Shown here: positions 1 through 64,000 of the stretch, piece by piece
Numbering within the stretch: position 1 is the stretch's first letter
How the letters are laid out: every line of letters starts with the position of its first letter
Source of the DNA: Streptomyces lichenis
GTDB lineage: Bacteria > Actinomycetota > Actinomycetes > Streptomycetales > Streptomycetaceae
DNA: 64,000 nucleotides
Assembly: GCF_023218175.1 (NCBI RefSeq)
Contig: NZ_JALPTH010000032.1
Coordinates: 1 to 64,000, forward strand
Reading direction: 5' to 3'
Notes under the pieces: generated by a model
Seen by the model: the letters and a program-made list of their open reading frames with translations, nothing else
Database searches by the model: none
What the model was told of the DNA's origin: nothing
Position numbers and translations under genes: made by a program

Positions 1-2616
1 TCCCCGGCCCCTGAGGCCCCGGCCCCCGCCGTGGCGGAGTCCCCCCTCACCGACGCCACGTCCGCCACCCCTCTGCCCGCCGAAGCGGCCCCCTTGGCCC
101 CTCCGGCCCCGGAGTCCCCGGCCACTGAGCCTGCCCCCACCGAGGCGGTTGCCACCGAGGAAGCGGCGCCCGAGGCAGCGGTGTCCGAGGCGCCCGCCCC
201 GGAGCCGACCGCTCCCGAGGTCGCTCCCGAGCAGGCCCCGCAGCCGGTGGCCCCCGAGCAGCCCCCGGCCCCGGCAGCCCCACCGGCCCAGGAGCCCGCC
301 GCCCTCGCCGAACCGGCCCCCGCACCCGAACCGGCCCCCGTAGCCGAACAGTCGATGGCCGCCGAGCCGGCCGCCATGGCCGAGCAGGCCGTGGCCGCCG
401 AGCCCGCGACCGTACCGGCCCCCGCCGCCGACCTCGTCGAGGCGACCCCCCAGCCCACCGAGGCGCCGACCGAGGCCGCCCCCGCACCCGCGCCGGAATC
501 CGTCTCCGTCTCCGTGCCCGAGTCCGAGCCCGCCCCTCAGTCCGAGCCGGCCCCCCAGGCCGAGACCGCATCCGCTCCCGAGTCGGCGACCGGGCACATC
601 CCCGACCCCGCGCCCGAGGCAGAGCCCCTGGCCACCGCCGAGCAACCGAACCCCGCCCCGGTGGAGTGGCCCGAGCCCGCCCCCGCCGACCCGGAGAGCA
701 CGCCCTCCGCAGCGGTCGTGCTCACCGAAGAGGCACCCACCGGAGAAGCACCCGCCGAAGAAGCACCCGCCGAAGAGACGGCGACCGTGGAACCCGCCAC
801 GTCAGTGGTCACCGAGGAGGTGCCCACCGAGAACGTGGCCGCCCCCGAGGCCGAGCCGGCCGGACCCACCGAGGAGGTGGCCACCCCCGCCGCCCCGCCC
901 TACGACGACGCCGAACGCGAAGCGATCCTCCGCGTCATGCGCGAGCGCCGGGACATCCGCAACGGCTTCCGCCCGGACCCCATCCCGCACGAGGTGCTGC
1001 TCCGCGTCCTGGAGGCCGCGCACACCGCGCCCAGCGTCGGCCACTCCCAGCCCTGGGACTTCGTGGTCATCCGCTCCGCCGAGACCCGGCGCACCATGCA
1101 CGAACTGGCCCAGCGGCAGCGCGAGGCCTACGCCCGCTCCCTCCCCAAGGGCCGCGCCAAGCAGTTCAAGGAACTGAAGATCGAGGCCATCCTCGACACC
1201 CCGGTGAACATCGTCGTCACCGCCGACCCCACCCGCGGCGGCCGCCACACCCTCGGTCGGCACACCCAGCCGCAGATGGCGCCCTACTCCTCCGCGCTCG
1301 CGGTGGAGAACCTCTGGCTCGCCGCCCGGGCCGAAGGGCTCGGCGTCGGCTGGGTCAGCTTCTTCGACGAGCGCGAGATGGTCCGCAGCCTCGGCCTGCC
1401 CGACCACCTCGAAGTCGTCGCCTACCTCTGCGTCGGCTATGTCGACGAGTTCCCCGAGGAGCCCGAGCTCGCCCAGGCCGGCTGGTCCAAGCGGCGCCCG
1501 CTCTCCTGGGTGGTCCACGAGGAGACCTACGGCCGCCGGGTGCTGCCCGGCGCGGAACCGCACGACCTCCTCCAGGAGACCGTCGCCGGAATCCGCCCCC
1601 TCGACGCCAAGGCGCTCGGGGAGGCCTGGGAGCGCCAGAAGCGGATGACCAAGCCGGCCGGCGCGCTCGGCATGCTGGAGATCATCTCCGCGCAGCTCTC
1701 CGGGCTCTCCCGGATGTGCCCGCCGCCCATCCCGGAGCCCGCCGCCGTGGCGATCTTCGCCGGCGACCACGGGGTGCACGCCCAGGGCGTCACCGCCTGG
1801 CCGCAGGAGGTCACCACGCAGATGGTCGCCAACTTCCTGGGCGGCGGCGCGGTCTGCAACGCCTTCGCCAACCAGGTCGGTGCCGAGGTCTGCGTCGTGG
1901 ACGTCGGCGTGGCCTCCGAACTCCCGGCCACCCCCGGACTGCTGCCGCGCAAGATCCGCCCCGGCACCTCCGACTTCACCACCGGCCCCGCGATGACCCG
2001 CGAGGAGGCGATGGCCGCCGTCGAGGTGGGCATCGAGACCGCCCGCGACCTGGTCACCGCGGGCAACCGGGCGCTGCTCACCGGTGAGATGGGCATCGCC
2101 AACACCACCGCCTCCGCGGCCCTCATCTCCGTCTACACCGGTGCCGACCCCGCCGAGGTCACCGGCCGCGGCACCGGCATCAACGACGAGATGCACGCCC
2201 GCAAGGTCGACGTGGTCCGCCGCGCCCTGGAGCTGCACCGCCCGGACCCGGCCGACCCGCTCGGCGTCCTCGCCGCGCTCGGCGGCCTGGAGCACGCCGC
2301 GCTCGTCGGTTTCATCCTGGGCGGCGCCTCCCTGCGTACCCCGGTCGTCCTCGACGGCGTCAGCGCCGGGGCGGCAGCCCTGGTGGCCCGCGCCATCGCC
2401 CCGGAGGCCCTGGCCGCCTGCATCGCCGGCCACCGCAGCGCCGAGCCCGGCCATGTCGCCGCGCTCAACAAGCTCGGCCTGCGCCCCCTGGTCGACCTCG
2501 ACCTCCGCCTCGGCGAAGGCACCGGCGCCCTGCTGGCCCTCCCCGTCATCCAAAGCGCCGCCCGCGCCATGCACGAGGTAGCCACGTTCGACTCCGCCGG
2601 AGTCACCGAGAAGTAG
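1..2616 (+). CDS. cobT: BluB-CobT fusion protein, 5' end outside window
   Basis: The reading frame is open from base 1, so the start lies upstream. Roughly the first 300 visible residues are low-complexity Pro/Ala/Glu. Next comes a nitroreductase-fold BluB domain (about residues 300-510; RRDIRNGFRPDPI, APSVGHSQPWDF) that would make 5,6-dimethylbenzimidazole from FMN. The last 350 residues are CobT, nicotinate-nucleotide:dimethylbenzimidazole phosphoribosyltransferase, with FAGDHGVHAQGV and the C-terminal LGEGTGA carrying the catalytic Glu. The fusion couples synthesis and activation of the lower ligand of cobalamin. A cysG/cobA-like tetrapyrrole gene follows across a repeat island. The stop TAG at 2614 is directly followed by repeat copy A. 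Confidence 0.92.
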   Translation, partial: SPAPEAPAPAVAESPLTDATSATPLPAEAAPLAPPAPESPATEPAPTEAVATEEAAPEAAVSEAPAPEPTAPEVAPEQAPQPVAPEQPPAPAAPPAQEPAALAEPAPAPEPAPVAEQSMAAEPAAMAEQAVAAEPATVPAPAADLVEATPQPTEAPTEAAPAPAPESVSVSVPESEPAPQSEPAPQAETASAPESATGHIPDPAPEAEPLATAEQPNPAPVEWPEPAPADPESTPSAAVVLTEEAPTGEAPAEEAPAEETATVEPATSVVTEEVPTENVAAPEAEPAGPTEEVATPAAPPYDDAEREAILRVMRERRDIRNGFRPDPIPHEVLLRVLEAAHTAPSVGHSQPWDFVVIRSAETRRTMHELAQRQREAYARSLPKGRAKQFKELKIEAILDTPVNIVVTADPTRGGRHTLGRHTQPQMAPYSSALAVENLWLAARAEGLGVGWVSFFDEREMVRSLGLPDHLEVVAYLCVGYVDEFPEEPELAQAGWSKRRPLSWVVHEETYGRRVLPGAEPHDLLQETVAGIRPLDAKALGEAWERQKRMTKPAGALGMLEIISAQLSGLSRMCPPPIPEPAAVAIFAGDHGVHAQGVTAWPQEVTTQMVANFLGGGAVCNAFANQVGAEVCVVDVGVASELPATPGLLPRKIRPGTSDFTTGPAMTREEAMAAVEVGIETARDLVTAGNRALLTGEMGIANTTASAALISVYTGADPAEVTGRGTGINDEMHARKVDVVRRALELHRPDPADPLGVLAALGGLEHAALVGFILGGASLRTPVVLDGVSAGAAALVARAIAPEALAACIAGHRSAEPGHVAALNKLGLRPLVDLDLRLGEGTGALLALPVIQSAARAMHEVATFDSAGVTEK

Positions 2617-2618
2617 CG

Positions 2619-2878
2619 GTGGGCGGCTGGCGCCGCCGGTGTCCGGGCCGGGCCCCTGCCGGTGGCCTCGCTGACGCGGTTGGGTCTGTTGCGGCCTGGG
2701 TCCGGTGGCCATTTCCAGGCCCGGTGGTCGGGTCCGCTCTGCGGTGGGTGGGGGCGTGGGCACTCCGGGCTCACGTGCTCGCGGCTCGCGCTGACCGTCA
2801 GACGGTCAAGCGCACCGCCTCATTACGCTCGGCCGCTGCGCGCGCGACCCTGCGTACCCCCACCCGACCGGCGGCGCA
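2619..2878 (+). repeat. Long interspersed repeat, copy A (diverged)
   Basis: This is one of three copies of a repeat of about 265 bp. It begins with GTGGGCGGCTGGCGCCGCC three bases after the cobT stop. Conserved blocks are GGTGGCCTCGCTGACGCG, ACTCCGGGCTCACGTGCTCG, a palindromic core, CGCCTCATTACGCTCGG and TGCGCGCGCGACCCTGCGTA. The core at 2792-2808 is TGACCGTCAGACGGTCA, a perfect inverted repeat with 8-base arms. This copy is clearly more diverged than copies B and C. It faces copy B. Confidence 0.9.
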
Positions 2879-2879
2879 C

Positions 2880-3966
2880 TGACCGATTCGCCGTGGCTGA
2901 TATCCCGGGCCGACGACACGCACCCGCCGGACGCCACCGCCCGGCGATCGGTACGGCCCGCCACTCCCCGGCCTCGGACCGCCCTAAGGGCTGTTTTCCG
3001 GCGTACGAGGTCCTGCCGGGCCGAGGTCCCGCACAGGTCGGACGCCACCGCCCGGCGGTAGTACCGCCCCGCCAGGCCTCAGTCCCGTAGACCTACAGCG
3101 GCCCTCCCGGGCCCGAGCGGCCGGGTACGGCCCACCGCGCCCTGGCCCCATATCGCGCCGCCCGGGGTCTGGGCTCCGGCCTACCAAATCTTCCCGGGCC
3201 GAGGGCCCGCGCCAGACGGACTCCCCGCCCGTCGGGCGATGCAGCCCGCCCGGTCACTGCCCCGTACGACCGCCTGCTGTCCATTCGGGCCCCGGACCCG
3301 TACCAGCCGGACGTCACCGACCGGCAGCGGATACGGCCCCTACCGAGCCCCGGCCTCATACCGCCACCTGTAGCTGCGGCCCGGCGTGTGGGTCCTGCCG
3401 GGCCCAGGGCCTGATCCTCGCCGGACACACCACCGCCCGGCGGTTGATACGCCCCTCCGGGCCGCGCCCCGTACCGCCGCGCCGGGCTGCTGCCCGGGCA
3501 TACGGGCCCTACCAGGGCGGTGACCCGCACCGCCCGTACGACCCCGCCCGACCGGTGGGGCGACGGAACCTCATCGCGGTGGCTGACGTGCCCCCGAGGC
3601 AAGGGGCTCTTGATTTCCCGGGCCGAGGGCCCGTGCCCGTCGGACGCCACCGCCCGGCGGTTGATACGGCTCCACCGGCCTTCGGCCCTGTACCGCCGCC
3701 TGGGGTTGCTGCCCCCGGGCATATGGGCCCTGCCATGGCCAAGGGCCCGCACTGACTCGTACGGCTCCGCTCGACCGCGAGGCCGACCGATCCCGTCACG
3801 GCGGCTCATGACCCCCGGGCCGAGGGCCCGCACCGGTCGGACGCCATTGCCCGGTGGATGAGCCGGCCCCACCGGGCCCGTACGCCGGATGCGGCGCCAA
3901 TCGGGCCTGGGCCCGTACCGCCGCGTCGGGCGTTTGTCACGGCCGTCAGGCCGGGAGATGGAGTCA
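2880..3966. repeat. Degenerate tandem-repeat array between facing repeat copies
   Basis: No convincing gene was found in these 1.1 kb. Related units recur, such as CCCGGGCCGAGGGCCCGCAC followed by GGTCGGACGCCACCGCCCGG and GGTTGATACGGC. Examples start near 2905, 3020, 3196, 3290, 3400, 3616 and 3810. A second unit type reads GTACCGCCGC, GCTGCCCCCGGGCATA and GGGCCCT (near 3470 and 3690). TAC- or TAT-centred motifs recur about every 25-130 bp in otherwise GC-saturated DNA. Indels between units break any single reading frame, so the array looks non-coding. Confidence 0.75.
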
Positions 3967-4235
3967 CCGGGGTGCACTCGCCCTCCGGACGTTGGGTGGG
4001 GTACGCAGGGTCGCGCGCGCAGCCGCCGAGCGTAATGAGGCGGTGAGATTGACCGTCTGACGGTGAGCGCGAGCGGCGAGCACGTGAGCCCGGAGTGCCC
4101 CGCCCCCCACCCACCGGGCAGAGTGCACACCCACCGGACCCGCACACCGCCACCGGACCGAAACCGGAACAGACGCAGGCGCGTCAGCGAGGCCACCGGC
4201 CGGACCGGGCCACTGGCGGCGTCAGCCGCCCCCAC
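3967..4235 (-). repeat. Long interspersed repeat, copy B (inverted)
   Basis: Read on the minus strand, this copy matches copy C (34455-34721) almost base for base, including the ACTCTGCCCGGTGGGTGGGG block and the terminal AACGTCCGGAGGGCGAGTGC. It is inverted relative to copy A, so A and B form long imperfect inverted repeats around the degenerate array. The core palindrome is 4049-4067. It lies just upstream of the cysG-like gene and could carry or displace that gene's promoter. Confidence 0.9.
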
Positions 4236-4365
4236 GGCTATCGTTGGCCAGAACACCCCACCCCCTCCGACCAGCCGCTCCACCGCCGCAGCGGCCGACA
4301 CCACCGCACCGCGCCCCGCGCTGCCCCGCAGCGCCCCCGGGCCCCGCCGAGGAGCCGCACCCCGC

Positions 4366-5649
4366 ATGGCCGAGACCGCCGAGACCGCCGAAGCCGCCGA
4401 GTACGCCGACCACCCCGCCTACCCCGTCGGACTGCGCCTGTCCGGGCGCCGCGTCGTCGTCATCGGCGGCGGCCAGGTCGCCCAGCGCCGGCTGCCGGCC
4501 CTGGTCGCCGCGGGCGCCGACGTCACCCTGGTGTCCCCCTCGGCCACCCCCTCCGTCGAGGCCATGGTCGAGGCCGGCGAGCTCCGTTGGGAGCGCCGCC
4601 GCTACGAGGAGGGCGACCTGGCCGGAGCCTGGTACGCCCTGATCACCGCGAGCGACCCGGTGGCCTGCGCTCGGGCCTCCGCCGAGGCCGAGCGGGAGCG
4701 CGTGTGGTGTGTGCGCTCCGACGACGCAGCCGCCGCCACCGCGTGGACCCCGGCGACCGGCCGCAGCGAGGGCGTGACGGTCGCCGTGCTCACCGGCCAG
4801 GACCCGCGCCGCAGCGCCGCCGTCCGGGATGCCATCGTCGAGGGCCTGCGCGAGGGCACGATCGCCGCCCCGCACCACCGCGCCCGCACCCCCTTCGTCG
4901 CCCTCGTCGGCGGCGGCCCCGGCGACCCGGACCTGATCACCGTCCGAGGACGCCGGCTGCTCGCCGAGGCGGACGTGGTCATCGCCGACCGCCTCGGCCC
5001 CCGGGACCTGCTGGACGAGCTCCCGCCGCACGTCGAGGTGATCGACGCGGCGAAGATCCCGTACGGCCGCTTCATGGCCCAGGAGGCCATCAACAACGCG
5101 TTGATCGAGCACGCCAAGGCGGGCAGGTCGGTCGTCCGGCTGAAGGGCGGCGACCCGTTCGTCTTCGGCCGCGGGATGGAGGAGGCGCAGGCCCTCGCCG
5201 CGGAGGGCATCGCCTGCACGGTGGTGCCGGGCATCTCCAGCTCGATCAGCGTCCCGGGCGCGGCCGGCATCCCGGTGACCCACCGAGGGGTGGCGCACGA
5301 GTTCACCGTGGTCAGCGGACATGTAGCCCCCGAGGACCCGCGCTCCCTGGTGGACTGGGCCGCGCTGGCCCGCCTCACCGGCACCCTGGTGATCCTGATG
5401 GGCGTCGACAAGATCGGCGCGATCGCCGCGGCGCTGATCGCCCACGGCAAGGACCCCGCGACGCCGGTGGCACTGGTCCAGGAGGGCACCATGGCCGCCC
5501 AGCGCCGGGTGGACGCCACCCTGGCGACCGTGGGGGAGCGGGTGGTGGCCGAGGGCGTCCGCCCACCCGCCGTGATCGTCGTCGGCGAGGTGGTCGCCGA
5601 GGGCCCCACCAAGCCCCCGGTCGAGGACCCGGAGGCTCCCCGTGGCTGA
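4366..5649 (+). CDS. cobA: Uroporphyrinogen-III C-methyltransferase / precorrin-2 dehydrogenase (CysG/CobA type)
   Basis: The 427-residue protein starts at ATG 4366 behind GAGGAG. The upstream frame stays open only because it runs through repeat copy B. The N-terminal Met8-like Rossmann domain (about residues 20-140) has RRVVVIGGGQVAQRR. The C-terminal SAM-dependent methyltransferase domain (about 175-415) has VGGGPGDPDLITVRG, RLKGGDPFVFGRG and PGISSSISVPGAAGIPVTHR. It should methylate uroporphyrinogen III at C2 and C7 and oxidise precorrin-2, feeding siroheme and cobalamin, which fits the neighbouring cobT. No ferrochelatase function can be assigned from sequence alone. The next gene overlaps it by 8 bases. 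Confidence 0.92.
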   Translation: MAETAETAEAAEYADHPAYPVGLRLSGRRVVVIGGGQVAQRRLPALVAAGADVTLVSPSATPSVEAMVEAGELRWERRRYEEGDLAGAWYALITASDPVACARASAEAERERVWCVRSDDAAAATAWTPATGRSEGVTVAVLTGQDPRRSAAVRDAIVEGLREGTIAAPHHRARTPFVALVGGGPGDPDLITVRGRRLLAEADVVIADRLGPRDLLDELPPHVEVIDAAKIPYGRFMAQEAINNALIEHAKAGRSVVRLKGGDPFVFGRGMEEAQALAAEGIACTVVPGISSSISVPGAAGIPVTHRGVAHEFTVVSGHVAPEDPRSLVDWAALARLTGTLVILMGVDKIGAIAAALIAHGKDPATPVALVQEGTMAAQRRVDATLATVGERVVAEGVRPPAVIVVGEVVAEGPTKPPVEDPEAPRG

Positions 5650-6460
5650 ACCCCTGCTCCTGGACGACCCCGCCGACCCGCGCCTGGGCGACTACACCGG
5701 TCTCACCGACGTGGAGCTGCGACGCCGCAGGGAACCGGCCGAGGGACTGTTCATCGCCGAGGGCGAGAAGGTCATCCGCCGCGCGGTGCGGGCCGGGTAC
5801 GGCATGCGCTCGATGCTGCTGTCGGCCAAGTGGGTCGAGGTGATGGCCGATGTGATCGCGGCGGCCGACTGCCCGGTGTACGTGGTGGAGCCGCGTCTCG
5901 CCGAGCAGGTCACCGGCTACCACGTGCACCGCGGGGCGCTCGCCTCGATGGGCCGCGAGCCGCTGCCGGAGGCGGCCGGGCTGCTGGCCGGGGCGCGGCG
6001 GGTGGCCGTGCTGGAGGGCGTCAACGACCACACCAACATCGGCGCCATCTTCCGCAGCGCCGCGGCACTCGGCATGGACGCGGTGCTGCTGTCGCCCGAC
6101 TGCGCCGACCCGCTGTACCGCCGCTCGGTGAAGGTGTCGATGGGCGCGGTCTTCTCGGTGCCGTACGCGCGGCTCGATCCCTGGCCGGCCGGTCTGGAGA
6201 CGGTACGGGAGGCGGGCTTCCGGCTCCTCGCCCTCACCCCGGCCGAGGGGGCCGTGGCCATGGACGAGGCGGCCCCGCACCGGCTGGAGCGCGCGGCGCT
6301 GATGCTCGGCGCGGAGGGCGAGGGGCTCAGCCGCCGGGCGCTGGCGGCGGCCGACACCCTGGTGCGGATCCCGATGGCCCACGGGGTGGACTCGCTGAAC
6401 GTCGGCGCGGCGGCCGCGGTCGCCTTCTACGCGGTGACCACCGGCCGCCCCGAGCAGTAG
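5642..6460 (+). CDS. TrmH/SpoU-family RNA 2'-O-methyltransferase
   Basis: The 272-residue protein starts at GTG 5642 inside the end of the cysG-like gene, so it is probably translationally coupled. The C-terminal half has the SPOUT signatures LEGVNDHTNIGAIFRSAAA, LLSPDCADPLYRRSVKVSMG, LMLGAEGEGLS and IPMAHGVDSLNVGAAAAVAF, which make the knotted SAM site. The N-terminal 100 residues match the substrate-binding extension of this family (LFIAEGEKVIRRAV). The target (tRNA or 23S rRNA) cannot be told from sequence. Confidence 0.9.
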   Translation: MAEPLLLDDPADPRLGDYTGLTDVELRRRREPAEGLFIAEGEKVIRRAVRAGYGMRSMLLSAKWVEVMADVIAAADCPVYVVEPRLAEQVTGYHVHRGALASMGREPLPEAAGLLAGARRVAVLEGVNDHTNIGAIFRSAAALGMDAVLLSPDCADPLYRRSVKVSMGAVFSVPYARLDPWPAGLETVREAGFRLLALTPAEGAVAMDEAAPHRLERAALMLGAEGEGLSRRALAAADTLVRIPMAHGVDSLNVGAAAAVAFYAVTTGRPEQ

Positions 6461-6468
6461 AGAGCGCT

Positions 6469-6540
6469 ACCCCTGGCAGCGAGCCCTATCCCTGGAGTGG
6501 GCCCTGCCCTTGGAGCGAGCCTTATCCCTGGAGCGCCTGC
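6469..6540. repeat. Four degenerate 18-bp tandem units
   Basis: Four consecutive units of about 18 bp (TATCCCTGGAGCGAGCCC and variants) fill the gap between the methyltransferase stop and the convergent kinase gene. The last unit encodes the final kinase codons. The origin is probably slippage. Confidence 0.7.
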
Positions 6541-7853
6541 GCCGCCGCGATGCCCAGCAGCACGATCAGGGTGACGACGACGAAGACGAACAGCCGCTGG
6601 CGGAGCAGCCGGGGGTTGGCCGGGCGCAGGCCGCCCGTCCCGGTGCGCGAGCCGGACCCGGTCCGCGCGCCCGGGCCGGTCCGCGCCCCGGATCCGGTGC
6701 CGGGGCCGGTACGGGATCCCGAGCCGGTACGGGACCCGGTCCCGGGCCCGGTACGCGCCGGGGCCGCCCCACGCGCGGCGTCACCCCGCCCACCGGCACG
6801 GGCGGGACCGCGGGGCGGAGCCGGCCGGGCACCGCCCTGGGGCCCGCGGGGCGCCGGAGTGCCCTGCGCCGCGCGGCCCTGGGTGTCGTCCCGTTCCAGG
6901 CCTCGTTCCCCGCCCCGCTCCACCACTCGCTCGGCGGCCTGCTCGGGGTAGCGCTCGGTGAGCCGGCCGGTGGGGCGCTCGTCCACCGCGCGGCGCGGCC
7001 GGGGGGTGGTGGGGCGGCCGCCGGACAGCCCCTGCGCCTCCCGCGCGGCGATCTCCTTGAGCCGCATGGACAGCTGGAGGGTGGAGGGCCGCTCCTCCGG
7101 GGTCTTGGCCAGGCAGGCCCGTACCAGGGGGGCGAGCGCGTCCGGGACGCCGTTCAGCTGCGGCTCCTCGTGCACCACCCGGTAGAGCATGACCTCGGAA
7201 CTGCCGTGCCCGAACGGCGAGTCCGCCATCGCCGCGTACGCGAGGGTGGCGCCCAGCGCGAAGACGTCGGTCGCCGGGGTGACCGCCGCGCCGCGCACCT
7301 GCTCGGGGGCGAGGAAGCCGGGGGAGCCCACGGCGGTGCCGACATGGGTGAGGGTGGAGGCGCCCGTCGCCCAGGCGATGCCGAAGTCGATGATCCGCGG
7401 GCCCTTGGGGGAGAGCAGGATGTTGGAGGGCTTCAGGTCCCGGTGGACCACCCCGGCCTCGTGTACGGCGACCAGTCCCTCGGAGAGCGCGGCCCCGATC
7501 GCCGCCACGTCCGCCGCGACCAGCGGACCCTCCTCGGCGACCTTGTCGTGCAGCGAGGGCCCGGGCACGTACTGGGTGGCGAACCAGGGCCGGTCGGCCT
7601 CCAGGTCGGCCGCCACCAGCCGCGCGGTACAGCCGCCGCGGATGCGCCTCGCGGCCGACACCTCGCGGGCGAAACGGGACCGGAACTCCTGGTCCTCCGC
7701 CAGGTCGGGGCGGATGACCTTCAGGGCGACCCGCTGCCCGCGCCGGTCGGAGCCCAGATAGACGACCCCCATCCCGCCGGCCCCCAGCCGCCGGTGCAGC
7801 CTGAACGAGCCGACGACACGCGGGTCCTCGCGCCGGAGCCGCATCATCGCCAT
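6522..7853 (-). CDS. Serine/threonine protein kinase, membrane anchored (PknB-like, no PASTA)
   Basis: The 443-residue protein has a complete Hanks-type kinase domain at about residues 15-275: glycine loop RLGAGGMGVVYLG, VALKV with the ATP-site Lys, HRDLKPSNILLS, DFG (IIDFGIAW) and GSPGFLAPEQV. A Pro/Arg/Gly/Thr linker follows, with GTGSRTGSGSRTGPG-type repeats. A single C-terminal transmembrane helix (LFVFVVVTLIVLLGIAAAQ) comes last. No PASTA or other sensor domain follows the helix, so the outside part is only a few residues. Start ATG 7853 was chosen; two more ATGs follow within four codons. It is convergent with the methyltransferase gene. Confidence 0.92.
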   Translation of the reverse strand: MAMMRLRREDPRVVGSFRLHRRLGAGGMGVVYLGSDRRGQRVALKVIRPDLAEDQEFRSRFAREVSAARRIRGGCTARLVAADLEADRPWFATQYVPGPSLHDKVAEEGPLVAADVAAIGAALSEGLVAVHEAGVVHRDLKPSNILLSPKGPRIIDFGIAWATGASTLTHVGTAVGSPGFLAPEQVRGAAVTPATDVFALGATLAYAAMADSPFGHGSSEVMLYRVVHEEPQLNGVPDALAPLVRACLAKTPEERPSTLQLSMRLKEIAAREAQGLSGGRPTTPRPRRAVDERPTGRLTERYPEQAAERVVERGGERGLERDDTQGRAAQGTPAPRGPQGGARPAPPRGPARAGGRGDAARGAAPARTGPGTGSRTGSGSRTGPGTGSGARTGPGARTGSGSRTGTGGLRPANPRLLRQRLFVFVVVTLIVLLGIAAAQALQG

Positions 7854-8550
7854 GTCCGTCCCCTACCTTCGGTGGGGAGCTGCCCCCACCCCCGCAGTCG
7901 CGGTAATCCGTTTGACTGGGCACAGCTTACGTATCCATGTCCCGGCGCGCTCATAGGCCGCGCCCTCCCGCGCGGACCGATTGGCGAGCCAGAAAGCGCA
8001 TATGAGGCGCGCTCAGCAAGCCGCATCCACGAGTTCCCTGCACCCGTCCGAGCAACCCCATTACCCGCGCGGCTTTTTGATGCACCGTCTGATAGGCACT
8101 CCACTTCCCACCGTCCGGGTCTCGGCCGCCCCCTCCCGTCCCCACCGAGCCCGCCGCGCGCGTCAACATCACGAACGCCGAGCGGTGAGCCGGCGGTAAA
8201 GGCGTGAGACATGTCACCCGACCCTCCACCGCCCCGCGCCACCCTCGCCGCCACCCTCGGGAGCCCCCCCGAAGGCCCTCGCAGGGCCCTCGCAGGGCCC
8301 CCGGAAGGTGCTCGCAGAGCCCCCGGAAGACCCGCCCCCTCCGGGAAGACCCGCACTCCTCGGGGGACGTCTCCACCCAGGGGAGTACGCCGCCGGTCCT
8401 GGGCTCATCCTCGGGGAGGCCCGCCGATCGGTACGCGGGCATGACGACCAGAGGTGTTCGTTTCCCTAAGTTGGAAGGCAAGCGGTGGGCGCGGCACTCG
8501 TCCCCCGAGGCAAGGACGCCCGCCGCTGTCAACTCGATGGGAGAGGGACG
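7854..8550. other. 700-bp intergenic region, no gene recognised
   Basis: This stretch separates the leftward kinase from a rightward small membrane protein gene. Base composition is less GC-rich at 7900-8200. Short open frames exist on both strands but have neither ribosome sites nor recognisable sequence. It should hold the kinase promoter and the promoter of the gene at 8551. No site was identified with confidence. Confidence 0.5.
8271..8331. repeat. Short tandem repeats in intergenic region
   Basis: GGCCCTCGCA occurs twice in tandem. Two units of about 22 bp follow, with the shared core CTCGCAGRGCCCCCGGAAG. Several parts are self-complementary (GGCCCTCGCAGGGCC), so a hairpin is possible. 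Confidence 0.6.
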
Positions 8551-8757
8551 ATGGCGGACACGGCAGCGCGAAGCATCAGCCGTACCCGGGCCGGCGAGGT
8601 GTTCTCCTCGTTCGGCGTCCGCCCGTCCGGTCGCCGGCATCCGCTGGCGGCGGCCGCGATGGTCCTCCCTCTGGCCGCCGTCCTGTTCGTCGTTTTCGGC
8701 GGCTGGGACCAGGTGGTCGCACAGGCGTCGTCCGTGGGCGTGATGCTGGGGCGCTGA
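8551..8757 (+). CDS. Small single-pass membrane protein
   Basis: This is a 68-residue protein starting at ATG 8551 behind GGGAGAGGGACG, a good ribosome site. About 30 polar, Arg-containing residues come first. A hydrophobic helix follows (PLAAAAMVLPLAAVLFVVFG), then a short tail. No family was recognised. A strong terminator at 8839 follows, so it is probably a monocistronic unit. Confidence 0.7.
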   Translation: MADTAARSISRTRAGEVFSSFGVRPSGRRHPLAAAAMVLPLAAVLFVVFGGWDQVVAQASSVGVMLGR

Positions 8758-8838
8758 TCGGCGCTCCGGGTCCGGGAGAGCGGCCCGGGCCAAGGACATC
8801 CGGCCCGACCCCGTGGGGACGGGGGTGCGGCGGACGGC

Positions 8839-8881
8839 AGCGGTGGCCGGCAGCTGGGGAGCTGCCGGCCACCGCTTTTTC
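8839..8881 (+). terminator. Rho-independent terminator
   Basis: A perfect 17-bp stem (AGCGGTGGCCGGCAGCT and its complement) closes a GGGG loop and is followed by TTTTT. It ends the 8551 transcript. Confidence 0.88.
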
Positions 8882-8923
8882 GCGGCCCTGCCCCGCGCAT
8901 GCCCGTCCCTGCGCGGCGGCGCG

Positions 8924-8935
8924 TAGGGTCGCCCC
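8924..8935 (+). promoter_or_regulatory. -10 element of a leaderless transcript
   Basis: TAGGGT ends 6 bases before the GTG start at 8936 and no ribosome site is present. Transcription would therefore begin at or next to the start codon. Confidence 0.6.
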
Positions 8936-9976
8936 GTGCAGCAGGACTCCGACCTCCGCGACTCCCACACCCGCGACTCCGACACCCTCCTCCGTACCCT
9001 CGCCGGGGTCGCCCGGTCCGCCGCGCATCCGCCCGGCCCCCGCACCCCCTGCGCCGCCTGCGGCGCCCCGTCCGGTGCTCCGGGCCGGGGCGGCCCCGCC
9101 GCCGGGGTGCTCGCCGACCGTCCGGACGGCACCGTGGTCCGGCACGGCCGCGCGGTGGCCAAGGCGCACGCACCGGGCGCCGGTTCGCCCGGGCACCGGG
9201 CCCGTCTCGCGGTGGCGGCCCATCCGCTGCTGACCGGGATCCTGCTGCCGCCGCTGCCGGTCGCCCTGGACGAGGTGCGGGGGCGGCCGGTGTCGGCATG
9301 GCCGTACGGGGTGCCGGTCGACCCGGAGGACCCGGCGGCGGCACCCTGGGAGGAGGCGGCCGTTCTGCTGGCCCGGCTGCACCGCACACCGCTTACCTCG
9401 CTGGGACCGCTGCCGCCGATGCGCGGCCCGGCCAAGGCGGCGCTGGCGGTGGAGCGGATGCGCGCGGTGGGCCCGCATCCGGCCGCCGCCCCGGTGGAGG
9501 CGGCCTGGCGGCGGCTGCCGCCCTGGGCCCGGGGTGGGACCGCCGACCCGCTGCCCCCCGCAGGGCGGCCCGCCCTCTGCCATGGCGATCTCCATCTGGG
9601 CCAACTGGTGCGCCACCCGGTGCCCGACGGGGCGTGGCTGCTCATCGACGTGGACGACCTCGGCGCCGGTGATCCGGCCTGGGACCTGGCCCGTCCGGCC
9701 GCCTGGTTCGCCGCCGGGCTGCTGGCCCCGGCTGTCTGGGAGCGGTTCCTCGGCGCGTATCGGGCGGCCGCCGGCCCGGCCGTACCGGCGGACGGTGATC
9801 CCTGGCCCCGGCTGGACGTTCCGGCCCGGGCCCTGACCGTGCAGACGGCGGCCCTGGCGATCGCCAAGAGCACCGCCGAGGGGCGGGAGTTGGACGAGGT
9901 CGAGTCGGAAGTCGTCGCGGCCTGCGCCCGGATGGCCGCCCTCCCTCCCCATCAGGGGGAACACGCCCCGGCGTAG
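8936..9976 (+). CDS. Aminoglycoside phosphotransferase (APH)-fold protein
   Basis: The 346-residue protein has a kinase-like APH fold. The catalytic loop CHGDLHLGQ lies near residue 215 and the metal-binding IDVDDLGAGDPAWDLARPA near 236. The N-terminal lobe is unusually rich in Pro/Gly and carries a CAAC pair near residue 40, not typical of resistance enzymes. The natural substrate is unknown, and resistance should not be assumed. Start GTG 8936 follows a leaderless-type -10 box. A zinc-ribbon protein gene lies 118 bp downstream. Confidence 0.85.
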   Translation: MQQDSDLRDSHTRDSDTLLRTLAGVARSAAHPPGPRTPCAACGAPSGAPGRGGPAAGVLADRPDGTVVRHGRAVAKAHAPGAGSPGHRARLAVAAHPLLTGILLPPLPVALDEVRGRPVSAWPYGVPVDPEDPAAAPWEEAAVLLARLHRTPLTSLGPLPPMRGPAKAALAVERMRAVGPHPAAAPVEAAWRRLPPWARGGTADPLPPAGRPALCHGDLHLGQLVRHPVPDGAWLLIDVDDLGAGDPAWDLARPAAWFAAGLLAPAVWERFLGAYRAAAGPAVPADGDPWPRLDVPARALTVQTAALAIAKSTAEGRELDEVESEVVAACARMAALPPHQGEHAPA

Positions 9977-10094
9977 GGTGGACGCACCATCGAACGGCGG
10001 GGGGAGAACCGGGGCGGGCCGTGTCGGCGTCCTCCCCGGGGAGAGCCCGCGACGGCGAGGGCTGTCGTACCGGCCCTGAGGGAGTGAACCGAGC

Positions 10095-10379
10095 ATGCAG
10101 TGTCCCAAGTGCCATGCGCCCATGCACACGTACAACCGCAACGGCGTCCAGATCGAGCAGTGCAGCGGCTGCCGGGGGATCTTCCTGGACTACGGGGAGC
10201 TGGAGGCGCTGACCCGGCTGGAGTCCCAGTGGTCGCAGCAGGCACCGCCCGCCCCGCCCGCGCCGCCGGCCCCGCAGGCGTACCCGGCCGCGCACGCCCC
10301 CGCCTGGGGCGCCCCGCACCACGGGCACGGGCACCACAGCCACCACCGCGGCTTCGGCCGGATGCTCTTCTCCTCCTGA
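10095..10379 (+). CDS. TFIIB-type zinc-ribbon protein
   Basis: The 94-residue protein starts MQCPKCHAPM and continues QCSGCRGIFLDYGELEAL, the two CxxC knuckles of the zf-TFIIB family. The tail is Pro/Ala-rich and then His-rich (HHGHGHHSHHRG), which may bind metal. A ribosome site (GGGAG) precedes ATG 10095. The function is unknown. The family is common as a small cytosolic zinc protein. Confidence 0.88.
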   Translation: MQCPKCHAPMHTYNRNGVQIEQCSGCRGIFLDYGELEALTRLESQWSQQAPPAPPAPPAPQAYPAAHAPAWGAPHHGHGHHSHHRGFGRMLFSS

Positions 10380-10469
10380 GCCCGCCCGCGCCCGGCCGCG
10401 CCCGCCGTCCCGTCCCGGGCGGCGGGCGCGCCGCGTTCCCCCTCCTCCCCGGAGGCGGGACCGCACGAC

Positions 10470-10502
10470 GAAGCCCCGATCGCGAGACGCGACCGGGGCT
10501 TC
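10470..10502. terminator. Bidirectional terminator hairpin
   Basis: GAAGCCCCGATCGCG pairs imperfectly with CGCGACCGGGGCTTC. It lies between the zinc-ribbon gene and the 3' end of the leftward tRNA operon and could serve both. Confidence 0.7.
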
Positions 10503-10511
10503 ATCAAGGTG

Positions 10512-10583
10512 TGGACGATACTGGGATTGAACCAGTGACCTCTTCCGTGTCAGGGAAGCGCTCTCCCGCTGAGCTAATCGTCC
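10512..10583 (-). tRNA. tRNA-Val(GAC), copy 1
   Basis: A 72-nt tRNA with acceptor GGACGAT/ATCGTCC, anticodon loop CTGACAC (anticodon GAC) and T arm CTGGTTCAATCCCAG. CCA is not encoded. It is the last gene of a leftward operon that runs Gly, Cys, Val, Val, Val. Confidence 0.96.
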
Positions 10584-10617
10584 TCGGGACCGCGACCCGA
10601 GGGCCGCCGGTGATGCG

Positions 10618-10689
10618 TGCGCGATACTGGGATTGAACCAGTGACCTCTTCCGTGTCAGGGAAGCGCTCTCCCGCTGAGCTAATCGCGC
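10618..10689 (-). tRNA. tRNA-Val(GAC), copy 2
   Basis: Identical to copies 1 and 3 except in the acceptor stem, which is GCGCGAT/ATCGCGC with compensated changes. The anticodon loop is CTGACAC. CCA is not encoded. Confidence 0.96.
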
Positions 10690-10708
10690 GGGGGCCCTCG
10701 CGGGCCAG

Positions 10709-10780
10709 TGGACGATACTGGGATTGAACCAGTGACCTCTTCCGTGTCAGGGAAGCGCTCTCCCGCTGAGCTAATCGTCC
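10709..10780 (-). tRNA. tRNA-Val(GAC), copy 3
   Basis: Same 72-nt sequence as copy 1, with acceptor GGACGAT/ATCGTCC and anticodon GAC. It lies 19 bp from copy 2. Confidence 0.96.
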
Positions 10781-10784
10781 TTGG

Positions 10785-10855
10785 AGGTGGAGACGGGATT
10801 TGAACCCGTGTAGACGGCTTTGCAGGCCGTTGCCTCGCCTCTCGGCCACTCCACC
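10785..10855 (-). tRNA. tRNA-Cys(GCA)
   Basis: A 71-nt tRNA with acceptor GGTGGAG/CTCCACC, anticodon stem-loop ACGGC-CTGCAAA-GCCGT (anticodon GCA) and discriminator U, as expected for Cys. Confidence 0.96.
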
Positions 10856-10891
10856 AGGAGCTGCGGGGGTTCGGGAAGATCCCCCACGTCG

Positions 10892-10964
10892 AGCGGACGA
10901 CGAGATTCGAACTCGCGACCCTCACCTTGGCAAGGTGATGCTCTACCAACTGAGCCACGTCCGC
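10892..10964 (-). tRNA. tRNA-Gly(GCC)
   Basis: A 73-nt tRNA with acceptor GCGGACG/CGTCCGC, anticodon loop TTGCCAA (anticodon GCC) and discriminator U. It is the promoter-proximal gene of the leftward tRNA operon. Confidence 0.96.
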
Positions 10965-11006
10965 CTGTCGGATCCGGATCGCTTCCGCGTCCCGGCGACG
11001 TGTTGA

Positions 11007-11044
11007 ACTCTAGCGGATTCCCGGGCCAGTACAAAAACGCGTTT
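11007..11044 (-). promoter_or_regulatory. tRNA operon promoter with upstream palindrome
   Basis: On the minus strand, TTGTAC (11029-11034) and TAGAGT (11007-11012) are spaced 16 bp apart, a housekeeping-type promoter about 40 bp before tRNA-Gly. The perfect palindrome AAACGCGTTT (11035-11044) lies directly upstream of the -35. The same palindrome precedes thrS. Confidence 0.65.
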
Positions 11045-11334
11045 GCGCAGCGTGCTGCCCTGACCTCGGCGCGCGGCGGCCCTGGGCGCCCGGTCCGCGC
11101 CCCCGGCCCGTTCGACCGCGGGGGCGGCGGCGAGGACCCGGTGACCGGGAGCAGGGAGGCGGTGAGGACCGTGGATCAGCCCCCCGACCAGCGCCGTACC
11201 CTCTCCCGCGCCCCGCCCGGTCACCGAGCCCGCGCACACACCCGTACCCCGCTCCGTCCCCCGCCCCCGCCCCGGATCAGGCCCGTACGCCGCCCCGGCG
11301 GTCCGCCCCCGGGCCGCGCCATAGACTCGCCCCC
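11045..11334. other. Divergent spacer between tRNA operon and pabB
   Basis: GC-rich sequence without a supported gene. The only recognised site is the -10 box TAGACT at 11322-11327, seven bases before the pabB start, which implies a leaderless pabB transcript. Confidence 0.5.
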
Positions 11335-12387
11335 GTGCACCCGCTCGCCCCCCTCGCCCGCTTCGGCGGCCTGCTCGCCACCGATCTGCGCGATGTCACC
11401 CGCGACCCCGAGGCCCTGGACTCGACCGGTTTCTGGGCGGTCTGCGCGGACTTCGAGGGCCGGCTGACCTGTGCCCGGTTCGGGGACGTCCGCCCGGCCC
11501 CGGTGCCGGAGCCGGTCCCCGGCGCCTGGCGCGGCCCGATGGCCGGCGACTGGACGTCCTCGCTCGACCGCGCCGCGTACACCGCCGGCGTCCGCCGGAT
11601 CAGGGAGCACATCGCGGCGGGCGAGGTGTACCAGGCCAATCTCTGCCGGGTGCTGTCCGCGCCGCTGCCCGACCCGGCGGCGGCCGATGTGGACGCGCTC
11701 ACCGCGCTGCTCGCCCGCGGCAACCCGGCCCCGTATGCCGGAACGATTCGCCTGCCCGCCCACGGGGTGGAGGTCGCCACCGCCTCCCCCGAGCTGTTCC
11801 TGCGGCGCGGTGGCGGGACGGTGGAGTCCGGGCCGATCAAGGGCACCGGGCGGACCGCCGCCGATCTGCTGGACAAGGACCGCGCCGAGAACGTCATGAT
11901 CGTCGACCTGGTCCGCAACGACCTGGGGCGGGTCTGCGCCACCGGAACGGTCACGGTGCCCGAGCTGTGCGCCGTGGAGCCGCACCCGGGCCTGGTCCAC
12001 CTGGTCTCCACCGTGCGCGGCGAACTCGCGCCCTCGGCCGGCTGGGCCGAGCTGCTGGCCGCCGCCTTCCCGCCCGGTTCGGTCACCGGGGCGCCCAAGT
12101 CCAGCGCGCTGCGGATCATCGACGCCTTGGAGACGGCGCCGAGGGGCCCGTACTGCGGAGGGATCGGCTGGGTGGACGCGGACCGCGGCACCGGAGTGCT
12201 GGCGGTGGGCATCCGCACCTTCTGGATCGACCGGCCGCAGGGCGTGCTGCGCTTCGGCACCGGCGCCGGGATCACCTGGGACTCCGACCCGGAGCGGGAG
12301 TGGGCGGAGACCGAGCTGAAGGCGTCGAGGCTGCTGGCGGTAGCGTCGGGAGCGTACGAGGCGAGCGGAAGGACAGCCGGAACATGA
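11335..12387 (+). CDS. pabB: Aminodeoxychorismate synthase component I-like (chorismate-binding enzyme)
   Basis: The 350-residue protein is the catalytic chorismate-binding domain of the PabB/TrpE family. Visible motifs are YQANLCRVL, IKGTGRTAADLLDKDRAEN, MIVDLVRNDLGRV and PPGSVTGAPKSSALRIID. It should convert chorismate plus ammonia to 4-amino-4-deoxychorismate for folate. The Lys of the IKGT segment matches the PabB-type active site rather than anthranilate synthase. No glutamine amidotransferase gene is adjacent. Start GTG 11335 is preceded by TAGACT at seven bases (leaderless). The pabC-like gene overlaps its stop by four bases, which supports a para-aminobenzoate pathway. Confidence 0.9.
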   Translation: MHPLAPLARFGGLLATDLRDVTRDPEALDSTGFWAVCADFEGRLTCARFGDVRPAPVPEPVPGAWRGPMAGDWTSSLDRAAYTAGVRRIREHIAAGEVYQANLCRVLSAPLPDPAAADVDALTALLARGNPAPYAGTIRLPAHGVEVATASPELFLRRGGGTVESGPIKGTGRTAADLLDKDRAENVMIVDLVRNDLGRVCATGTVTVPELCAVEPHPGLVHLVSTVRGELAPSAGWAELLAAAFPPGSVTGAPKSSALRIIDALETAPRGPYCGGIGWVDADRGTGVLAVGIRTFWIDRPQGVLRFGTGAGITWDSDPEREWAETELKASRLLAVASGAYEASGRTAGT

Positions 12388-13214
12388 AACTCTGGGTCGA
12401 CGGCGGGCTGCGCGAGGCGGAAACCGCGCGGGTGTCGGTGCTGGACCACGGTCTGACCGTGGGCGACGGCGTCTTCGAGACCATCAAGGCGGTGCACGGC
12501 CGGCCCTTCGCGCTCCAACCCCATCTGGACCGGCTGACCCGCTCCGCCCGCGGCCTCGGGCTGCCCGACCCGGACCTGGACGAGGTCCGCCGCGCCTGCG
12601 CCGCCGTGCTGGAGGCCAACCCGCTGCCGCTCGGCCGGCTGCGGATCACCTACACCGGCGGCCCCTCCCCGCTCGGCTCGGACCGCGGCGACGCGGGCCC
12701 GACCCTGGTCGTCGCCGTCGGCGAGGCCGCGCCCCGCCCCGACACCACCGCGGTGATCACCGTCCCGTGGACCCGCAACGAGCGCGGTGCGCTGACCGGG
12801 CTGAAGACCACCTCGTACGCGGAGAACGTGGTCGCCCTGGCCCGGGCGCACGAGCGGGGCGCCTCCGAGGCGCTGTTCGGCAACACGGTCGGGCGGCTCT
12901 GCGAGGGCACCGGCTCCAATGTCTTCGTGGTCCTCGACGGCCGGCTGCACACCCCGCCGGTCGCCTCCGGTTGCCTGGCCGGGATCACCCGCGCCCTGGT
13001 GGCCGAGTGGTCCGGCGCCGAGGAGACCGACCTGCCGCTGGAGGCGCTGGACGACGCGGAGGAGGTCTTCCTCACCTCCACCCTGCGCGACGTCCAGGCG
13101 GTGAGCCGCATCGACGCCCGCGAACTCCCGGGCGCCCCGGGCCCGGTGACCGCCAAGGCGATGAGCGTCTTCGCCGAGCGCGCCGAGCGGATGCTGGCCA
13201 CGGACGGCGCCTGA
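12384..13214 (+). CDS. pabC: Aminodeoxychorismate lyase (class IV aminotransferase)
   Basis: The 276-residue PLP fold-type IV protein has DHGLTVGDGVFETIK near the N terminus, a Lys in the GLKTTSYAENVVALA segment, the SEALFGNTVG strand and NVFVVLDG. Start ATG 12384 overlaps the pabB stop (ATGA), so the two are translationally coupled. The lyase assignment rests on this pairing; a branched-chain aminotransferase is the alternative. The product would be 4-aminobenzoate plus pyruvate. Confidence 0.87.
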   Translation: MKLWVDGGLREAETARVSVLDHGLTVGDGVFETIKAVHGRPFALQPHLDRLTRSARGLGLPDPDLDEVRRACAAVLEANPLPLGRLRITYTGGPSPLGSDRGDAGPTLVVAVGEAAPRPDTTAVITVPWTRNERGALTGLKTTSYAENVVALARAHERGASEALFGNTVGRLCEGTGSNVFVVLDGRLHTPPVASGCLAGITRALVAEWSGAEETDLPLEALDDAEEVFLTSTLRDVQAVSRIDARELPGAPGPVTAKAMSVFAERAERMLATDGA

Positions 13215-13401
13215 GCGAAGGACGAGTCCCCGCGCGGCCGGGCCGCGCCGAAGCCCGCCCGGGTCGCCACCAGGTCAGCGAGGCCGACCCCCACCGGCCG
13301 CGGCCGCCGGGGCGAGGCTCGGCGCCCGACGGCCGGTGGGCCGACGCCCGGTGGACAGTGGTTGCTCCGCCGGGCCGGCCCGCCGGCCGGGTTCCGGTCG
13401 G

Positions 13402-13791
13402 TCAGGCGTAAGGGTCGACTTCAGGATGCGTGAACCGCACGGGCTTGCCCAGCGACCGGGCGTAGGCGATTTCCGCTCGGGTGCTGTCTCCGATGTAGTC
13501 GCCGACCACGAGCACCTCATCAGCGAGCCGGATCTTCGCTCGGTGCAGATCGCCGAGGCGAACCTTCAGCGCCTCGGTCTCGACAGGATCGGACCGGAGT
13601 CCGTGCGGCGACTTCATGTCAAAGCCCGGCTTGACGACGATCTTTCCGGCTTTGGTCTCCCGCAGGTCGGCCTCGTTCATCTCGGTCATGAAACGGGTGG
13701 AGCCGCAGATCACGACGATACGCGGGAGGCCCAGCAGCTTCTTCGCGGCGGCGAGCTTCTCCTCGGGGGTGAGCGGTTGCGGGTATGACAC
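13402..13791 (-). CDS. Nucleoside 2-deoxyribosyltransferase-like small protein
   Basis: The 129-residue protein starts at GTG 13791, eight bases after a near-perfect AGGAGG site. That decides against the longer frame. It has VVICGSTRFMTEMNEADLR near residue 22 and DEVLVVGDYIGDSTRAEIAYA near residue 95. These resemble the phosphate/base-binding strands of the nucleoside 2-deoxyribosyltransferase fold. The remainder was not recognised. It stands alone between unrelated genes and uses somewhat more A/T than its neighbours, so transfer is possible. Confidence 0.7.
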   Translation of the reverse strand: MSYPQPLTPEEKLAAAKKLLGLPRIVVICGSTRFMTEMNEADLRETKAGKIVVKPGFDMKSPHGLRSDPVETEALKVRLGDLHRAKIRLADEVLVVGDYIGDSTRAEIAYARSLGKPVRFTHPEVDPYA

Positions 13792-13892
13792 TGGTTCCTC
13801 CTGGTGGTGTGGTCCACGTGGTGCCTGCGGAGACGGGAACGACGGACGGAAGACGGATGACAGGGGCCCGGACGGTGGGTAGAACACCGGTG

Positions 13893-14732
13893 ATGACCAC
13901 CACCCTGCGGCCGACCGGGCCGCTCCAGCAGTCCGATGACGGCACCCGGGTCCGCCGCTACGAGGTGTGTGTCAACAGCCGGCCGGTCGGGGCGATCGAG
14001 CTCGGCACCTCGGCCCGCTTCGGCCCGGCGGCCGGGGAGATCCGCTCGTTGCGCGTCGACCCGCCCGACCGGGGCCGGGGGCGCGGCACGGTGGCCGCGC
14101 TGGCCGCCGAGGAGGTGCTGCGGGGCTGGCGCTGCACCAGCGTGCAGGCCGCCGTGCCGGCCGGGGCGGAGGCGGCCCGCTCGCTGGCGGCGGCCCTGGG
14201 GTACCGGGAGCGGGGCCGCGATCTGCTCAAGGCGCTCCCCGACGAGCCGGGGCCGGCACCGGAGATCGTCGTACGGCCCATGACGGAGCCGGAGTTCGCC
14301 GCGTATCTGAGCACCGCCCGCGAGGAGTACGCGCGGGAGTGGGCGTCCCGGGGGGTGCCGGAGGAGCGGGCCGGGGAGCTGTCCGAGCGCGGCCACCGCG
14401 AGCTGCTGCCCCACGGCCTGGCCACCGAGGGCGCCGGGCTGTTCGTGGCCGTGGACGAGGACGGCGGGATCGCCGGCCGGCTGTGGACCGGCCGGTGCAC
14501 CCTCGACTCCGGGGAGGTGGCGGGCTATGTGTACGACATCCGGGTGGCCGAGGAGCGGCGGGGCCGCGGGCTCGGGCGGGCGCTGATGGGCGTGGCCGAG
14601 CGGGTGGTACGGGAAGACGGCCGGCGGCGGCTGGGGCTGCACGTCTTCGCGGACAACGCCCCGGCGCTGCGGCTGTACGCCTCGCTGGGGTACGAGACGG
14701 TGCGGCTACGGCTGTACAAGCCGCTGCTGTAG
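13893..14732 (+). CDS. Tandem GNAT-fold acetyltransferase
   Basis: The 279-residue protein starts at ATG 13893 (GTG 13890 is an equal alternative). The C-terminal half is a typical GNAT domain: YVYDIRVAEERRGRGLGRAL (acetyl-CoA loop), then NAPALRLYASLGYE. The N-terminal half repeats the pattern (IRSLRVDPPDRGRGRGTVAA, AALGYRERG), so this is a duplicated GNAT whose first domain may be degenerate. The substrate is unknown. It is divergent from the gene at 13402-13791. Confidence 0.88.
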   Translation: MTTTLRPTGPLQQSDDGTRVRRYEVCVNSRPVGAIELGTSARFGPAAGEIRSLRVDPPDRGRGRGTVAALAAEEVLRGWRCTSVQAAVPAGAEAARSLAAALGYRERGRDLLKALPDEPGPAPEIVVRPMTEPEFAAYLSTAREEYAREWASRGVPEERAGELSERGHRELLPHGLATEGAGLFVAVDEDGGIAGRLWTGRCTLDSGEVAGYVYDIRVAEERRGRGLGRALMGVAERVVREDGRRRLGLHVFADNAPALRLYASLGYETVRLRLYKPLL

Positions 14733-14751
14733 TCACCCCGGAGTCGAGAGC

Positions 14752-15270
14752 TCAGCCCTCGGCGCCCTCGGTGAGCAGCCGGTCGGCGATCTCCTCGATC
14801 CGGGCGCGCAGTCCCTCCTGGCTCTGCCCGCCGTCCAGCCGTTCGCCGCCGATGACATAGGTGGGCGTCCCGGTGACCCCGATGGCCCGGCCCTCGGCCT
14901 GGTCGGCGTCGACCGCCAGCAGATGGCGCCCGTCGATCAGCGCGGTGTCGAACTCGCCGCTGTCCAGGTGCAGTCGGTCCGCGGTACGGACGAGGAAGGG
15001 CTCACCGCCGGACGCCAGCTCCTCGGTCGCCCCGAGCACCGCCTCGGCGTACGCCCAGCCCTTGCCCTGGGTGAACGCCTCCTCGGCGGCCTGCGCGGCG
15101 GCGTAGGCGTGCTTGTGCTTCTCCAGGGGGAAGTGGCGCAGCCGCACCTCCAGCCGGTCGCCGTAGCGCTCACGCAGGGCGCGCAGATCGGCGAGGGCGC
15201 TGCGGCAGTCGGGGCACTGGAGCTCGCACCAGAAGTCGAGCACCGCGGGGGAGGCGGGGGAGTGGTCCAT
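14752..15270 (-). CDS. DsbA-family thiol oxidoreductase (cytosolic type)
   Basis: The 172-residue protein has a thioredoxin fold with an insertion: strand AVLDFWCELQCPDCRS containing the CPDC active site, and the cis-Pro loop VTGTPTYVIGGERLDG. There is no signal peptide or lipobox, so it probably acts in the cytoplasm, as do FrnE/DsbA-like proteins of this size. It is convergent with the GNAT gene (19 bp apart). Confidence 0.88.
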   Translation of the reverse strand: MDHSPASPAVLDFWCELQCPDCRSALADLRALRERYGDRLEVRLRHFPLEKHKHAYAAAQAAEEAFTQGKGWAYAEAVLGATEELASGGEPFLVRTADRLHLDSGEFDTALIDGRHLLAVDADQAEGRAIGVTGTPTYVIGGERLDGGQSQEGLRARIEEIADRLLTEGAEG

Positions 15271-15430
15271 GGATCAAGTCTCTCATCGGGGGACCTGGGG
15301 AGGCGCCGCCCCGGAGACCACCCTGAGATCACCCGGAGATCTCTCTGAGGGGGCCGGCGGGCATGGCCCGGGAGCTGCGGTCCGGTGCACGATGGAGGGG
15401 ACGTATGCCCGCCGCCGTCTGGAGGACCGG

Positions 15431-15943
15431 ATGCTTGCCGAGACGATCTGCTCCGCGGTGTCCGCGGCCGGGCTGGGGCTCGCCGCCATCACCGCCTACC
15501 GCAAGCGGTTCCGTACCGCCGCCCGGATCGCGGGCTACGCCCTGGTGCCGCTGGGGCTGGTGATGACCGGTGCGGTGGCCTGGCTGGCCCGTACCGCCTT
15601 CTCCCCGGTGGCCTGGGCGGGCTTCGGCGTGCTGGGCCTGGCCTGGCTGCTGTTCGCCACCACCCGGGCCGTCGAAAGGCGGCGCGGTCTGGGCACCCGC
15701 GAGGAGCGCCGGGCCGCCCGGCGCCGGGCCGAGGCGCCGGCCGCCTCGACCCCGGCGGCGGTGACCGGCCCGGCCGCGCGCCCCGGCGGCCGGCCGGTCG
15801 CCTCGACCCCGGCGGCGGTGACCGGCCCGGCCGCGCGCCCCGGCGGCCGGCCGGCGCCGAAGCGTGCCGGCACCGGCGCTGCCCGAGGCGGCGAGGACGA
15901 CTTCAGCGATATCGAGGCGATTCTGAAGAAGCACGGGATCTGA
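15431..15943 (+). CDS. Two-TM membrane protein with acidic DFSDIEAILKKHGI tail
   Basis: The 170-residue protein starts at ATG 15431 behind GGAGG; an upstream ATG at 15392 has no ribosome site. Two membrane helices span about residues 28-50 (ALVPLGLVMTGAVAWLA) and 55-75 (AWAGFGVLGLAWLLFA). An Arg-rich, Ala/Pro-rich linker contains a perfect 19-residue duplication. The C-terminal peptide DDFSDIEAILKKHGI looks conserved and helical. No function was recognised. Confidence 0.8.
   Translation: MLAETICSAVSAAGLGLAAITAYRKRFRTAARIAGYALVPLGLVMTGAVAWLARTAFSPVAWAGFGVLGLAWLLFATTRAVERRRGLGTREERRAARRRAEAPAASTPAAVTGPAARPGGRPVASTPAAVTGPAARPGGRPAPKRAGTGAARGGEDDFSDIEAILKKHGI
15743..15853 (+). repeat. Perfect 57-bp in-frame tandem duplication
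   Basis: Two adjacent units beginning GCCTCGACCCCGGCGGCGGT (15743 and 15800) encode the same 19-residue Ala/Pro/Gly segment. The lack of differences suggests a recent or homogenised duplication. Confidence 0.9.
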
Positions 15944-16115
15944 GCCGCCGGGCTCGCTCCTGGGAGAGGTCCGCTCCTTGGAGGGCCGTTATCACGACAG
16001 CCCGGGCGGAGCCGGGGGGAATCCGGTCGCAAACCACAAGATGGGATGAACGGCAGGCCGGATGGGGCCGTTTCGGTGATCACCGGTCCGCCGGGCGGGC
16101 CATGATGCGGCCGAG

Positions 16116-16280
16116 ATGCTCGATACCTCGCGGGAGCACACCCCCGCCACCGCCGACGCCGCGTCCGACGAACCCCGCGGCTGCCTGTTCGCCCTCTCCC
16201 AGCCGCCGCTGCTGATCTTCCTCACGGTGATCGGCTGCCTGCTGCTGATGGGCGCCGTCCATGACCTGTTCCTGCTGTGA
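16116..16280 (+). CDS. 54-residue single-pass membrane microprotein
   Basis: The ORF runs from ATG 16116 to TGA 16278. About 30 polar residues (MLDTSREHTPATADAASDEP) precede a hydrophobic helix (PPLLIFLTVIGCLLLMGAV) and a short HDLFLL tail. The ribosome site is weak, but the strong hydrophobic pattern and a hairpin just downstream support a real gene. Function unknown. Confidence 0.55.
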   Translation: MLDTSREHTPATADAASDEPRGCLFALSQPPLLIFLTVIGCLLLMGAVHDLFLL

Positions 16281-16294
16281 GGGCCCCTGATGAG

Positions 16295-16314
16295 CGGCTG
16301 CCCCTGGGCAGCCG
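16295..16314. terminator. Hairpin between convergent genes
   Basis: CGGCTGCCC and GGGCAGCCG form a compact stem between the microprotein gene and the convergent CGNR gene. There is no T tract. Confidence 0.45.
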
Positions 16315-16333
16315 TCCGCGCGCCGTGCCCGGC

Positions 16334-16894
16334 TCAGCCGGTCGCCGCCTCCTTGCGGCGGGCCCGGTAGGCGGCGACGTGCAGCCGGTTGCCGCAGGTG
16401 CGGCTGTCGCAGTAGCGGCGGGAGCGGTTGCGGGACAGGTCCACGAAGGCCCGCCCGCAGTCCGGGGCCTCGCACCGGCGCAGCCGCTCCCGCTCGCCGG
16501 CCACCACGATGAAGGCCAGCGCCATGCCGCAGTCGGCCGCCAGGTGGTCGCCGACCGAGGCGCCCGGGGCGAAGTAGTGGACGTGCCAGTCGTAGCCGTC
16601 GTGGTCGGTGAGCTGCGGGGTGGTGCCGGCCGCGGCGACCAGCTGGTTGATCAGCTCCGCCGCGGTACGGGAGTCGGGGGCCGCGAACACCTCGGTGAAC
16701 CGTCCCCGTACCGCCTGGACGGCCCTGAGGTCCCGGTCGGTCAACTCCTCCACGCCGCTGACGCGGTGGTCGCGGACGAAGGTGTAGAGCGCCGTGAGGT
16801 CCCCGAGCCCGTCGCCCCGTCCGCCCTCCGGCGCGCTGTTCACCAGGTCGACGACCGTGTCGAGCGCGATGCGGGTGTCGTGGGGGATGAGCAC
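16334..16894 (-). CDS. ABATE/CGNR zinc-finger protein, putative regulator
   Basis: The 186-residue protein starts at GTG 16894 behind GGGAGTGA. The N-terminal stress-type (ABATE) region carries ALDTVVDLVNSAPE. The C-terminal CGNR motif reads RCEAPDCGRAFVDLSRNRSR then YCDSRTCGNRLHVAAYRARR, with four Cys that fit zinc binding. The family is thought to bind DNA in stress or antibiotic-related regulation. Targets are unknown. Confidence 0.88.
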   Translation of the reverse strand: MLIPHDTRIALDTVVDLVNSAPEGGRGDGLGDLTALYTFVRDHRVSGVEELTDRDLRAVQAVRGRFTEVFAAPDSRTAAELINQLVAAAGTTPQLTDHDGYDWHVHYFAPGASVGDHLAADCGMALAFIVVAGERERLRRCEAPDCGRAFVDLSRNRSRRYCDSRTCGNRLHVAAYRARRKEAATG

Positions 16895-17214
16895 GGTTCA
16901 CTCCCTGGCCGGCCGCGGGCGGGCGCCCGCCGGTGTGGGGGCCGACTCTAGCCGCTCCCCTCCGGGGCGGGGGAGGCGGTCGCGGGCCGGGGGGAGGCGG
17001 GGAGCGGCCCGGTGGAGGCCCGGCGGCGGGTGCGCCGCGGCTGCGTGCGCGTACGGGCGCACGCGCGTGGGCGCCGCCGCCGCGGTGTCTCTCCGCGGTG
17101 GCGGCGCCCGATGGCGGCCGGTGTCGCCGGGTGCGGCCCGGCACGGCCGCGCGGGGTGTCCGCGCGGCGCCGTCGCCCCGAGTCGGACGGCGCCGTGCGG
17201 CGTTCGGCCTGGCC
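16895..17214. other. Intergenic region downstream of ssgB
   Basis: 320 bp of GC-rich sequence without a supported gene. It holds several strong hairpins: 17069-17109 (GGGCGCCGCCGCCGCGG with its near complement) and 17161-17197. These probably end the leftward ssgB transcript. Confidence 0.55.
17161..17197 (-). terminator. Likely ssgB terminator
   Basis: CGCGGCGCCGTC and GACGGCGCCGTGCG form a stem 18 bp after the ssgB stop codon on the minus strand. There is no T run. Confidence 0.55.
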
Positions 17215-17628
17215 CTAGTTCTCGGCCAGGATGTGGGAGAGCTCCGTGTCGAGGTCGAAGTGTCTGTGCTCGGTGCCGGGCGGCACGGCCGCGTCGGTCC
17301 GCTTCAGGAACGACTCCAGGGCGCGCGCCGGGGCCTCCAGGAGGGCTTCCCCCTCCGGGGAGCTGAGCGCGATGCAGACGACGCCCTGACCGTGGCTGCG
17401 GGACGGCCAGACCCGGACGTCGCCGGTGCCGGTGGGGCGGTGGAGTCCTTCGGCGAGCAGGTCGCGGGCGAACACCCACTCGACCGTCTCCTCGGCTCCG
17501 GTGTGGAAGGTGGCGTGCACGGCATACGGATCGGCCGTGTCATACCGCAGGCCCGCCGGTACAGGCAGTGAGGACTCGCTCGATACAACGAGGCGCAGGT
17601 GCAGCTCGCAGCTGACCGTGGTGTTCAT
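17215..17628 (-). CDS. ssgB: Sporulation-specific cell division protein SsgB
   Basis: This is a 137-residue SsgA-like protein. It begins MNTTVSCELHLRLVVSSESS and contains YDTADPYAVHATFHTGAEET and DVRVWPSRSHGQG. I recognise this as SsgB, which is nearly invariant within Streptomyces. In the family SsgB recruits FtsZ to future septum sites in aerial hyphae together with SsgA. Start ATG 17628 fits the usual length; the longer frame adds an Arg-rich leader with no counterpart. The upstream region (17629-17817) must contain its promoter. No sigma-factor site is assigned here. Confidence 0.97.
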   Translation of the reverse strand: MNTTVSCELHLRLVVSSESSLPVPAGLRYDTADPYAVHATFHTGAEETVEWVFARDLLAEGLHRPTGTGDVRVWPSRSHGQGVVCIALSSPEGEALLEAPARALESFLKRTDAAVPPGTEHRHFDLDTELSHILAEN

Positions 17629-17805
17629 AAGCGCCAGGGCCTTTCGCTCAGTGTGCGCTCGGGGATTCGCACGTCGGCGAATTCGACATGCCACCTACGG
17701 TGCCGTTGTAAACCCCTCTGTCTGTTTTGTGCGGCTTGGGTTACCTCGGATGGCGGTATGCAACCGGGCGTTATGCAGCCATTCCGGTGGTGTGGCGGAG
17801 TCGGG

Positions 17806-17817
17806 TAGGTTGGCCGC
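17806..17817 (+). promoter_or_regulatory. -10 element of a leaderless transcript
   Basis: TAGGTT ends six bases before ATG 17818 and there is no ribosome site. Confidence 0.6.
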
Positions 17818-18294
17818 ATGAAAGCGGAGAGTGACGAGCGGAGCGTGAGCGCCGGTACCGCCCCGGTGACCACCGCGCCCGTGGCGGGGGACGTGACGGC
17901 ACCGGAGCAGGAGGGGGAGGAGCGGGTACTCGGCTCCCGGGCCCCCGCATTCATCAAGGCACGCCGCACCCTCCATCTGAGCTGGCAGGTGGGGGTCTTC
18001 GTGGTCGGCCTCGCGGTGGTCGCCGCGGGCGTGGCCATGCTGGTGCTGCCCGGACCGGGCTGGGTGGTGATCTTCGCCGGCCTGGCGATCTGGGCCACCG
18101 AGTTCGTCTGGGCCCAGCTGGTGCTGCGCTGGACCAAGCGCAAGGTCACCGAGGCGGCCCAGCGCGCGCTCGACCCGAAGGTCCGGCGGCGCAACATCAT
18201 CCTGACCTCCGTCGGCCTGGTGATCATGGCCGCGCTGGTCGGCTTCTATCTGTGGAAGTACGGGCTGGTCATGCCCTGGAAGATCGGCGAGTGA
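17818..18294 (+). CDS. TIGR02611-type membrane protein
   Basis: The 158-residue protein has a Thr/Ala/Glu-rich N terminus of about 45 residues. A hydrophobic stretch follows (VGVFVVGLAVVAAGVAMLVL), then the hallmark PGPGWVVIFAGLAIWATEF loop and helix, a basic KRKVTEAAQRALDPKVRRR segment, and a last helix (ILTSVGLVIMAALVGFYLW). This matches the small actinobacterial PGPGW membrane family. Function unknown. It is divergent from ssgB. Confidence 0.85.
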   Translation: MKAESDERSVSAGTAPVTTAPVAGDVTAPEQEGEERVLGSRAPAFIKARRTLHLSWQVGVFVVGLAVVAAGVAMLVLPGPGWVVIFAGLAIWATEFVWAQLVLRWTKRKVTEAAQRALDPKVRRRNIILTSVGLVIMAALVGFYLWKYGLVMPWKIGE

Positions 18295-18352
18295 CCGGCG
18301 CCACCGGTGGTCGGCGCACCCGCTGACATGCGGTAATGTTTGCGGTGCGCCC

Positions 18353-18424
18353 GGGCGATTAGCTCAGCGGGAGAGCGCTTCGTTCACACCGAAGAGGTCA
18401 CTGGTTCGATCCCAGTATCGCCCA
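18353..18424 (+). tRNA. tRNA-Val(CAC), copy 1
   Basis: A 72-nt tRNA with acceptor GGGCGAT/ATCGCCC, anticodon loop TTCACAC (anticodon CAC) and T arm CTGGTTCGATCCCAG. CCA is encoded at 18425-18427. TAATGT at 18334-18339 is a possible -10. Confidence 0.96.
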
Positions 18425-18434
18425 CCAGCCCGGA

Positions 18435-18482
18435 CGTCAGGCCCCGAGACCACCTCGCTGATCTCGGGGCCTGACGCGTTTT
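18435..18482 (+). terminator. Terminator after tRNA-Val
   Basis: A perfect 15-bp stem (CGTCAGGCCCCGAGA with TCTCGGGGCCTGACG) is followed by CGTTTTCG. It lies 8 bp after the encoded CCA. Confidence 0.85.
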
Positions 18483-18503
18483 CGCCGCCTGCCCGGACCG
18501 TCC

Positions 18504-20900
18504 TCAGCCCATCCGGCGCAGCGCCTCGCGCATCCGGCGCACCTCCCCGAGCCGCCGCTCGTAGGTCGCGCCCACCGCCAGCAGCAGCGCGCCCGCCAGC
18601 GCCGGCGGCGCCCAGCGCGGCAGCGCCCCGACCGCCTGCACCACATAAGGCGCCAGCTCGTGCAGCGCGGTCAGCGCCAGCACCGTGCCGCCCAGCACCA
18701 GCGGCGCCACCAGCCGCAGCCGCGCCCCGGCCAGGGTCACCGCCAGCGCCGCGACCCCCAGCAGCAGCGGCCGCAGCGCACCGCCCTCGCCCCACACCGC
18801 CACCAGCCCCGGCAGCAGCCCCAGGGCCAGACCCGGGCCGTACGCCGCCCAGGACGAGGCGGCCGGATCGCGGCGCCGCCGCAGCACGCCCACCGCCAGC
18901 GCCGGGACGGCCACCGGCAGGGTGTACGCCTCCGGCACCGACACCCCCCACACCGCCAGCCGCACCCAGGTGGCCGCCACCAGCAGCGCCGCCGCCGCGT
19001 ACCCGGCCACCGGCCGCCGCTCCGGCCGCACCGCCGTCGCCGCCGCGACCACCCCGGCCAGCCCCGGCGCGAGCGCCAGCGCCGCACCGTCGGTCGCCGC
19101 GCAGCCCAGCGCCACCACGGCCACCCCGGCGCCCACCGCCTCCACCACGACCGCCGGCCGGCGGCGCCGCAGCAGCGCCCCCACCGCCGCCGTCGCCGCC
19201 GGCACCACCAGCAGCGCCAGGCCGGTCAGATGCACCGGCAACTCGGCCGCCCACGCGCCCGCCGCCACCGCGCCGGCCGCCGCCAGCACCGCCGCACCGG
19301 CCGCCACCGCCTGCCGGCCACCGGGCCCCAGCAGCACGGCCGCCCCCGCGAACAGCCCGGCCGGCACCGCCAGCGCCACCACCGCGGCCGTCGGCGAGGG
19401 GACCGCGGCCCCCACCGCCACCAGCGCCGCCCCGACCGCCGCGGCCAGCGCGGCCGTGCCCAGCACCCACTCCGGCGTACGGGGCGCCCACCAGGGCGCC
19501 GCACCGCCGGGCGCCGGCTCCTCCACCCGCACGCCGTACCGCAGCCACCCCGGCCGCACCGCCCCCGCCAGGAACACCGCCACCACCCCGAGCCACCACG
19601 CCAGCGCCGCCCACAACGGAGAGGCCGCCGCCGAGGGGACGGCCACCAGCGCGAGCCAGCCGACCGCCAGGGCCCCGAGTCGCGTCTCCAGCGAGCGGCC
19701 CGGCACCGCGCCCACCGCCACCGCGACCAGCACCGCGACCACCGCCCATGGCACCTGGGCGCGCAGCCCGGTCAGCCCGGCCGCCACCAGGGGCAGCGCC
19801 CACACCGCCACCAGCAGAGCCTGCACCCCGGCCGCCGCCCAGAGCAGCCCCCGGGCCACCGCGCGCGGCAGCCCACCGCGTACCGCCACCGCGGCCAGCG
19901 CCGGCGCGGGCGGCAGCCAGGCCGCGACCGCCCAGCCCTCCGGCGCCACCAGCCGCAGCAGCGCCCCCGCGCCCGCCACCAGCAGCACCCCGGCCGGCAC
20001 CGCCCAGCCGGTCCGCCCCCACGGCGTCCGCCACGCCCCGGCCAGCGCCAGCCCACCGGCGACCAGGAGCAGGACACCCGGCTCGGCACCCGTGCCCACC
20101 ACCGCGTAACCGCCCGCCAGTAGCACCGCCCAGCCACCGGTGGCACAGGCCCCCGCGCACGCCGCCACCCGCACCGCCATCGGCAGCCGCCCGGCCAAAG
20201 CCAGCCCGGTGTCCACCGCCGCCGTCGCCAGCAGCGCCCATGCCACCGTCAGCGGTCGCGGGTCCACCGCCGCGGCGAACAGCGGCAATGGCAGCTGCGC
20301 CAACGCCACCGCGGCCGGCAGCGGCGCCCGCAACGCGCCCAGCGCCGCCCCGTACCCGGCCCAGCCCGCCGCCAGCACCGCCGAGGCGGCCGCCGTGTAG
20401 CCGAGCGCGCCCACCTCCAGATCGGGCACCTGGCGCAGCGCGTAGGCATCCAGCACGGTCAGCACCAGGCCCACCGCGCTCACCGCCTCCGCCGTCGCCC
20501 GCAGCCCCCGGCGCAGCAGCAGGACCGGCGCCCCGAGCGCCCCGGCGGTCACCACGGCGAGCACCGCCGCCCGGCCCCCGACGCCCAGCCGTCCCCAGCC
20601 GACCACCGTGAACGCCACCGCCGCCACCGCCAGCAGCACCCCGCCCAGCGTCAGCAGCACATCACGCACCCCGCGCGGAGACGTTTCGCCACCGCCGCCG
20701 CCCGCCATCGGCGGTGCGCCGGCCGCCCACGCCCGCGCCGGACCGGTGGCAGGACCGGCGGACGGGCCGGCCATCGGACCGCGTACCACGCCGAGCAGCC
20801 ACGCCCGCCGCGCCAGCAGCTGCGTCCGCCGGGTGTCCAGCCATGCCAGCTCCCGGTCCAGGAGCGCCAGTTCCTCATGAGGGGAAGGCACATTCACCAT
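18504..20900 (-). CDS. Large polytopic membrane protein (798 aa), unknown function
   Basis: The N terminus (about 40 residues, EELALLDRELAWLDTRRTQL) is a soluble amphipathic segment. After a Gly/Ala/Pro linker, almost the whole protein is a succession of hydrophobic helices, perhaps 20 or more, rich in Ala, Val, Leu, Trp and Gly with short Arg loops. The C terminus (ATYERRLGEVRRMREALRRM) is basic and coiled. No transporter or enzyme motif was seen. The architecture recalls the DUF2157/DUF2339-type many-helix proteins. Start ATG 20900 has a weak ribosome site, and GTG codons just downstream are alternatives. The gene runs opposite to and away from the SRPBCC gene. Confidence 0.8.
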   Translation of the reverse strand: MVNVPSPHEELALLDRELAWLDTRRTQLLARRAWLLGVVRGPMAGPSAGPATGPARAWAAGAPPMAGGGGGETSPRGVRDVLLTLGGVLLAVAAVAFTVVGWGRLGVGGRAAVLAVVTAGALGAPVLLLRRGLRATAEAVSAVGLVLTVLDAYALRQVPDLEVGALGYTAAASAVLAAGWAGYGAALGALRAPLPAAVALAQLPLPLFAAAVDPRPLTVAWALLATAAVDTGLALAGRLPMAVRVAACAGACATGGWAVLLAGGYAVVGTGAEPGVLLLVAGGLALAGAWRTPWGRTGWAVPAGVLLVAGAGALLRLVAPEGWAVAAWLPPAPALAAVAVRGGLPRAVARGLLWAAAGVQALLVAVWALPLVAAGLTGLRAQVPWAVVAVLVAVAVGAVPGRSLETRLGALAVGWLALVAVPSAAASPLWAALAWWLGVVAVFLAGAVRPGWLRYGVRVEEPAPGGAAPWWAPRTPEWVLGTAALAAAVGAALVAVGAAVPSPTAAVVALAVPAGLFAGAAVLLGPGGRQAVAAGAAVLAAAGAVAAGAWAAELPVHLTGLALLVVPAATAAVGALLRRRRPAVVVEAVGAGVAVVALGCAATDGAALALAPGLAGVVAAATAVRPERRPVAGYAAAALLVAATWVRLAVWGVSVPEAYTLPVAVPALAVGVLRRRRDPAASSWAAYGPGLALGLLPGLVAVWGEGGALRPLLLGVAALAVTLAGARLRLVAPLVLGGTVLALTALHELAPYVVQAVGALPRWAPPALAGALLLAVGATYERRLGEVRRMREALRRMG

Positions 20901-21000
20901 GGACCGGAGTCTGCGCCGCGCCGCGCCGCACGGCCTGAGTACCCGTACTCACCCCGCTACCCGAGTCATCCGGACGCGCGGGCGGGGCAGACTCGTCCCC

Positions 21001-21477
21001 ATGGACCGGCACCACTACCGCTTCACCAGCCTGTGGCGGCTGCCCGCCCCGCCCGACCGGGTGCACGCCGTGCTCGCCCGCCCCGAGGACTACCCCCGCT
21101 GGTGGCCGCAGGTCCGCGAGGTCGCCCGCCGCGACGAGCGCACCGGCACCGCGAGCATCCGCTCCGCCCTGCCGTACACCCTCCGCGTCACCCTCACCGA
21201 ACGCCGCGATGATCCGGTGGCGCGGGTTCTGGAGAGCGGCATCGGCGGGGACATGGACGGCTACGCCCGCTGGACCACCGTGTCCGACGGCAGGGGCGGC
21301 AGCCTCGCCCGCTATGAGCAGGAGGTGGTGGTGCGCCGGAAACTGCTGAGGCGGCTGGCCGTCCCCGCCCGGCCGCTGCTGCGGGCCAACCACGCCTGGA
21401 TGATGCGCTGCGGGGAGCGCGGCCTCACCGCCTGGCTGCGGCGGCCCGGGGAGGGGCCCGTGGGGGAAGCGGTTTGA
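21001..21477 (+). CDS. SRPBCC (polyketide cyclase/START-like) family protein
   Basis: The 158-residue protein has the helix-grip pattern: HHYRFTSLWRLPAPPDRVHA, then ARPEDYPRWWPQVREV. A C-terminal helix follows (LLRANHAWMMRCGERGL). The fold binds hydrophobic ligands; the ligand is unknown. CAGACT seven bases before ATG 21001 resembles a leaderless -10, although its first base deviates. Its 3' end overlaps the -35 of the next tRNA promoter. Confidence 0.85.
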   Translation: MDRHHYRFTSLWRLPAPPDRVHAVLARPEDYPRWWPQVREVARRDERTGTASIRSALPYTLRVTLTERRDDPVARVLESGIGGDMDGYARWTTVSDGRGGSLARYEQEVVVRRKLLRRLAVPARPLLRANHAWMMRCGERGLTAWLRRPGEGPVGEAV

Positions 21478-21503
21478 ACGAGGGGCGCCCGGACCTGTAT
21501 GGT
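21474..21503 (+). promoter_or_regulatory. Promoter of tRNA-Val(CAC) copy 2
   Basis: TTGAAC (21474-21479) and TATGGT (21498-21503) are 18 bp apart, with the start expected about seven bases before the mature tRNA. The -35 includes the stop codon of the preceding gene. Confidence 0.7.
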
Positions 21504-21516
21504 TCAGTCCGTTCCC

Positions 21517-21588
21517 GGGCGATTAGCTCAGCGGGAGAGCGCTTCGTTCACACCGAAGAGGTCACTGGTTCGATCCCAGTATCGCCCA
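21517..21588 (+). tRNA. tRNA-Val(CAC), copy 2
   Basis: Base-for-base the same 72-nt tRNA as at 18353, with anticodon CAC. Here CCA is not encoded (CCG follows the discriminator). Confidence 0.96.
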
Positions 21589-21594
21589 CCGGAG

Positions 21595-21628
21595 CAAGGC
21601 CGGTCCGCCGTCAGGCGGGCCGGCCTTC
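21595..21628 (+). terminator. Terminator after tRNA-Val copy 2
   Basis: AAGGCCGGTCCGCC pairs with GGCGGGCCGGCCTT around GTCA. There is no long T tract. Confidence 0.7.
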
Positions 21629-21656
21629 GCCATGTCCGCGAGCCCCCGAGGCGCCC

Positions 21657-22385
21657 TCAGGCCGCGGCGGCCGGGAGCTCCGGGCGCAGCGGCCAGGCCG
21701 GGTCCACCGTCTCCGGGGTGCCGTTGCGGGTGAACCAGGCCTGGAGCCCGCGCGCCTGGGCGGCGTGCCAGCCCCCCTGCAGGGTGTGCAGCTCGGTCGG
21801 TGACAGCCGCTCCAGCCGGGCGGCGAACCGGCGGCCCACCGCCCGTACCACCTCCAGCGCCGCGAACGCGTCGGCCGCCGCGTCATGCGCGCCGTCCAGC
21901 TCCACCTCGTAGAGCGCGCAGAGATCGGCCAGGGTCCGCCGGCCCTTGCGGTACCGGTCCAGCTGGCGGTCCAGCACCCGCGGGTCGAGCACGCAGAGCG
22001 GTGCCCCGTCCAGATAGCGGTCCAGCGACGAGGCCCGGTGGCGCTTCAACTCCCGGTCCAGCAACGTCAGATCGAACGGCGCGTTCATCACCACCAGCGG
22101 ACGGCCCACCGCGCACTGCGCCGCCAGCGTCCGGGCTATCTCCTCCACCACCGGCGACGGCCAGCGGCCGTTGCGCTGGAGGTGGTCCTCCGTCAGACCG
22201 TGGACGGCGGTGGCCCCGGCCGGTACCGGCACCCCCGGGTTCACCAGCCAGCGGGTGGTGCGCACCCGCCCGCCGACGGCGTCCTGGACGACCACGGCCG
22301 CCGACACGATGCGGTCGTGCTCGACGTCGACCCCTGTTGTCTCTGTGTCAAATGCGGCCAGCGGGCCGTCAAACCAGAGCGTCAT
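21657..22385 (-). CDS. DnaQ-like 3'-5' exonuclease
   Basis: The 242-residue DEDD-type exonuclease has Exo I AFDTETTGVDVEHDRIV, Exo II VVMNAPFDLTLLDREL and Exo III DGAHDAAADAFAA with the His of the DEDDh subtype. Start ATG 22385 is preceded by GAGGAG; the longer frame is not supported. It may act as a proofreading-like or RNA/DNA-trimming exonuclease; the substrate is unknown. It is divergent from the DUF4365 gene. Confidence 0.9.
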   Translation of the reverse strand: MTLWFDGPLAAFDTETTGVDVEHDRIVSAAVVVQDAVGGRVRTTRWLVNPGVPVPAGATAVHGLTEDHLQRNGRWPSPVVEEIARTLAAQCAVGRPLVVMNAPFDLTLLDRELKRHRASSLDRYLDGAPLCVLDPRVLDRQLDRYRKGRRTLADLCALYEVELDGAHDAAADAFAALEVVRAVGRRFAARLERLSPTELHTLQGGWHAAQARGLQAWFTRNGTPETVDPAWPLRPELPAAAA

Positions 22386-22549
22386 GCCCCGAACTCCTCG
22401 CTCCTGCCCGGCAGATGGCCTGATCCTCCTGCCCGATTCGGTGATACCCGGGCTGTTTGCGGCATACGCCAGGCGGCGACAACACAGATGAGAACGCCGG
22501 TCCGGCGGCGGATCCACCGGAACGGCGCTCCTCGGGAAGGCACGGGAGC

Positions 22550-23122
22550 ATGTCGCTCACTCGGCCCGAACAGGGCCACACCCCCCTCGATACGGTCCGG
22601 CCGGCACCGCTGCGCGGATCGCTCGCCACCACCGCCTGCATGGAGACCCTTCAGGTGGGCTATCTGCACGCGGTCGCGGCCGCCGCCGGCTGCTCGCTGT
22701 CCCAGCCCTTTCCCGACAACGGCGTGGACTGGCACCTCAGCCACGGCTCGCCCGCGCACACCGTCGACGACGAGGTGACCGTCAAGGTGCAGCTGAAGTG
22801 CACCTACCAGCTCCGGCCGAACCCGCCGGGCGCCAGCTTCCCCTTCACCCTGGACAACGAGCACCTGGTGAAACTGGCCCGCACCCCCGTCGCCGTACCG
22901 AAGATCCTGGTGGTGATGATCGCGCCGCGCACCCAGGAGGACTGGCTCCGTGCCGGACACGACGGCCTCGACCTACGGCACTGCTGCTACTGGACCGACC
23001 TCGCCGGCCACCCGGTCACCGGCCGGCGCCGCACCACCGTCCGCATCCCCACCCACCGGATCTTCGACGACCGGGCGCTGTGCGAGATCATGACCCGCGT
23101 CGGGGCAGGAGGAAGACCGTGA
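22550..23122 (+). CDS. DUF4365-type protein, PD-(D/E)xK-like
   Basis: The 190-residue protein starts at ATG 22550 behind GGGAG. Residues 31-85 show the pattern of a restriction-endonuclease-like core: Glu32 in METLQVGYLHAVAAAAGC, Asp60 in PFPDNGVDWHL, and Gln81-x-Lys83 in VKVQLKCTY. The C-terminal part (HCCYWTDLAGHP, VRIPTHRIFDDRAL) completes the DUF4365 signature. Nuclease activity is inferred from this pattern only. The next gene overlaps its stop, so the two form a unit. Confidence 0.75.
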   Translation: MSLTRPEQGHTPLDTVRPAPLRGSLATTACMETLQVGYLHAVAAAAGCSLSQPFPDNGVDWHLSHGSPAHTVDDEVTVKVQLKCTYQLRPNPPGASFPFTLDNEHLVKLARTPVAVPKILVVMIAPRTQEDWLRAGHDGLDLRHCCYWTDLAGHPVTGRRRTTVRIPTHRIFDDRALCEIMTRVGAGGRP

Positions 23123-24327
23123 CCCACCGCCCGGCCGGCGAACCCGCACCCGTGGACCACCGCGCTCTCGACCCCGCCGCCGTCGACCCCCGGGTCCTCG
23201 GCGCCCTGCTCGGCCGGCACGGCTGGCGCCGTCGCGGCGGCGCCCCCGGACGGTACGGCCGCTGGACCCCGCCCGCCCCCGGTGCCGGACCCGCCAGCCT
23301 CCTCGTACCGGAGAGCCGCGCCTTCCCCGACTGCGCCGACCTGCTCGGCGAGGCCCTGACCGCGCTCGCCCGCAGCGCCGAGCCCGCCGCCCGCGAGGTG
23401 CTGGCCGGGCTCGCCGTCCCCAGCGACGAGGTCCGCTGGTGGCGCGAGACCCCGCAGGGCCCCCTCGGCACCACCCCCTGGACCGAGCAGGAACGGCTCC
23501 GCTCCGCCGCCCGGCAGGTGCTGCTCGCCGCCGCCCTCGCCACCCGGGCCCCGGCCGGCTACCACGGCACCCGGCACCGCCGGCACGCCCAGGCCGCGCT
23601 GGACGGCGTCCTGCTCGGCACCGGCCCGGGCGGCGACCCGGGCCGCGGCGGGCTCACCGCCTTCCTCCCCGTCGACACCGGCCGCGCCGTCGCCGTCCGC
23701 CTCCACCACGCCCTGCACGCCGCCCGCGAGGCGGTGGACTACCGGCGCGCCACCGGCTCGCCCGCCGCCTTCGACACGGCGGTACGGGCCGGGGTCAGCC
23801 GCGAGCTGACCGAGGCGCTGGTCTCCCTGGTCCGCGGCACCGAGGGCGCCGGGATCGCCCTCGCCTGGTCACCCGCCGCCGGGGTGCCCGAGGGCTGCGC
23901 CGCCCGGCCCGAGCCGGTGGAGTTCTCCCCGGGCGACCTGCCCGCACTCCGCGAGGCCGCCGCCCGCTACCTCCAGGGCGAGCCGTCCGTCCCGGTCCGG
24001 ATCACCGGGGCCGTGGTGCGGATGCGGCGCTCGGGGCCGCGCGGCGAGGGAACGGTACGGCTGCGGGTGCTGGCCGGCGCGGAGGTGCCGCACATCCGGG
24101 TGGTGCTGGACGAGGAGGCGTACCGCACCGCCGGGCAGGCCCATCTGGCCGGGCTGCCGCTGCGGGTCGCCGGGCGCCTGGAGAGCCGCGGCGGCTTCCG
24201 CCGCCTCACCGGCGCCACCGAGGTGGCCGCCGTGCCGGTGGACGACGCCGAGCGCGACCGGCTGATGAAGGCCGCCCACGAGGGCTCCGACTACCTCGGC
24301 GGGACGAGCCCGGCGGCGGGGGCCTGA
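23119..24327 (+). CDS. Partner of DUF4365 protein, OB-like C-terminal domain
   Basis: The 402-residue protein starts at GTG 23119, overlapping the upstream stop (GTGA). I do not recognise the first 290 residues, which are soluble and alpha-rich (for example REAVDYRRATGSPAAFDTAV). The last 90 residues alternate strands (VRITGAVVRMRRSGPRG, VRLRVLAGAEVPHIRVVLD, PLRVAGRLESRGGFRRL) in a pattern like an OB-type barrel. Coupling to the DUF4365 gene suggests one complex or pathway. Confidence 0.7.
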   Translation: MTHRPAGEPAPVDHRALDPAAVDPRVLGALLGRHGWRRRGGAPGRYGRWTPPAPGAGPASLLVPESRAFPDCADLLGEALTALARSAEPAAREVLAGLAVPSDEVRWWRETPQGPLGTTPWTEQERLRSAARQVLLAAALATRAPAGYHGTRHRRHAQAALDGVLLGTGPGGDPGRGGLTAFLPVDTGRAVAVRLHHALHAAREAVDYRRATGSPAAFDTAVRAGVSRELTEALVSLVRGTEGAGIALAWSPAAGVPEGCAARPEPVEFSPGDLPALREAAARYLQGEPSVPVRITGAVVRMRRSGPRGEGTVRLRVLAGAEVPHIRVVLDEEAYRTAGQAHLAGLPLRVAGRLESRGGFRRLTGATEVAAVPVDDAERDRLMKAAHEGSDYLGGTSPAAGA

Positions 24328-24438
24328 GCAGGGGCCCTGGGCGGAGGGGGCGTACGGGGGCGGGGGCGGCGCCTGGTCGCGGGGTGCCGGGCGAGGGTGC
24401 GCATGCCCCGGCTTCGGGCGGGCCGGGCCCCGGGGGCC

Positions 24439-24496
24439 GGAAAGGCGTTTCGCGGGGGCCGGGCCCCCGGGCCCGGAAACGCGTTTCGCGGGGGCC
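24439..24496 (+). repeat. Two 22-bp direct repeats upstream of thrS
   Basis: GGAAAGGCGTTTCGCGGGGG (24439) and GGAAACGCGTTTCGCGGGGG (24475) begin 36 bp apart and differ at one base; both continue with CC. The second contains the perfect palindrome GAAACGCGTTTC. Confidence 0.8.
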
Positions 24497-24515
24497 AGGG
24501 GCGGCTGGCTAACAT
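24477..24515 (+). promoter_or_regulatory. Probable thrS promoter with adjacent palindrome
   Basis: TAACAT at 24510-24515 is a plausible -10. No good -35 is present at the expected 24487-24492, so an activator may be needed. The palindrome AAACGCGTTT (24477-24486) abuts that position, exactly as in the tRNA operon promoter. The leader to the start codon would be about 75 nt. Confidence 0.45.
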
Positions 24516-24597
24516 GGCCTCTCGCGCGCCATGCGTCCATGGCCGCCCCTTCAGCGCCTGCCCTGCGCAGTCGGAAGCCTTCAGTCAGGAGAGACCG

Positions 24598-26574
24598 GTG
24601 TCAGACGTCCGTGTGATCATCCAACGCGATTCCGAGCGGGAAGAGCGCGTGGTGACGACGGGCACTACCGCCGCCGACCTCTTCCCCGGCGAGCGCACCG
24701 TGGTCGCCGCCCGGGTCGCGGGCGAGCTGAAGGACCTCTCCTACCAGGTCGCCGACGGCGAGACCGTCGAGCCGGTGGAGATCTCCTCCGAGGACGGCCT
24801 CAACATCCTGCGCCACTCCACCGCGCATGTCATGGCCCAGGCCGTGCAGGAGCTCTTCCCGGAGGCCAAGCTCGGCATCGGCCCGCCGGTGCGGGACGGC
24901 TTCTACTACGACTTCGACGTGGACCGGCCCTTCACCCCCGAGGACCTCAAGGCCGTCGAGAAGAAGATGCAGGAGATCCAGAAGCGCGGCCAGCACTTCT
25001 CCCGCCGGGTCGTCACCGACGAGGCCGCCCGCGAGGAGCTGGCCGACGAGCCCTACAAGCTGGAGCTGATCGGGCTCAAGGGCTCCGCCTCCAGCGAGGA
25101 CGGCGCCGACGTCGAGGTGGGCGGCGGCGAGCTGACCATCTACGACAACCTGGACGCCAAGACCGGTGAGCTGTGCTGGAAGGACCTCTGCCGGGGCCCG
25201 CACCTGCCGACCACCCGCACCATCCCGGCGTTCAAGCTGATGCGCAACGCCTCGGCGTACTGGCGCGGCAGCGAGAAGAACAAGCAGCTCCAGCGGATCT
25301 ACGGGACCGCCTGGCCGTCCAAGGACGAGCTGAAGGCGCACCTGGACTTCCTCGCCGAGGCCGAGAAGCGCGACCACCGCAAGCTCGGTGCCGAGCTGGA
25401 CCTCTTCTCCATCCCCGAGCAGATCGGTTCCGGTCTCGCCGTCTTCCACCCCAAGGGCGGCATCATCCGCCGGGTCATGGAGGACTACTCGCGCCGCCGG
25501 CACGAGGAGGAGGGGTACGAGTTCGTCTACACCCCGCACGCCACCAAGGGGAAGCTCTTCGAGACCTCCGGGCACCTCGACTGGTACGCCGACGGCATGT
25601 ACCCGCCCATGCAGCTCGACGAGGGCGTGGACTACTACCTCAAGCCCATGAACTGCCCGATGCACAACCTGGTCTTCGACGCCCGCGGCCGCTCCTACCG
25701 CGAACTGCCGCTGCGGCTCTTCGAGTTCGGGACGGTGTACCGGTACGAGAAGTCCGGTGTGGTGCACGGGCTGACCCGGGCCCGCGGCTTCACCCAGGAC
25801 GACGCGCACATCTACTGCACCAAGGAGCAGATGGCGGAGGAGCTGGACCGCACCCTCACCTTCGTGCTCAACCTGCTGCGCGACTACGGCCTCAACGACT
25901 TCTACCTGGAGCTCTCCACCAAGGACCCCGAGAAGTTCGTGGGCTCGGACGAGGTGTGGGAGGAGGCCACCGAGACCCTGCGGGCGGTCGCCGAGAAGCA
26001 GGGGCTTGAGCTCGTCGCCGACCCGGGCGGCGCGGCCTTCTACGGCCCGAAGATCTCGGTGCAGGCGAAGGACGCCATCGGCCGTACCTGGCAGATGTCC
26101 ACCGTGCAGCTGGACTTCAACCTGCCCGAGCGCTTCGGCCTGGAGTACACCGCGGCGGACGGTTCCAAGCAGCAGCCCGTGATGATCCACCGCGCCCTGT
26201 TCGGCTCCATCGAGCGGTTCTTCGCGGTGCTGCTGGAGCACTACGCGGGCGCCATGCCGCCCTGGCTGGCCCCGGTCCAGGCGGTCGGCATCCCGGTCGG
26301 CGACGCGCATGTGGAGTATCTGCGGGAGTTCGCCGCCGAGGCCAAGCGCAAGGGCCTGCGGGTGGAGGTGGACGCCTCCTCGGACCGGATGCAGAAGAAG
26401 ATCCGCAACCAGCAGAAGCAGAAGGTCCCGTTCATGATCATCGTCGGTGACGACGACATGAGCGGCGGCACGGTCTCCTTCCGCTACCGCGACGGCTCGC
26501 AGGAGAACGGCATCCCGCGTGACCAGGCGCTGGAGAAGCTGGTCGACGTGGTGGAGCGCCGCGTCCAGGTCTGA
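24598..26574 (+). CDS. thrS: Threonyl-tRNA synthetase
   Basis: The 658-residue enzyme starts at GTG 24598 behind AGGAGAG; upstream in-frame codons are Gly/Arg-rich and unsupported. Order: TGS domain (1-65), editing domain with [10 protein letters not shown] and a Cys-containing [14 protein letters not shown] segment (about 70-225), class II core with [10 protein letters not shown] and a [20 protein letters not shown] motif, and a C-terminal anticodon domain (about 560-650). It charges tRNA-Thr. A terminator follows the stop. Confidence 0.98.
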
Positions 26575-26594
26575 TCACCAGGCGCTGTACGAGA

Positions 26595-26630
26595 CGGAGG
26601 GGCGGTCCCATTCACGGGGCCGCCCCTCCG
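26595..26630 (+). terminator. thrS terminator
   Basis: CGGAGGGGCGGTCCC pairs with GGGGCCGCCCCTCCG (one G-T pair) around ATTCAC, 20 bp after thrS. Confidence 0.75.
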
Positions 26631-26654
26631 CCGCACCCACCGGCGACCGGCGCA

Positions 26655-26667
26655 TATGCTGGCTCGC
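26655..26667 (+). promoter_or_regulatory. -10 element of leaderless HIT gene
   Basis: TATGCT ends seven bases before ATG 26668, with no ribosome site. Confidence 0.6.
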
Positions 26668-27222
26668 ATGACGACTGAGCCGGAGCAGCAGATCGGAGTC
26701 GGGTCGCCCGACGCGTTCCAGCGGTTGTGGACGCCGCACCGCATGGCGTACATCCAGGGCGAGAACAAGCCGAGCGGCCCCGGGGCCGACGACGGCTGCC
26801 CCTTCTGCTCCCTCCCCGCGAAGTCCGACGAGGACGGCCTGATCGTCGCGCGCGGTGAGTCGGTGTACGCGGTGCTCAACCTCTACCCGTACAACGGCGG
26901 CCATCTGATGGTCGTCCCGTTCCGCCATGTCGCCGACTACACCGAGCTGGACGAGGCGGAGACGGCCGAACTGGCGGTGTTCACCAAGCGGGCGATGACC
27001 GCGCTGCGGGCCGCGTCCGGGGCGCACGGCTTCAACATCGGGATGAACCAGGGCGGGGCCGCGGGCGCCGGGATCGCCGCCCACCTCCACCAGCACGTGG
27101 TGCCGCGGTGGGGCGGGGACACCAACTTCATGCCGGTGATCGGCCACACCAAGGTGCTGCCGCAGCTCCTCGGCGACACCCGGGCCATGCTCGCCGCGGT
27201 CTGGCCGGGCGGCGCGGCGTAA
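26668..27222 (+). CDS. HIT-family nucleotide hydrolase/transferase
   Basis: The 184-residue protein has the histidine triad HLHQHVVPRW near residue 140 and a zinc-type CPFCSLP pair near residue 40. YNGGHLMVVPFRHVADYTEL is also typical. Mycobacterial homologues in the same place, before pgsA, resemble Ap4A phosphorylase-like HIT proteins; the substrate here is unproven. ATG 26668 was chosen because the -10 box overlaps the earlier ATG at 26656. Confidence 0.9.
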   Translation: MTTEPEQQIGVGSPDAFQRLWTPHRMAYIQGENKPSGPGADDGCPFCSLPAKSDEDGLIVARGESVYAVLNLYPYNGGHLMVVPFRHVADYTELDEAETAELAVFTKRAMTALRAASGAHGFNIGMNQGGAAGAGIAAHLHQHVVPRWGGDTNFMPVIGHTKVLPQLLGDTRAMLAAVWPGGAA

Positions 27223-27236
27223 TCCGGGGACGACAG

Positions 27237-27274
27237 CGGGGAGCCGATGCCCCGAGCGGGACACCGGCTCCCCG
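27237..27274. terminator. Bidirectional hairpin between convergent genes
   Basis: CGGGGAGCCG and CGGCTCCCCG form a 10-bp stem with an 18-nt loop, between the HIT gene and the leftward membrane protein gene. Confidence 0.5.
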
Positions 27275-27288
27275 TACGCACGCTCCGC

Positions 27289-28944
27289 TCAGGCGTCGTA
27301 GGTGTCGGCCTTCTTCGGCGCCGCGTCCTGCACCGCGCCGCTGAGCACCATGGAGCGGTTGGTGAACCGCTCGGTGTTCACCTCGTGCTCCTCCAGGAAC
27401 TTGATGGTCGCCGCGTGCACCGCCCGCATCACCGGGGTGGCCGCGCGGATGGCGTCGTCGGCCATGAAGCGGTGGCGCCAGGGCTGCTCCGCCCAGGCGT
27501 GCCGCAGCCCGAACGGCTCCGGCAGCACCAGCCGGCCGCCCAGGAAGTCCAGCACCGCCGGGAACCAGGTCAGCGGGGCGCGCACCGCGAGCCGTACCAC
27601 CTCGTCGGTCTCCACCAGCGGCAGTGAGATCTCCTTGGTCTCCCAGAAGCGGACCGTCTTGGAGACGGTCCTGGTCTTCGGCGCCGGGGGAGTGGTGAAC
27701 AGCGAGTGCACCGGGCCCAGGGCGTGCCCGGTCACCTCGATCCGCAGGGTGTGCAGCAGCGCCGTGACGGTCACCATCATGGTCAGCACCAGCTGCCCGT
27801 CCCAGAGCACGAACTGCACGCCCAGGTAGTGGCGGCTGCCCTTACCGAACTGGCTCTCGTTGCAGATGCGCTGTATCTCGTGCGGCTTGACCTGGTACGC
27901 GACGATGGTGTCGCCCTCCGGCCGGACGACGCCCGCCGCGCCCTCGCCGACCGGGGAGACGATCCAGTGGTTCACCGACGGGGTCGGGAAGCCGGTCTTC
28001 AGGGTGCCGCGCTCCAGCAGCTTCAGCTGGTCGTGGATCGGCCGGATCACGTCCCAGCTGCGGAAGGCGTGGATCTCCTTGCCCTCGTGCGGCACCAGCT
28101 CCTCGGCCAGGTGCCAGCTGCCCCACCGGGTGCCCATGCCCAGTATCCCCTTGGGGCCCGCGTAGAAGACCATGTTGGAGCGCTGCTCGGCGGTCAGCTT
28201 CTCCAGCGACTGCCGCAGCTCCTCGGCGGCCGTCTCGTTGGGGTCCTGCGGCACCGCCTCGGGGATCTTCGCCGCCACCCCGCCGCCGGCCAGCAGCCCC
28301 GCCCAGCGGTCCTTGAGGTCCCGCGCGGTGGCCTCGCAGACCCGCTTGGCCAGGAACCAGCCCACCACCGGGGCGAGGAACATCAGCCGCAGATAGAGCC
28401 CGCCCAGCCCGGTGAACGGCACCTTCCACAGGAACAGCACGATCAGGATGCCGACGCCGGCCAGCAGCGCGGTGCCCATCGCGCCGGCCGTCCCGGTCCG
28501 CCCCGCCAGCCCCCGCCGCAGATAGAACACCAGCAGCCAGACCAGGGTGCCGGGCAGGAACAGCACCCCGAAGACCAGGGTGATCACGGTGAGCAGGGTG
28601 TCGCGGCGCTTGCGGATGTTGGTCGCCGCCAGGCAGTGCTCCACGATCGGCTGCGGCTCGGTGCCGAAGGACTGGATCAGCGGGGCCCGCGCCCCGCCCA
28701 GCATCCGCACCTGCACGGCCCGGGAGAACGCCTCGCCCAGGTTCGGCCGGAACATCCTGGACATCCGGCCGGGCTTCACCTCCGACTTGTGCCACTCGTT
28801 GTCGGCCTTGAGGATCTCCTCGACCGGAACGTCCCGGTAGGCGGCCGACGCCAGCGCGTTCATCGCCACCGTCTGCGCGCCGACTCCCTGGAGCGGAACC
28901 TGCGCCCCGGGACCGTACCCGTCCATCGCCACTGCCGCCCCCAT
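27289..28944 (-). CDS. Membrane protein, unknown function (551 aa)
   Basis: Residues 1-110 are cytosolic (EILKADNEWHKSEVKPGRMS). Three or four membrane helices follow at about 120-225 (LLTVITLVFGVLFLPGTLVW, LLAGVGILIVLFLW, LYLRLMFLAPVVGWFLA). A long soluble C-terminal region comes last, with MVFYAGPKGILGMGTRWGSW and IVAYQVKPHEIQRICNE. No family was recognised. ATG 28944 was chosen because upstream sequence is Arg-rich and unlikely coding. ATG 28926 is the alternative, and neither has a strong ribosome site. It lies between the HIT gene and the EF-G-like gene and is transcribed with the latter's orientation. Confidence 0.75.
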   Translation of the reverse strand: MGAAVAMDGYGPGAQVPLQGVGAQTVAMNALASAAYRDVPVEEILKADNEWHKSEVKPGRMSRMFRPNLGEAFSRAVQVRMLGGARAPLIQSFGTEPQPIVEHCLAATNIRKRRDTLLTVITLVFGVLFLPGTLVWLLVFYLRRGLAGRTGTAGAMGTALLAGVGILIVLFLWKVPFTGLGGLYLRLMFLAPVVGWFLAKRVCEATARDLKDRWAGLLAGGGVAAKIPEAVPQDPNETAAEELRQSLEKLTAEQRSNMVFYAGPKGILGMGTRWGSWHLAEELVPHEGKEIHAFRSWDVIRPIHDQLKLLERGTLKTGFPTPSVNHWIVSPVGEGAAGVVRPEGDTIVAYQVKPHEIQRICNESQFGKGSRHYLGVQFVLWDGQLVLTMMVTVTALLHTLRIEVTGHALGPVHSLFTTPPAPKTRTVSKTVRFWETKEISLPLVETDEVVRLAVRAPLTWFPAVLDFLGGRLVLPEPFGLRHAWAEQPWRHRFMADDAIRAATPVMRAVHAATIKFLEEHEVNTERFTNRSMVLSGAVQDAAPKKADTYDA

Positions 28945-29146
28945 CGCCGCGTAGTGCTTCCGGCGCGCGTACCGCCCACGGCGTCCGCACGACCCGGCCA
29001 CCGCAGGCGTCCGCCCGCCCCTGCGGCCTCTTCCCGACCGCGGTGCGGCGCACACCTGCCGAGCAGGGCACCCCAGCCTAACGGTCACTCAGCCGCCCCG
29101 GGGCGGGACGGCGCAAACCCGCCGCCCCGCGCCCCGGTTCACGCCC

Positions 29147-31348
29147 TCAGGCGGCGGCGCCCTCCCGCAGCTTCTCGGCCACCTGCGACGGCATCGGCTC
29201 GTGCCGGGCGTAGCGGCGGTCGAAGCGGCCGGTGCCGTGCGACAGGGAGCGCAACTCCACCGCGTACCGCCCGATCTCGATCTCCGGCACGTCCGCCCGC
29301 ACCACGGTCCGGCCCCCGCCGGCCTGCTCGGTGCCGACCACCCGGCCGCGCCGCCCGGACAGGTCGCTCATCACCGCGCCCACATACTCGTCGGGGACCA
29401 TCACCCGCACCTCGGCGACCGGTTCCAGCAGGTTGATCCGGGTGTCCGCGGCCGCCTCCCGCAGCGCCAGCGCGCCCGCGGTCTGGAACGCGGCGTCCGA
29501 GGAGTCCACCGAGTGCGCCTTGCCGTCGAGCAGGGTCACCCGGACGTCCACCAGCGGGAAACCGGACAGCACCCCGCGGGCCGCCTGCGCCCGGACGCCC
29601 TTCTCCACCGAGGGGATGAACTGGCGCGGCACCGCCCCGCCGACCACCTTGTCCACGAACTCGATCCCGGACCCCGGCGGCAGCGGCTCCACCTCGATCT
29701 CGCAGATCGCGAACTGGCCGTGCCCACCGGACTGCTTGACGTGCCGGCCGCGCCCGCCGGCCCGGTTGCCGAAGGTCTCCCGCAGCGGCACCTTGTGCGG
29801 CACCACGTCCACCTGCACCCCGTACCGGTGGCGCAGCCGCTCCAGCGCCACGTCCCGGTGCGCCTCGCCCAGGCACCACAGCACCACCTGGTGGGTGTCC
29901 TGGTTCTGCTCCAGCCGCATCGTGGGGTCCTCGGCGACCAGCCGGGAGAGCCCCTGGGACAGCTTGTCCTCGTCCGCCTTGCTGTGCGCCTCGATGGCCA
30001 GCGGCAGCAGCGGGTCCGGCATCCGCCACGGCTCCATCAGCAGCGGGTCGTCCTTGGCGGACAGGGTGTCCCCGGTCTCGGCCCGGGTCAGCTTCGCCAC
30101 ACAGGCGATGTCGCCCGCGATACAGGCGCCCAACTGCCGCTGCTGCTTGCCGAACGGCGCGGTCAGCGCGCCCACCCGCTCGTCCACGTCATGGTCCTCA
30201 TGGCCCCGGTCGGCCAGCCCGTGCCCCGACACATGCACCGTCTCGTCCGGCCGCAGCGTGCCGGAGAACACCCGCACCAGCGACATCCGCCCCACATACG
30301 GGTCCGAGGAGGTCTTCACCACCTCCGCGGCCAGCGGCCCGTCCGGGTCGCAGACCAGCGCCGGCCGCGGGGAGCCCTCCGGGGTGGTCACCGCGGGCAG
30401 CTCCCGCTCCAGCGGGGTGGGGAAACCGCGGGTGATCAGCTCCAGCAGCTCCACCGTCCCCAGCCCCTGCTTTCCGCCGGGCGCCGCCGGGGCGGCCGCC
30501 AGCACCGGGTGGAAGGAGCCCCGGGCCACCGCCTTCTCCAGGTCCGCGATCAGCGTGCCCACGTCGATCGCCTCACCGCCGACATAGCGGTCCATCAGCG
30601 ACTCGTCCTCGCTCTCGGCGATGATCCCCTCGATCAGCCGGTCCCGGGCCGAGGCCACCAGCGGCCGCTGCGCCTCCTGCGGCGGGTGCTCGGTCCGCTC
30701 CCCGGAGGCGTAGTCGAAGATCCGCTCGGTGAGCAGCCCCACCAGCCCGGTCGCCGGGGCGTGCCCGTCCGGCTGCGGGGCGCCCAGCACCGGTACATAC
30801 AGCGGCAGGATCGCGTCCGGGTCGTCCCCGCCGAAGATCCGCGCCAGCACCGCCGTCAGCCCGTCGAAGTCGACCCGGGCGGTGTCCAGGTGGGTGACCA
30901 CGATCGCCCGGGGCATGCCGACGGCCGCGCACTCCTCCCAGACCGCGCGGCAGGACCCGGCGACCGCGTCGGCCTCCTGCGCGGCCGAGACGACGAAGAG
31001 GGCCGCGTCCGCGGCGCGCAGACCGGCCCTCAGCTCCCCGACGAAGTCGGCGTACCCCGGGGTGTCCAGCAGATTGATCTTGCAGCCGCCCCACTCCAGC
31101 GGGACCAGGGAGAGCTGTACGGAGCGCTGCTGGCGGTGCTCGATCTCGTCGTAGTCCGAGACCGTCCCGCCGTCCTCGACGCGGCCGGCCCGGTTGACCG
31201 CGCCCGCGGTCAGCGCCAGGGCCTCCACCAGCGTCGTCTTGCCCGATCCGCTGTGGCCGACCAGCACCACGTTCCGTACCGATGAGGGCTGGCCGGCCGT
31301 TATCGCCCTGCCGGCGGCCCCGGGGTGTGTGTTCGCCTTGTCGCCCAT
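29147..31348 (-). CDS. EF-G-like translational GTPase (EF-G2 type)
   Basis: The 733-residue protein starts at ATG 31348, seven bases after a perfect AGGAGG site. G1 is GHSGSGKTTL and G3 is DTPGYADF. The G4 position reads THLD instead of the canonical NKxD. EF-G domains II-V follow, with SGGHGQFAICEIEVEPLPPG and VSDLSGRRGRVVG-like segments. Such second EF-G copies are widespread in actinobacteria, and their role in translocation or recycling is uncertain. The genuine EF-G would be elsewhere with rpsL/rpsG. It is divergent from the pgsA operon. Confidence 0.92.
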   Translation of the reverse strand: MGDKANTHPGAAGRAITAGQPSSVRNVVLVGHSGSGKTTLVEALALTAGAVNRAGRVEDGGTVSDYDEIEHRQQRSVQLSLVPLEWGGCKINLLDTPGYADFVGELRAGLRAADAALFVVSAAQEADAVAGSCRAVWEECAAVGMPRAIVVTHLDTARVDFDGLTAVLARIFGGDDPDAILPLYVPVLGAPQPDGHAPATGLVGLLTERIFDYASGERTEHPPQEAQRPLVASARDRLIEGIIAESEDESLMDRYVGGEAIDVGTLIADLEKAVARGSFHPVLAAAPAAPGGKQGLGTVELLELITRGFPTPLERELPAVTTPEGSPRPALVCDPDGPLAAEVVKTSSDPYVGRMSLVRVFSGTLRPDETVHVSGHGLADRGHEDHDVDERVGALTAPFGKQQRQLGACIAGDIACVAKLTRAETGDTLSAKDDPLLMEPWRMPDPLLPLAIEAHSKADEDKLSQGLSRLVAEDPTMRLEQNQDTHQVVLWCLGEAHRDVALERLRHRYGVQVDVVPHKVPLRETFGNRAGGRGRHVKQSGGHGQFAICEIEVEPLPPGSGIEFVDKVVGGAVPRQFIPSVEKGVRAQAARGVLSGFPLVDVRVTLLDGKAHSVDSSDAAFQTAGALALREAAADTRINLLEPVAEVRVMVPDEYVGAVMSDLSGRRGRVVGTEQAGGGRTVVRADVPEIEIGRYAVELRSLSHGTGRFDRRYARHEPMPSQVAEKLREGAAA

Positions 31349-31635
31349 GGCTATCCTCCTGATCGCGGGTGCACCGGCAGTGGGTGCACGGGGAGGTGGG
31401 GGCGCGGGCGCGGGGGAGCGGCCGAGCTCGGGCGGCTCCGGCGGTGCCCGCGGTCGTCTTTCGAGCTTTCCACTCAGGCCAGGTTGCGTCCATACGTCCG
31501 TCACCGCGACGCGGGGCGCCGCCGGGGCCCCGGCCGACGGGGGCGTCCGCGGCGAGAGGCACCGGAGCCTGTGACTACGATGGGTCGGCGCCGCCGGCCG
31601 TAGGGGCCGGGCGGCCACCAACCGTCGGGAAGGCC

Positions 31636-32430
31636 ATGCTGAACAAGTACGCGCGTGCGTTCTTCACGCGTGTCCTCACACCGTTCGCCGCGTTTCTGCT
31701 CCGCCGCGGGGTGAGTCCCGACGCCGTGACCCTCGTCGGCACGGCCGGGGTGATGGCCGGGGCGCTGGTCTTCTTCCCGCGCGGCGAGTTCTTCTGGGGC
31801 ACCATCGTCATCACCCTGTTCGTCTTCTCCGACCTGGTGGACGGCAACATGGCCCGCCAGGCCGGGATCTCCAGCCGCTGGGGCGCGTTCCTGGACTCCA
31901 CCCTGGACCGGGTCGCCGACGGCGCCATCTTCGGCGGCTTCGCCCTCTGGTACGCGGGCCGGGGCGACGACAACGTGCTCTGCGCGGTCGCCATCTTCTG
32001 CCTCGCCAGCGGCCAGGTCGTCTCCTACACCAAGGCCCGAGGCGAGTCCATCGGCCTGCCGGTGGCCGTCAACGGCCTGGTCGAACGCGCCGAGCGGCTG
32101 GTCATCTCCCTCGTCGCGGCCGGCCTCGCCGGACTGCACGGCTTCGGCGTCCCCGGCATCCAGATCCTGCTGCCGATCGCCCTGTGGGTGGTCGCCGCGG
32201 GCAGCGCGGTGACCCTGGGGCAGCGGGTGGTGACGGTACGGCGCGAGTCCGCCGAGGCCGAGGCGGCCGAGGCCGCTGTGGCGGCGGCGGGGGATGTGGC
32301 GGCCGGGTCGGCCGCGGTCCAGGCGGGCGGCGGCCCCGGCCCCCGCCCCGGCACCGTCCCCGGCACCGGACCGGCGGCCGGCCAGGACGAACCGGGGGCC
32401 GCCCCCGGCACAAGGGGGAGTGGGGCATGA
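31636..32430 (+). CDS. pgsA: CDP-alcohol phosphatidyltransferase, phosphatidylinositol-phosphate synthase
   Basis: The 264-residue membrane enzyme has the family signature DLVDGNMARQAGISSRWGAF followed by LDSTLDR, which binds CDP-diacylglycerol and metal. About six helices are visible (residues 15-200). An Ala/Pro/Gly-rich cytosolic tail follows. Its place directly before an acyltransferase and pimA argues for making phosphatidylinositol phosphate, the base of mannosides, rather than phosphatidylglycerol phosphate. The downstream gene overlaps by four bases. Confidence 0.92.
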   Translation: MLNKYARAFFTRVLTPFAAFLLRRGVSPDAVTLVGTAGVMAGALVFFPRGEFFWGTIVITLFVFSDLVDGNMARQAGISSRWGAFLDSTLDRVADGAIFGGFALWYAGRGDDNVLCAVAIFCLASGQVVSYTKARGESIGLPVAVNGLVERAERLVISLVAAGLAGLHGFGVPGIQILLPIALWVVAAGSAVTLGQRVVTVRRESAEAEAAEAAVAAAGDVAAGSAAVQAGGGPGPRPGTVPGTGPAAGQDEPGAAPGTRGSGA

Positions 32431-33335
32431 GCACCGCCAGCGAGCGGCTCACCGACAGCCTGTACGGGCTCGGCTGGGGCGCGGTGAAGAAGCTGCCCGA
32501 GCCGGTGGCCGCGGGCCTCGGCCGCCGTATCGCCGACACCGCGTGGAAGCGCCGGGGCAAGGGCGTGCTCCGACTGGAGGCCAATCTCGCCCGGGTCGTC
32601 CCGGACGCCTCCCCGGCCCGCCTCGCCGCCCTCTCCCGGGCCGGGATGCGCTCCTACATGCGCTACTGGATGGAGTCCTTCCGGCTGCCCTCCTGGAGCG
32701 CGGACCGGGTCCGGGCCTCCTTGGAGGTCAAGGACCTCCACCACCTCACCGACGGACTCGACGCCGGCCGCGGCGTCATCCTCGCCCTGCCCCACCTGGC
32801 CAACTGGGACCTCGCCGGGGTCTGGGTCACCCGGGTCCTCGGCGTCCCCTTCACCACCGTCGCCGAACGCCTCAAGCCCGAGAGCCTCTACGACCGGTTC
32901 GTCGCCTACCGCGAGTCGCTCGGCATGGAGGTCCTGCCGCACGCCGGCGGCTCCGCCTTCGGCACCCTCGCCCGCCGCCTGCGCGCCGGCGGCCTGATCT
33001 GCCTGGTCGCCGACCGCGACCTGTCCTCCTCCGGTGTGGAGGTCGACTTCTTCGGCGAGAGGGCCCGGATGCCGGCCGGCCCGGCGATGCTCGCCCAGCA
33101 GACCGGGGCGGTGCTGCTCCCCGTCACCCTCTGGTACGACGGCACCTCCATGCGGGGCCGGGTCCACCCGCCCGTCGAGACCCCCGCCGAGGGCACCCGC
33201 GCCGAGAAGAGCGCGCTGATGACCCAGTCCCTCGCCGACGCCTTCGCCGAGGGCATCGCGGAGCACCCCGAGGACTGGCACATGCTCCAGCGCCTCTGGC
33301 TCGCCGACCTCGACCCCGCCCGGGTGGCGCTGTGA
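32427..33335 (+). CDS. patA: Phosphatidylinositol mannoside acyltransferase (LpxL/HtrB-like)
   Basis: The 302-residue protein starts at ATG 32427 (ATGA overlap with pgsA). It has the HxxxxD-type centre LALPHLANWDLAGVWVT, then LICLVADRDLSSSGVEVDFF and PAGPAMLAQQTGAVLLPVTL, all typical of LpxL-like acyltransferases. In actinobacteria this gene sits between pgsA and pimA and acylates the mannose of PIM. The next gene starts inside its stop codon. Confidence 0.9.
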   Translation: MSTASERLTDSLYGLGWGAVKKLPEPVAAGLGRRIADTAWKRRGKGVLRLEANLARVVPDASPARLAALSRAGMRSYMRYWMESFRLPSWSADRVRASLEVKDLHHLTDGLDAGRGVILALPHLANWDLAGVWVTRVLGVPFTTVAERLKPESLYDRFVAYRESLGMEVLPHAGGSAFGTLARRLRAGGLICLVADRDLSSSGVEVDFFGERARMPAGPAMLAQQTGAVLLPVTLWYDGTSMRGRVHPPVETPAEGTRAEKSALMTQSLADAFAEGIAEHPEDWHMLQRLWLADLDPARVAL

Positions 33336-34504
33336 GGATCGGCATCGTCTGCCCCTACTCCTGGGACGTCCCCGGCGGGGTGCAGTTCCACATCCGCGAC
33401 CTCGCCGACCACCTGATCCGCCTGGGCCACTCGGTCTCCGTCCTCGCTCCCGCCGACGACGACACCCCCCTCCCCCCGTACGTCGTCTCGGCCGGCCGCG
33501 CCGTGCCCGTCCCGTACAACGGCTCGGTCGCCCGCCTCAACTTCGGCTTCCTCTCCGCCGCGAGGGTGCGCCGCTGGCTGCACGAGGGCACCTTCGACGT
33601 CATCCACATCCACGAGCCTGCCTCGCCCTCCCTGGGCCTGCTCTCCTGCTGGGCGGCCCGCGGCCCGATCGTGGCCACCTTCCACACCTCCAACCCGCGC
33701 TCGCGCGCCATGATCGCCGCGTACCCGATCCTCCAGCCCGCGCTGGAGAAGATCAGCGCCCGGATCGCGGTCAGCGAGTACGCCCGGCGCACCCTGGTCG
33801 AGCACCTGGGCGGCGACGCCGTCGTCATCCCCAACGGCGTCGACGTCGACTTCTTCGCCAGGGCCGAGCCGCGTCCCGAGTGGCAGGGCGGCACCCTGGG
33901 CTTCATCGGCCGCATCGACGAACCCCGCAAGGGGCTGCCCGTCCTGATGAAGGCCCTCCCCCACATCCTCGCCGCCCGCCCCGACACCCGCCTGCTGGTC
34001 GCGGGCCGCGGCGACGAGGAGGAGGCCGTCGCCTCCCTCCCCGCCGAGATGCGCTCCCGGGTCGAGTTCCTGGGCATGGTCAGCGACGAGGACAAGGCGC
34101 GGCTGCTGCGCAGCGTGGACGTGTACGTGGCCCCCAACACCGGCGGCGAGAGCTTCGGCATCATCCTGGTCGAGGCCATGTCGGCGGGCGCCCCGGTCCT
34201 CGCCAGCGACCTGGACGCCTTCGCCCAGGTCCTGGACCAGGGCGCGGCGGGCGAGCTCTTCGCCAACGAGGACGCCGAGGCGCTGGCCAAGGCCGCGGTC
34301 AGCCTCCTCGGCGACCCCCTCCGCCGCGCCGAACTCCGCGACCGGGGCAGCGCGCATGTGCGGCGCTTCGACTGGTCCACGGTCGGCGCGGACATCCTCG
34401 CGGTCTACGAGACGGTCACGGCGGGGGCTGCGGCGGTGGACGCGGACGAGCGACGTGGGCGGCTGGCGCCGCCAGTGGCCCGGTCCGGCCGGTGGCCTCG
34501 CTGA
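33332..34504 (+). CDS. pimA: Phosphatidylinositol alpha-mannosyltransferase PimA
   Basis: The 390-residue GT4 glycosyltransferase starts at GTG 33332, overlapping the acyltransferase stop. It begins MRIGIVCPYSWDVPGGVQFH and contains VVIPNGVDVDFFARAEP, LGFIGRIDEPRKGLPVLMKA, and the EX7E donor motif in GESFGIILVEAMSAG. It transfers the first mannose from GDP-mannose to phosphatidylinositol at the membrane. Oddity: the last 17 or so residues (from RGRLAPPVARSG) and the stop are encoded by repeat copy C, so the original C terminus was probably replaced. Confidence 0.95.
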   Translation: MRIGIVCPYSWDVPGGVQFHIRDLADHLIRLGHSVSVLAPADDDTPLPPYVVSAGRAVPVPYNGSVARLNFGFLSAARVRRWLHEGTFDVIHIHEPASPSLGLLSCWAARGPIVATFHTSNPRSRAMIAAYPILQPALEKISARIAVSEYARRTLVEHLGGDAVVIPNGVDVDFFARAEPRPEWQGGTLGFIGRIDEPRKGLPVLMKALPHILAARPDTRLLVAGRGDEEEAVASLPAEMRSRVEFLGMVSDEDKARLLRSVDVYVAPNTGGESFGIILVEAMSAGAPVLASDLDAFAQVLDQGAAGELFANEDAEALAKAAVSLLGDPLRRAELRDRGSAHVRRFDWSTVGADILAVYETVTAGAAAVDADERRGRLAPPVARSGRWPR

Positions 34505-34721
34505 CGCGTCTGCGTCTGTTCCGGTTCCGGTCCGGTGGCGGTTTGCGGGTCCGGTGGGTGTGCACTCTGCCCGGTGGGTGGGGGGCGGGGCACTCCGGGC
34601 TCACGTGCTCGCCGCTCGCGCTCACCGTTCGACGGTCAATCTCACCGCCTCATTACGCTCGGCGGCTGCGCGCGCGACCCTGCGTACCCCACCCAACGTC
34701 CGGAGGGCGAGTGCACCCCCG
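34455..34721 (+). repeat. Long interspersed repeat, copy C
   Basis: Almost identical to copy B (3967-4235, minus strand) and related to copy A. It begins within the 3' end of pimA. The internal core at about 34624-34636 (ACCGTTCGACGGT) has a weaker inverted repeat than A or B. Similarity to copy B's flank continues more loosely to about 34850 (GGCCGCAGCCGG then TACGGGCCCGG). Confidence 0.9.
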
Positions 34722-34991
34722 GTGGCACGACCCCGGCCTAGAGGCCGGGACACAGCCAGGCCCAGCGGTACGGGCCCCAGGCCGGAAGGGGGCCGCAGCC
34801 GGTTGTACGGGCCCGGGGCCGGAGACGGATGCGCACTACCGGCCGAGCAGGAGGGAGTTGGACGTTGCGCTCGCGGAGGTGGGGGCGTGGACAGATGGTG
34901 GGGTGGTTGGATCGGTTCGCCGAACTGGGCGCGCGGCGGGTGCTGTTCGCGCATGACCGGTTGGTGTGGGAGGGCCCGTAGGCGCGCCCGA
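34722..34991. other. Intergenic, partly array-like sequence
   Basis: No supported gene. The first 130 bp contain two TACGGGCC-type units like those flanking copy B (near 34767 and 34806). The rest shows nothing recognisable until the -10 box at 34992. Confidence 0.5.
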
Positions 34992-35003
34992 TAGCCTTCG
35001 GGG
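34992..35003 (+). promoter_or_regulatory. -10 element of a leaderless transcript
   Basis: TAGCCT ends six bases before GTG 35004, with no purine-rich site in the correct place. Confidence 0.5.
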
Positions 35004-35543
35004 GTGATCGAGACCCTTGTTTACGTGGCTGTGGGCCTGTTCGCGATCGGGCTGTATCTGAGCTGGACCGCCGGGCGGCTGGACCGGTTGCACGCGCGGA
35101 TCGACGCGGCGCGCGCGGCGCTGGACGCGCAGTTGGTGCGGCGCGCGTCGGTGGCGCAGGAGCTGGCGACGAGCGGGGTGCTCGACCCGGCGGCCTCGAT
35201 CGTGCTGTACGAGGCGGCGCACGCGGCCCGGCAGGCGGAGGAGGAGCAGCGTGAGGTGGCCGAAAGTGAGCTGAGCCAGGCGCTGCGCGCGGTGTTCGGG
35301 GAGACCGAGCAGGTGGAGGAGGTCCGGGAGGCGCCGGGCGGTGAGGAGGCCGCCGGGGAGCTCGCGGCGGCGGTGCGGCGGGTGCCGATGGCCCGCCGGT
35401 TCCACAACGACGCGGTGCGCGCGGCGAGGGCGCTGCGCCGGCACCGTACGGTGCGCTGGTTCCGGCTGGCGGGGCACGCCCCGTTCCCACTGGCGTTCGA
35501 GATGGACGACGAGCCGCCGGTGGCCCTGGCCGATCGGGGGTAG
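35004..35543 (+). CDS. LemA-like membrane-anchored helical protein
   Basis: The 179-residue protein has one N-terminal membrane helix (LVYVAVGLFAIGLYLSW). Long helices follow (RIDAARAALDAQLVRRASVA, AHAARQAEEEQREVAESELS). The segment resembles the first helical hairpin of LemA. The C-terminal segment RFHNDAVRAARALRRHRTVR also recalls LemA, where a RxxNDAV motif is conserved. Function unknown. It stands between pimA and pdxS, as is usual in Streptomyces. Confidence 0.75.
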   Translation: MIETLVYVAVGLFAIGLYLSWTAGRLDRLHARIDAARAALDAQLVRRASVAQELATSGVLDPAASIVLYEAAHAARQAEEEQREVAESELSQALRAVFGETEQVEEVREAPGGEEAAGELAAAVRRVPMARRFHNDAVRAARALRRHRTVRWFRLAGHAPFPLAFEMDDEPPVALADRG

Positions 35544-35729
35544 GAGGGGGCGCGCGGGCGCCCACGAGCCCGTCCGGGACCCGCGCCCCGTGGGGCGGCA
35601 CGCGGGCCGCGCCCCGGGGGCGGCCCGGAAAATGAGCCACCGGGTGGACATTGGCCCTTGCCCGGCCCCCCGTGGCCCCGGTTTCCTCGGGGGAGTCGTA
35701 CACCCCGTTCTCCCGAGTGAGGTCCATCC

Positions 35730-36638
35730 GTGTCCAGCACCACCACCCCGCAGTCCCCCGAGACCGGCACCGCGCGCGTCAAGCGCGGGATGGCCGAGCA
35801 GCTCAAGGGCGGCGTGATCATGGACGTCGTCACGCCGGAGCAGGCCAAGATCGCCGAGGACGCGGGCGCCGTGGCCGTCATGGCGCTGGAGCGGGTGCCG
35901 GCCGACATCCGCAAGGACGGCGGGGTGGCCCGGATGTCCGACCCGGACATGATCGAGGGCATCATCGAGGCCGTTTCGATCCCGGTGATGGCCAAGTCGC
36001 GTATCGGCCACTTCGTCGAGGCGCAGGTGCTCCAGTCGCTGGGCGTGGACTACATCGACGAGTCCGAGGTGCTGACCCCGGCCGACGAGGTGAACCACTC
36101 GGACAAGTTCGCGTTCACCACCCCGTTCGTGTGCGGCGCCACCAACCTGGGCGAGGCGCTGCGCCGGATCGCCGAGGGCGCGGCGATGATCCGCTCCAAG
36201 GGCGAGGCCGGCACCGGCAACGTGGTGGAGGCGGTGCGCCACCTGCGCCAGATCAAGAACGAGATCGCCAGGCTGCGCGGCTTCGACAACAACGAGCTGT
36301 ACGCCGCGGCGAAGGACCTGCGCGCCCCGTACGAGCTGGTCAAGGAGACCGCCGAGCTGGGCAAGCTGCCGGTGGTGCTGTTCTCCGCCGGTGGCGTGGC
36401 CACCCCGGCCGACGCCGCGCTGATGCGCCAGCTGGGCGCCGAGGGCGTCTTCGTGGGCTCGGGCATCTTCAAGTCGGGCGACCCGGCCAAGCGCGCCGCC
36501 GCCATCGTCAAGGCGACCACCTTCTACGACGACCCGAAGATCATCGCGGACGCCTCCCGGAACTTGGGCGAGGCCATGGTCGGCATCAACTGCGACACCC
36601 TGCCCGAGGCCGAGCGCTACGCCAACCGGGGCTGGTGA
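35730..36638 (+). CDS. pdxS: Pyridoxal 5'-phosphate synthase subunit PdxS
   Basis: The 302-residue protein has a full-length beta/alpha barrel: [20 protein letters not shown] with the catalytic Lys, [14 protein letters not shown] with the second Lys, and [14 protein letters not shown]. It condenses ribose 5-phosphate, glyceraldehyde 3-phosphate and ammonia to PLP. PdxT supplies the ammonia and its start overlaps the pdxS stop. Start GTG 35730 matches the usual N-terminal extension. Confidence 0.98.
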
Positions 36639-37228
36639 TGACCTCTCCGGTGATCGGCGTCCTGGCGCTCCAGGGCGACGTCCGCGAGCACCTGACCGCC
36701 CTGGCCGTGGCGGACGCCGTGGCCAGGCCGGTCAGGCGGCCGGAGGAGCTGGCCGAGGTGGACGGCCTGGTGCTGCCGGGCGGCGAGTCCACGACGATCT
36801 CCAAGCTGGCGAACCTGTTCGGCATGGCCGATCCGCTGCGTGAGCGGATCGCGGCCGGGATGCCGGTCTACGGGACCTGCGCCGGGATGATCATGCTGGC
36901 GGAGAAGATCCTCGACCCGCGGTCCGGGCAGGAGACCTTCGGCGGCATCGACATGATCGTGCGGCGGAACGCCTTCGGGCGGCAGAACGAGTCCTTCGAG
37001 GCGGCTGTCGAGGTCGCCGGGGTCGAGGGCGCGGCGGTGGAGGGGGTGTTCATCCGCGCGCCGTGGGTGGAGTCCGTGGGCGCCCGGGTCGAGGTGCTCG
37101 CCGAGCACGGCGGCCATATCGTCGCGGTGCGCCAGGGCAACGCGCTGGCCACCTCCTTCCATCCCGAGCTGACCGGGGACCACCGGGTGCACGCCCTGTT
37201 CACCGAGATGGTGCGCACGGCGGGGTGA
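36638..37228 (+). CDS. pdxT: Glutamine amidotransferase subunit PdxT
   Basis: The 196-residue class I-like glutaminase has [13 protein letters not shown] at the N terminus, [10 protein letters not shown], the nucleophile in [11 protein letters not shown], and the His-Glu pair in SFHPELTGD. It supplies ammonia to PdxS. Its ATG shares one base with the pdxS stop, so the two are translated together. Confidence 0.97.
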
Positions 37229-37287
37229 CGCGACCCCGGTAGGATCCAGGTTCGTTCAGTGCAGGGTTACGCGAAGGAGACAGGCAG

Positions 37288-38040
37288 ATGTCCGGCCACT
37301 CTAAATGGGCTACGACGAAGCACAAGAAGGCCGTGATCGACGCCAAGCGCGGCAAGCTCTTCGCGAAGCTCATCAAGAACATCGAGGTCGCGGCCCGGAC
37401 CGGCGGAGCCGACCCCGAGGGCAACCCGACGCTCTTCGACGCCATCCAGAAGGCCAAGAAGCAGTCGGTGCCCAACAAGAACATCGACTCGGCGGTCAAG
37501 CGCGGCGGCGGTCTCGAAGGCGGCGGCGTCGACTACGAGACGATCATGTACGAGGGCTACGGCCCCAACGGTGTCGCGGTGCTCATCGAGTGCCTCACCG
37601 ACAACCGCAACCGCGCCGCCTCCGACGTACGGGTGGCCATGACCCGCAACGGCGGTTCGATGGCCGACCCGGGCTCGGTGTCGTACCTGTTCCACCGCAA
37701 GGGCGTCGTCATCGTCCCCAAGGGCGAGCTGGGCGAGGACGACGTGCTGGCCGCGGTGCTGGACGCCGGTGCCGAGGAGGTCAACGACCTCGGTGAGAGC
37801 TTCGAGGTGCTGAGCGAGGCCACCGACCTGGTCGCGGTCCGCACCGCCCTGGTGGCCGCCGGGATCGACTACGACTCGGCCGACGCCAACTTCGTCCCGA
37901 CCATGCAGGTCGAGCTGGACGAGGAGGGCGCGCGCAAGATCTTCAAGCTGATCGACGCCCTGGAGGACAGCGACGACGTGCAGAACGTCTTCGCCAACTT
38001 CGACGTCTCGGACGAGGTCATGGAGAAGGTCGACGCCTGA
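37288..38040 (+). CDS. YebC/PmpR-family protein
   Basis: The 250-residue protein starts [20 protein letters not shown] and has [20 protein letters not shown], both hallmarks of the family. Members were described as transcription regulators and more recently as helpers for translation of proline-rich stretches. A ribosome site (GAAGGAGA) precedes ATG 37288. It lies just before ruvC, a common arrangement, but a strong terminator separates the two here. Confidence 0.95.
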
Positions 38041-38050
38041 TCCCCTGTCG

Positions 38051-38103
38051 CGCCACGGGCCGGCGGGCACACCGGAGACGGTCGTGCCCGCCGGCCCGTG
38101 GCG
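38051..38103 (+). terminator. Terminator between yebC-family gene and ruvC
   Basis: A perfect 20-bp stem (CGCCACGGGCCGGCGGGCAC and its complement) with a 13-nt loop lies 11 bp after the stop. Confidence 0.85.
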
Positions 38104-38179
38104 TTGCTGCGCGGTGTTGTCGGTGGTGGCGGATAGCCTGCGACAAACAGATGTACGGATGTGGGAGGGGGCGGGGGCT

Positions 38180-38719
38180 GTGCGGGTGCTCGGGGTGGAC
38201 CCGGGGCTGACCCGGCTCGGGGTCGGCGTCGTGGAGGGCGTGGCGGGCAGACCGCTGGCCATGCGCGGGGTCGGCGTGGTGCGCACCCCGGCCGACGCGG
38301 ACACCGCGGTGCGGCTGGTCGCGGTCGAGCGGGGCGTGGAGGAGTGGCTGGACGCCCACCGCCCGGACGTGGTCGCCGTGGAGCGGGTCTTCAGCCAGCA
38401 CAATGTGCGTACGGTGATGGGCACCGCCCAGGCCAGCGCGGTCGCCATGCTGTGTGCGGCCCGCCGGGGGCTGCCGGTGGTGCTGCACACCCCCAGTGAG
38501 GTGAAGGCCGCGGTGACGGGGTCCGGGCGGGCGGACAAGGCGCAGGTGGGGGCCATGGTGACCCGGCTGCTCCGGCTGGACGCCCCGCCGAAGCCGGCCG
38601 ACGCCGCGGACGCCCTGGCGCTCGCCATCTGCCACATCTGGCGGGCCCCCGCCACCAACCGCCTCCAGCAGGCGGTCGCCGCCCAAACCGCCGCCCAACG
38701 AGCCGGGAAGGGCCGTTGA
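38180..38719 (+). CDS. ruvC: Holliday junction resolvase RuvC
   Basis: The 179-residue protein starts at GTG 38180 behind GGGAGGGGGCGG. An upstream ATG at 38159 would add seven residues before the first strand. Acidic catalytic residues are Asp7 ([12 protein letters not shown]), Glu68 ([12 protein letters not shown]) and Asp141/Asp144 ([12 protein letters not shown]). It cuts four-way junctions symmetrically. It is the first gene of the ruvC-ruvA-ruvB set. Confidence 0.96.
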
Positions 38720-38721
38720 AC

Positions 38722-39333
38722 ATGATCGCCTTCGTCACCGGGCCGGTCGCGGCCCTCGCGCCGACCACCGCCGTCATCGAGGTCGGGGGGGTCGGGATGG
38801 CCGTGCAGTGCACCCCGGACACCCTCTCCACACTGCGGATCGGCCAGGAGGCCCGGCTCGCCACCTCGCTGGTGGTCCGGGAGGACTCGCTGACCCTGTA
38901 CGGCTTCGCCGACGACGACGAGCGGCAGGTCTTCGAGCTGCTCCAGACCGCCAGCGGCGTCGGCCCCCGGCTGGCCCAGGCGATGCTGGCGGTGCACCGC
39001 CCGGACGCGCTGCGCCGCGCGGTGGCCACCGGGGACGAGAAGGCGCTCACCGCCGTGCCCGGCATCGGCAAGAAGGGCGCGCAGAAGCTGCTGCTTGAGC
39101 TGAAGGACCGGCTCGGGGCGCCGCTGGGCACCGGCACCGCCGCCCCGATCGCGGCCGGGCCCGCCTCCTGGCGGGACCAGCTGCACACCGCCCTGGTCGG
39201 CCTCGGGTACGCCACCCGGGAGGCCGAGGAGGCGGTGGAGGCCGTCGCCCCGCAGGCCGAGGCCGCCGGCGGCGACCCGCAGATCGGGCAGCTGCTCAAG
39301 GCCGCCCTGCAGGGCCTGAACCGCACCCGCTGA
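38722..39333 (+). CDS. ruvA: Holliday junction DNA helicase subunit RuvA
   Basis: The 203-residue protein has an N-terminal OB fold ([14 protein letters not shown] to [10 protein letters not shown]), two helix-hairpin-helix motifs ([30 protein letters not shown]) and the C-terminal RuvB-binding domain ([16 protein letters not shown]). It holds the junction for RuvB. ATG 38722 follows GGGAAGG and lies two bases after the ruvC stop. Confidence 0.97.
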
Positions 39334-39415
39334 CCCGGGGCCCCGCGTCCGCACACCGACGGACCGGCCCCACCCCCGTACCGCAATCCGCCGAACCGCG
39401 AGGCTGACGCACACC

Positions 39416-40486
39416 GTGAACTGGGACGACGACACCGCACAAGCCGCCGACGCCGCCGACCGGCTGGTCGGGGCCTCCGCCGACGGCGAGGACCAGGCCG
39501 TCGAGGCGGCCCTGCGCCCCAAGTCGCTGGCCGAGTTCGTCGGCCAGGAGCGGGTGCGCGAACAGCTCGACCTGGTGCTCAAGGCGGCCCTGGCCCGCGG
39601 CGCCACCGCCGACCATGTGCTGCTCTCCGGCGCGCCCGGCCTCGGCAAGACCACCCTGTCGATGATCATCGCCGCCGAGATGGGCGCCCCGATCCGGATC
39701 ACCTCCGGCCCCGCCATCCAGCACGCCGGCGACCTGGCCGCGATCCTCTCCTCGCTCCAGGAGGGCGAGGTGCTCTTCCTCGACGAGATCCACCGGATGT
39801 CCCGGCCCGCCGAGGAGATGCTCTACATGGCGATGGAGGACTTCCGGGTCGACGTGGTGGTCGGCAAGGGCCCCGGCGCCACCGCCATCCCGCTGGAGCT
39901 GCCGCCCTTCACCCTGGTCGGCGCCACCACCCGGGCCGGACTGCTGCCGCCGCCGCTGCGCGACCGCTTCGGCTTCACCGCGCACATGGAGTTCTACGGG
40001 CCCGCCGAGCTGGAGCGGGTGATCCACCGCTCCGCCCAGCTGCTCGACGTGCCGATCGACACCGCCGGCGCCGCCGAGATCGCCGGCCGCTCCCGGGGCA
40101 CCCCCCGGATCGCCAACCGGCTGCTGCGCCGGGTCCGGGACTACGCCCAGGTCAAGGCGGACGGCATGATCACCCAGGAGATCGCGGGCACCGCGCTGAA
40201 GGTGTACGAGGTGGACGACCGCGGCCTGGACCGGCTGGACCGGGCGGTGCTCTCGGCGCTGCTGAAGCTCTTCGGCGGCGGCCCGGTGGGGCTGTCCACG
40301 CTGGCCGTGGCGGTGGGGGAGGAGCGGGAGACCGTCGAGGAGGTGGCCGAGCCCTTCCTCGTACGGGAAGGACTGCTGGCCCGTACACCGCGCGGCCGGG
40401 TGGCCACCCCCGCGGCCTGGGCGCACCTCGGCCTCGTACCGCCGCAGGCGGCTCCGGGCGGTCAGCAGGGGCTCTTCGGGCCGTGA
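39416..40486 (+). CDS. ruvB: Holliday junction branch-migration ATPase RuvB
   Basis: The 356-residue AAA+ motor has Walker [12 protein letters not shown], Walker [10 protein letters not shown], sensor 1 GATTRAGLL, an arginine finger region LRDRFG, and the C-terminal winged helix ending in [18 protein letters not shown]. It drives branch migration with RuvA. Start GTG 39416 gives the usual length. Confidence 0.98.
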
Positions 40487-40745
40487 GGGTGAGGCCCCGA
40501 GCGGAAGGGCGCCCTCCGCGCTGACCGGGGCGGGAACCTCCGGAGCGGGGTCGCGGGGGCGGCGCGGGCGGGCCGGGACGGCGGGGAGACTCGCCCCACC
40601 AGGAACCGCGGTGCCATGCTGGGCGTTGTTCCAGTGATGCGGACTCGCCTAGACTCCGCCGATGCCGACCTCTCTAGGACCGGCGTACCCACCCCCGAAG
40701 ACCAGGCCGCGGGCGACCGCGACCGTGCGAAGGATTTGTCGTCCC

Positions 40746-41228
40746 GTGAGCCTCATGACTCTCCTCCCGTTCATCGTCCTCATCGGGGCCATGTTCCTGA
40801 TGACGCGGTCCGCCAAGAAGAAGCAGCAGCAGGCTGTGCAGATGCGCAACCAGATGCAGCCCGGAAGCGGGGTGCGGACCATCGGGGGGATGTACGCCAC
40901 CGTCAAGGAGGTCGGTGACGACACCGTCCACCTGGAGGTGGCGCCCGGCGTGCACGCCATCTACGCGAAGAACGCCATCGGCGCCGTCCTGGAGGACGAC
41001 GAGTACAACCGCATCGTCCACGGCGACGGTGACGCGAGCGAGACCCCCGTGGTGCCGGACGACGCCAGCGCGCTGACCGCCGCCGACGAGGACGCCGACG
41101 CCGACCGGGTCGACCTGGGCAAGAAGGACGCGGCGATCGACCTCGGCAAGAAGGACGCGGCCGGGGACGAGACCCCCGCCGCCACCGAGAAGACCGACAA
41201 GCGCGACGGCGACACCGACGCCAAGTAG
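40746..41228 (+). CDS. yajC: Sec translocon accessory protein YajC
   Basis: The 160-residue protein starts at GTG 40746, 13 bases after GAAGGA. One N-terminal membrane helix (LMTLLPFIVLIGAMFLM) precedes the conserved RSAKKKQQQAVQMRNQMQPG and TIGGMYATVKEVGDDTVHLE. The C-terminal tail is acidic and low-complexity, with a short duplication DLGKKDAAIDLGKKDAA. It is followed by secD and secF. Confidence 0.95.
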   Translation: MSLMTLLPFIVLIGAMFLMTRSAKKKQQQAVQMRNQMQPGSGVRTIGGMYATVKEVGDDTVHLEVAPGVHAIYAKNAIGAVLEDDEYNRIVHGDGDASETPVVPDDASALTAADEDADADRVDLGKKDAAIDLGKKDAAGDETPAATEKTDKRDGDTDAK

Positions 41229-41367
41229 GGCGCGGGCACGGACCGCGGCGCCGCAGCGGCGTACGCGGTCCGTGCCGTGCCGACACCCGCGGGGGCACCC
41301 CCACACCATTCGTGGCCGCCACGGCGCCTGACCGGCGCGCGGCGGTTGGACAGGGAGAAACGAGAAG

Positions 41368-43134
41368 GTGGCAGCAGCCAAGAAGGGCCGCAGGCCGGCG
41401 ACGGGGGGGCAGGGCAAGCCGGGGCGCACCCTGGCCCTGATCCTGATCGCCATGGTGGGCCTGGTCGGCGGCATGTTCTGGTCGGGGCACACCACCCCGC
41501 GTCTGGGCATCGACCTGGCCGGCGGTACGAGCATCACGCTGCGGGCGGAGAACCAGCCCGGCAAGCCGAACGCCATCAACAACGCCAACATGCAGACCGC
41601 GATCGACATCATCGAGCGTCGCGTCAACGGTCTGGGCGTGTCGGAGGCCGAGGTCCAGCAGCAGGGCGACCGGCACATCATCGTCAACATCCCCCGTGCC
41701 ACGGACTCGGAGAAGGCGAAGAAGCAGGTCGGCACCACCGCCCAGCTGTACTTCCGGCCCGTGCTCGCGGCCGCCGGCAGCCAGCCGACGCCCGAGCCGT
41801 CCGCGAGCGGTGAGCCGAGCGGGAAGCCCAGCGGCACGCCGAGCACCGAGCCCAGCGGCCGGCCCTCCGCCGGCGAAGGCTCCCCCTCGCCCAAGCCCAG
41901 TGCCACCACCCAGGGCCGGGCCGCGTCCGGCGCGCTGAAGGCGCCGACGCCCAGCCCGTCCCCGTCCGCCCCCAGCGGGGCCCCGACGCCCAACCCGCAG
42001 CCCAGCGGCACCGGTGACGCCGCCCTCCAGCAGCTCGGCGACCAGTTCGCCACGCTGGACTGCGCGCCCGACCCGAAGACCAGGAAGATCGCCAACCCGG
42101 CGGCCAACTCCGAGCCGTCCAAGCCGACGCTGGCCTGCTCCACCGAGGGCGACGCCAAGTACATCCTCGGCCCGGCCGAGGTGGCCGGCACCGACGTCGA
42201 CGAGGCCAAGGGCGTCTACGACACCTCGCGTGGCGCCCGCTGGATCGTCCAGCTCGGCTTCACCGACGGCGGCGCCAAGAAGTTCGCCGCCACCACCGGC
42301 AAGCTCGCCTCCCAGCAGCAGCCGCAGAACCAGTTCGCGATCACCCTGGACGGCCAGGTCGTCTCCGCGCCCTCGGTCAGCAGCGCCATCGCCGGCGGCA
42401 GCGCCGAGATCTCCGGCAGCTTCAACCAGGAGTCCGCCACCGAACTGGCGAACATCCTCTCCTACGGCGCCCTGCCGCTCTCCTTCGAGCAGGAGAGCAC
42501 CACCACCGTCACCGCCGCCCTCGGCGGCGAGCAGCTGCACGCCGGCCTGATCGCCGGCGCCATCGGCCTGGCGCTGGTCATCGTCTACCTGGTGGTCTAC
42601 TACCGCGGCCTGTCGCTCATCGCGATCGCCAGCCTCGGCGTCTCCGCGGTGCTCACCTACTCGCTGATGGCGCTGCTCGGCCCGGCCATCGGCTTCGCGC
42701 TCAACCTGCCCGCGGTCTGCGGCGCCATCGTGGCCATCGGCATCACCGCCGACTCGTTCATCGTCTACTTCGAACGGGTCCGCGACGAGATCCGCGAGGG
42801 CCGCAGCCTGCGCCCCGCCGTGGAGCGCGGCTGGCCGCGCGCCCGCCGCACCATCCTGGTCTCCGACTTCGTGTCGTTCCTGGCCGCCGCGGTGCTGTTC
42901 ATCGTGACCGTCGGCAAGGTGCAGGGCTTCGCCTTCACCCTGGGCCTGACCACCCTGCTCGACGTCGTCGTGGTGTTCCTCTTCACCAAGCCGCTGATGT
43001 CGCTGCTGGCCCGCACGAAGTTCTTCGGCGGCGGACACCCCTGGTCGGGTCTCGACCCCAAGCGCCTGGGTGCCAAGCCCCCGCTGCGCCGCGCGCGCCG
43101 CACCTCCGCCCCCACCGAACCGAAGGAGGCGTGA
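41368..43134 (+). CDS. secD: Protein translocase subunit SecD
   Basis: The 588-residue RND-type protein has an N-terminal helix (ALILIAMVGLVGGMFW), the P1 domain (LGIDLAGGTSITLRA), and five C-terminal helices with SFEQESTTTVTAALGGEQL, IAIGITADSFIVYFERVRDE and RTILVSDFVSFLAAAV. A Pro/Ser/Gly-rich insertion of about 85 residues interrupts the periplasmic domain near residues 135-220. With SecF it uses the proton gradient to finish protein export. Start GTG 41368 lies behind GGGAGAAACGAGAAG. Confidence 0.97.
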   Translation: MAAAKKGRRPATGGQGKPGRTLALILIAMVGLVGGMFWSGHTTPRLGIDLAGGTSITLRAENQPGKPNAINNANMQTAIDIIERRVNGLGVSEAEVQQQGDRHIIVNIPRATDSEKAKKQVGTTAQLYFRPVLAAAGSQPTPEPSASGEPSGKPSGTPSTEPSGRPSAGEGSPSPKPSATTQGRAASGALKAPTPSPSPSAPSGAPTPNPQPSGTGDAALQQLGDQFATLDCAPDPKTRKIANPAANSEPSKPTLACSTEGDAKYILGPAEVAGTDVDEAKGVYDTSRGARWIVQLGFTDGGAKKFAATTGKLASQQQPQNQFAITLDGQVVSAPSVSSAIAGGSAEISGSFNQESATELANILSYGALPLSFEQESTTTVTAALGGEQLHAGLIAGAIGLALVIVYLVVYYRGLSLIAIASLGVSAVLTYSLMALLGPAIGFALNLPAVCGAIVAIGITADSFIVYFERVRDEIREGRSLRPAVERGWPRARRTILVSDFVSFLAAAVLFIVTVGKVQGFAFTLGLTTLLDVVVVFLFTKPLMSLLARTKFFGGGHPWSGLDPKRLGAKPPLRRARRTSAPTEPKEA

Positions 43135-43135
43135 G

Positions 43136-44245
43136 ATGTCACGGCTCGGCAGCATCGGCGCCCGCCTGTACCGCGGCGAGGTCGGCTACGACTTCGTCGG
43201 CAAGCGGAAGCTCTGGTACGGCGTCTCCATCCTGATCACCATCACGGCCATCCTCGGCCTGGTGGTGCAGGGCCTCAACATGGGCATCGAGTTCAAGGGC
43301 GGCCTGGTCGTCACCACTCCCAAGACCTCGGTCTCCGCCGAGCAGGCCCGCGAGGTCGCCGAGGACGTCTCCGGTCATCTGCCGATCGTGCAGGAGCTGG
43401 GCACCGGCGGTCTGCGCATCCAGATCTCCGACGTCGGCACCGGCGAGGCCGACCGCATCACCGGTGAGCTGGCCCAGGAGCTGAAGGTCCCCGCGGGCGA
43501 CCTCAACGCCGACATCGTCGGCCCCAGCTGGGGCGAGCAGATCGCCAACAAGGCGTGGACGGGCCTCGGCATCTTCATGGTGCTGGTGGTGGTCTACCTG
43601 GCCATCGCCTTCGAGTGGCGGATGGCGCTCGCCGCGCTGGTCGCCCTCATCCACGACATCACCATCACCGTCGGCATCTACGCCCTGGTGGGCTTCGAGG
43701 TCACTCCCGGTACGGTGATCGGCCTGCTCACCATCCTCGGCTACTCGCTCTACGACACGGTCGTGGTCTTCGACAGCCTCAAGGAGAGCTCGCGGGGCAT
43801 CACCAAGCAGACCCGGTGGACCTACAGCGAGGTCGCCAACCGCTCCATCAACGGCACCCTGGTCCGCTCCATCAACACCACCGTGGTGGCGCTGCTGCCG
43901 GTGGCGGGCCTGCTGTTCATCGGCGGCGGCGTGCTGGGCGCCGGCATGCTCAACGACATCTCGCTGTCGCTCTTCGTCGGCCTCGCCGCCGGTGCGTACT
44001 CCTCGATCTTCATCGCCACCCCGCTGGTCGCCGACCTCAAGGAGCGCGAGCCGCAGATGAAGGCCCTGCGCAAGCGGGTCCTCGCCAAGCGCGCCCAGGC
44101 GGCCGCCAAGGGCGAGAGCGGCGTGGAGAGCGCGGTGGACGAGGAGGGCCACGGCCCCGAGGACGAGTCGGAGGACGCGGCCCCGGCCGGAGCGGTCGTC
44201 GGACCGCGCCGCCAGCCCGCCCGCGGCCGGGGCAAGCGCCGATGA
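43136..44245 (+). CDS. secF: Protein translocase subunit SecF
   Basis: The 369-residue protein has an N-terminal helix, the P1 segment NMGIEFKGGLVVTTPKT, and five helices with IGLLTILGYSLYDTVVVFD and RSINTTVVALLPVAGLLFIG. The C-terminal 60 residues are charged. ATG 43136 follows AAGGAGG and lies one base after the secD stop, so the pair is coupled. Confidence 0.97.
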   Translation: MSRLGSIGARLYRGEVGYDFVGKRKLWYGVSILITITAILGLVVQGLNMGIEFKGGLVVTTPKTSVSAEQAREVAEDVSGHLPIVQELGTGGLRIQISDVGTGEADRITGELAQELKVPAGDLNADIVGPSWGEQIANKAWTGLGIFMVLVVVYLAIAFEWRMALAALVALIHDITITVGIYALVGFEVTPGTVIGLLTILGYSLYDTVVVFDSLKESSRGITKQTRWTYSEVANRSINGTLVRSINTTVVALLPVAGLLFIGGGVLGAGMLNDISLSLFVGLAAGAYSSIFIATPLVADLKEREPQMKALRKRVLAKRAQAAAKGESGVESAVDEEGHGPEDESEDAAPAGAVVGPRRQPARGRGKRR

Positions 44246-44784
44246 GCGCGAGCACCGCCGAGCTGCTGCTCAGCCGCATCCGCGACGTCCCGGACTACCC
44301 CGTCGAGGGCGTGGTCTTCAAGGACATCACGCCCCTGCTGGCCGACCCGGAGGCGTTCGCCGCGCTCACCGCCGAGCTGGCCGAGCTGGCGGAGCGGTAC
44401 GGCGCCACCAAGATCGTCGGCCTGGAGGCGCGCGGGTTCATCCTCGCCGCCCCGGTCGCCGTCTCCGCCAAGCTGGGCTTCATCCCGGTCCGCAAGGCCG
44501 GCAAGCTGCCCGGCGCCACCCTGAAGCAGGGGTACGAGCTGGAGTACGGCACCGCGGAGATCGAGGTGCACGCCGAGGACCTGGCCCCCGGCGACCGGGT
44601 CCTGGTCATCGACGACGTACTGGCCACCGGCGGCACCGCCGAGGCGTCCCTGGCGCTGGTCCGCCGGGCCGGCGCCGAGGTCGCCGGGGTGGCGGTGCTG
44701 ATGGAGCTCGGCTTCCTCGGCGGCCGGGCCCGTCTGGAGCCCGCCCTCGGCGGCGCCCCGCTTCAGGCCCTGATCACCCTCTGA
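44242..44784 (+). CDS. apt: Adenine phosphoribosyltransferase
   Basis: The 180-residue enzyme has DYPVEGVVFKDITPLLADP, GLEARGFILAAPVA and the PRPP motif RVLVIDDVLATGGTAEA. It converts adenine and PRPP to AMP (purine salvage). Start ATG 44242 overlaps the secF stop. The order secF-apt-relA is typical of actinobacteria. Confidence 0.97.
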   Translation: MSASTAELLLSRIRDVPDYPVEGVVFKDITPLLADPEAFAALTAELAELAERYGATKIVGLEARGFILAAPVAVSAKLGFIPVRKAGKLPGATLKQGYELEYGTAEIEVHAEDLAPGDRVLVIDDVLATGGTAEASLALVRRAGAEVAGVAVLMELGFLGGRARLEPALGGAPLQALITL

Positions 44785-44803
44785 GCCTCCGCACCAGCGC
44801 GTA

Positions 44804-44839
44804 CACGGCGGGCGTCCGGAACAACGGACGCCCGCCGTG
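44804..44839 (+). terminator. Terminator between apt and relA
   Basis: CACGGCGGGCGTCCG and CGGACGCCCGCCGTG form a perfect 15-bp stem around GAACAA, 19 bp after apt. relA therefore probably has its own promoter too. Confidence 0.8.
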
Positions 44840-44976
44840 GCGTTGTCCGGCCGGGACATTGGCCGAAAGGCGCCCTTGCCCCGCCCCGAGGTCCCGGGGC
44901 GAACCCGCGGCCCGAGGTCAGTACCATGGGATTCCGGGCCTGACCGGGGGACCCGGACCCCGCACGAGGAGCGCTC

Positions 44977-47460
<2,484 letters not shown>

Positions 47461-47472
47461 CCCGGCCTACGC

Positions 47473-47504
47473 GAAGGGGCCTCCCGATCACGGGAGGCCC
47501 CTTC
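47473..47504. terminator. Bidirectional terminator, relA / DUF349 gene
   Basis: GAAGGGGCCTCCCG and CGGGAGGCCCCTTC form a perfect 14-bp stem with loop ATCA between convergent genes. Confidence 0.85.
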
Positions 47505-47540
47505 GTCGTACCACGCGGACGTACCACGCGGACGGGGAGA

Positions 47541-48770
47541 TCAGCCGCCGAACTCCTGGAGCCCCTTGAGCGCCTGGTCCAGCAGCGCCTGCCGGCCCTC
47601 CAGCTCACGGGCCAGCTTGTCGGCCTTGGCGTCGTTGCCCGCCGCCCGGGCCGTGTCGATCTGCTTCTGCAGCTTGTCCACCGCGTCCTGGAGCTGACCG
47701 GTCAGACCCGCCGCGCGGGCCCGCGCCTCCGGGTTGGTGCGGCGCCACTCGGCCTCCTCGGCCTCCTGGAGCGCCCGCTCCACCGCCTGCATCCGGCCCT
47801 CGACCTTCGGCCGGGCGTCCCGCGGGACATGGCCGATGGCCTCCCAGCGCTCGTTGACCGCCCGGAACGCGGCCCGGGCCGCCTTCAGGTCCGTCACCGG
47901 CACCAGCCGCTCGGCCTCGGTCGCCAGCTCCTCCTTGAGCTTGAGGTTCTCCGACTGCTCCGCGTCCCGCTCGGCGAAGACCTCGCCGCGGGCCGCGAAG
48001 AAGACGTCCTGGGCGCCGCGGAAGCGGTTCCACAGATCGTCCTCGTGCTCGCGCTGGGCCCGGCCCGCGGCCTTCCAGTCGGTCATCAGCTCCCGGTAGC
48101 GGGCCGCGGTGGCGCCCCAGTCCGTGGAGCCCGACAGCGACTCGGCCTCGGCGACCAGCTTCTCCTTGGCCTTGCGGGCCTCCTCGCGCTGCGCGTCCAG
48201 CGAGGCGAAGTGCGCCTTGCGCCGCTTGGAGAACGCCGAGCGGGCGTGCGAGAAGCGGTGCCACAGCTCGTCGTCGGACTTGCGGTCCAGCCGGGGCAGC
48301 CCCTTCCAGGTGTCCACCAGCGCCCGCAGCCGCTCGCCGGCCGACCGCCACTGCTCGCTGGCCGCCAGCTCCTCGGCCTCGGCGACCAGCCTCTCCTTGG
48401 CCTCCCGGGCCTCACCGGCCTGCTTCGCCTTGGCGACCTTGCGCTCCTCGCGGCGCTTGTCGACCGTCTCCACCAGCGCGTCCAGCCGCTTGCGCAGCGC
48501 GTCCAGGTCGCCCACCGCGTGGTGCTCGTCCACCTGCGTGCGGATGTGGTCGATCGCCACCGTCGCGTCCTTCGCGGACAGGTCGGTGGTCTTCACCCGC
48601 TTCTCCAGGAGGCCGATCTCCACGACCAGTCCCTCGTACTTGCGCTCGAAGTAGGCCAGGGCCTCCTCGGGAGAACCGGCCTGCCACGATCCGACGACCT
48701 GCTCACCGTCGGCTGTCCGCACGTACACGGTGCCCGTCTCGTCGACGCGGCCCCACGGGTCGCTGCTCAC
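47541..48770 (-). CDS. DUF349 repeat protein
   Basis: The 409-residue protein starts at GTG 48770 behind GGAGGAGG; upstream codons are not supported. Three DUF349 helical repeats follow (for example WKGLPRLDRKSDDELWHRFS, WKAAGRAQREHEDDLWNRFR, WEAIGHVPRDARPKVEGRM). Coiled coils precede and follow them. It is a charged, cytosolic, largely helical protein. Its function is not established. Confidence 0.92.
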   Translation of the reverse strand: MSSDPWGRVDETGTVYVRTADGEQVVGSWQAGSPEEALAYFERKYEGLVVEIGLLEKRVKTTDLSAKDATVAIDHIRTQVDEHHAVGDLDALRKRLDALVETVDKRREERKVAKAKQAGEAREAKERLVAEAEELAASEQWRSAGERLRALVDTWKGLPRLDRKSDDELWHRFSHARSAFSKRRKAHFASLDAQREEARKAKEKLVAEAESLSGSTDWGATAARYRELMTDWKAAGRAQREHEDDLWNRFRGAQDVFFAARGEVFAERDAEQSENLKLKEELATEAERLVPVTDLKAARAAFRAVNERWEAIGHVPRDARPKVEGRMQAVERALQEAEEAEWRRTNPEARARAAGLTGQLQDAVDKLQKQIDTARAAGNDAKADKLARELEGRQALLDQALKGLQEFGG

Positions 48771-48939
48771 AGCGCCTCCTCCACCTGATGCCGCGGGTGG
48801 TACCCGCCGGCATCGTCCACAGTTTCCTCGGGCGGGCACGGCCCGCCCTGCACAACGCCAATCTAGGCGACCGGCCGCCCGGCTGTCCGCACCGAGACGG
48901 ACCGAATTCGCCGGTTCACCAGCGGTCGGCCGCCCCGGT

Positions 48940-49725
48940 TCACGCCTTGCTCACGGTCGCCTTCTCCACGGTGACGGCCGTCTTGGGCGCGCCGTCGCCC
49001 GCGGTGCCCTCGGCCCCGCCCCCGGCGATCTTCCGCACCGCCTCCAGCCCGGCCGCGTCCATGGTCCCGAACGGGGTGTAGGAGGGCGCCAGCCTGGTGT
49101 CCTTGTACACCAGGAAGAACTGGCTACCGCCGGAGTCCGGCTGCCCGGTGTTGGCCATCGCCACCGTGCCGGCCTTGAAGAGGACCTTGCCGTCCTTGCC
49201 CGCCTTGCCCAGCGAGGCCAGGTTCTCGTCCGGGATGGTGTAGCCTGGGCCGCCGTCCGGGGCGCCCTTCGGCGAGCCGCACTGGAGCACGAAGATGCCC
49301 TTGGTGGTGAGCCGGTGGCAGGGCGAGCCGTCGAAGAACTTCTTCCCGGCGAGGTGCTGGAAGGAGTTCACCGTGCGCGGGGTCTTCGCCGCCTCCATGG
49401 CGATCGAGATGTCACCGCGGTTGGTCGCCAGCTTCATGGTGTAGGCGGCCTTGGCGTCCACCGCGAGCCTGGGCTCCGGCGAGGACGACTCGCTCGGCGC
49501 GGGACTGTCCGAGGCGGCCGGCGGCTGGGCCGCCCGGTCGTCCTCGTCCCCGCCCACCGCGCTCACCGCGTACGCGGTCGCGCCCGCGGCCACCACCACG
49601 GCCAGCGCGGCGGCGATCACCGCGTTGCGGCGCTTGGCCTTGCGGCGGGCCTCCTCCCGGCGCTGCCGCTGCCGCTCGTACTTCTCCCTGGCGAGCTGCC
49701 GCCGCCGCTGCTCGTTGCTGACCAC
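48940..49725 (-). CDS. Membrane-anchored cyclophilin-type peptidyl-prolyl isomerase
   Basis: The 261-residue protein starts at GTG 49725. A highly basic coiled N terminus (QRRRQLAREKYERQRQRREE) precedes a membrane helix (AVIAAALAVVVAAGATAYAV) and a Ser/Pro linker. The cyclophilin domain (about 95-260) has FFDGSPCHRLTTKGIFVLQC, GTVAMANTGQPDSGGSQFF and TPFGTMDAAGLE. It should help fold exported proteins on the outer face of the membrane. Confidence 0.93.
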   Translation of the reverse strand: MVSNEQRRRQLAREKYERQRQRREEARRKAKRRNAVIAAALAVVVAAGATAYAVSAVGGDEDDRAAQPPAASDSPAPSESSSPEPRLAVDAKAAYTMKLATNRGDISIAMEAAKTPRTVNSFQHLAGKKFFDGSPCHRLTTKGIFVLQCGSPKGAPDGGPGYTIPDENLASLGKAGKDGKVLFKAGTVAMANTGQPDSGGSQFFLVYKDTRLAPSYTPFGTMDAAGLEAVRKIAGGGAEGTAGDGAPKTAVTVEKATVSKA

Positions 49726-49901
49726 CGGGTCACTCCTTCTCGGTCACCTGTTCCCGTCCTGGCCGGGTGTGCCCGTACGGTATATGGGTTCGCTGTGCGA
49801 TGAGCGGCGCCGGTAGGCTTTCCTCCCGCGGCGTCCTGACCAGACCGGACGCGCCCCGGCACCGCCCGGGACCGGAACCGACGACCACCGAGGACGCCAT
49901 C

Positions 49902-50612
49902 GTGCTCATTGCCGGCTTCCCCGCCGGGGCCTGGGGGACCAACTGCTATCTGGTCGCCCCCGCCGCGGGCGAGGAGTGCGTGATCATCGACCCGGGCCAC
50001 CAGGCCGCCCAGGGCGTCGAGGAAGCACTCGCCAAGCACCGGCTCAAGCCCGTCGCCGTCGTCCTCACCCACGGCCACATCGACCATGTGGCCTCCGTCG
50101 TCCCCGTCTGCGGCGCCCATGACGTACCCGCGTGGATCCACCCCGCCGACCGGTACATGATGAGCGACCCGGAGAAGGCCCTCGGCCGCTCCATCGGCAT
50201 GCCGCTCATGGGCGAGCTGACGGTCGGCGAACCGGACGACGTCCACGAGCTGACCGACGGCGCCGCGCTGAAGCTGGCCGGCATGGAGCTCACCGTCGCG
50301 CACGCCCCCGGCCATACCAAGGGGTCGGTGACCTTCCAGATGCCCGAGGCGGCGGACATCCCGCCGCTGCTCTTCTCGGGCGACCTGCTCTTCGCCGGCT
50401 CCATCGGACGCACCGACCTGCCCGGCGGTGACATGGACGAGATGCTCGCGTCGCTGGCCCGTGTGTGCCTGCCGCTCGACGACTCGACCGTGGTGCTGTC
50501 CGGACACGGTCCCCAGACGACCATCGGCCGTGAGCGCGCCGCCAACCCGTATCTCCGCGAGGTGGCGACCGGCCAGGGAGGCCCGCTCGGCACTCCCCGA
50601 CGAGGAATGTGA
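49902..50612 (+). CDS. MBL-fold metallohydrolase (glyoxalase II-like)
   Basis: The 236-residue protein has the metal motif THGHIDHV, His in APGHTKGSV, Asp in LFSGDLLFAGSIGR and His in LSGHGPQT. It resembles hydroxyacylglutathione hydrolase-type enzymes. The substrate is unknown; Streptomyces uses mycothiol. Start GTG 49902 is chosen near GAGGAC. A -10-like TAGGCT lies at 49813. It lies 15 bp before hisS. Confidence 0.9.
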   Translation: MLIAGFPAGAWGTNCYLVAPAAGEECVIIDPGHQAAQGVEEALAKHRLKPVAVVLTHGHIDHVASVVPVCGAHDVPAWIHPADRYMMSDPEKALGRSIGMPLMGELTVGEPDDVHELTDGAALKLAGMELTVAHAPGHTKGSVTFQMPEAADIPPLLFSGDLLFAGSIGRTDLPGGDMDEMLASLARVCLPLDDSTVVLSGHGPQTTIGRERAANPYLREVATGQGGPLGTPRRGM

Positions 50613-50627
50613 CGGAAAGACCCACCC

Positions 50628-51887
50628 GTGAGCACCTTCAAGGCCCCCAAGGGCACCTACGACCTGCTGCCGCCCGACTCCGCGGCCTACCTCGCCGTCC
50701 GCGAGGCCATCGCCGCCCCGCTGCGCGCCTCCGGCTACGGCTACATCGAGACCCCCGGCTTCGAGAACGTCGAGCTGTTCGCCCGCGGCGTCGGCGAGTC
50801 CACCGACATCGTCACCAAGGAGATGTACGCCTTCGAGACCAAGGGCGGCGACCGCCTCGCCCTGCGCCCCGAGGGCACCGCCTCCGTGCTCCGCGCCGCC
50901 CTGGAGGGCAACCTCCACAAGGCCGGCAACCTGCCGGTGAAGCTCTGGTACTCCGGCTCGTACTACCGCTACGAGCGCCCGCAGAAGGGCCGCTACCGCC
51001 ACTTCTCGCAGGTCGGCGCCGAGGCCATCGGCACCGAGGACCCGGCGCTCGATGCCGAGCTGATCATCCTCGCCGACCAGGCGTACCGCTCGCTGGGCCT
51101 GCGGCGGTTCCGCATCCTGCTGAACTCGCTGGGCGACCAGGAGTGCCGCCCGGTCTACCGGGACGCCCTCCAGTCCTTCCTGCGCGGCCTCGACCTGGAC
51201 GAGGAGACCCGCCGCCGGATCGAGATCAACCCGCTGCGGGTCCTCGACGACAAGCGCGCCGAGGTCCAGAAGCAGCTGACCGGCGCCCCGGTGCTGCGCG
51301 ACCACCTGTGCGACGCCTGCACGGCGTACCACGAGGAGGTCCGCGCGCTGCTGACCGCGGCGGGCGTGGCCTACGAGGACGACGAGCGCCTCGTCCGCGG
51401 GCTGGACTACTACACCCGCACCACCTTCGAGTTCGTCCACGACGGCCTGGGCTCCCAGTCCGCGGTGGGCGGCGGCGGCCGCTACGACGGGCTGTCGGAG
51501 ATGATCGGCGGCCCCGCGCTGCCGTCCGTCGGCTGGGCGCTCGGCGTGGACCGCACGGTGCTCGCGCTGGAGGCCGAGGGCATCACCCTCGACCTGCCCG
51601 CCGCCACCAGCGTCTACGCGGTCCCGCTCGGCGAGGAGGCCCGCCGGGTGCTCTTCGGCCTCGTCAGCGAGCTGCGCCGGGCCGGGGTGTCCGCCGACTT
51701 CGCCTACGGCGCCAAGGGCCTCAAGGGCGCCATGAAGAACGCCCACCGCAGCGGCGCCCGCTACGCGCTGGTCGCCGGTGAGCGGGATCTCGCCGAAGGC
51801 GTGGCGCAGCTCAAGGACATGGAGTCCGGCGAGCAGCAGGCCGTCGCCCTGGCCGAGGTCGTGGACCGGCTGCGCCAGACGGTCTGA
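50628..51887 (+). CDS. hisS: Histidyl-tRNA synthetase
   Basis: The 419-residue class II enzyme has [12 protein letters not shown], motif 2 [57 protein letters not shown] and a C-terminal anticodon domain. It charges tRNA-His. Start GTG 50628 follows GGAAAGA. Confidence 0.97.
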
Positions 51888-51899
51888 GCGGTACGAGGA

Positions 51900-51936
51900 G
51901 GGGGCCCGGGCGCGTGCGACGCGCGCCCGGGCCCCC
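51900..51936 (+). terminator. hisS terminator
   Basis: GGGGGCCCGGGCGCG pairs with CGCGCCCGGGCCCCC, 12 bp after hisS. Confidence 0.8.
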
Positions 51937-52107
51937 TGTCCGTAAACAGCCGTACGGGGCCGTGCCCGCGCCCATGCTTATGTCCACCGAACGGCGGACG
52001 GCGGCCGCTCTGCGGCAGAATGGCCGGAGCCGAAGCCGGAGCCCCGACCGGCCCCGCACACCCCCCCGTACGCCCTTCCGTATGCCCGCAGTGAGGACAC
52101 CCGCGAG

Positions 52108-52731
52108 ATGACCACAGCCACGGTCGACGACCAGTCCACCGACCCCGTCCCGGCGACCGTCGGCGCCGGTCGGGCGTTCGCCTGGATGCTGCTGGTGACC
52201 GGCGCGGCGGGGCTGCTGGCGGCGTGGGTGATCACCCTCGACAAGTTCAAGCTCCTCGAGGACCCCGGGTTCACGCCCGGTTGCAGCCTCAATCCCGTGG
52301 TCTCCTGCGGCAGTGTGATGCAGAGCGAACAGGCCACGGTGTTCGGCTTCCCCAACCCCATGCTCGGCCTGGCGACCTACGCCGTGGTCATGGGCATCGG
52401 CTTCGCCCTGCTGGCCGGGGCGGGTTTCCGCCGCTGGTTCTGGCTCGGGTTCAACGCCGGGACGCTGTTCGGGGTGGGCTTCTGCGCCTGGCTGGCCTAC
52501 CAGTCGCTGTACGAGATCAACGCGCTGTGCCTGTGGTGCTCGCTGGCCTGGGTCGCCACCATCGTGATGTTCTGGTACGTCACCTCGCACAACATCCGGC
52601 ACGGGCTGCTGCCGGCCCCGGCCGGGGTGCGGTCCTTCTTCGGCGAGTTCACCTGGGTGCTGCCGGTGCTGCACATCGGGGTGATCGGGATGCTGATCCT
52701 GACCCGCTGGTGGGACTTCTGGACCGGCTGA
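52108..52731 (+). CDS. Vitamin K epoxide reductase (VKOR) family protein
   Basis: The 207-residue membrane protein has at least four helices. It has the loop Cys pair in PGCSLNPVVSCGSVM and the quinone-site CxxC in NALCLWCSLAW. VKOR passes electrons from DsbA-like proteins to menaquinone, so it drives disulfide formation outside the cell. No partner DsbA is adjacent. Confidence 0.92.
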   Translation: MTTATVDDQSTDPVPATVGAGRAFAWMLLVTGAAGLLAAWVITLDKFKLLEDPGFTPGCSLNPVVSCGSVMQSEQATVFGFPNPMLGLATYAVVMGIGFALLAGAGFRRWFWLGFNAGTLFGVGFCAWLAYQSLYEINALCLWCSLAWVATIVMFWYVTSHNIRHGLLPAPAGVRSFFGEFTWVLPVLHIGVIGMLILTRWWDFWTG

Positions 52732-52787
52732 GCCCTTCCGCACCCGGGATGACCGTCCGTCCCGGCATGACTGTCAGTGGGCTGGCA

Positions 52788-52800
52788 TAGGCTTTCTCGC
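52788..52800 (+). promoter_or_regulatory. -10 element of leaderless rarA
   Basis: TAGGCT ends seven bases before GTG 52801 with no ribosome site. Confidence 0.6.
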
Positions 52801-54162
52801 GTGGAGCCCGATCTTTTCACCGCCGCCGCCGAGGAACGCCAGGAGAAGGACCCGACCAGCAGCCCCCTGGCGGTCCGGATGCGCCCGCGCACCCTGGACG
52901 AGGTGGTCGGCCAGCAGCACCTGCTCAAGCCCGGCTCCCCGCTGCGCCGCCTGGTCGGCGACGGAGCGGGCGGACCGGCCGGGGCGTCCTCGGTGATCCT
53001 CTGGGGCCCACCGGGCACCGGTAAGACCACCCTCGCGTATGTCGTCTCCAAGGCGACCAACAAGCGCTTCGTGGAGCTGTCGGCGATCACCGCGGGGGTC
53101 AAGGAGGTCCGCGCGGTCATCGACGGCGCCCGCCGCGCCTCCGGCGGCTTCGGCACCGAGACGGTGCTCTTCCTGGACGAGATCCACCGCTTCAGCAAGG
53201 CCCAGCAGGACTCGCTGCTGCCCGCCGTGGAGAACCGCTGGGTCACCCTGATCGCCGCCACCACGGAGAACCCGTACTTCTCGGTCATCTCCCCGCTGCT
53301 CTCCCGCTCGCTGCTGCTCACCCTGGAATCCCTCACCGACGAGGACATCCGCGGCCTGCTGCGCCGCGCCCTCACCGAGGAGCGGGGCCTCGGCGGCGCG
53401 GTCACCCTCCCCGAGGACGCCGAGGCGCACCTGCTGCGGATCGCCGGGGGCGACGCCCGCCGGGCGCTGACCGCCCTGGAGGCCGCCGCCGGGGCCGCGC
53501 TCGCCAAGGCGGAGCAGGAGATCACCCTGGCCACCGTCGAGGAGACGGTGGATCGCGCCGCGGTGAAATACGACCGGGACGGCGACCAGCACTACGACGT
53601 GGCCAGTGCCCTGATCAAGTCGATCCGCGGCTCCGACGTGGACGCGGCCCTGCACTACCTGGCCCGGATGATCGAGGCCGGGGAGGACCCGCGGTTCATC
53701 GCCCGTCGGCTGATGATCTCCGCCAGCGAGGACATCGGGCTCGCCGACCCCACCGCGCTGCCGCTCGCGGTCGCCGCCGCGCAGGCCGTGGCCATGATCG
53801 GCTTCCCCGAGGCCGCCCTCACTCTCAGCCACGCCACCATCGCCCTGGCGCTGGCCCCCAAGTCCAACGCCGCCACCACCGCCATATCCGCGGCCCGCGC
53901 CGATCTGCGCGCCGGGCTGGCCGGCCCCGTCCCGCCGCATCTGCGCGACGGCCACTACAAGGGCGCCGCCAAGCTGGGCCACGCCCAGGACTACGTCTAC
54001 CCGCACGACGTCCCCGGCGGCATCGCCGCCCAGCAGTACGCCCCGGACGCGGTGCACGGCAAGCGCTACTACGAACCGACCCGCTACGGCGCGGAGGCGC
54101 GGTACGCGGACGTGGTGGAGAAGGTCCGCGCCCGACTGCGCGGCGAGGAGTCCGGCGGCTAG
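52801..54162 (+). CDS. rarA: Replication-associated recombination ATPase RarA/MgsA
   Basis: The 453-residue AAA+ protein has [17 protein letters not shown], Walker [15 protein letters not shown], Walker [15 protein letters not shown], and the C-terminal family domain [20 protein letters not shown] and [14 protein letters not shown]. It acts at stalled forks. Start GTG 52801 was chosen by the leaderless -10. Confidence 0.95.
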
Positions 54163-54189
54163 ACCGCCGAGGAACGGGGGGACGGGCTG

Positions 54190-55455
54190 GTGCGCGTACC
54201 GGTCGGCGGCGAGGTGTGGGTCCACTACGGCCAGCTCTTCGTGGAGAGCGGCGAGGAGGACCACGCGGGGCTCCACGAGGCCTTCGCCGGGCAGGTGTCC
54301 GGGCTCTGCGGCGCCGCCGTACCCGGGGCGCTGTTGCTGACGACCGGGCTGCACACCGGTCGGGTGGGCTTCCGGGTGGAGGTGCACGACCGTGCCCCAG
54401 AGCTCGACCCGGCCTGGGAGGACGTGGTGGAGGTCTCCTTACTTCCGAAGCCCGGGCGCTGCTCCCTGGTCGTGTGGGGTGAGCACGACTCCCATACGCT
54501 CGGCCTGCCCGCGACCGACCACCGGTTGCGCTACTGCGCCTACGGCATGGACCGGGGCAAGGAGCTGGACACCCGTGGGGGCGGGATGCCCCAGGTGGAC
54601 CGCTACCTCCTCCTGTTCTGGCCCGCCCCGCCGGAGCCAGACCGCGTGATCCGGCAGACCTCGGAGATCGCCGCCCACTGGCACGGCTTCGCCCGAGAGC
54701 AGCCACCGCCGCCCACCGCCGAGGAACGGGCCGAGGCCGAACGGGCCCGCTTCGCCGAGGAGGAACGGGAGCAGTGGGGAGGGCGACGGCCGAGCCCTGC
54801 CCTACGCGCGGTGGAGGGAAGCGCTCGGTCGCTGATCGACTTCGACGCCGCTCTGGTGCATGCCCTGGACGACGCCGGGCCGGACATCCAGCGCGCGGTG
54901 GCCCTGCTGGCCGCCCGCCGCGCCTGTGAGGTCGCCGGGATCGACGGGCTGGACTGGGTCGCCCCTGCGCTCACCGCGCTCGCCGAGGGGCGTCCGCTCC
55001 CGCCGCCCTTCGGCGACTGGGAGGCCATGGGGGAGGCCCTGGACCGGGACGACCCCCGGGTGCCGGACCGCACGGTCGTTGCGGCCGCACCGCCGCCCGA
55101 AGCGGGGGCTCACCGGGAAGAGCGCCCGGACGCGCCCGCCCTGGCGGGCCTGCGCCGTCTCGGTCCTGCCCGCCCACTCGCCGTCCACGCCGAGGAGGAA
55201 GCCCGGGCGAGGGCATACGTCCAGCTTCGGGAGGCCATCGGGCTGATGGCGGGCGGTGTGCACGGGACCTCGGACCACCGGTTCTCGGCATCGCACACGG
55301 CCCTCCTCGCCGTGGAGCGGGCTGACGCCGCCGACCCGCTCCGGGCCGCCCTGAAGGCGCTGTCCGCAGCGGTGGCCGTGTGCGGGCAGGGATACCCGGC
55401 CCTGCTGGCCGAGGTCCGGGAACTGTGCGGCGGCCTCAGCCCAGAGGGGCCCTGA
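54190..55455 (+). CDS. Unknown protein (421 aa), accessory
   Basis: I do not recognise this protein. Residues 1-155 look globular (VWVHYGQLFVESGEEDHAGL, SLVVWGEHDSHTLGLP, DRYLLLFWPAP). A charged Glu/Arg-rich helix follows (EERAEAERARFAEEEREQWG), then an Ala-rich helical half. No membrane segment or enzyme motif was seen. It starts at GTG 54190, shortly after rarA. It begins a stretch whose gene content looks accessory. Confidence 0.7.
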   Translation: MRVPVGGEVWVHYGQLFVESGEEDHAGLHEAFAGQVSGLCGAAVPGALLLTTGLHTGRVGFRVEVHDRAPELDPAWEDVVEVSLLPKPGRCSLVVWGEHDSHTLGLPATDHRLRYCAYGMDRGKELDTRGGGMPQVDRYLLLFWPAPPEPDRVIRQTSEIAAHWHGFAREQPPPPTAEERAEAERARFAEEEREQWGGRRPSPALRAVEGSARSLIDFDAALVHALDDAGPDIQRAVALLAARRACEVAGIDGLDWVAPALTALAEGRPLPPPFGDWEAMGEALDRDDPRVPDRTVVAAAPPPEAGAHREERPDAPALAGLRRLGPARPLAVHAEEEARARAYVQLREAIGLMAGGVHGTSDHRFSASHTALLAVERADAADPLRAALKALSAAVAVCGQGYPALLAEVRELCGGLSPEGP

Positions 55456-55680
55456 GGGCCGCCGCCACGGCAGCGGGGGAGGGGGATTGGGCTGCCCAGG
55501 CCGCGTAGCCGTCCGGCCGGATCAGCAGCGCCGTCCGCCGGTCGCCGGAGCACCGCGCCACCGCGAGCCGCCCGTGCCGCTCCGCGTACCGGGGCGGTAC
55601 GGCGGTCCCGCCCGGGGCGGCCGACGAGCAGCGCGCCCCGGCTCGTAGCGCCCGGGTCCGGGGCCGGTGGGCCATGGCGG
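55436..55680 (-). pseudogene. C-terminal relic of an FAD-dependent aromatic monooxygenase
   Basis: The minus-strand frame ends DRRTALLIRPDGYAAWAAQS then AVAAALRAPLG. This matches the conserved C-terminal end of class A flavoprotein hydroxylases (xLLVRPDGYVAWxA). No FAD-binding domain is present upstream and no start or ribosome site fits, so only the tail remains, probably with a frameshift. It overlaps the end of the unknown gene by 20 bases. Confidence 0.5.
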
Positions 55681-55879
55681 CCCGGACCCGGGCGCCGCTG
55701 CTGCGGCTGGGGCTCCGCCAGGAGGACTGGGGCCGCTGACCAGACGAGCACCATGACCAGGATCCGTTCGTCGTCCGAAGGGGTGAGTCCGGCCGGAGCC
55801 GGATCGCGGGCCGCCCGGGGCGCCGTACGGTGAGCGGCCGAAGGCCAGAGGTCCGCAGACAGGTATGGAGGGCAGAGCG
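55681..55879. other. Spacer before toxin-antitoxin pair
   Basis: No supported gene. It may contain further eroded monooxygenase sequence and the promoter of the next gene. No clear site was found. Confidence 0.4.
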
Positions 55880-56167
55880 GTGGACGAGACAGCGGAGCGG
55901 TGGATGACGACCGTCCACGACGAGGAGGTGGAGCTGCCGTCCACGATCGCGGACGTCCGCGCTGCCCTCCCCGAGGACCGGCGGGCCGCGTTCGACACCG
56001 AGATCGGTACCACCCCGGGTCCCGACCTGCCGCTTCGCCTGGCGATGTGGGCCCTGCGCACCGTCCCGGGCGCGATCGAGGAGATGGACGAACAGGTCGA
56101 TCGGCTCCGCGCCGGCGACTACTCCGGCGTCACCGTCCTCGACGACCACGACGGTGAGGCCACCTGA
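55880..56167 (+). CDS. Probable antitoxin of a RelE-type pair (DUF6247-like)
   Basis: The 95-residue acidic protein starts at GTG 55880 behind GGAGGG. ATG 55865 would place the ribosome site inside the gene. TIADVRAALPEDRRAAFDTE resembles small actinobacterial antitoxin-like proteins that precede RelE genes. The C terminus ends in acidic DDHDGEAT. Its stop shares a base with the start of the RelE-like gene, so the two are coupled. Confidence 0.65.
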   Translation: MDETAERWMTTVHDEEVELPSTIADVRAALPEDRRAAFDTEIGTTPGPDLPLRLAMWALRTVPGAIEEMDEQVDRLRAGDYSGVTVLDDHDGEAT

Positions 56168-56886
56168 TGGCCTACAGAATCGCCTACGCCTCGCAGGCGG
56201 ATGCCGCCCGCCGACGGCTCCCCGCCCAGCGCCGCACCGCGCTGGACAAGGCCATGAAGTCCACGATCGGCGCCAGTCCCTACGGGCACGGGTCGGTGGA
56301 GGCCAAGCCCGGCGAACGGGACTACCGTGAGGTGACCGTCGCCGGAGCCGACGCGATCGTCGTCTCCTACGTCAGCGCACCCGATGTCCCCACCGTCACC
56401 GCGGTCAGACTCATCACCGTCCAGCGCCAGTGCCAGCGCGGCTCCAGCAGGATGACCGGGACACCGGCCTCCGCGCGGCGAGAGGGACCGCGGGCGGGCC
56501 GGGCTCAGCCCTGGGCGGCCTCGAAGAGGGTGTGCATCGCGCGGCGCAGTCCGTGCACATCGCCGACCGGCTCGGGGAAGTCGAAGCGGGCGTCGAAGAG
56601 CCGGCCGGCCTGGTCCCGGCAGCGCACCCGCAGCCCGAACCGGTCCAGGGCCAGCGGCACCACCCGGTGGATTGCCGGGGGGCCGTCGGCGGACCGCTGG
56701 CCGAGCAGGGTGCTCAGCCCCTGGACCTGGTCGCCGTGGGCGGCCGCCAGGTGCTGGAGCAGCTCGGTCTCGTACGGGGCGAGCGGGTCCGGCACACTGG
56801 AGGCGAAGTCGTCCGGGTCCACTGAGCCCTCGCCCCACAGGTCGTCCACATGCACCTCGCCGACCTCCAGGCGCAGCATCATCTGA
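56167..56886 (+). CDS. RelE/ParE-like toxin with abnormal 3' extension
   Basis: The first 85 residues (MAYRIAYASQADAARRRLPA, SPYGHGSVEAKPGERDYREV, VVSYVSAPDVPTVTAVRLIT) match the compact RelE/ParE fold. Family members stop soon after this final strand. Here the frame continues about 150 residues of Arg/Ser/Pro-rich sequence, and its last 380 bases are antisense to the DUF2470 gene. This suggests loss of the stop by mutation or frameshift. In the +1 frame a TGA occurs at about 56452. The pair may be inactive. Confidence 0.6.
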   Translation: MAYRIAYASQADAARRRLPAQRRTALDKAMKSTIGASPYGHGSVEAKPGERDYREVTVAGADAIVVSYVSAPDVPTVTAVRLITVQRQCQRGSSRMTGTPASARREGPRAGRAQPWAASKRVCIARRSPCTSPTGSGKSKRASKSRPAWSRQRTRSPNRSRASGTTRWIAGGPSADRWPSRVLSPWTWSPWAAARCWSSSVSYGASGSGTLEAKSSGSTEPSPHRSSTCTSPTSRRSII

Positions 56887-57347
56887 CCGGGGGTGGCGAT
56901 CCCCGGGGCGCAGGTCAGCCAGCCGGAGAGCCAGGCGCGGCCGCGGATGCGGTTGGGCACCGCCACCGGGGCGACGTCGGTGAGCTCCAGCACCGCCGGC
57001 AGCTCGTCGTCCTGGGCATGGGTGGCCGCGCGCACCGGCGGGGCGTCGGCGGGGAAGAGCAGGAAGACCTCGCCGTCCGTGCCCACGGTCCGGGCGTCCG
57101 GCATCAGCTGCTCGGGACGGGCGCCGTCCACCCCCGGGAGGATGAGCACTCCGGAGCATGTACTCTGTACGAGAGTTCGTGTGCGTTCGGCTGCTGACGG
57201 CATCCGGGCGATCTCAAGCCCGCTGGGACGCGGCTGACCATGAGCTGATCGGACCTCCGTCATGTCGATGCCCTGCTGCGCCTGCGCAGGAGCATCGCCT
57301 TTCGTGTTGCCGTCTGTGATGCGCGTGGTGTTCCCAGGGCTGGACAT
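56505..57347 (-). CDS. DUF2470 / split-barrel haem-utilisation-type protein
   Basis: The 280-residue protein starts at ATG 57347 after an AAGGAGA site. The middle (about 50-185) resembles the FMN-binding split barrel seen in haem-degrading HugZ-like proteins. The C-terminal DUF2470 domain has LLQHLAAAHGDQVQGL and VPLALDRFGLRVRCRDQAGR. An iron box lies just upstream, which supports a role in iron or haem metabolism. Its 3' end is overlapped by the extended toxin frame. A shorter start at the MPSAAER methionine is possible. Confidence 0.82.
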   Translation of the reverse strand: MSSPGNTTRITDGNTKGDAPAQAQQGIDMTEVRSAHGQPRPSGLEIARMPSAAERTRTLVQSTCSGVLILPGVDGARPEQLMPDARTVGTDGEVFLLFPADAPPVRAATHAQDDELPAVLELTDVAPVAVPNRIRGRAWLSGWLTCAPGIATPGQMMLRLEVGEVHVDDLWGEGSVDPDDFASSVPDPLAPYETELLQHLAAAHGDQVQGLSTLLGQRSADGPPAIHRVVPLALDRFGLRVRCRDQAGRLFDARFDFPEPVGDVHGLRRAMHTLFEAAQG

Positions 57348-57361
57348 GCGATCTCCTTGAT

Positions 57362-57380
57362 TAAGGTAAGCCTAACCTAA
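57362..57380. promoter_or_regulatory. Iron box (DmdR/IdeR-type operator)
   Basis: TAAGGTAAGCCTAACCTAA matches the 19-bp consensus TTAGGTTAGGCTAACCTAA at 16 positions. It lies 15 bp before the DUF2470 start and about 24 bp before rpsD, in the divergent spacer. Iron-loaded DmdR would repress the leftward gene. Confidence 0.8.
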
Positions 57381-57403
57381 CCTATATCGGAGGTCTGGAG
57401 AAC

Positions 57404-58018
57404 GTGCCTAACCAGTCGCGTCCCAAGGTCAAGAAGTCCCGTGCGCTCGGCATCGCCCTGACGCCGAAGGCCGTCAAGTACTTCGAGGCCCGCCCGTACC
57501 CGCCGGGTGAGCACGGCCGCGGTCGCAAGCAGAACTCGGACTACAAGGTCCGTCTGCTGGAGAAGCAGCGCCTCCGCGCCCAGTACGACATCAGCGAGCG
57601 CCAGATGGCGCGTGCCTACGACCGCGCCAAGAAGGCCGAGGGCAAGACCGGCGAGGCCCTGGTGGTCGAGCTGGAGCGCCGCCTCGACGCCCTGGTCCTG
57701 CGGTCGGGCATCGCCCGCACCATCTACCAGGCCCGCCAGATGGTCGTCCACGGCCACATCGAGGTCAACGGCGGCAAGGTCGACAAGCCGTCCTTCCGCG
57801 TCCGCCCCGACGACGTCGTGATGGTCCGCGAGCGCAGCCGTGCCAAGAGCCTGTTCCAGGTCGCGCGTGAGGGTGGCTTCGCCCCCGACGGCGAGACCCC
57901 GCGCTACCTCCAGGTCAACCTGAAGGCCCTCGCCTTCCGCCTGGACCGCGACCCGAACCGCAAGGAGATCCCGGTCATCTGCGACGAGCAGCTGGTCGTC
58001 GAGTACTACGCCCGCTGA
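57404..58018 (+). CDS. rpsD: 30S ribosomal protein S4
   Basis: The 204-residue protein begins [20 protein letters not shown] and has the S4 RNA-binding domain [20 protein letters not shown]. The four N-terminal Cys of zinc-binding S4 forms are absent, so this is the zinc-independent type. It stands alone, away from the main ribosomal operons. The start GTG 57404 follows GGAG. Confidence 0.97.
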
Positions 58019-58048
58019 CCCGGCGCGGTACTCCCACCCACGCGGTGC

Positions 58049-58087
58049 CGCAAGCCCGCCGCTCCCTCCCGGAGCGGCGGGCTTGCG
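58049..58087 (+). terminator. rpsD terminator
   Basis: CGCAAGCCCGCCGCTCC and GGAGCGGCGGGCTTGCG form a perfect 17-bp stem with loop CTCCC. Confidence 0.85.
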
Positions 58088-58282
58088 CCGTCCCGACCGC
58101 CCCTTCCCCGGGGCCGCCGTCCGCGCGGAAAAGCCGGTGCGGACCGGCCACGCGGGCGCGATAGGCTCGATGGACGGTCTCCCGCGCCCCGAGCCGGCCG
58201 CGGGAGCAGACCCGCCCCCGCGGGCCCGGGCCCCGGGCGGACCCACGAAACAGCACGTCCGAACAGCAAGGAGCGGTGCGCA

Positions 58283-58714
58283 GTGACCGGTGGAGAGGTG
58301 GCCGGCATCCTGGTGGCCGTCTTCTGGGCGATCCTGGTCTCCTTCCTGGCCGTGGTACTGGTCAGACTGGCCCAGACGCTCAGGGCGACCACCAGGCTGG
58401 TGGCCGAGGTGACCGAGCGGGCGGTGCCCCTGCTCAGCGACGCCTCCCAGACCGTACGCAGCGCGCAGACCCAGCTGGAGCGGGTCGACGCCATCGCCTC
58501 GGACGTCCAGGAGGTCACCTCCAACGCCTCCGCGCTCTCCACGACGGTCGCCTCCACCTTCGGCGGCCCGCTCGTCAAGGTCGCGGCCTTCGGCTACGGC
58601 GTCCGCCAGGCCGTCAGCCGCAACAGGAACGACAAGCCGGCCGAGCAGCCCCGGCGCACGGTCATCACCGGCCGTACGCTGCCGGGCGCCCGGGGCCGCA
58701 AGCGGAAGGGCTGA
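58283..58714 (+). CDS. DUF948-type membrane protein
   Basis: The 143-residue protein starts at GTG 58283 behind AAGGAGCGG. One N-terminal membrane helix (GILVAVFWAILVSFLAVVLV) leads to a coiled region (VTERAVPLLSDASQTVRSAQ) typical of DUF948. The tail is basic. Function unknown. It is followed eight bases later by another small membrane protein gene and then alaS. Confidence 0.88.
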   Translation: MTGGEVAGILVAVFWAILVSFLAVVLVRLAQTLRATTRLVAEVTERAVPLLSDASQTVRSAQTQLERVDAIASDVQEVTSNASALSTTVASTFGGPLVKVAAFGYGVRQAVSRNRNDKPAEQPRRTVITGRTLPGARGRKRKG

Positions 58715-58722
58715 CCCACACG

Positions 58723-59076
58723 ATGTTCCGCCGTACCTTCTGGTTCTCCGCCGGTGCCGCCGCCGGTGTGTGGGCCACCACCAAGGTCAACCGCAAGCTC
58801 AGGCAGCTCACCCCCGAGAGCCTGGCCGCCCAGGCCGCCGACAAGGCGGTCGAGGCCAGCCACCGGCTCCGGGAGTTCGCCCTCGACGTCCGCGCCGGAA
58901 TGCTCCAGCGCGAGGCGGAGCTGGGTGAGGCACTGGGCTTGGAGGCCGCCCCGGAGGACCCGGCGCTGCCGGCGCCCCGGCGCACCCGGGCCGTCGAGCC
59001 CCCCGCCCCGGCGCGGCCCGCCCGCCCGCGCACCACCCGCACCCCCCGTACGTACAACCGGAATGAGGACCACTGA
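58723..59076 (+). CDS. Small DUF6167-like membrane-associated protein
   Basis: The 117-residue protein begins [20 protein letters not shown], a short hydrophobic segment. A helix follows ([20 protein letters not shown]), then a Pro/Ala/Arg-rich tail. The gene is conserved before alaS in actinobacteria. Function unknown. Its stop overlaps the alaS start by one base. Confidence 0.78.
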
Positions 59077-61745
59077 TGGAGTCGGCCGAGATCCGCCGCC
59101 GCTGGCTGAGCTTCTTCGAGGAGCGCGGGCACACCGTCGTCCCTTCGGCGTCGCTCATCGCGGACGACCCGACTCTGCTGCTGGTCAACGCCGGCATGGT
59201 GCCCTTCAAGCCCTACTTCCTCGGTGAGGCCAAGCCGCCCGCCCCGCGCGCCACCAGCGTGCAGAAGTGCGTCCGCACCCCGGACATCGAAGAGGTCGGC
59301 AAGACCACCCGGCACGGCACCTTCTTCCAGATGTGCGGCAACTTCTCCTTCGGCGACTACTTCAAGGAGGGCGCCATCACGCTCTCCTGGGAGCTGCTGA
59401 CCTCGCCCGTGGAGCAGGGCGGCTACGGGCTGGACCCCGAGCGGCTGTGGATCACCGTCTACCTGGACGACGACGAGGCCGAGCAGATCTGGCGCGAGAA
59501 GGTCGGCGTCCCCGCCGAGCGCATCCAGCGCCTGGGCAAGAAGGACAACTTCTGGTCCATGGGCGTCCCCGGCCCCTGCGGCCCCTGCTCCGAGATCAAC
59601 TACGACCGCGGGCCCGAGTTCGGCCCCGAGGGCGGCCCGGCCGTCAACGACGAGCGGTACGTGGAGATCTGGAACCTGGTCTTCATGCAGTACGAGCGGG
59701 GCGCCGGCGACGGCAAGGAGGACTTCCCGATCCTCGGCGACCTGCCGTCCAAGAACATCGACACCGGACTCGGCCTCGAACGCCTCGCCATGATCCTCCA
59801 GGGCGTGCGGAACATGTACGAGACCGACACCCTGCGCGTCGTCATGGACAAGGCCACCGAGCTGACCGGCGTCCGCTACGGCGAGAAGCACGAGTCCGAC
59901 GTCTCCATGCGCGTGGTCGCCGACCACATGCGCACCTCGGTGATGCTCATCGGCGACGGCGTCACCCCCGGCAACGAGGGCCGCGGCTACGTGCTGCGCC
60001 GCATCATGCGCCGCGCCGTCCGCAACATGCGGCTGATGGGCGCCTCCGGGCCGGTCGTCAAGGACCTCATCGACGTGGTCATCGACACCATGGGCCGGCA
60101 GTACCCGGAGCTGATCACCGAGCGCGGCCGGATCGAGGCCGTCGCCCTCGCCGAGGAGGCCGCCTTCCTCAAGGCCCTGCGCGGCGGCACCAACATCCTG
60201 GACACCGCCGTCACCGACACCAAGGCCGCCGGCGGCACCGTGCTCTCCGGCGACCAGGCCTTCCTGCTCCACGACACCTGGGGCTTCCCCATCGACCTCA
60301 CCCTGGAGATGGCCGCCGAACAGGGCCTCACCGTGGACGAGGACGGCTTCCGCCGCCTGATGAAGGAGCAGCGGGAGCGCGCCAAGGCCGACGCCAAGGC
60401 CAAGAAGACCGGCCACGCCGACGTCTCCGCCTACCGCGAGATCGCCGACACCGCCGGCGCCACCGAGTTCACCGGCTACGCCGTCCTGGAGGGCGAGACC
60501 ACCGTCGTCGGCCTGCTGGTCAACGGCCTGCCCGCGCCGGCCGCCACCGAGGGCGACGAGGTCGAGGTCGTCCTGGACCGCACCCCGTTCTACGCCGAGG
60601 GCGGCGGCCAGCTCGCCGACACCGGCCGCATCCGGCTGGACTCCGGCGCCGTCATCGAGATCCGCGACGTCCAGCAGCCGGTCCCCGGTGTCTCCGTGCA
60701 CAAGGGAGCCGTGCAGGTCGGCGAGGTCACCGTGGGCGCCTCCGGCTACGCCGCCATCGACCGGCGCCGCCGCCAGGCCATCGCCCGCGCCCACAGCGCC
60801 ACCCACCTCACCCACCAGGCGCTGCGCGACGCCCTCGGCCCCACCGCCGCCCAGGCCGGCTCGGAGAACTCCCCGGGCCGCTTCCGCTTCGACTTCGGCT
60901 CGCCCGCCGCCGTCCCCGGCACGGTGCTCACCGACGTCGAGCAGAAGATCAACGAGGTGCTCTCCCGCGAGCTGGACGTCCAGGCCGAGGTGATGAGCCT
61001 GGAGCAGGCCAAGAAGCAGGGCGCCATCGCCGAGTTCGGCGAGAAGTACGGCGAGCGGGTCCGGGTCGTCACCATCGGCGACTTCTCCAAGGAGCTGTGC
61101 GGCGGCACCCACGTCGGCAACACCAGCCAGCTCGGCCTGGTGAAGCTGCTCGGCGAGTCCTCCATCGGCTCCGGGGTGCGCCGGATCGAGGCCCTGGTCG
61201 GCGTGGACGCCTATAACTTCCTCGCCAAGGAGCACACGGTCGTCGCCCAGCTCCAGGAGCTGGTCAAGGGTCGCTCCGAGGAGCTGCCGGAGAAGATCGC
61301 CGGCATGCTCGGCAAGCTCCGGGAGGCCGAGAAGGAGATCGAGCGGTTCCGCGCCGAGAAGGTCCTCCAGGCCGCCGCCGGCCTGGCCCAGGGCGCCCAG
61401 GACGTCCGGGGCACCGCCCTGGTCACCGGGCAGGTCCCGGACGGCACCTCCGCCGACGACCTGCGCAAGCTGGTGCTGGACGTGCGCGGCCGCATCCCGG
61501 GCGACCGCCCGGCGGTGGTCGCCCTGTTCACCACCGCGGGCGGCCGCCCGCTGACCGTGATCGCCACCAACGAGGCCGCCCGTGAGCGCGGCCTGAAGGC
61601 CGGCGACCTGGTCCGCACCGCCGCCAAGACCCTCGGCGGCGGGGGCGGCGGCAAGCCGGACGTGGCCCAGGGCGGCGGGCAGAACCCGGACGCCATCGGC
61701 GACGCCATCGCCGCCGTCGAGCGGCTCGTCGGCGAGACGGCCTGA
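59076..61745 (+). CDS. alaS: Alanyl-tRNA synthetase
   Basis: The 889-residue enzyme has the class II core ([40 protein letters not shown]), the editing domain ([16 protein letters not shown], then [16 protein letters not shown]) and the C-Ala domain with a Gly-rich segment [15 protein letters not shown]. It charges tRNA-Ala and hydrolyses mischarged Ser/Gly. GAGGA precedes ATG 59076. The ruvX start overlaps its stop. Confidence 0.98.
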
Positions 61746-62209
61746 TGCGACGCGGCCGCCGCCTCGCGATCGACGTCGGGGACGCCCGGATCGGGGTCGC
61801 CTCCTGCGACCCCGACGGGGTCCTCGCCACCCCGGTGGAGACCGTGCCGGGACGCGATGTCCCGGCCGCCCACCGGCGGCTGCGGCTGATCGTGGCGGAG
61901 TACGAACCGCTGGAGATCGTCGTCGGGCTCCCGCGCTCGCTCAGCGGGCGCGAGGGTCCGGCCGCGGCCAAGGTCCGCGCCTTCGCCCGCACCCTGGCCC
62001 AGGGCGTCGCCCCGGTCCCGGTCCGGCTGGTGGACGAGCGGATGACCACCGTCACGGCCGGCCAGCGGCTGCGGTCCTCCGGCGTGAACTCCAAGAAGGG
62101 TCGCTCCGTCATCGACCAGGCGGCCGCTGTGATCATCCTTCAGAACGCTCTTGAGTCCGAACGGGTATCGGGTAATCCGCCCGGAGAGAGCGTCGAAGTG
62201 GTCATCTGA
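61745..62209 (+). CDS. ruvX: RuvX/YqgF-family RNase H-fold nuclease
   Basis: The 154-residue protein has [54 protein letters not shown] and the final Asp in [10 protein letters not shown]. This is the YqgF pattern, linked to pre-16S rRNA 5' maturation or junction resolution. It sits between alaS and mltG, as in many bacteria. Confidence 0.94.
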
Positions 62210-62312
62210 TCGCGGTACGGTAACGTTCCGCGCGACGCGGCGGCGTTCGAACATCCGCTGTGCACGACGTAGAGGCGGATCGTCCGGACGCCTCGCGGCT
62301 GTTTGGGGATCG

Positions 62313-64000
62313 ATGACTGATTATGGCCGGAGCCACGGCTCCGAACCGTGGCACCCCGAGGACCCGGCCCACCGGGACCAGGGGTGGGAAGGTCAGCAGG
62401 CGGCCTACCACCAGCACGCGCAGGGCCAGTACGGCGACGGCTCCCAGGACCCTTACGGGCAGCAGCCGCAGGGCTACGGCGACCAGCAGCAGTACGGCGA
62501 GCAGCAGGGCTACGCCGGGCAGCACTACGGTGACCAGGGCGGATACCCCCAGCAGCAGGGCTACGGCGAGCAGCAGGGCTACCCCCAGCAGCAGTACCCG
62601 TCGCAGGGGTACGGCGACCCGCACGCGGCCCAGCAGGGCTACGGGGGCTGGGACACCGGGCGGCAGACGGCGATGCCCTACGCGGCGCCCGCCCCGGCCG
62701 TCGCCGACCTCTACGCGGCCGCCCCCGACCCGTACGCCACCGGCGGGACCCCGGACCTCTACGGCACCCCCGAGGCGTACCCGCCGCCGCAGCCCCCCGG
62801 CCACCGCCAGGCCCCGGCGCCCGAGGCCGCGCCCCGGGACGAGGACCCGCACCCCTTCTTCTCCGACGGCGACGACGACCGGGACGACGGCCGGGGCGAC
62901 CGCTACGGCGGTGGCGGCGGCGCCGATGACGGTGACGACGACGAGCCGGCCGGTGCGCCCGGCGGCGGGCGGCGCCAGCCGAAGAAGAAAAAGAAGAGCC
63001 GCAACGGGCTGGCCTGCTCCTTCGTCGCCCTGGTGCTGCTCGGCGGCGCCGGCGGCGTCACCTACTTCGGCTACCAGTTCTGGCAGGGCCGCGGCCAGAT
63101 CGAGGACTTCGCGGGCGACGGGGCCGGCGAGGTCCAGGTGGAGATCCCCAAGGGCGCCACCGGCGCCCAGATCGGCCAGATCCTCAAACGCGAGGGCGTG
63201 GTCAAGAGCGTCGACGCCTTCATCCGCGCCCAGGGCGACAACCCGCGCGGCACCTCCATCCAGGAGGGCAGCTACCTCCTGAAGAAGGAGATGTCCGGCA
63301 AGGCCGCGGTCACCCTGATGCTCAGCGACGCCAGCCGGAACAACATGATCTTCCGCGAGGGCATGCGGAACGTCGACATCTACAAGGCCATCGACACCCG
63401 GCTCGACCTGAAGGCCGGCACCACCGCCAAGGTCGCCAAGGAGCAGGGCGCCGACCTCGGCCTGCCCGAGTGGGCCAGGCAGCGCCAGGGCGTCAAGGAC
63501 CCGCTGGAGGGCTTCCTCTTCCCGTCGTCCTACCCGGTGGCCAAGGGCAGCAAGCCGGAGGCCGTCCTGCGCAAGATGGTCACCCGCGCCAACACCGAGT
63601 ACGCCAAGGCCGACGTCGAGGGCCAGGCGTCCAAGCTGGGGCTCAAATCGCCCTTCGACCTGGTCACGGTCGCCAGCCTGGTCCAGGTCGAGGGCAAGTA
63701 CAAGCACGACTTCGACAAGGTGGCGCGGGTCGTCTACAACCGGCTCAAGCCGGAGAACATGGAGACCGTCGGCCGGCTGGAGTTCGACTCCACGGTCAAC
63801 TACCTCAAGGCCTCCAGCACCCTGGACATCGGCGCCGTCGACGACCTCCGCAAGATCGACGACCCGTACAACACCTACAACGTCAAGGGGCTGCCGCCCG
63901 GCCCGATCAGCAACCCCGGCGGCGAGGCGCTGCACTCGGCGCTCAAGCCCACCCCCGGCCCCTGGTACTACTTCGTCTCCATCAACTCGGAGAAGACCCT
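62313..64000 (+). CDS. mltG: Endolytic murein transglycosylase MltG, 3' end outside window
   Basis: The frame runs from ATG 62313 to the right edge without a stop (at least 562 residues). The cytosolic N terminus (about 225 residues) is Gln/Gly/Tyr-rich with [14 protein letters not shown]-like repeats, then acidic, then a KKKKK stretch. A membrane helix follows ([20 protein letters not shown]). The YceG domain has [34 protein letters not shown] and the catalytic Glu in [20 protein letters not shown]. It cuts nascent glycan strands and sets their length. Confidence 0.95.

Follow-up and report, generated by a model that had tools for sequence, protein, structure and literature searches.

A composite repeat island between cobT and a cysG-like gene of Streptomyces is one member of a dispersed family of mirrored folded units

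What separates cobT from a cysG-like gene in the window, the whole stretch of 64,000 nt of Streptomyces lichenis DNA analysed here? The initial annotation had described a composite island of facing repeats around a degenerate array, which could fold into a very long hairpin or have entered as one block, and had proposed comparing the island with itself and the spacer with those of related species. In a gapped self-comparison, the arms at 2621-2868 and 3991-4231 were aligned in inverted orientation with 83.2% identity over 250 columns at 254 bits, whereas the best inverted match in 40 dinucleotide shuffles scored 38.3 bits. Complementarity was 85% over 206 nt (2655-2860 against 3998-4203) and 82% in the outer arm parts (2621-2654 against 4198-4231). 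Between the arms, at 2881-3997, 17 direct self-matches above 30 bits were detected, compared with a mean of 0.1 and a maximum of 1 in 40 shuffles; six control stretches of the window gave no such match. These results confirm the facing inverted repeats around a degenerate array. Terminal motifs of the same kind, GTGGG..GGCTG.CGCCGCC, were read inward from both 2619 and 4235, indicating that the island had been delimited fittingly. The Pfam matches of its neighbours bear out that it lies between two genes of the same pathway; these genes are separated in relatives too, and here the hexamer TATCGT, which we take to be the promoter -10-like hexamer of the cysG-like gene, lies between the island and that gene. 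In agreement with the non-coding nature presupposed by the initial annotation, the codon-usage caller called no gene between 2616 and 4366; long chance open reading frames occur there, but codon-usage signal is absent between the two flanking genes, and a protein-coding island was therefore ruled out. The fusion protein encoded on the left carries an N-terminal stretch of ~300 residues, rich in Pro, Ala and Glu, with short tandem repeats.

Table 1. Features of the island and related features of the window.
Feature	Position	Strand	Basis or remark
Composite island, whole	2619..4235		From cobT stop to the presumed cysG promoter region
Arm A, outer end first	2619..2880	+	11 further A-type arms in the S. 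lichenis genome, fragments excluded
Structured unit R1 of arm A, outward reading	2749..2869	-	93.5 bits and predicted fold
Degenerate array of related GC-rich segments	2881..3990		Self-matches and direct-repeat families
Inner segment adjoining arm B	3815..3990	+	81-86% match to four other islands of the same genome
Structured unit R1 of arm B, outward reading	3989..4109	+	88.3 bits and predicted fold
Arm B, orientation from 4235 inward	3991..4235	-	Arm comparison and terminal motif
TATCGT hexamer before the cysG-like gene	4239..4244	+	By eye; kept in most relatives' spacers inspected
Left neighbour, fusion of nitroreductase (PF00881) and CobT (PF02277)	31..2616	+	Pfam; island begins straight after the stop
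Right neighbour, CysG-like (PF13241 and PF00590)	4366..5649	+	Pfam
Third copy in the window, single B-type arm	34455..34699	-	R1 unit at 34579-34699

Arms of the same kind recur across the S. lichenis genome (G000; 7.12 Mb in 67 contigs). We found 20 arm cores, 12 of type A and 8 of type B, and arm A gave 29 matches at E <= 0.001, itself counted. Five further A/B pairs face each other with 355-881 nt between their cores. Arms A and B represent two distinct subtypes of a dispersed family, which goes beyond the initial annotation, and the island is one member of this family of non-coding composite repeats, in which related units stand as mirror images with their 5' ends inward. Entry of the island as one block is possible in that A-B pairs recur elsewhere, but the middles are largely mosaic, and at two other loci a unit lies at the same place in another species. 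In a search of 199 genomes of the genus, with three candidates scored per genome, the full arm was nearly private to S. lichenis; the other matches were short, the best (E = 2.4e-11) being in CB03234 (G006), a member of the same genus. The arm core had no match in 72,556 plasmid records, by which a plasmid origin was ruled out. Two A-type arm fragments, at L062:2489-2563 and in L063 near 2017, end at a short hairpin of the CCCCC[AT] type and look as if insertion of the hairpin had cut the arm.

Each arm holds a unit of ~120 nt, termed R1, whose folding strand is the one read from the centre of the island towards its outer end. The consensus fold consists of stem P1, a 3x3 internal loop (GCA/GGA), P2, a 3x2 internal loop (GCA/GA), P3 and a variable tip, and the letters of the internal loops are among the most constant positions of R1, near-invariant across dialects. 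An IUPAC pattern derived from the arm core detected 64 stretches in six Streptomyces genomes (S. noursei B-3066, CB03234, S. pyxinae, S. lavendofoliae, PR69 and TRM49041). In alignment A1, which comprises 54 outward units and leaves out units with nested hairpins and three of 57 deduplicated units (L091, L116 and L120), 97.6% of cells were paired, as against 34-50% with slid partners. Nine pairs showed double changes (5.0 in shuffles) in 72 cells (13.1 in shuffles), a level reached in none of 500 shuffles. The outward strand had the lower alifold energy (-39.1 versus -28.6) and, in 52 of the 54 units, the lower single-sequence energy. When distant dialects were included (alignment A3), 17 of 26 pairs were compensatory in 128 cells, compared with 28.8 in shuffles, although A3 was fitted to model R1 and hence leans to its fold. 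These data demonstrate that the stems of R1 covary strongly and support a local fold within each arm; covariation exceeding that of shuffles and slid partners, on one strand, is as expected of a structured RNA. Two covariance models of 120 positions and 26 pairs, R1 and the wider R2, were used and extend to distant dialects. Minimum-energy folds were computed for eight units singly. All eight had the second loop open (as GGA/GA in the G094 unit, L168), and five had the first loop open, namely both window units, one of S. noursei and those of G075 and G094; this first loop contained isolated pairs in the CB03234 and G155 units (L108, L253) and was closed by pairing in the G089 unit (L167).

A known RNA family was ruled out by Rfam, which at gathering scores reported tRNAs only over the window, nothing at E <= 1 over 2400-4500 and nothing at E <= 0.5 over 11 loci of other genomes. 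The tRNA genes of the window, at 10511-10964, 18353-18427 and 21517-21590, comprise a cluster of three Val-GAC copies, Cys and Gly, then two Val-CAC copies further on. The 60 nt following the unit contain 3.3% T (117 units) and hence no U-tract, indicating that R1 is not a canonical intrinsic terminator. The same 60 nt hold 47.6% C and 30.8% G, with iterations of CCACCGG visible by eye; one may guess that this T-poor, C-rich strand is a Rho-loading type of sequence. In the units of CB03234 and S. noursei, the arm strand shows a match to the 16S anti-Shine-Dalgarno sequence, TCACCTCCT; the S. lichenis dialect has lost it, and this reading was therefore dropped. Short hairpins of the form CCCCC[AT]...GGGGG[GT]ACCCCCA, with differing stems, were observed at nearly the same place in R1 units of three species (L050:2253-2284, L084:7442-7481, L100:1566-1598, L104:3013-3053, L113:5851-5874 and L142:2828-2868). 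Of 15 matches to this pattern in 649 kb of loci, six lie within units, which total 12.4 kb; the R1 element seems to be the target of a small second repeat.

To describe how units are arranged, we defined a site as units at most 1600 nt apart, with flanks and gene calls taken from a rough codon-usage caller. One of 118 rows was dropped from the first hit set before sorting (L061, the third unit of the window itself), and three of 61 from the second, distant-dialect set (L218, and both of L242, duplicates of L257 and L261). The searches of many genomes considered the best 22-30 candidates per genome, so that unit counts in rich genomes are at least those given. All 28 two-unit sites of the first set and all 14 of the second had their 5' ends inward; with one duplicate taken out of each set (L168/L174; L249), 27 and 13 of these are distinct. 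Together with a later search, 40 of 41 distinct two-unit sites are arranged 5'-inward as in the island, the sole exception being a '--' site in G170 that is a 169-nt tandem duplication. Three-unit sites read '--+' and '-++', and partner units lie 23 to 1329 nt apart. Of 24 pairs typed by motif (nine from S. noursei, nine from CB03234 and six from S. lichenis), 23 combine different subtypes, either I and II or A and B; the remaining one, in L124, falls with type II in the tree. Such fixed mirrored, heterotypic pairs would be expected of an element with a left and a right end. The pairs of G094 follow the plan of the window in different letters, with long arms, outer repeats of ~100 nt and inner repeats.

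Some sites are shared between species, as judged by neighbour proteins. Two S. lichenis sites (meaB; DUF3000) have a unit in the corresponding CB03234 spacer, as do ten S. noursei sites; the match extends to both flanks at seven of these twelve and to a single flank at the other five. At the two S. lichenis sites, inspection by eye shows that conservation of the spacer close to the upstream gene lies mainly in the unit. A tree was built from 92 units of 105-126 nt in six groups, with few columns. All 19 S. lichenis units used fell on one side of a branch with support 100, and the six groups required 9 changes, compared with 44.7 in shuffles. Same-site units of S. lichenis and CB03234 are 66% and 72% identical, whereas units from different sites of S. 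lichenis average 92-94% identity. The contrast is smaller between S. noursei and CB03234, where nine same-site, same-type comparisons gave 83-92% against paralog means of 85-94%. Units therefore cluster by species and not by site, which is concerted evolution. At the base of P3 in type I, CB03234 has AG/CT in 26 of 28 units read and S. noursei GG/CC in nine of 11, a compensatory switch made in step at scattered sites. The homogeniser could be gene conversion, copying over or a co-evolving factor.

Comparison with related species showed that the 1.7-kb length of the cobT-cysG spacer is not conserved, in line with the expectation of the initial annotation. Measured between the cobT stop and a fixed motif ahead of cysG, the spacer spans 107-500 nt (median 241.5) in the relatives that allowed the measurement, 22 out of 27 with the cobT end in view and 29 fetched, as against 1655 nt in S. 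lichenis. No strong R2 unit was detected in the cobT-cysG loci of the 29 relatives, indicating that the island was either gained here or lost elsewhere. One weak R2 candidate (28.1 bits, E = 0.003) lies in the spacer of G004, shortly after cobT; it is oriented like unit B and not like A, and has a very stable fold (z = -7.3) with a GCA/GGA loop. This unit-like hairpin of 150 nt, at L189:2915-3066, lacks the second loop.

Across the genus, R1 units were found in six of 121 sampled genomes and R2 units in 16 of 159, while a draw of 119 genomes of the order yielded units in five, all of this genus; S. lichenis is counted in each. Letters of the S. noursei type occurred in six of 392 genomes, S. 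lichenis not being among these. Weak matches such as that of G004 suggest that more dialects have been missed. Since detectable members are confined to a minority of the genus, their function cannot be essential. We found no description of the R1 element in the open-access literature, including the available parts of PMC3116915, PMC3765725 and PMC4681348.

The units sit in spacers between chromosomal genes. The 3' end of single units of the first set faces the 3' end of a gene in 44 of 55 cases (p = 9e-6); on the 5' side there is no bias (30 of 53, p = 0.41), and the distant set shows no significant bias of this kind (10 of 17, p = 0.63). These counts were tallied by eye, with one single unit (L177, identical to L246) being in both sets and sites orthologous between species not being independent. 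Four of the 28 two-unit sites of the first set lie between divergent genes. Of 30 proteins beside 14 S. lichenis sites, 26 had Pfam matches, which comprise enzymes, regulators, cell-surface proteins and domains of unknown function; no transposase was among the 30. Y1_Tnp (PF01797), the only transposase domain scanned for genome-wide, was present in three of 16 genomes, two of the 12 that bear units (G094 and G323) and one of the four others, with five of 14 controls positive. It was absent from G000, G006, G249, G289, G070, G075, G089, G158, G370 and S. noursei B-3066. The Y1 genes of G094 and G323 had no unit in their surrounding loci; in G094, an IS200/IS605-type pair of Y1_Tnp and OrfB (L264:2352-4028) lies in a 5.5-kb locus free of units. 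A RAYT/REP system was rejected on these grounds, namely the absence of Y1_Tnp from S. lichenis and of units near it in G094 and G323. A gene-carrying parent element was likewise rejected, since the wide '-'/'+' arrangements of G094 (L245, L246) enclose ordinary genes, for a glycosyltransferase, a solute-binding protein, a SIS domain and a trypsin-like protease, and not transposases.

How does the family relate to known repeats? MITEs are non-coding, have terminal inverted repeats, occur in several copies and are present or absent at orthologous spacers. The island likewise has terminal inverted repeats and no coding capacity, and its family has several copies, present or absent at orthologous spacers. 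In contrast to MITEs, the ends consist of units that fold on one particular strand, and species have some of the sites in common. No parent transposase was found among the 30 proteins scanned beside 14 sites, and the relatives' cobT-cysG spacers are too variable to be aligned for a target duplication. The BIMEs of enterobacteria are mosaics of inverted subtypes, extragenic, dispersed and alike within a genome. R1 resembles them in its extragenic mosaic of inverted subtypes and its within-genome likeness, a comparison made by description only, and by description it is set apart in unit size, sequence, structure and taxon. The unit of REPINs and BIMEs is a short palindrome of a few tens of nucleotides, in contrast to the 120 positions and 26 pairs of R1. 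In the sections consulted of Bertels and Rainey 2011 (PMC3116915), REPIN/REP doublets are extragenic, inverted and scattered, occur also as solo units and have hairpins predicted in single-stranded DNA or mRNA. R1 shares with them inverted, dispersed, extragenic doublets (40 of 41 sites) of folding units, and solo units occur. However, its unit of ~120 nt has two internal loops and is not a short REP palindrome, its partners are different subtypes, long degenerate arrays can lie inside, and a RAYT-type Y1 transposase is missing from S. lichenis. Because of the several-fold longer unit, the differing partners and the lack of the REP transposase in ten of 12 unit-bearing genomes, R1 was not filed as a REPIN.

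The explanation that we favour, at about even chances, is a joint one: the family is giant and REPIN/BIME-like, and a boundary at gene 3' ends is the service it renders. That the fold is strand-specific and the loops are constant suggests recognition of a single strand in its folded state; this would be the outward strand, as RNA or single-stranded DNA. Gene conversion or occasional copying would maintain the likeness of the copies. The unit would most probably serve to bound genes at their 3' ends: in a transcript leaving the spacer toward the 3' end of a neighbour, the fold would be the last part made, and it would stall, end or be processed before antisense RNA enters the neighbouring gene. 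The boundary role is our best guess; both the facing bias seen in the first set and the abundance of overlapping 3' transcripts in Streptomyces (PMC3765725) agree with it. Those cutoRNAs, overlapping 3' ends of convergent genes that are common in Streptomyces, share with R1 the position at 3' ends of convergent genes and the problem of strand overlap, but they are a transcript class and not a repeat family, and the word 'repeat' is absent from the main text of PMC3765725. Against the boundary role stand the distant set, with its lack of significant bias, and the four sites between divergent genes, where a boundary makes no sense. The favoured explanation as a whole also has against it the missing U-tract, the lack of the REPIN-spreading enzyme in ten of 12 unit-bearing genomes, the first internal loop that is open in five of eight single folds, and the restriction of detectable members to a minority of the genus.

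A purely selfish element is almost as likely as the boundary. According to this reading, which is a real possibility though short of an even one, R1 would be a non-autonomous mobile element, MITE- or REPIN-like, with the units as its two ends; a putative enzyme would need the fold in single-stranded DNA, and the position at gene ends would merely reflect harmless insertion. The constant mirror arrangement of two differing ends, A and B, the solo ends, the non-coding sequence, the close likeness of copies within a genome, the lack of a strong unit in the relatives' cobT-cysG spacers and the Y1 transposase of G094 and G323 are consistent with it. It is harder to reconcile with the ten unit-bearing genomes of 12 that lack Y1, including S. 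lichenis, CB03234 and S. noursei, with Y1 genes that have no unit nearby, with the 30 transposase-free neighbours, and with units that stay at orthologous sites between species. Ordinary terminator hairpins, made repetitive by recombination and sharing inherited letters that have no function, are an unlikely source of the family. In several relatives, cobT is by eye directly followed by a hairpin of unrelated sequence, and clusters of hairpins can terminate transcription, as stated in PMC8355165; but mirror order with heterotypic partners, constant loops and compensatory switches coordinated across the genome exceed what simple hairpins need, and the U-tract is missing.

It is similarly improbable that the island consists of twin small-RNA genes, with divergent promoters in the centre and each unit an independent trans-acting non-coding RNA. 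The folding and covariation of the outward strand, the near-invariant loop letters and a mirror order that places both 5' ends at a common centre would agree with such genes, whereas the centre varies from 23 to 1329 nt in length and, by eye, differs in sequence between species and shows no shared promoter; single units are common, and at least 20 very similar copies would be unusual for a regulatory RNA. The least probable reading by far is a fold-back island, in which arms A and B pair and the 1.6 kb form one giant hairpin. The 83-85% complementarity of the arms makes the very long hairpin of the initial annotation physically possible, but covariation lies within the arms, and cognate arms are not better matched than others. 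Cognate A-B arms of S. lichenis were 0.850 identical and non-cognate ones 0.848, with 248 of 720 permutations reaching a value as high, and the corresponding core values were 0.782 and 0.781 in S. noursei and 0.760 and 0.759 in CB03234. Since true partners in these three genomes match no better than arms A and B combined at random, we rejected the island-wide hairpin as a structure kept by selection.

More tentatively, and with more doubt than confidence, R1 might be a new class of structured nucleic-acid element of Streptomyces, in which two heterotypic folds in mirror image would mark the ends of genes, with a putative co-evolving trans-acting factor as their reader. If so, each lineage would write its own stem dialect through concerted compensatory changes while the internal loops stay nearly fixed. 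The two covariance models, R1 and R2, are at hand for testing against public RNA-seq. Streptomyces spacers are easily dismissed as GC-rich noise, and some of them hold a large, folded, two-part element. The R1 family is a natural experiment in how dispersed non-coding repeats are kept alike without an obvious transposase, and it bears on how convergent transcription is handled in organisms in which 3' ends often overlap.
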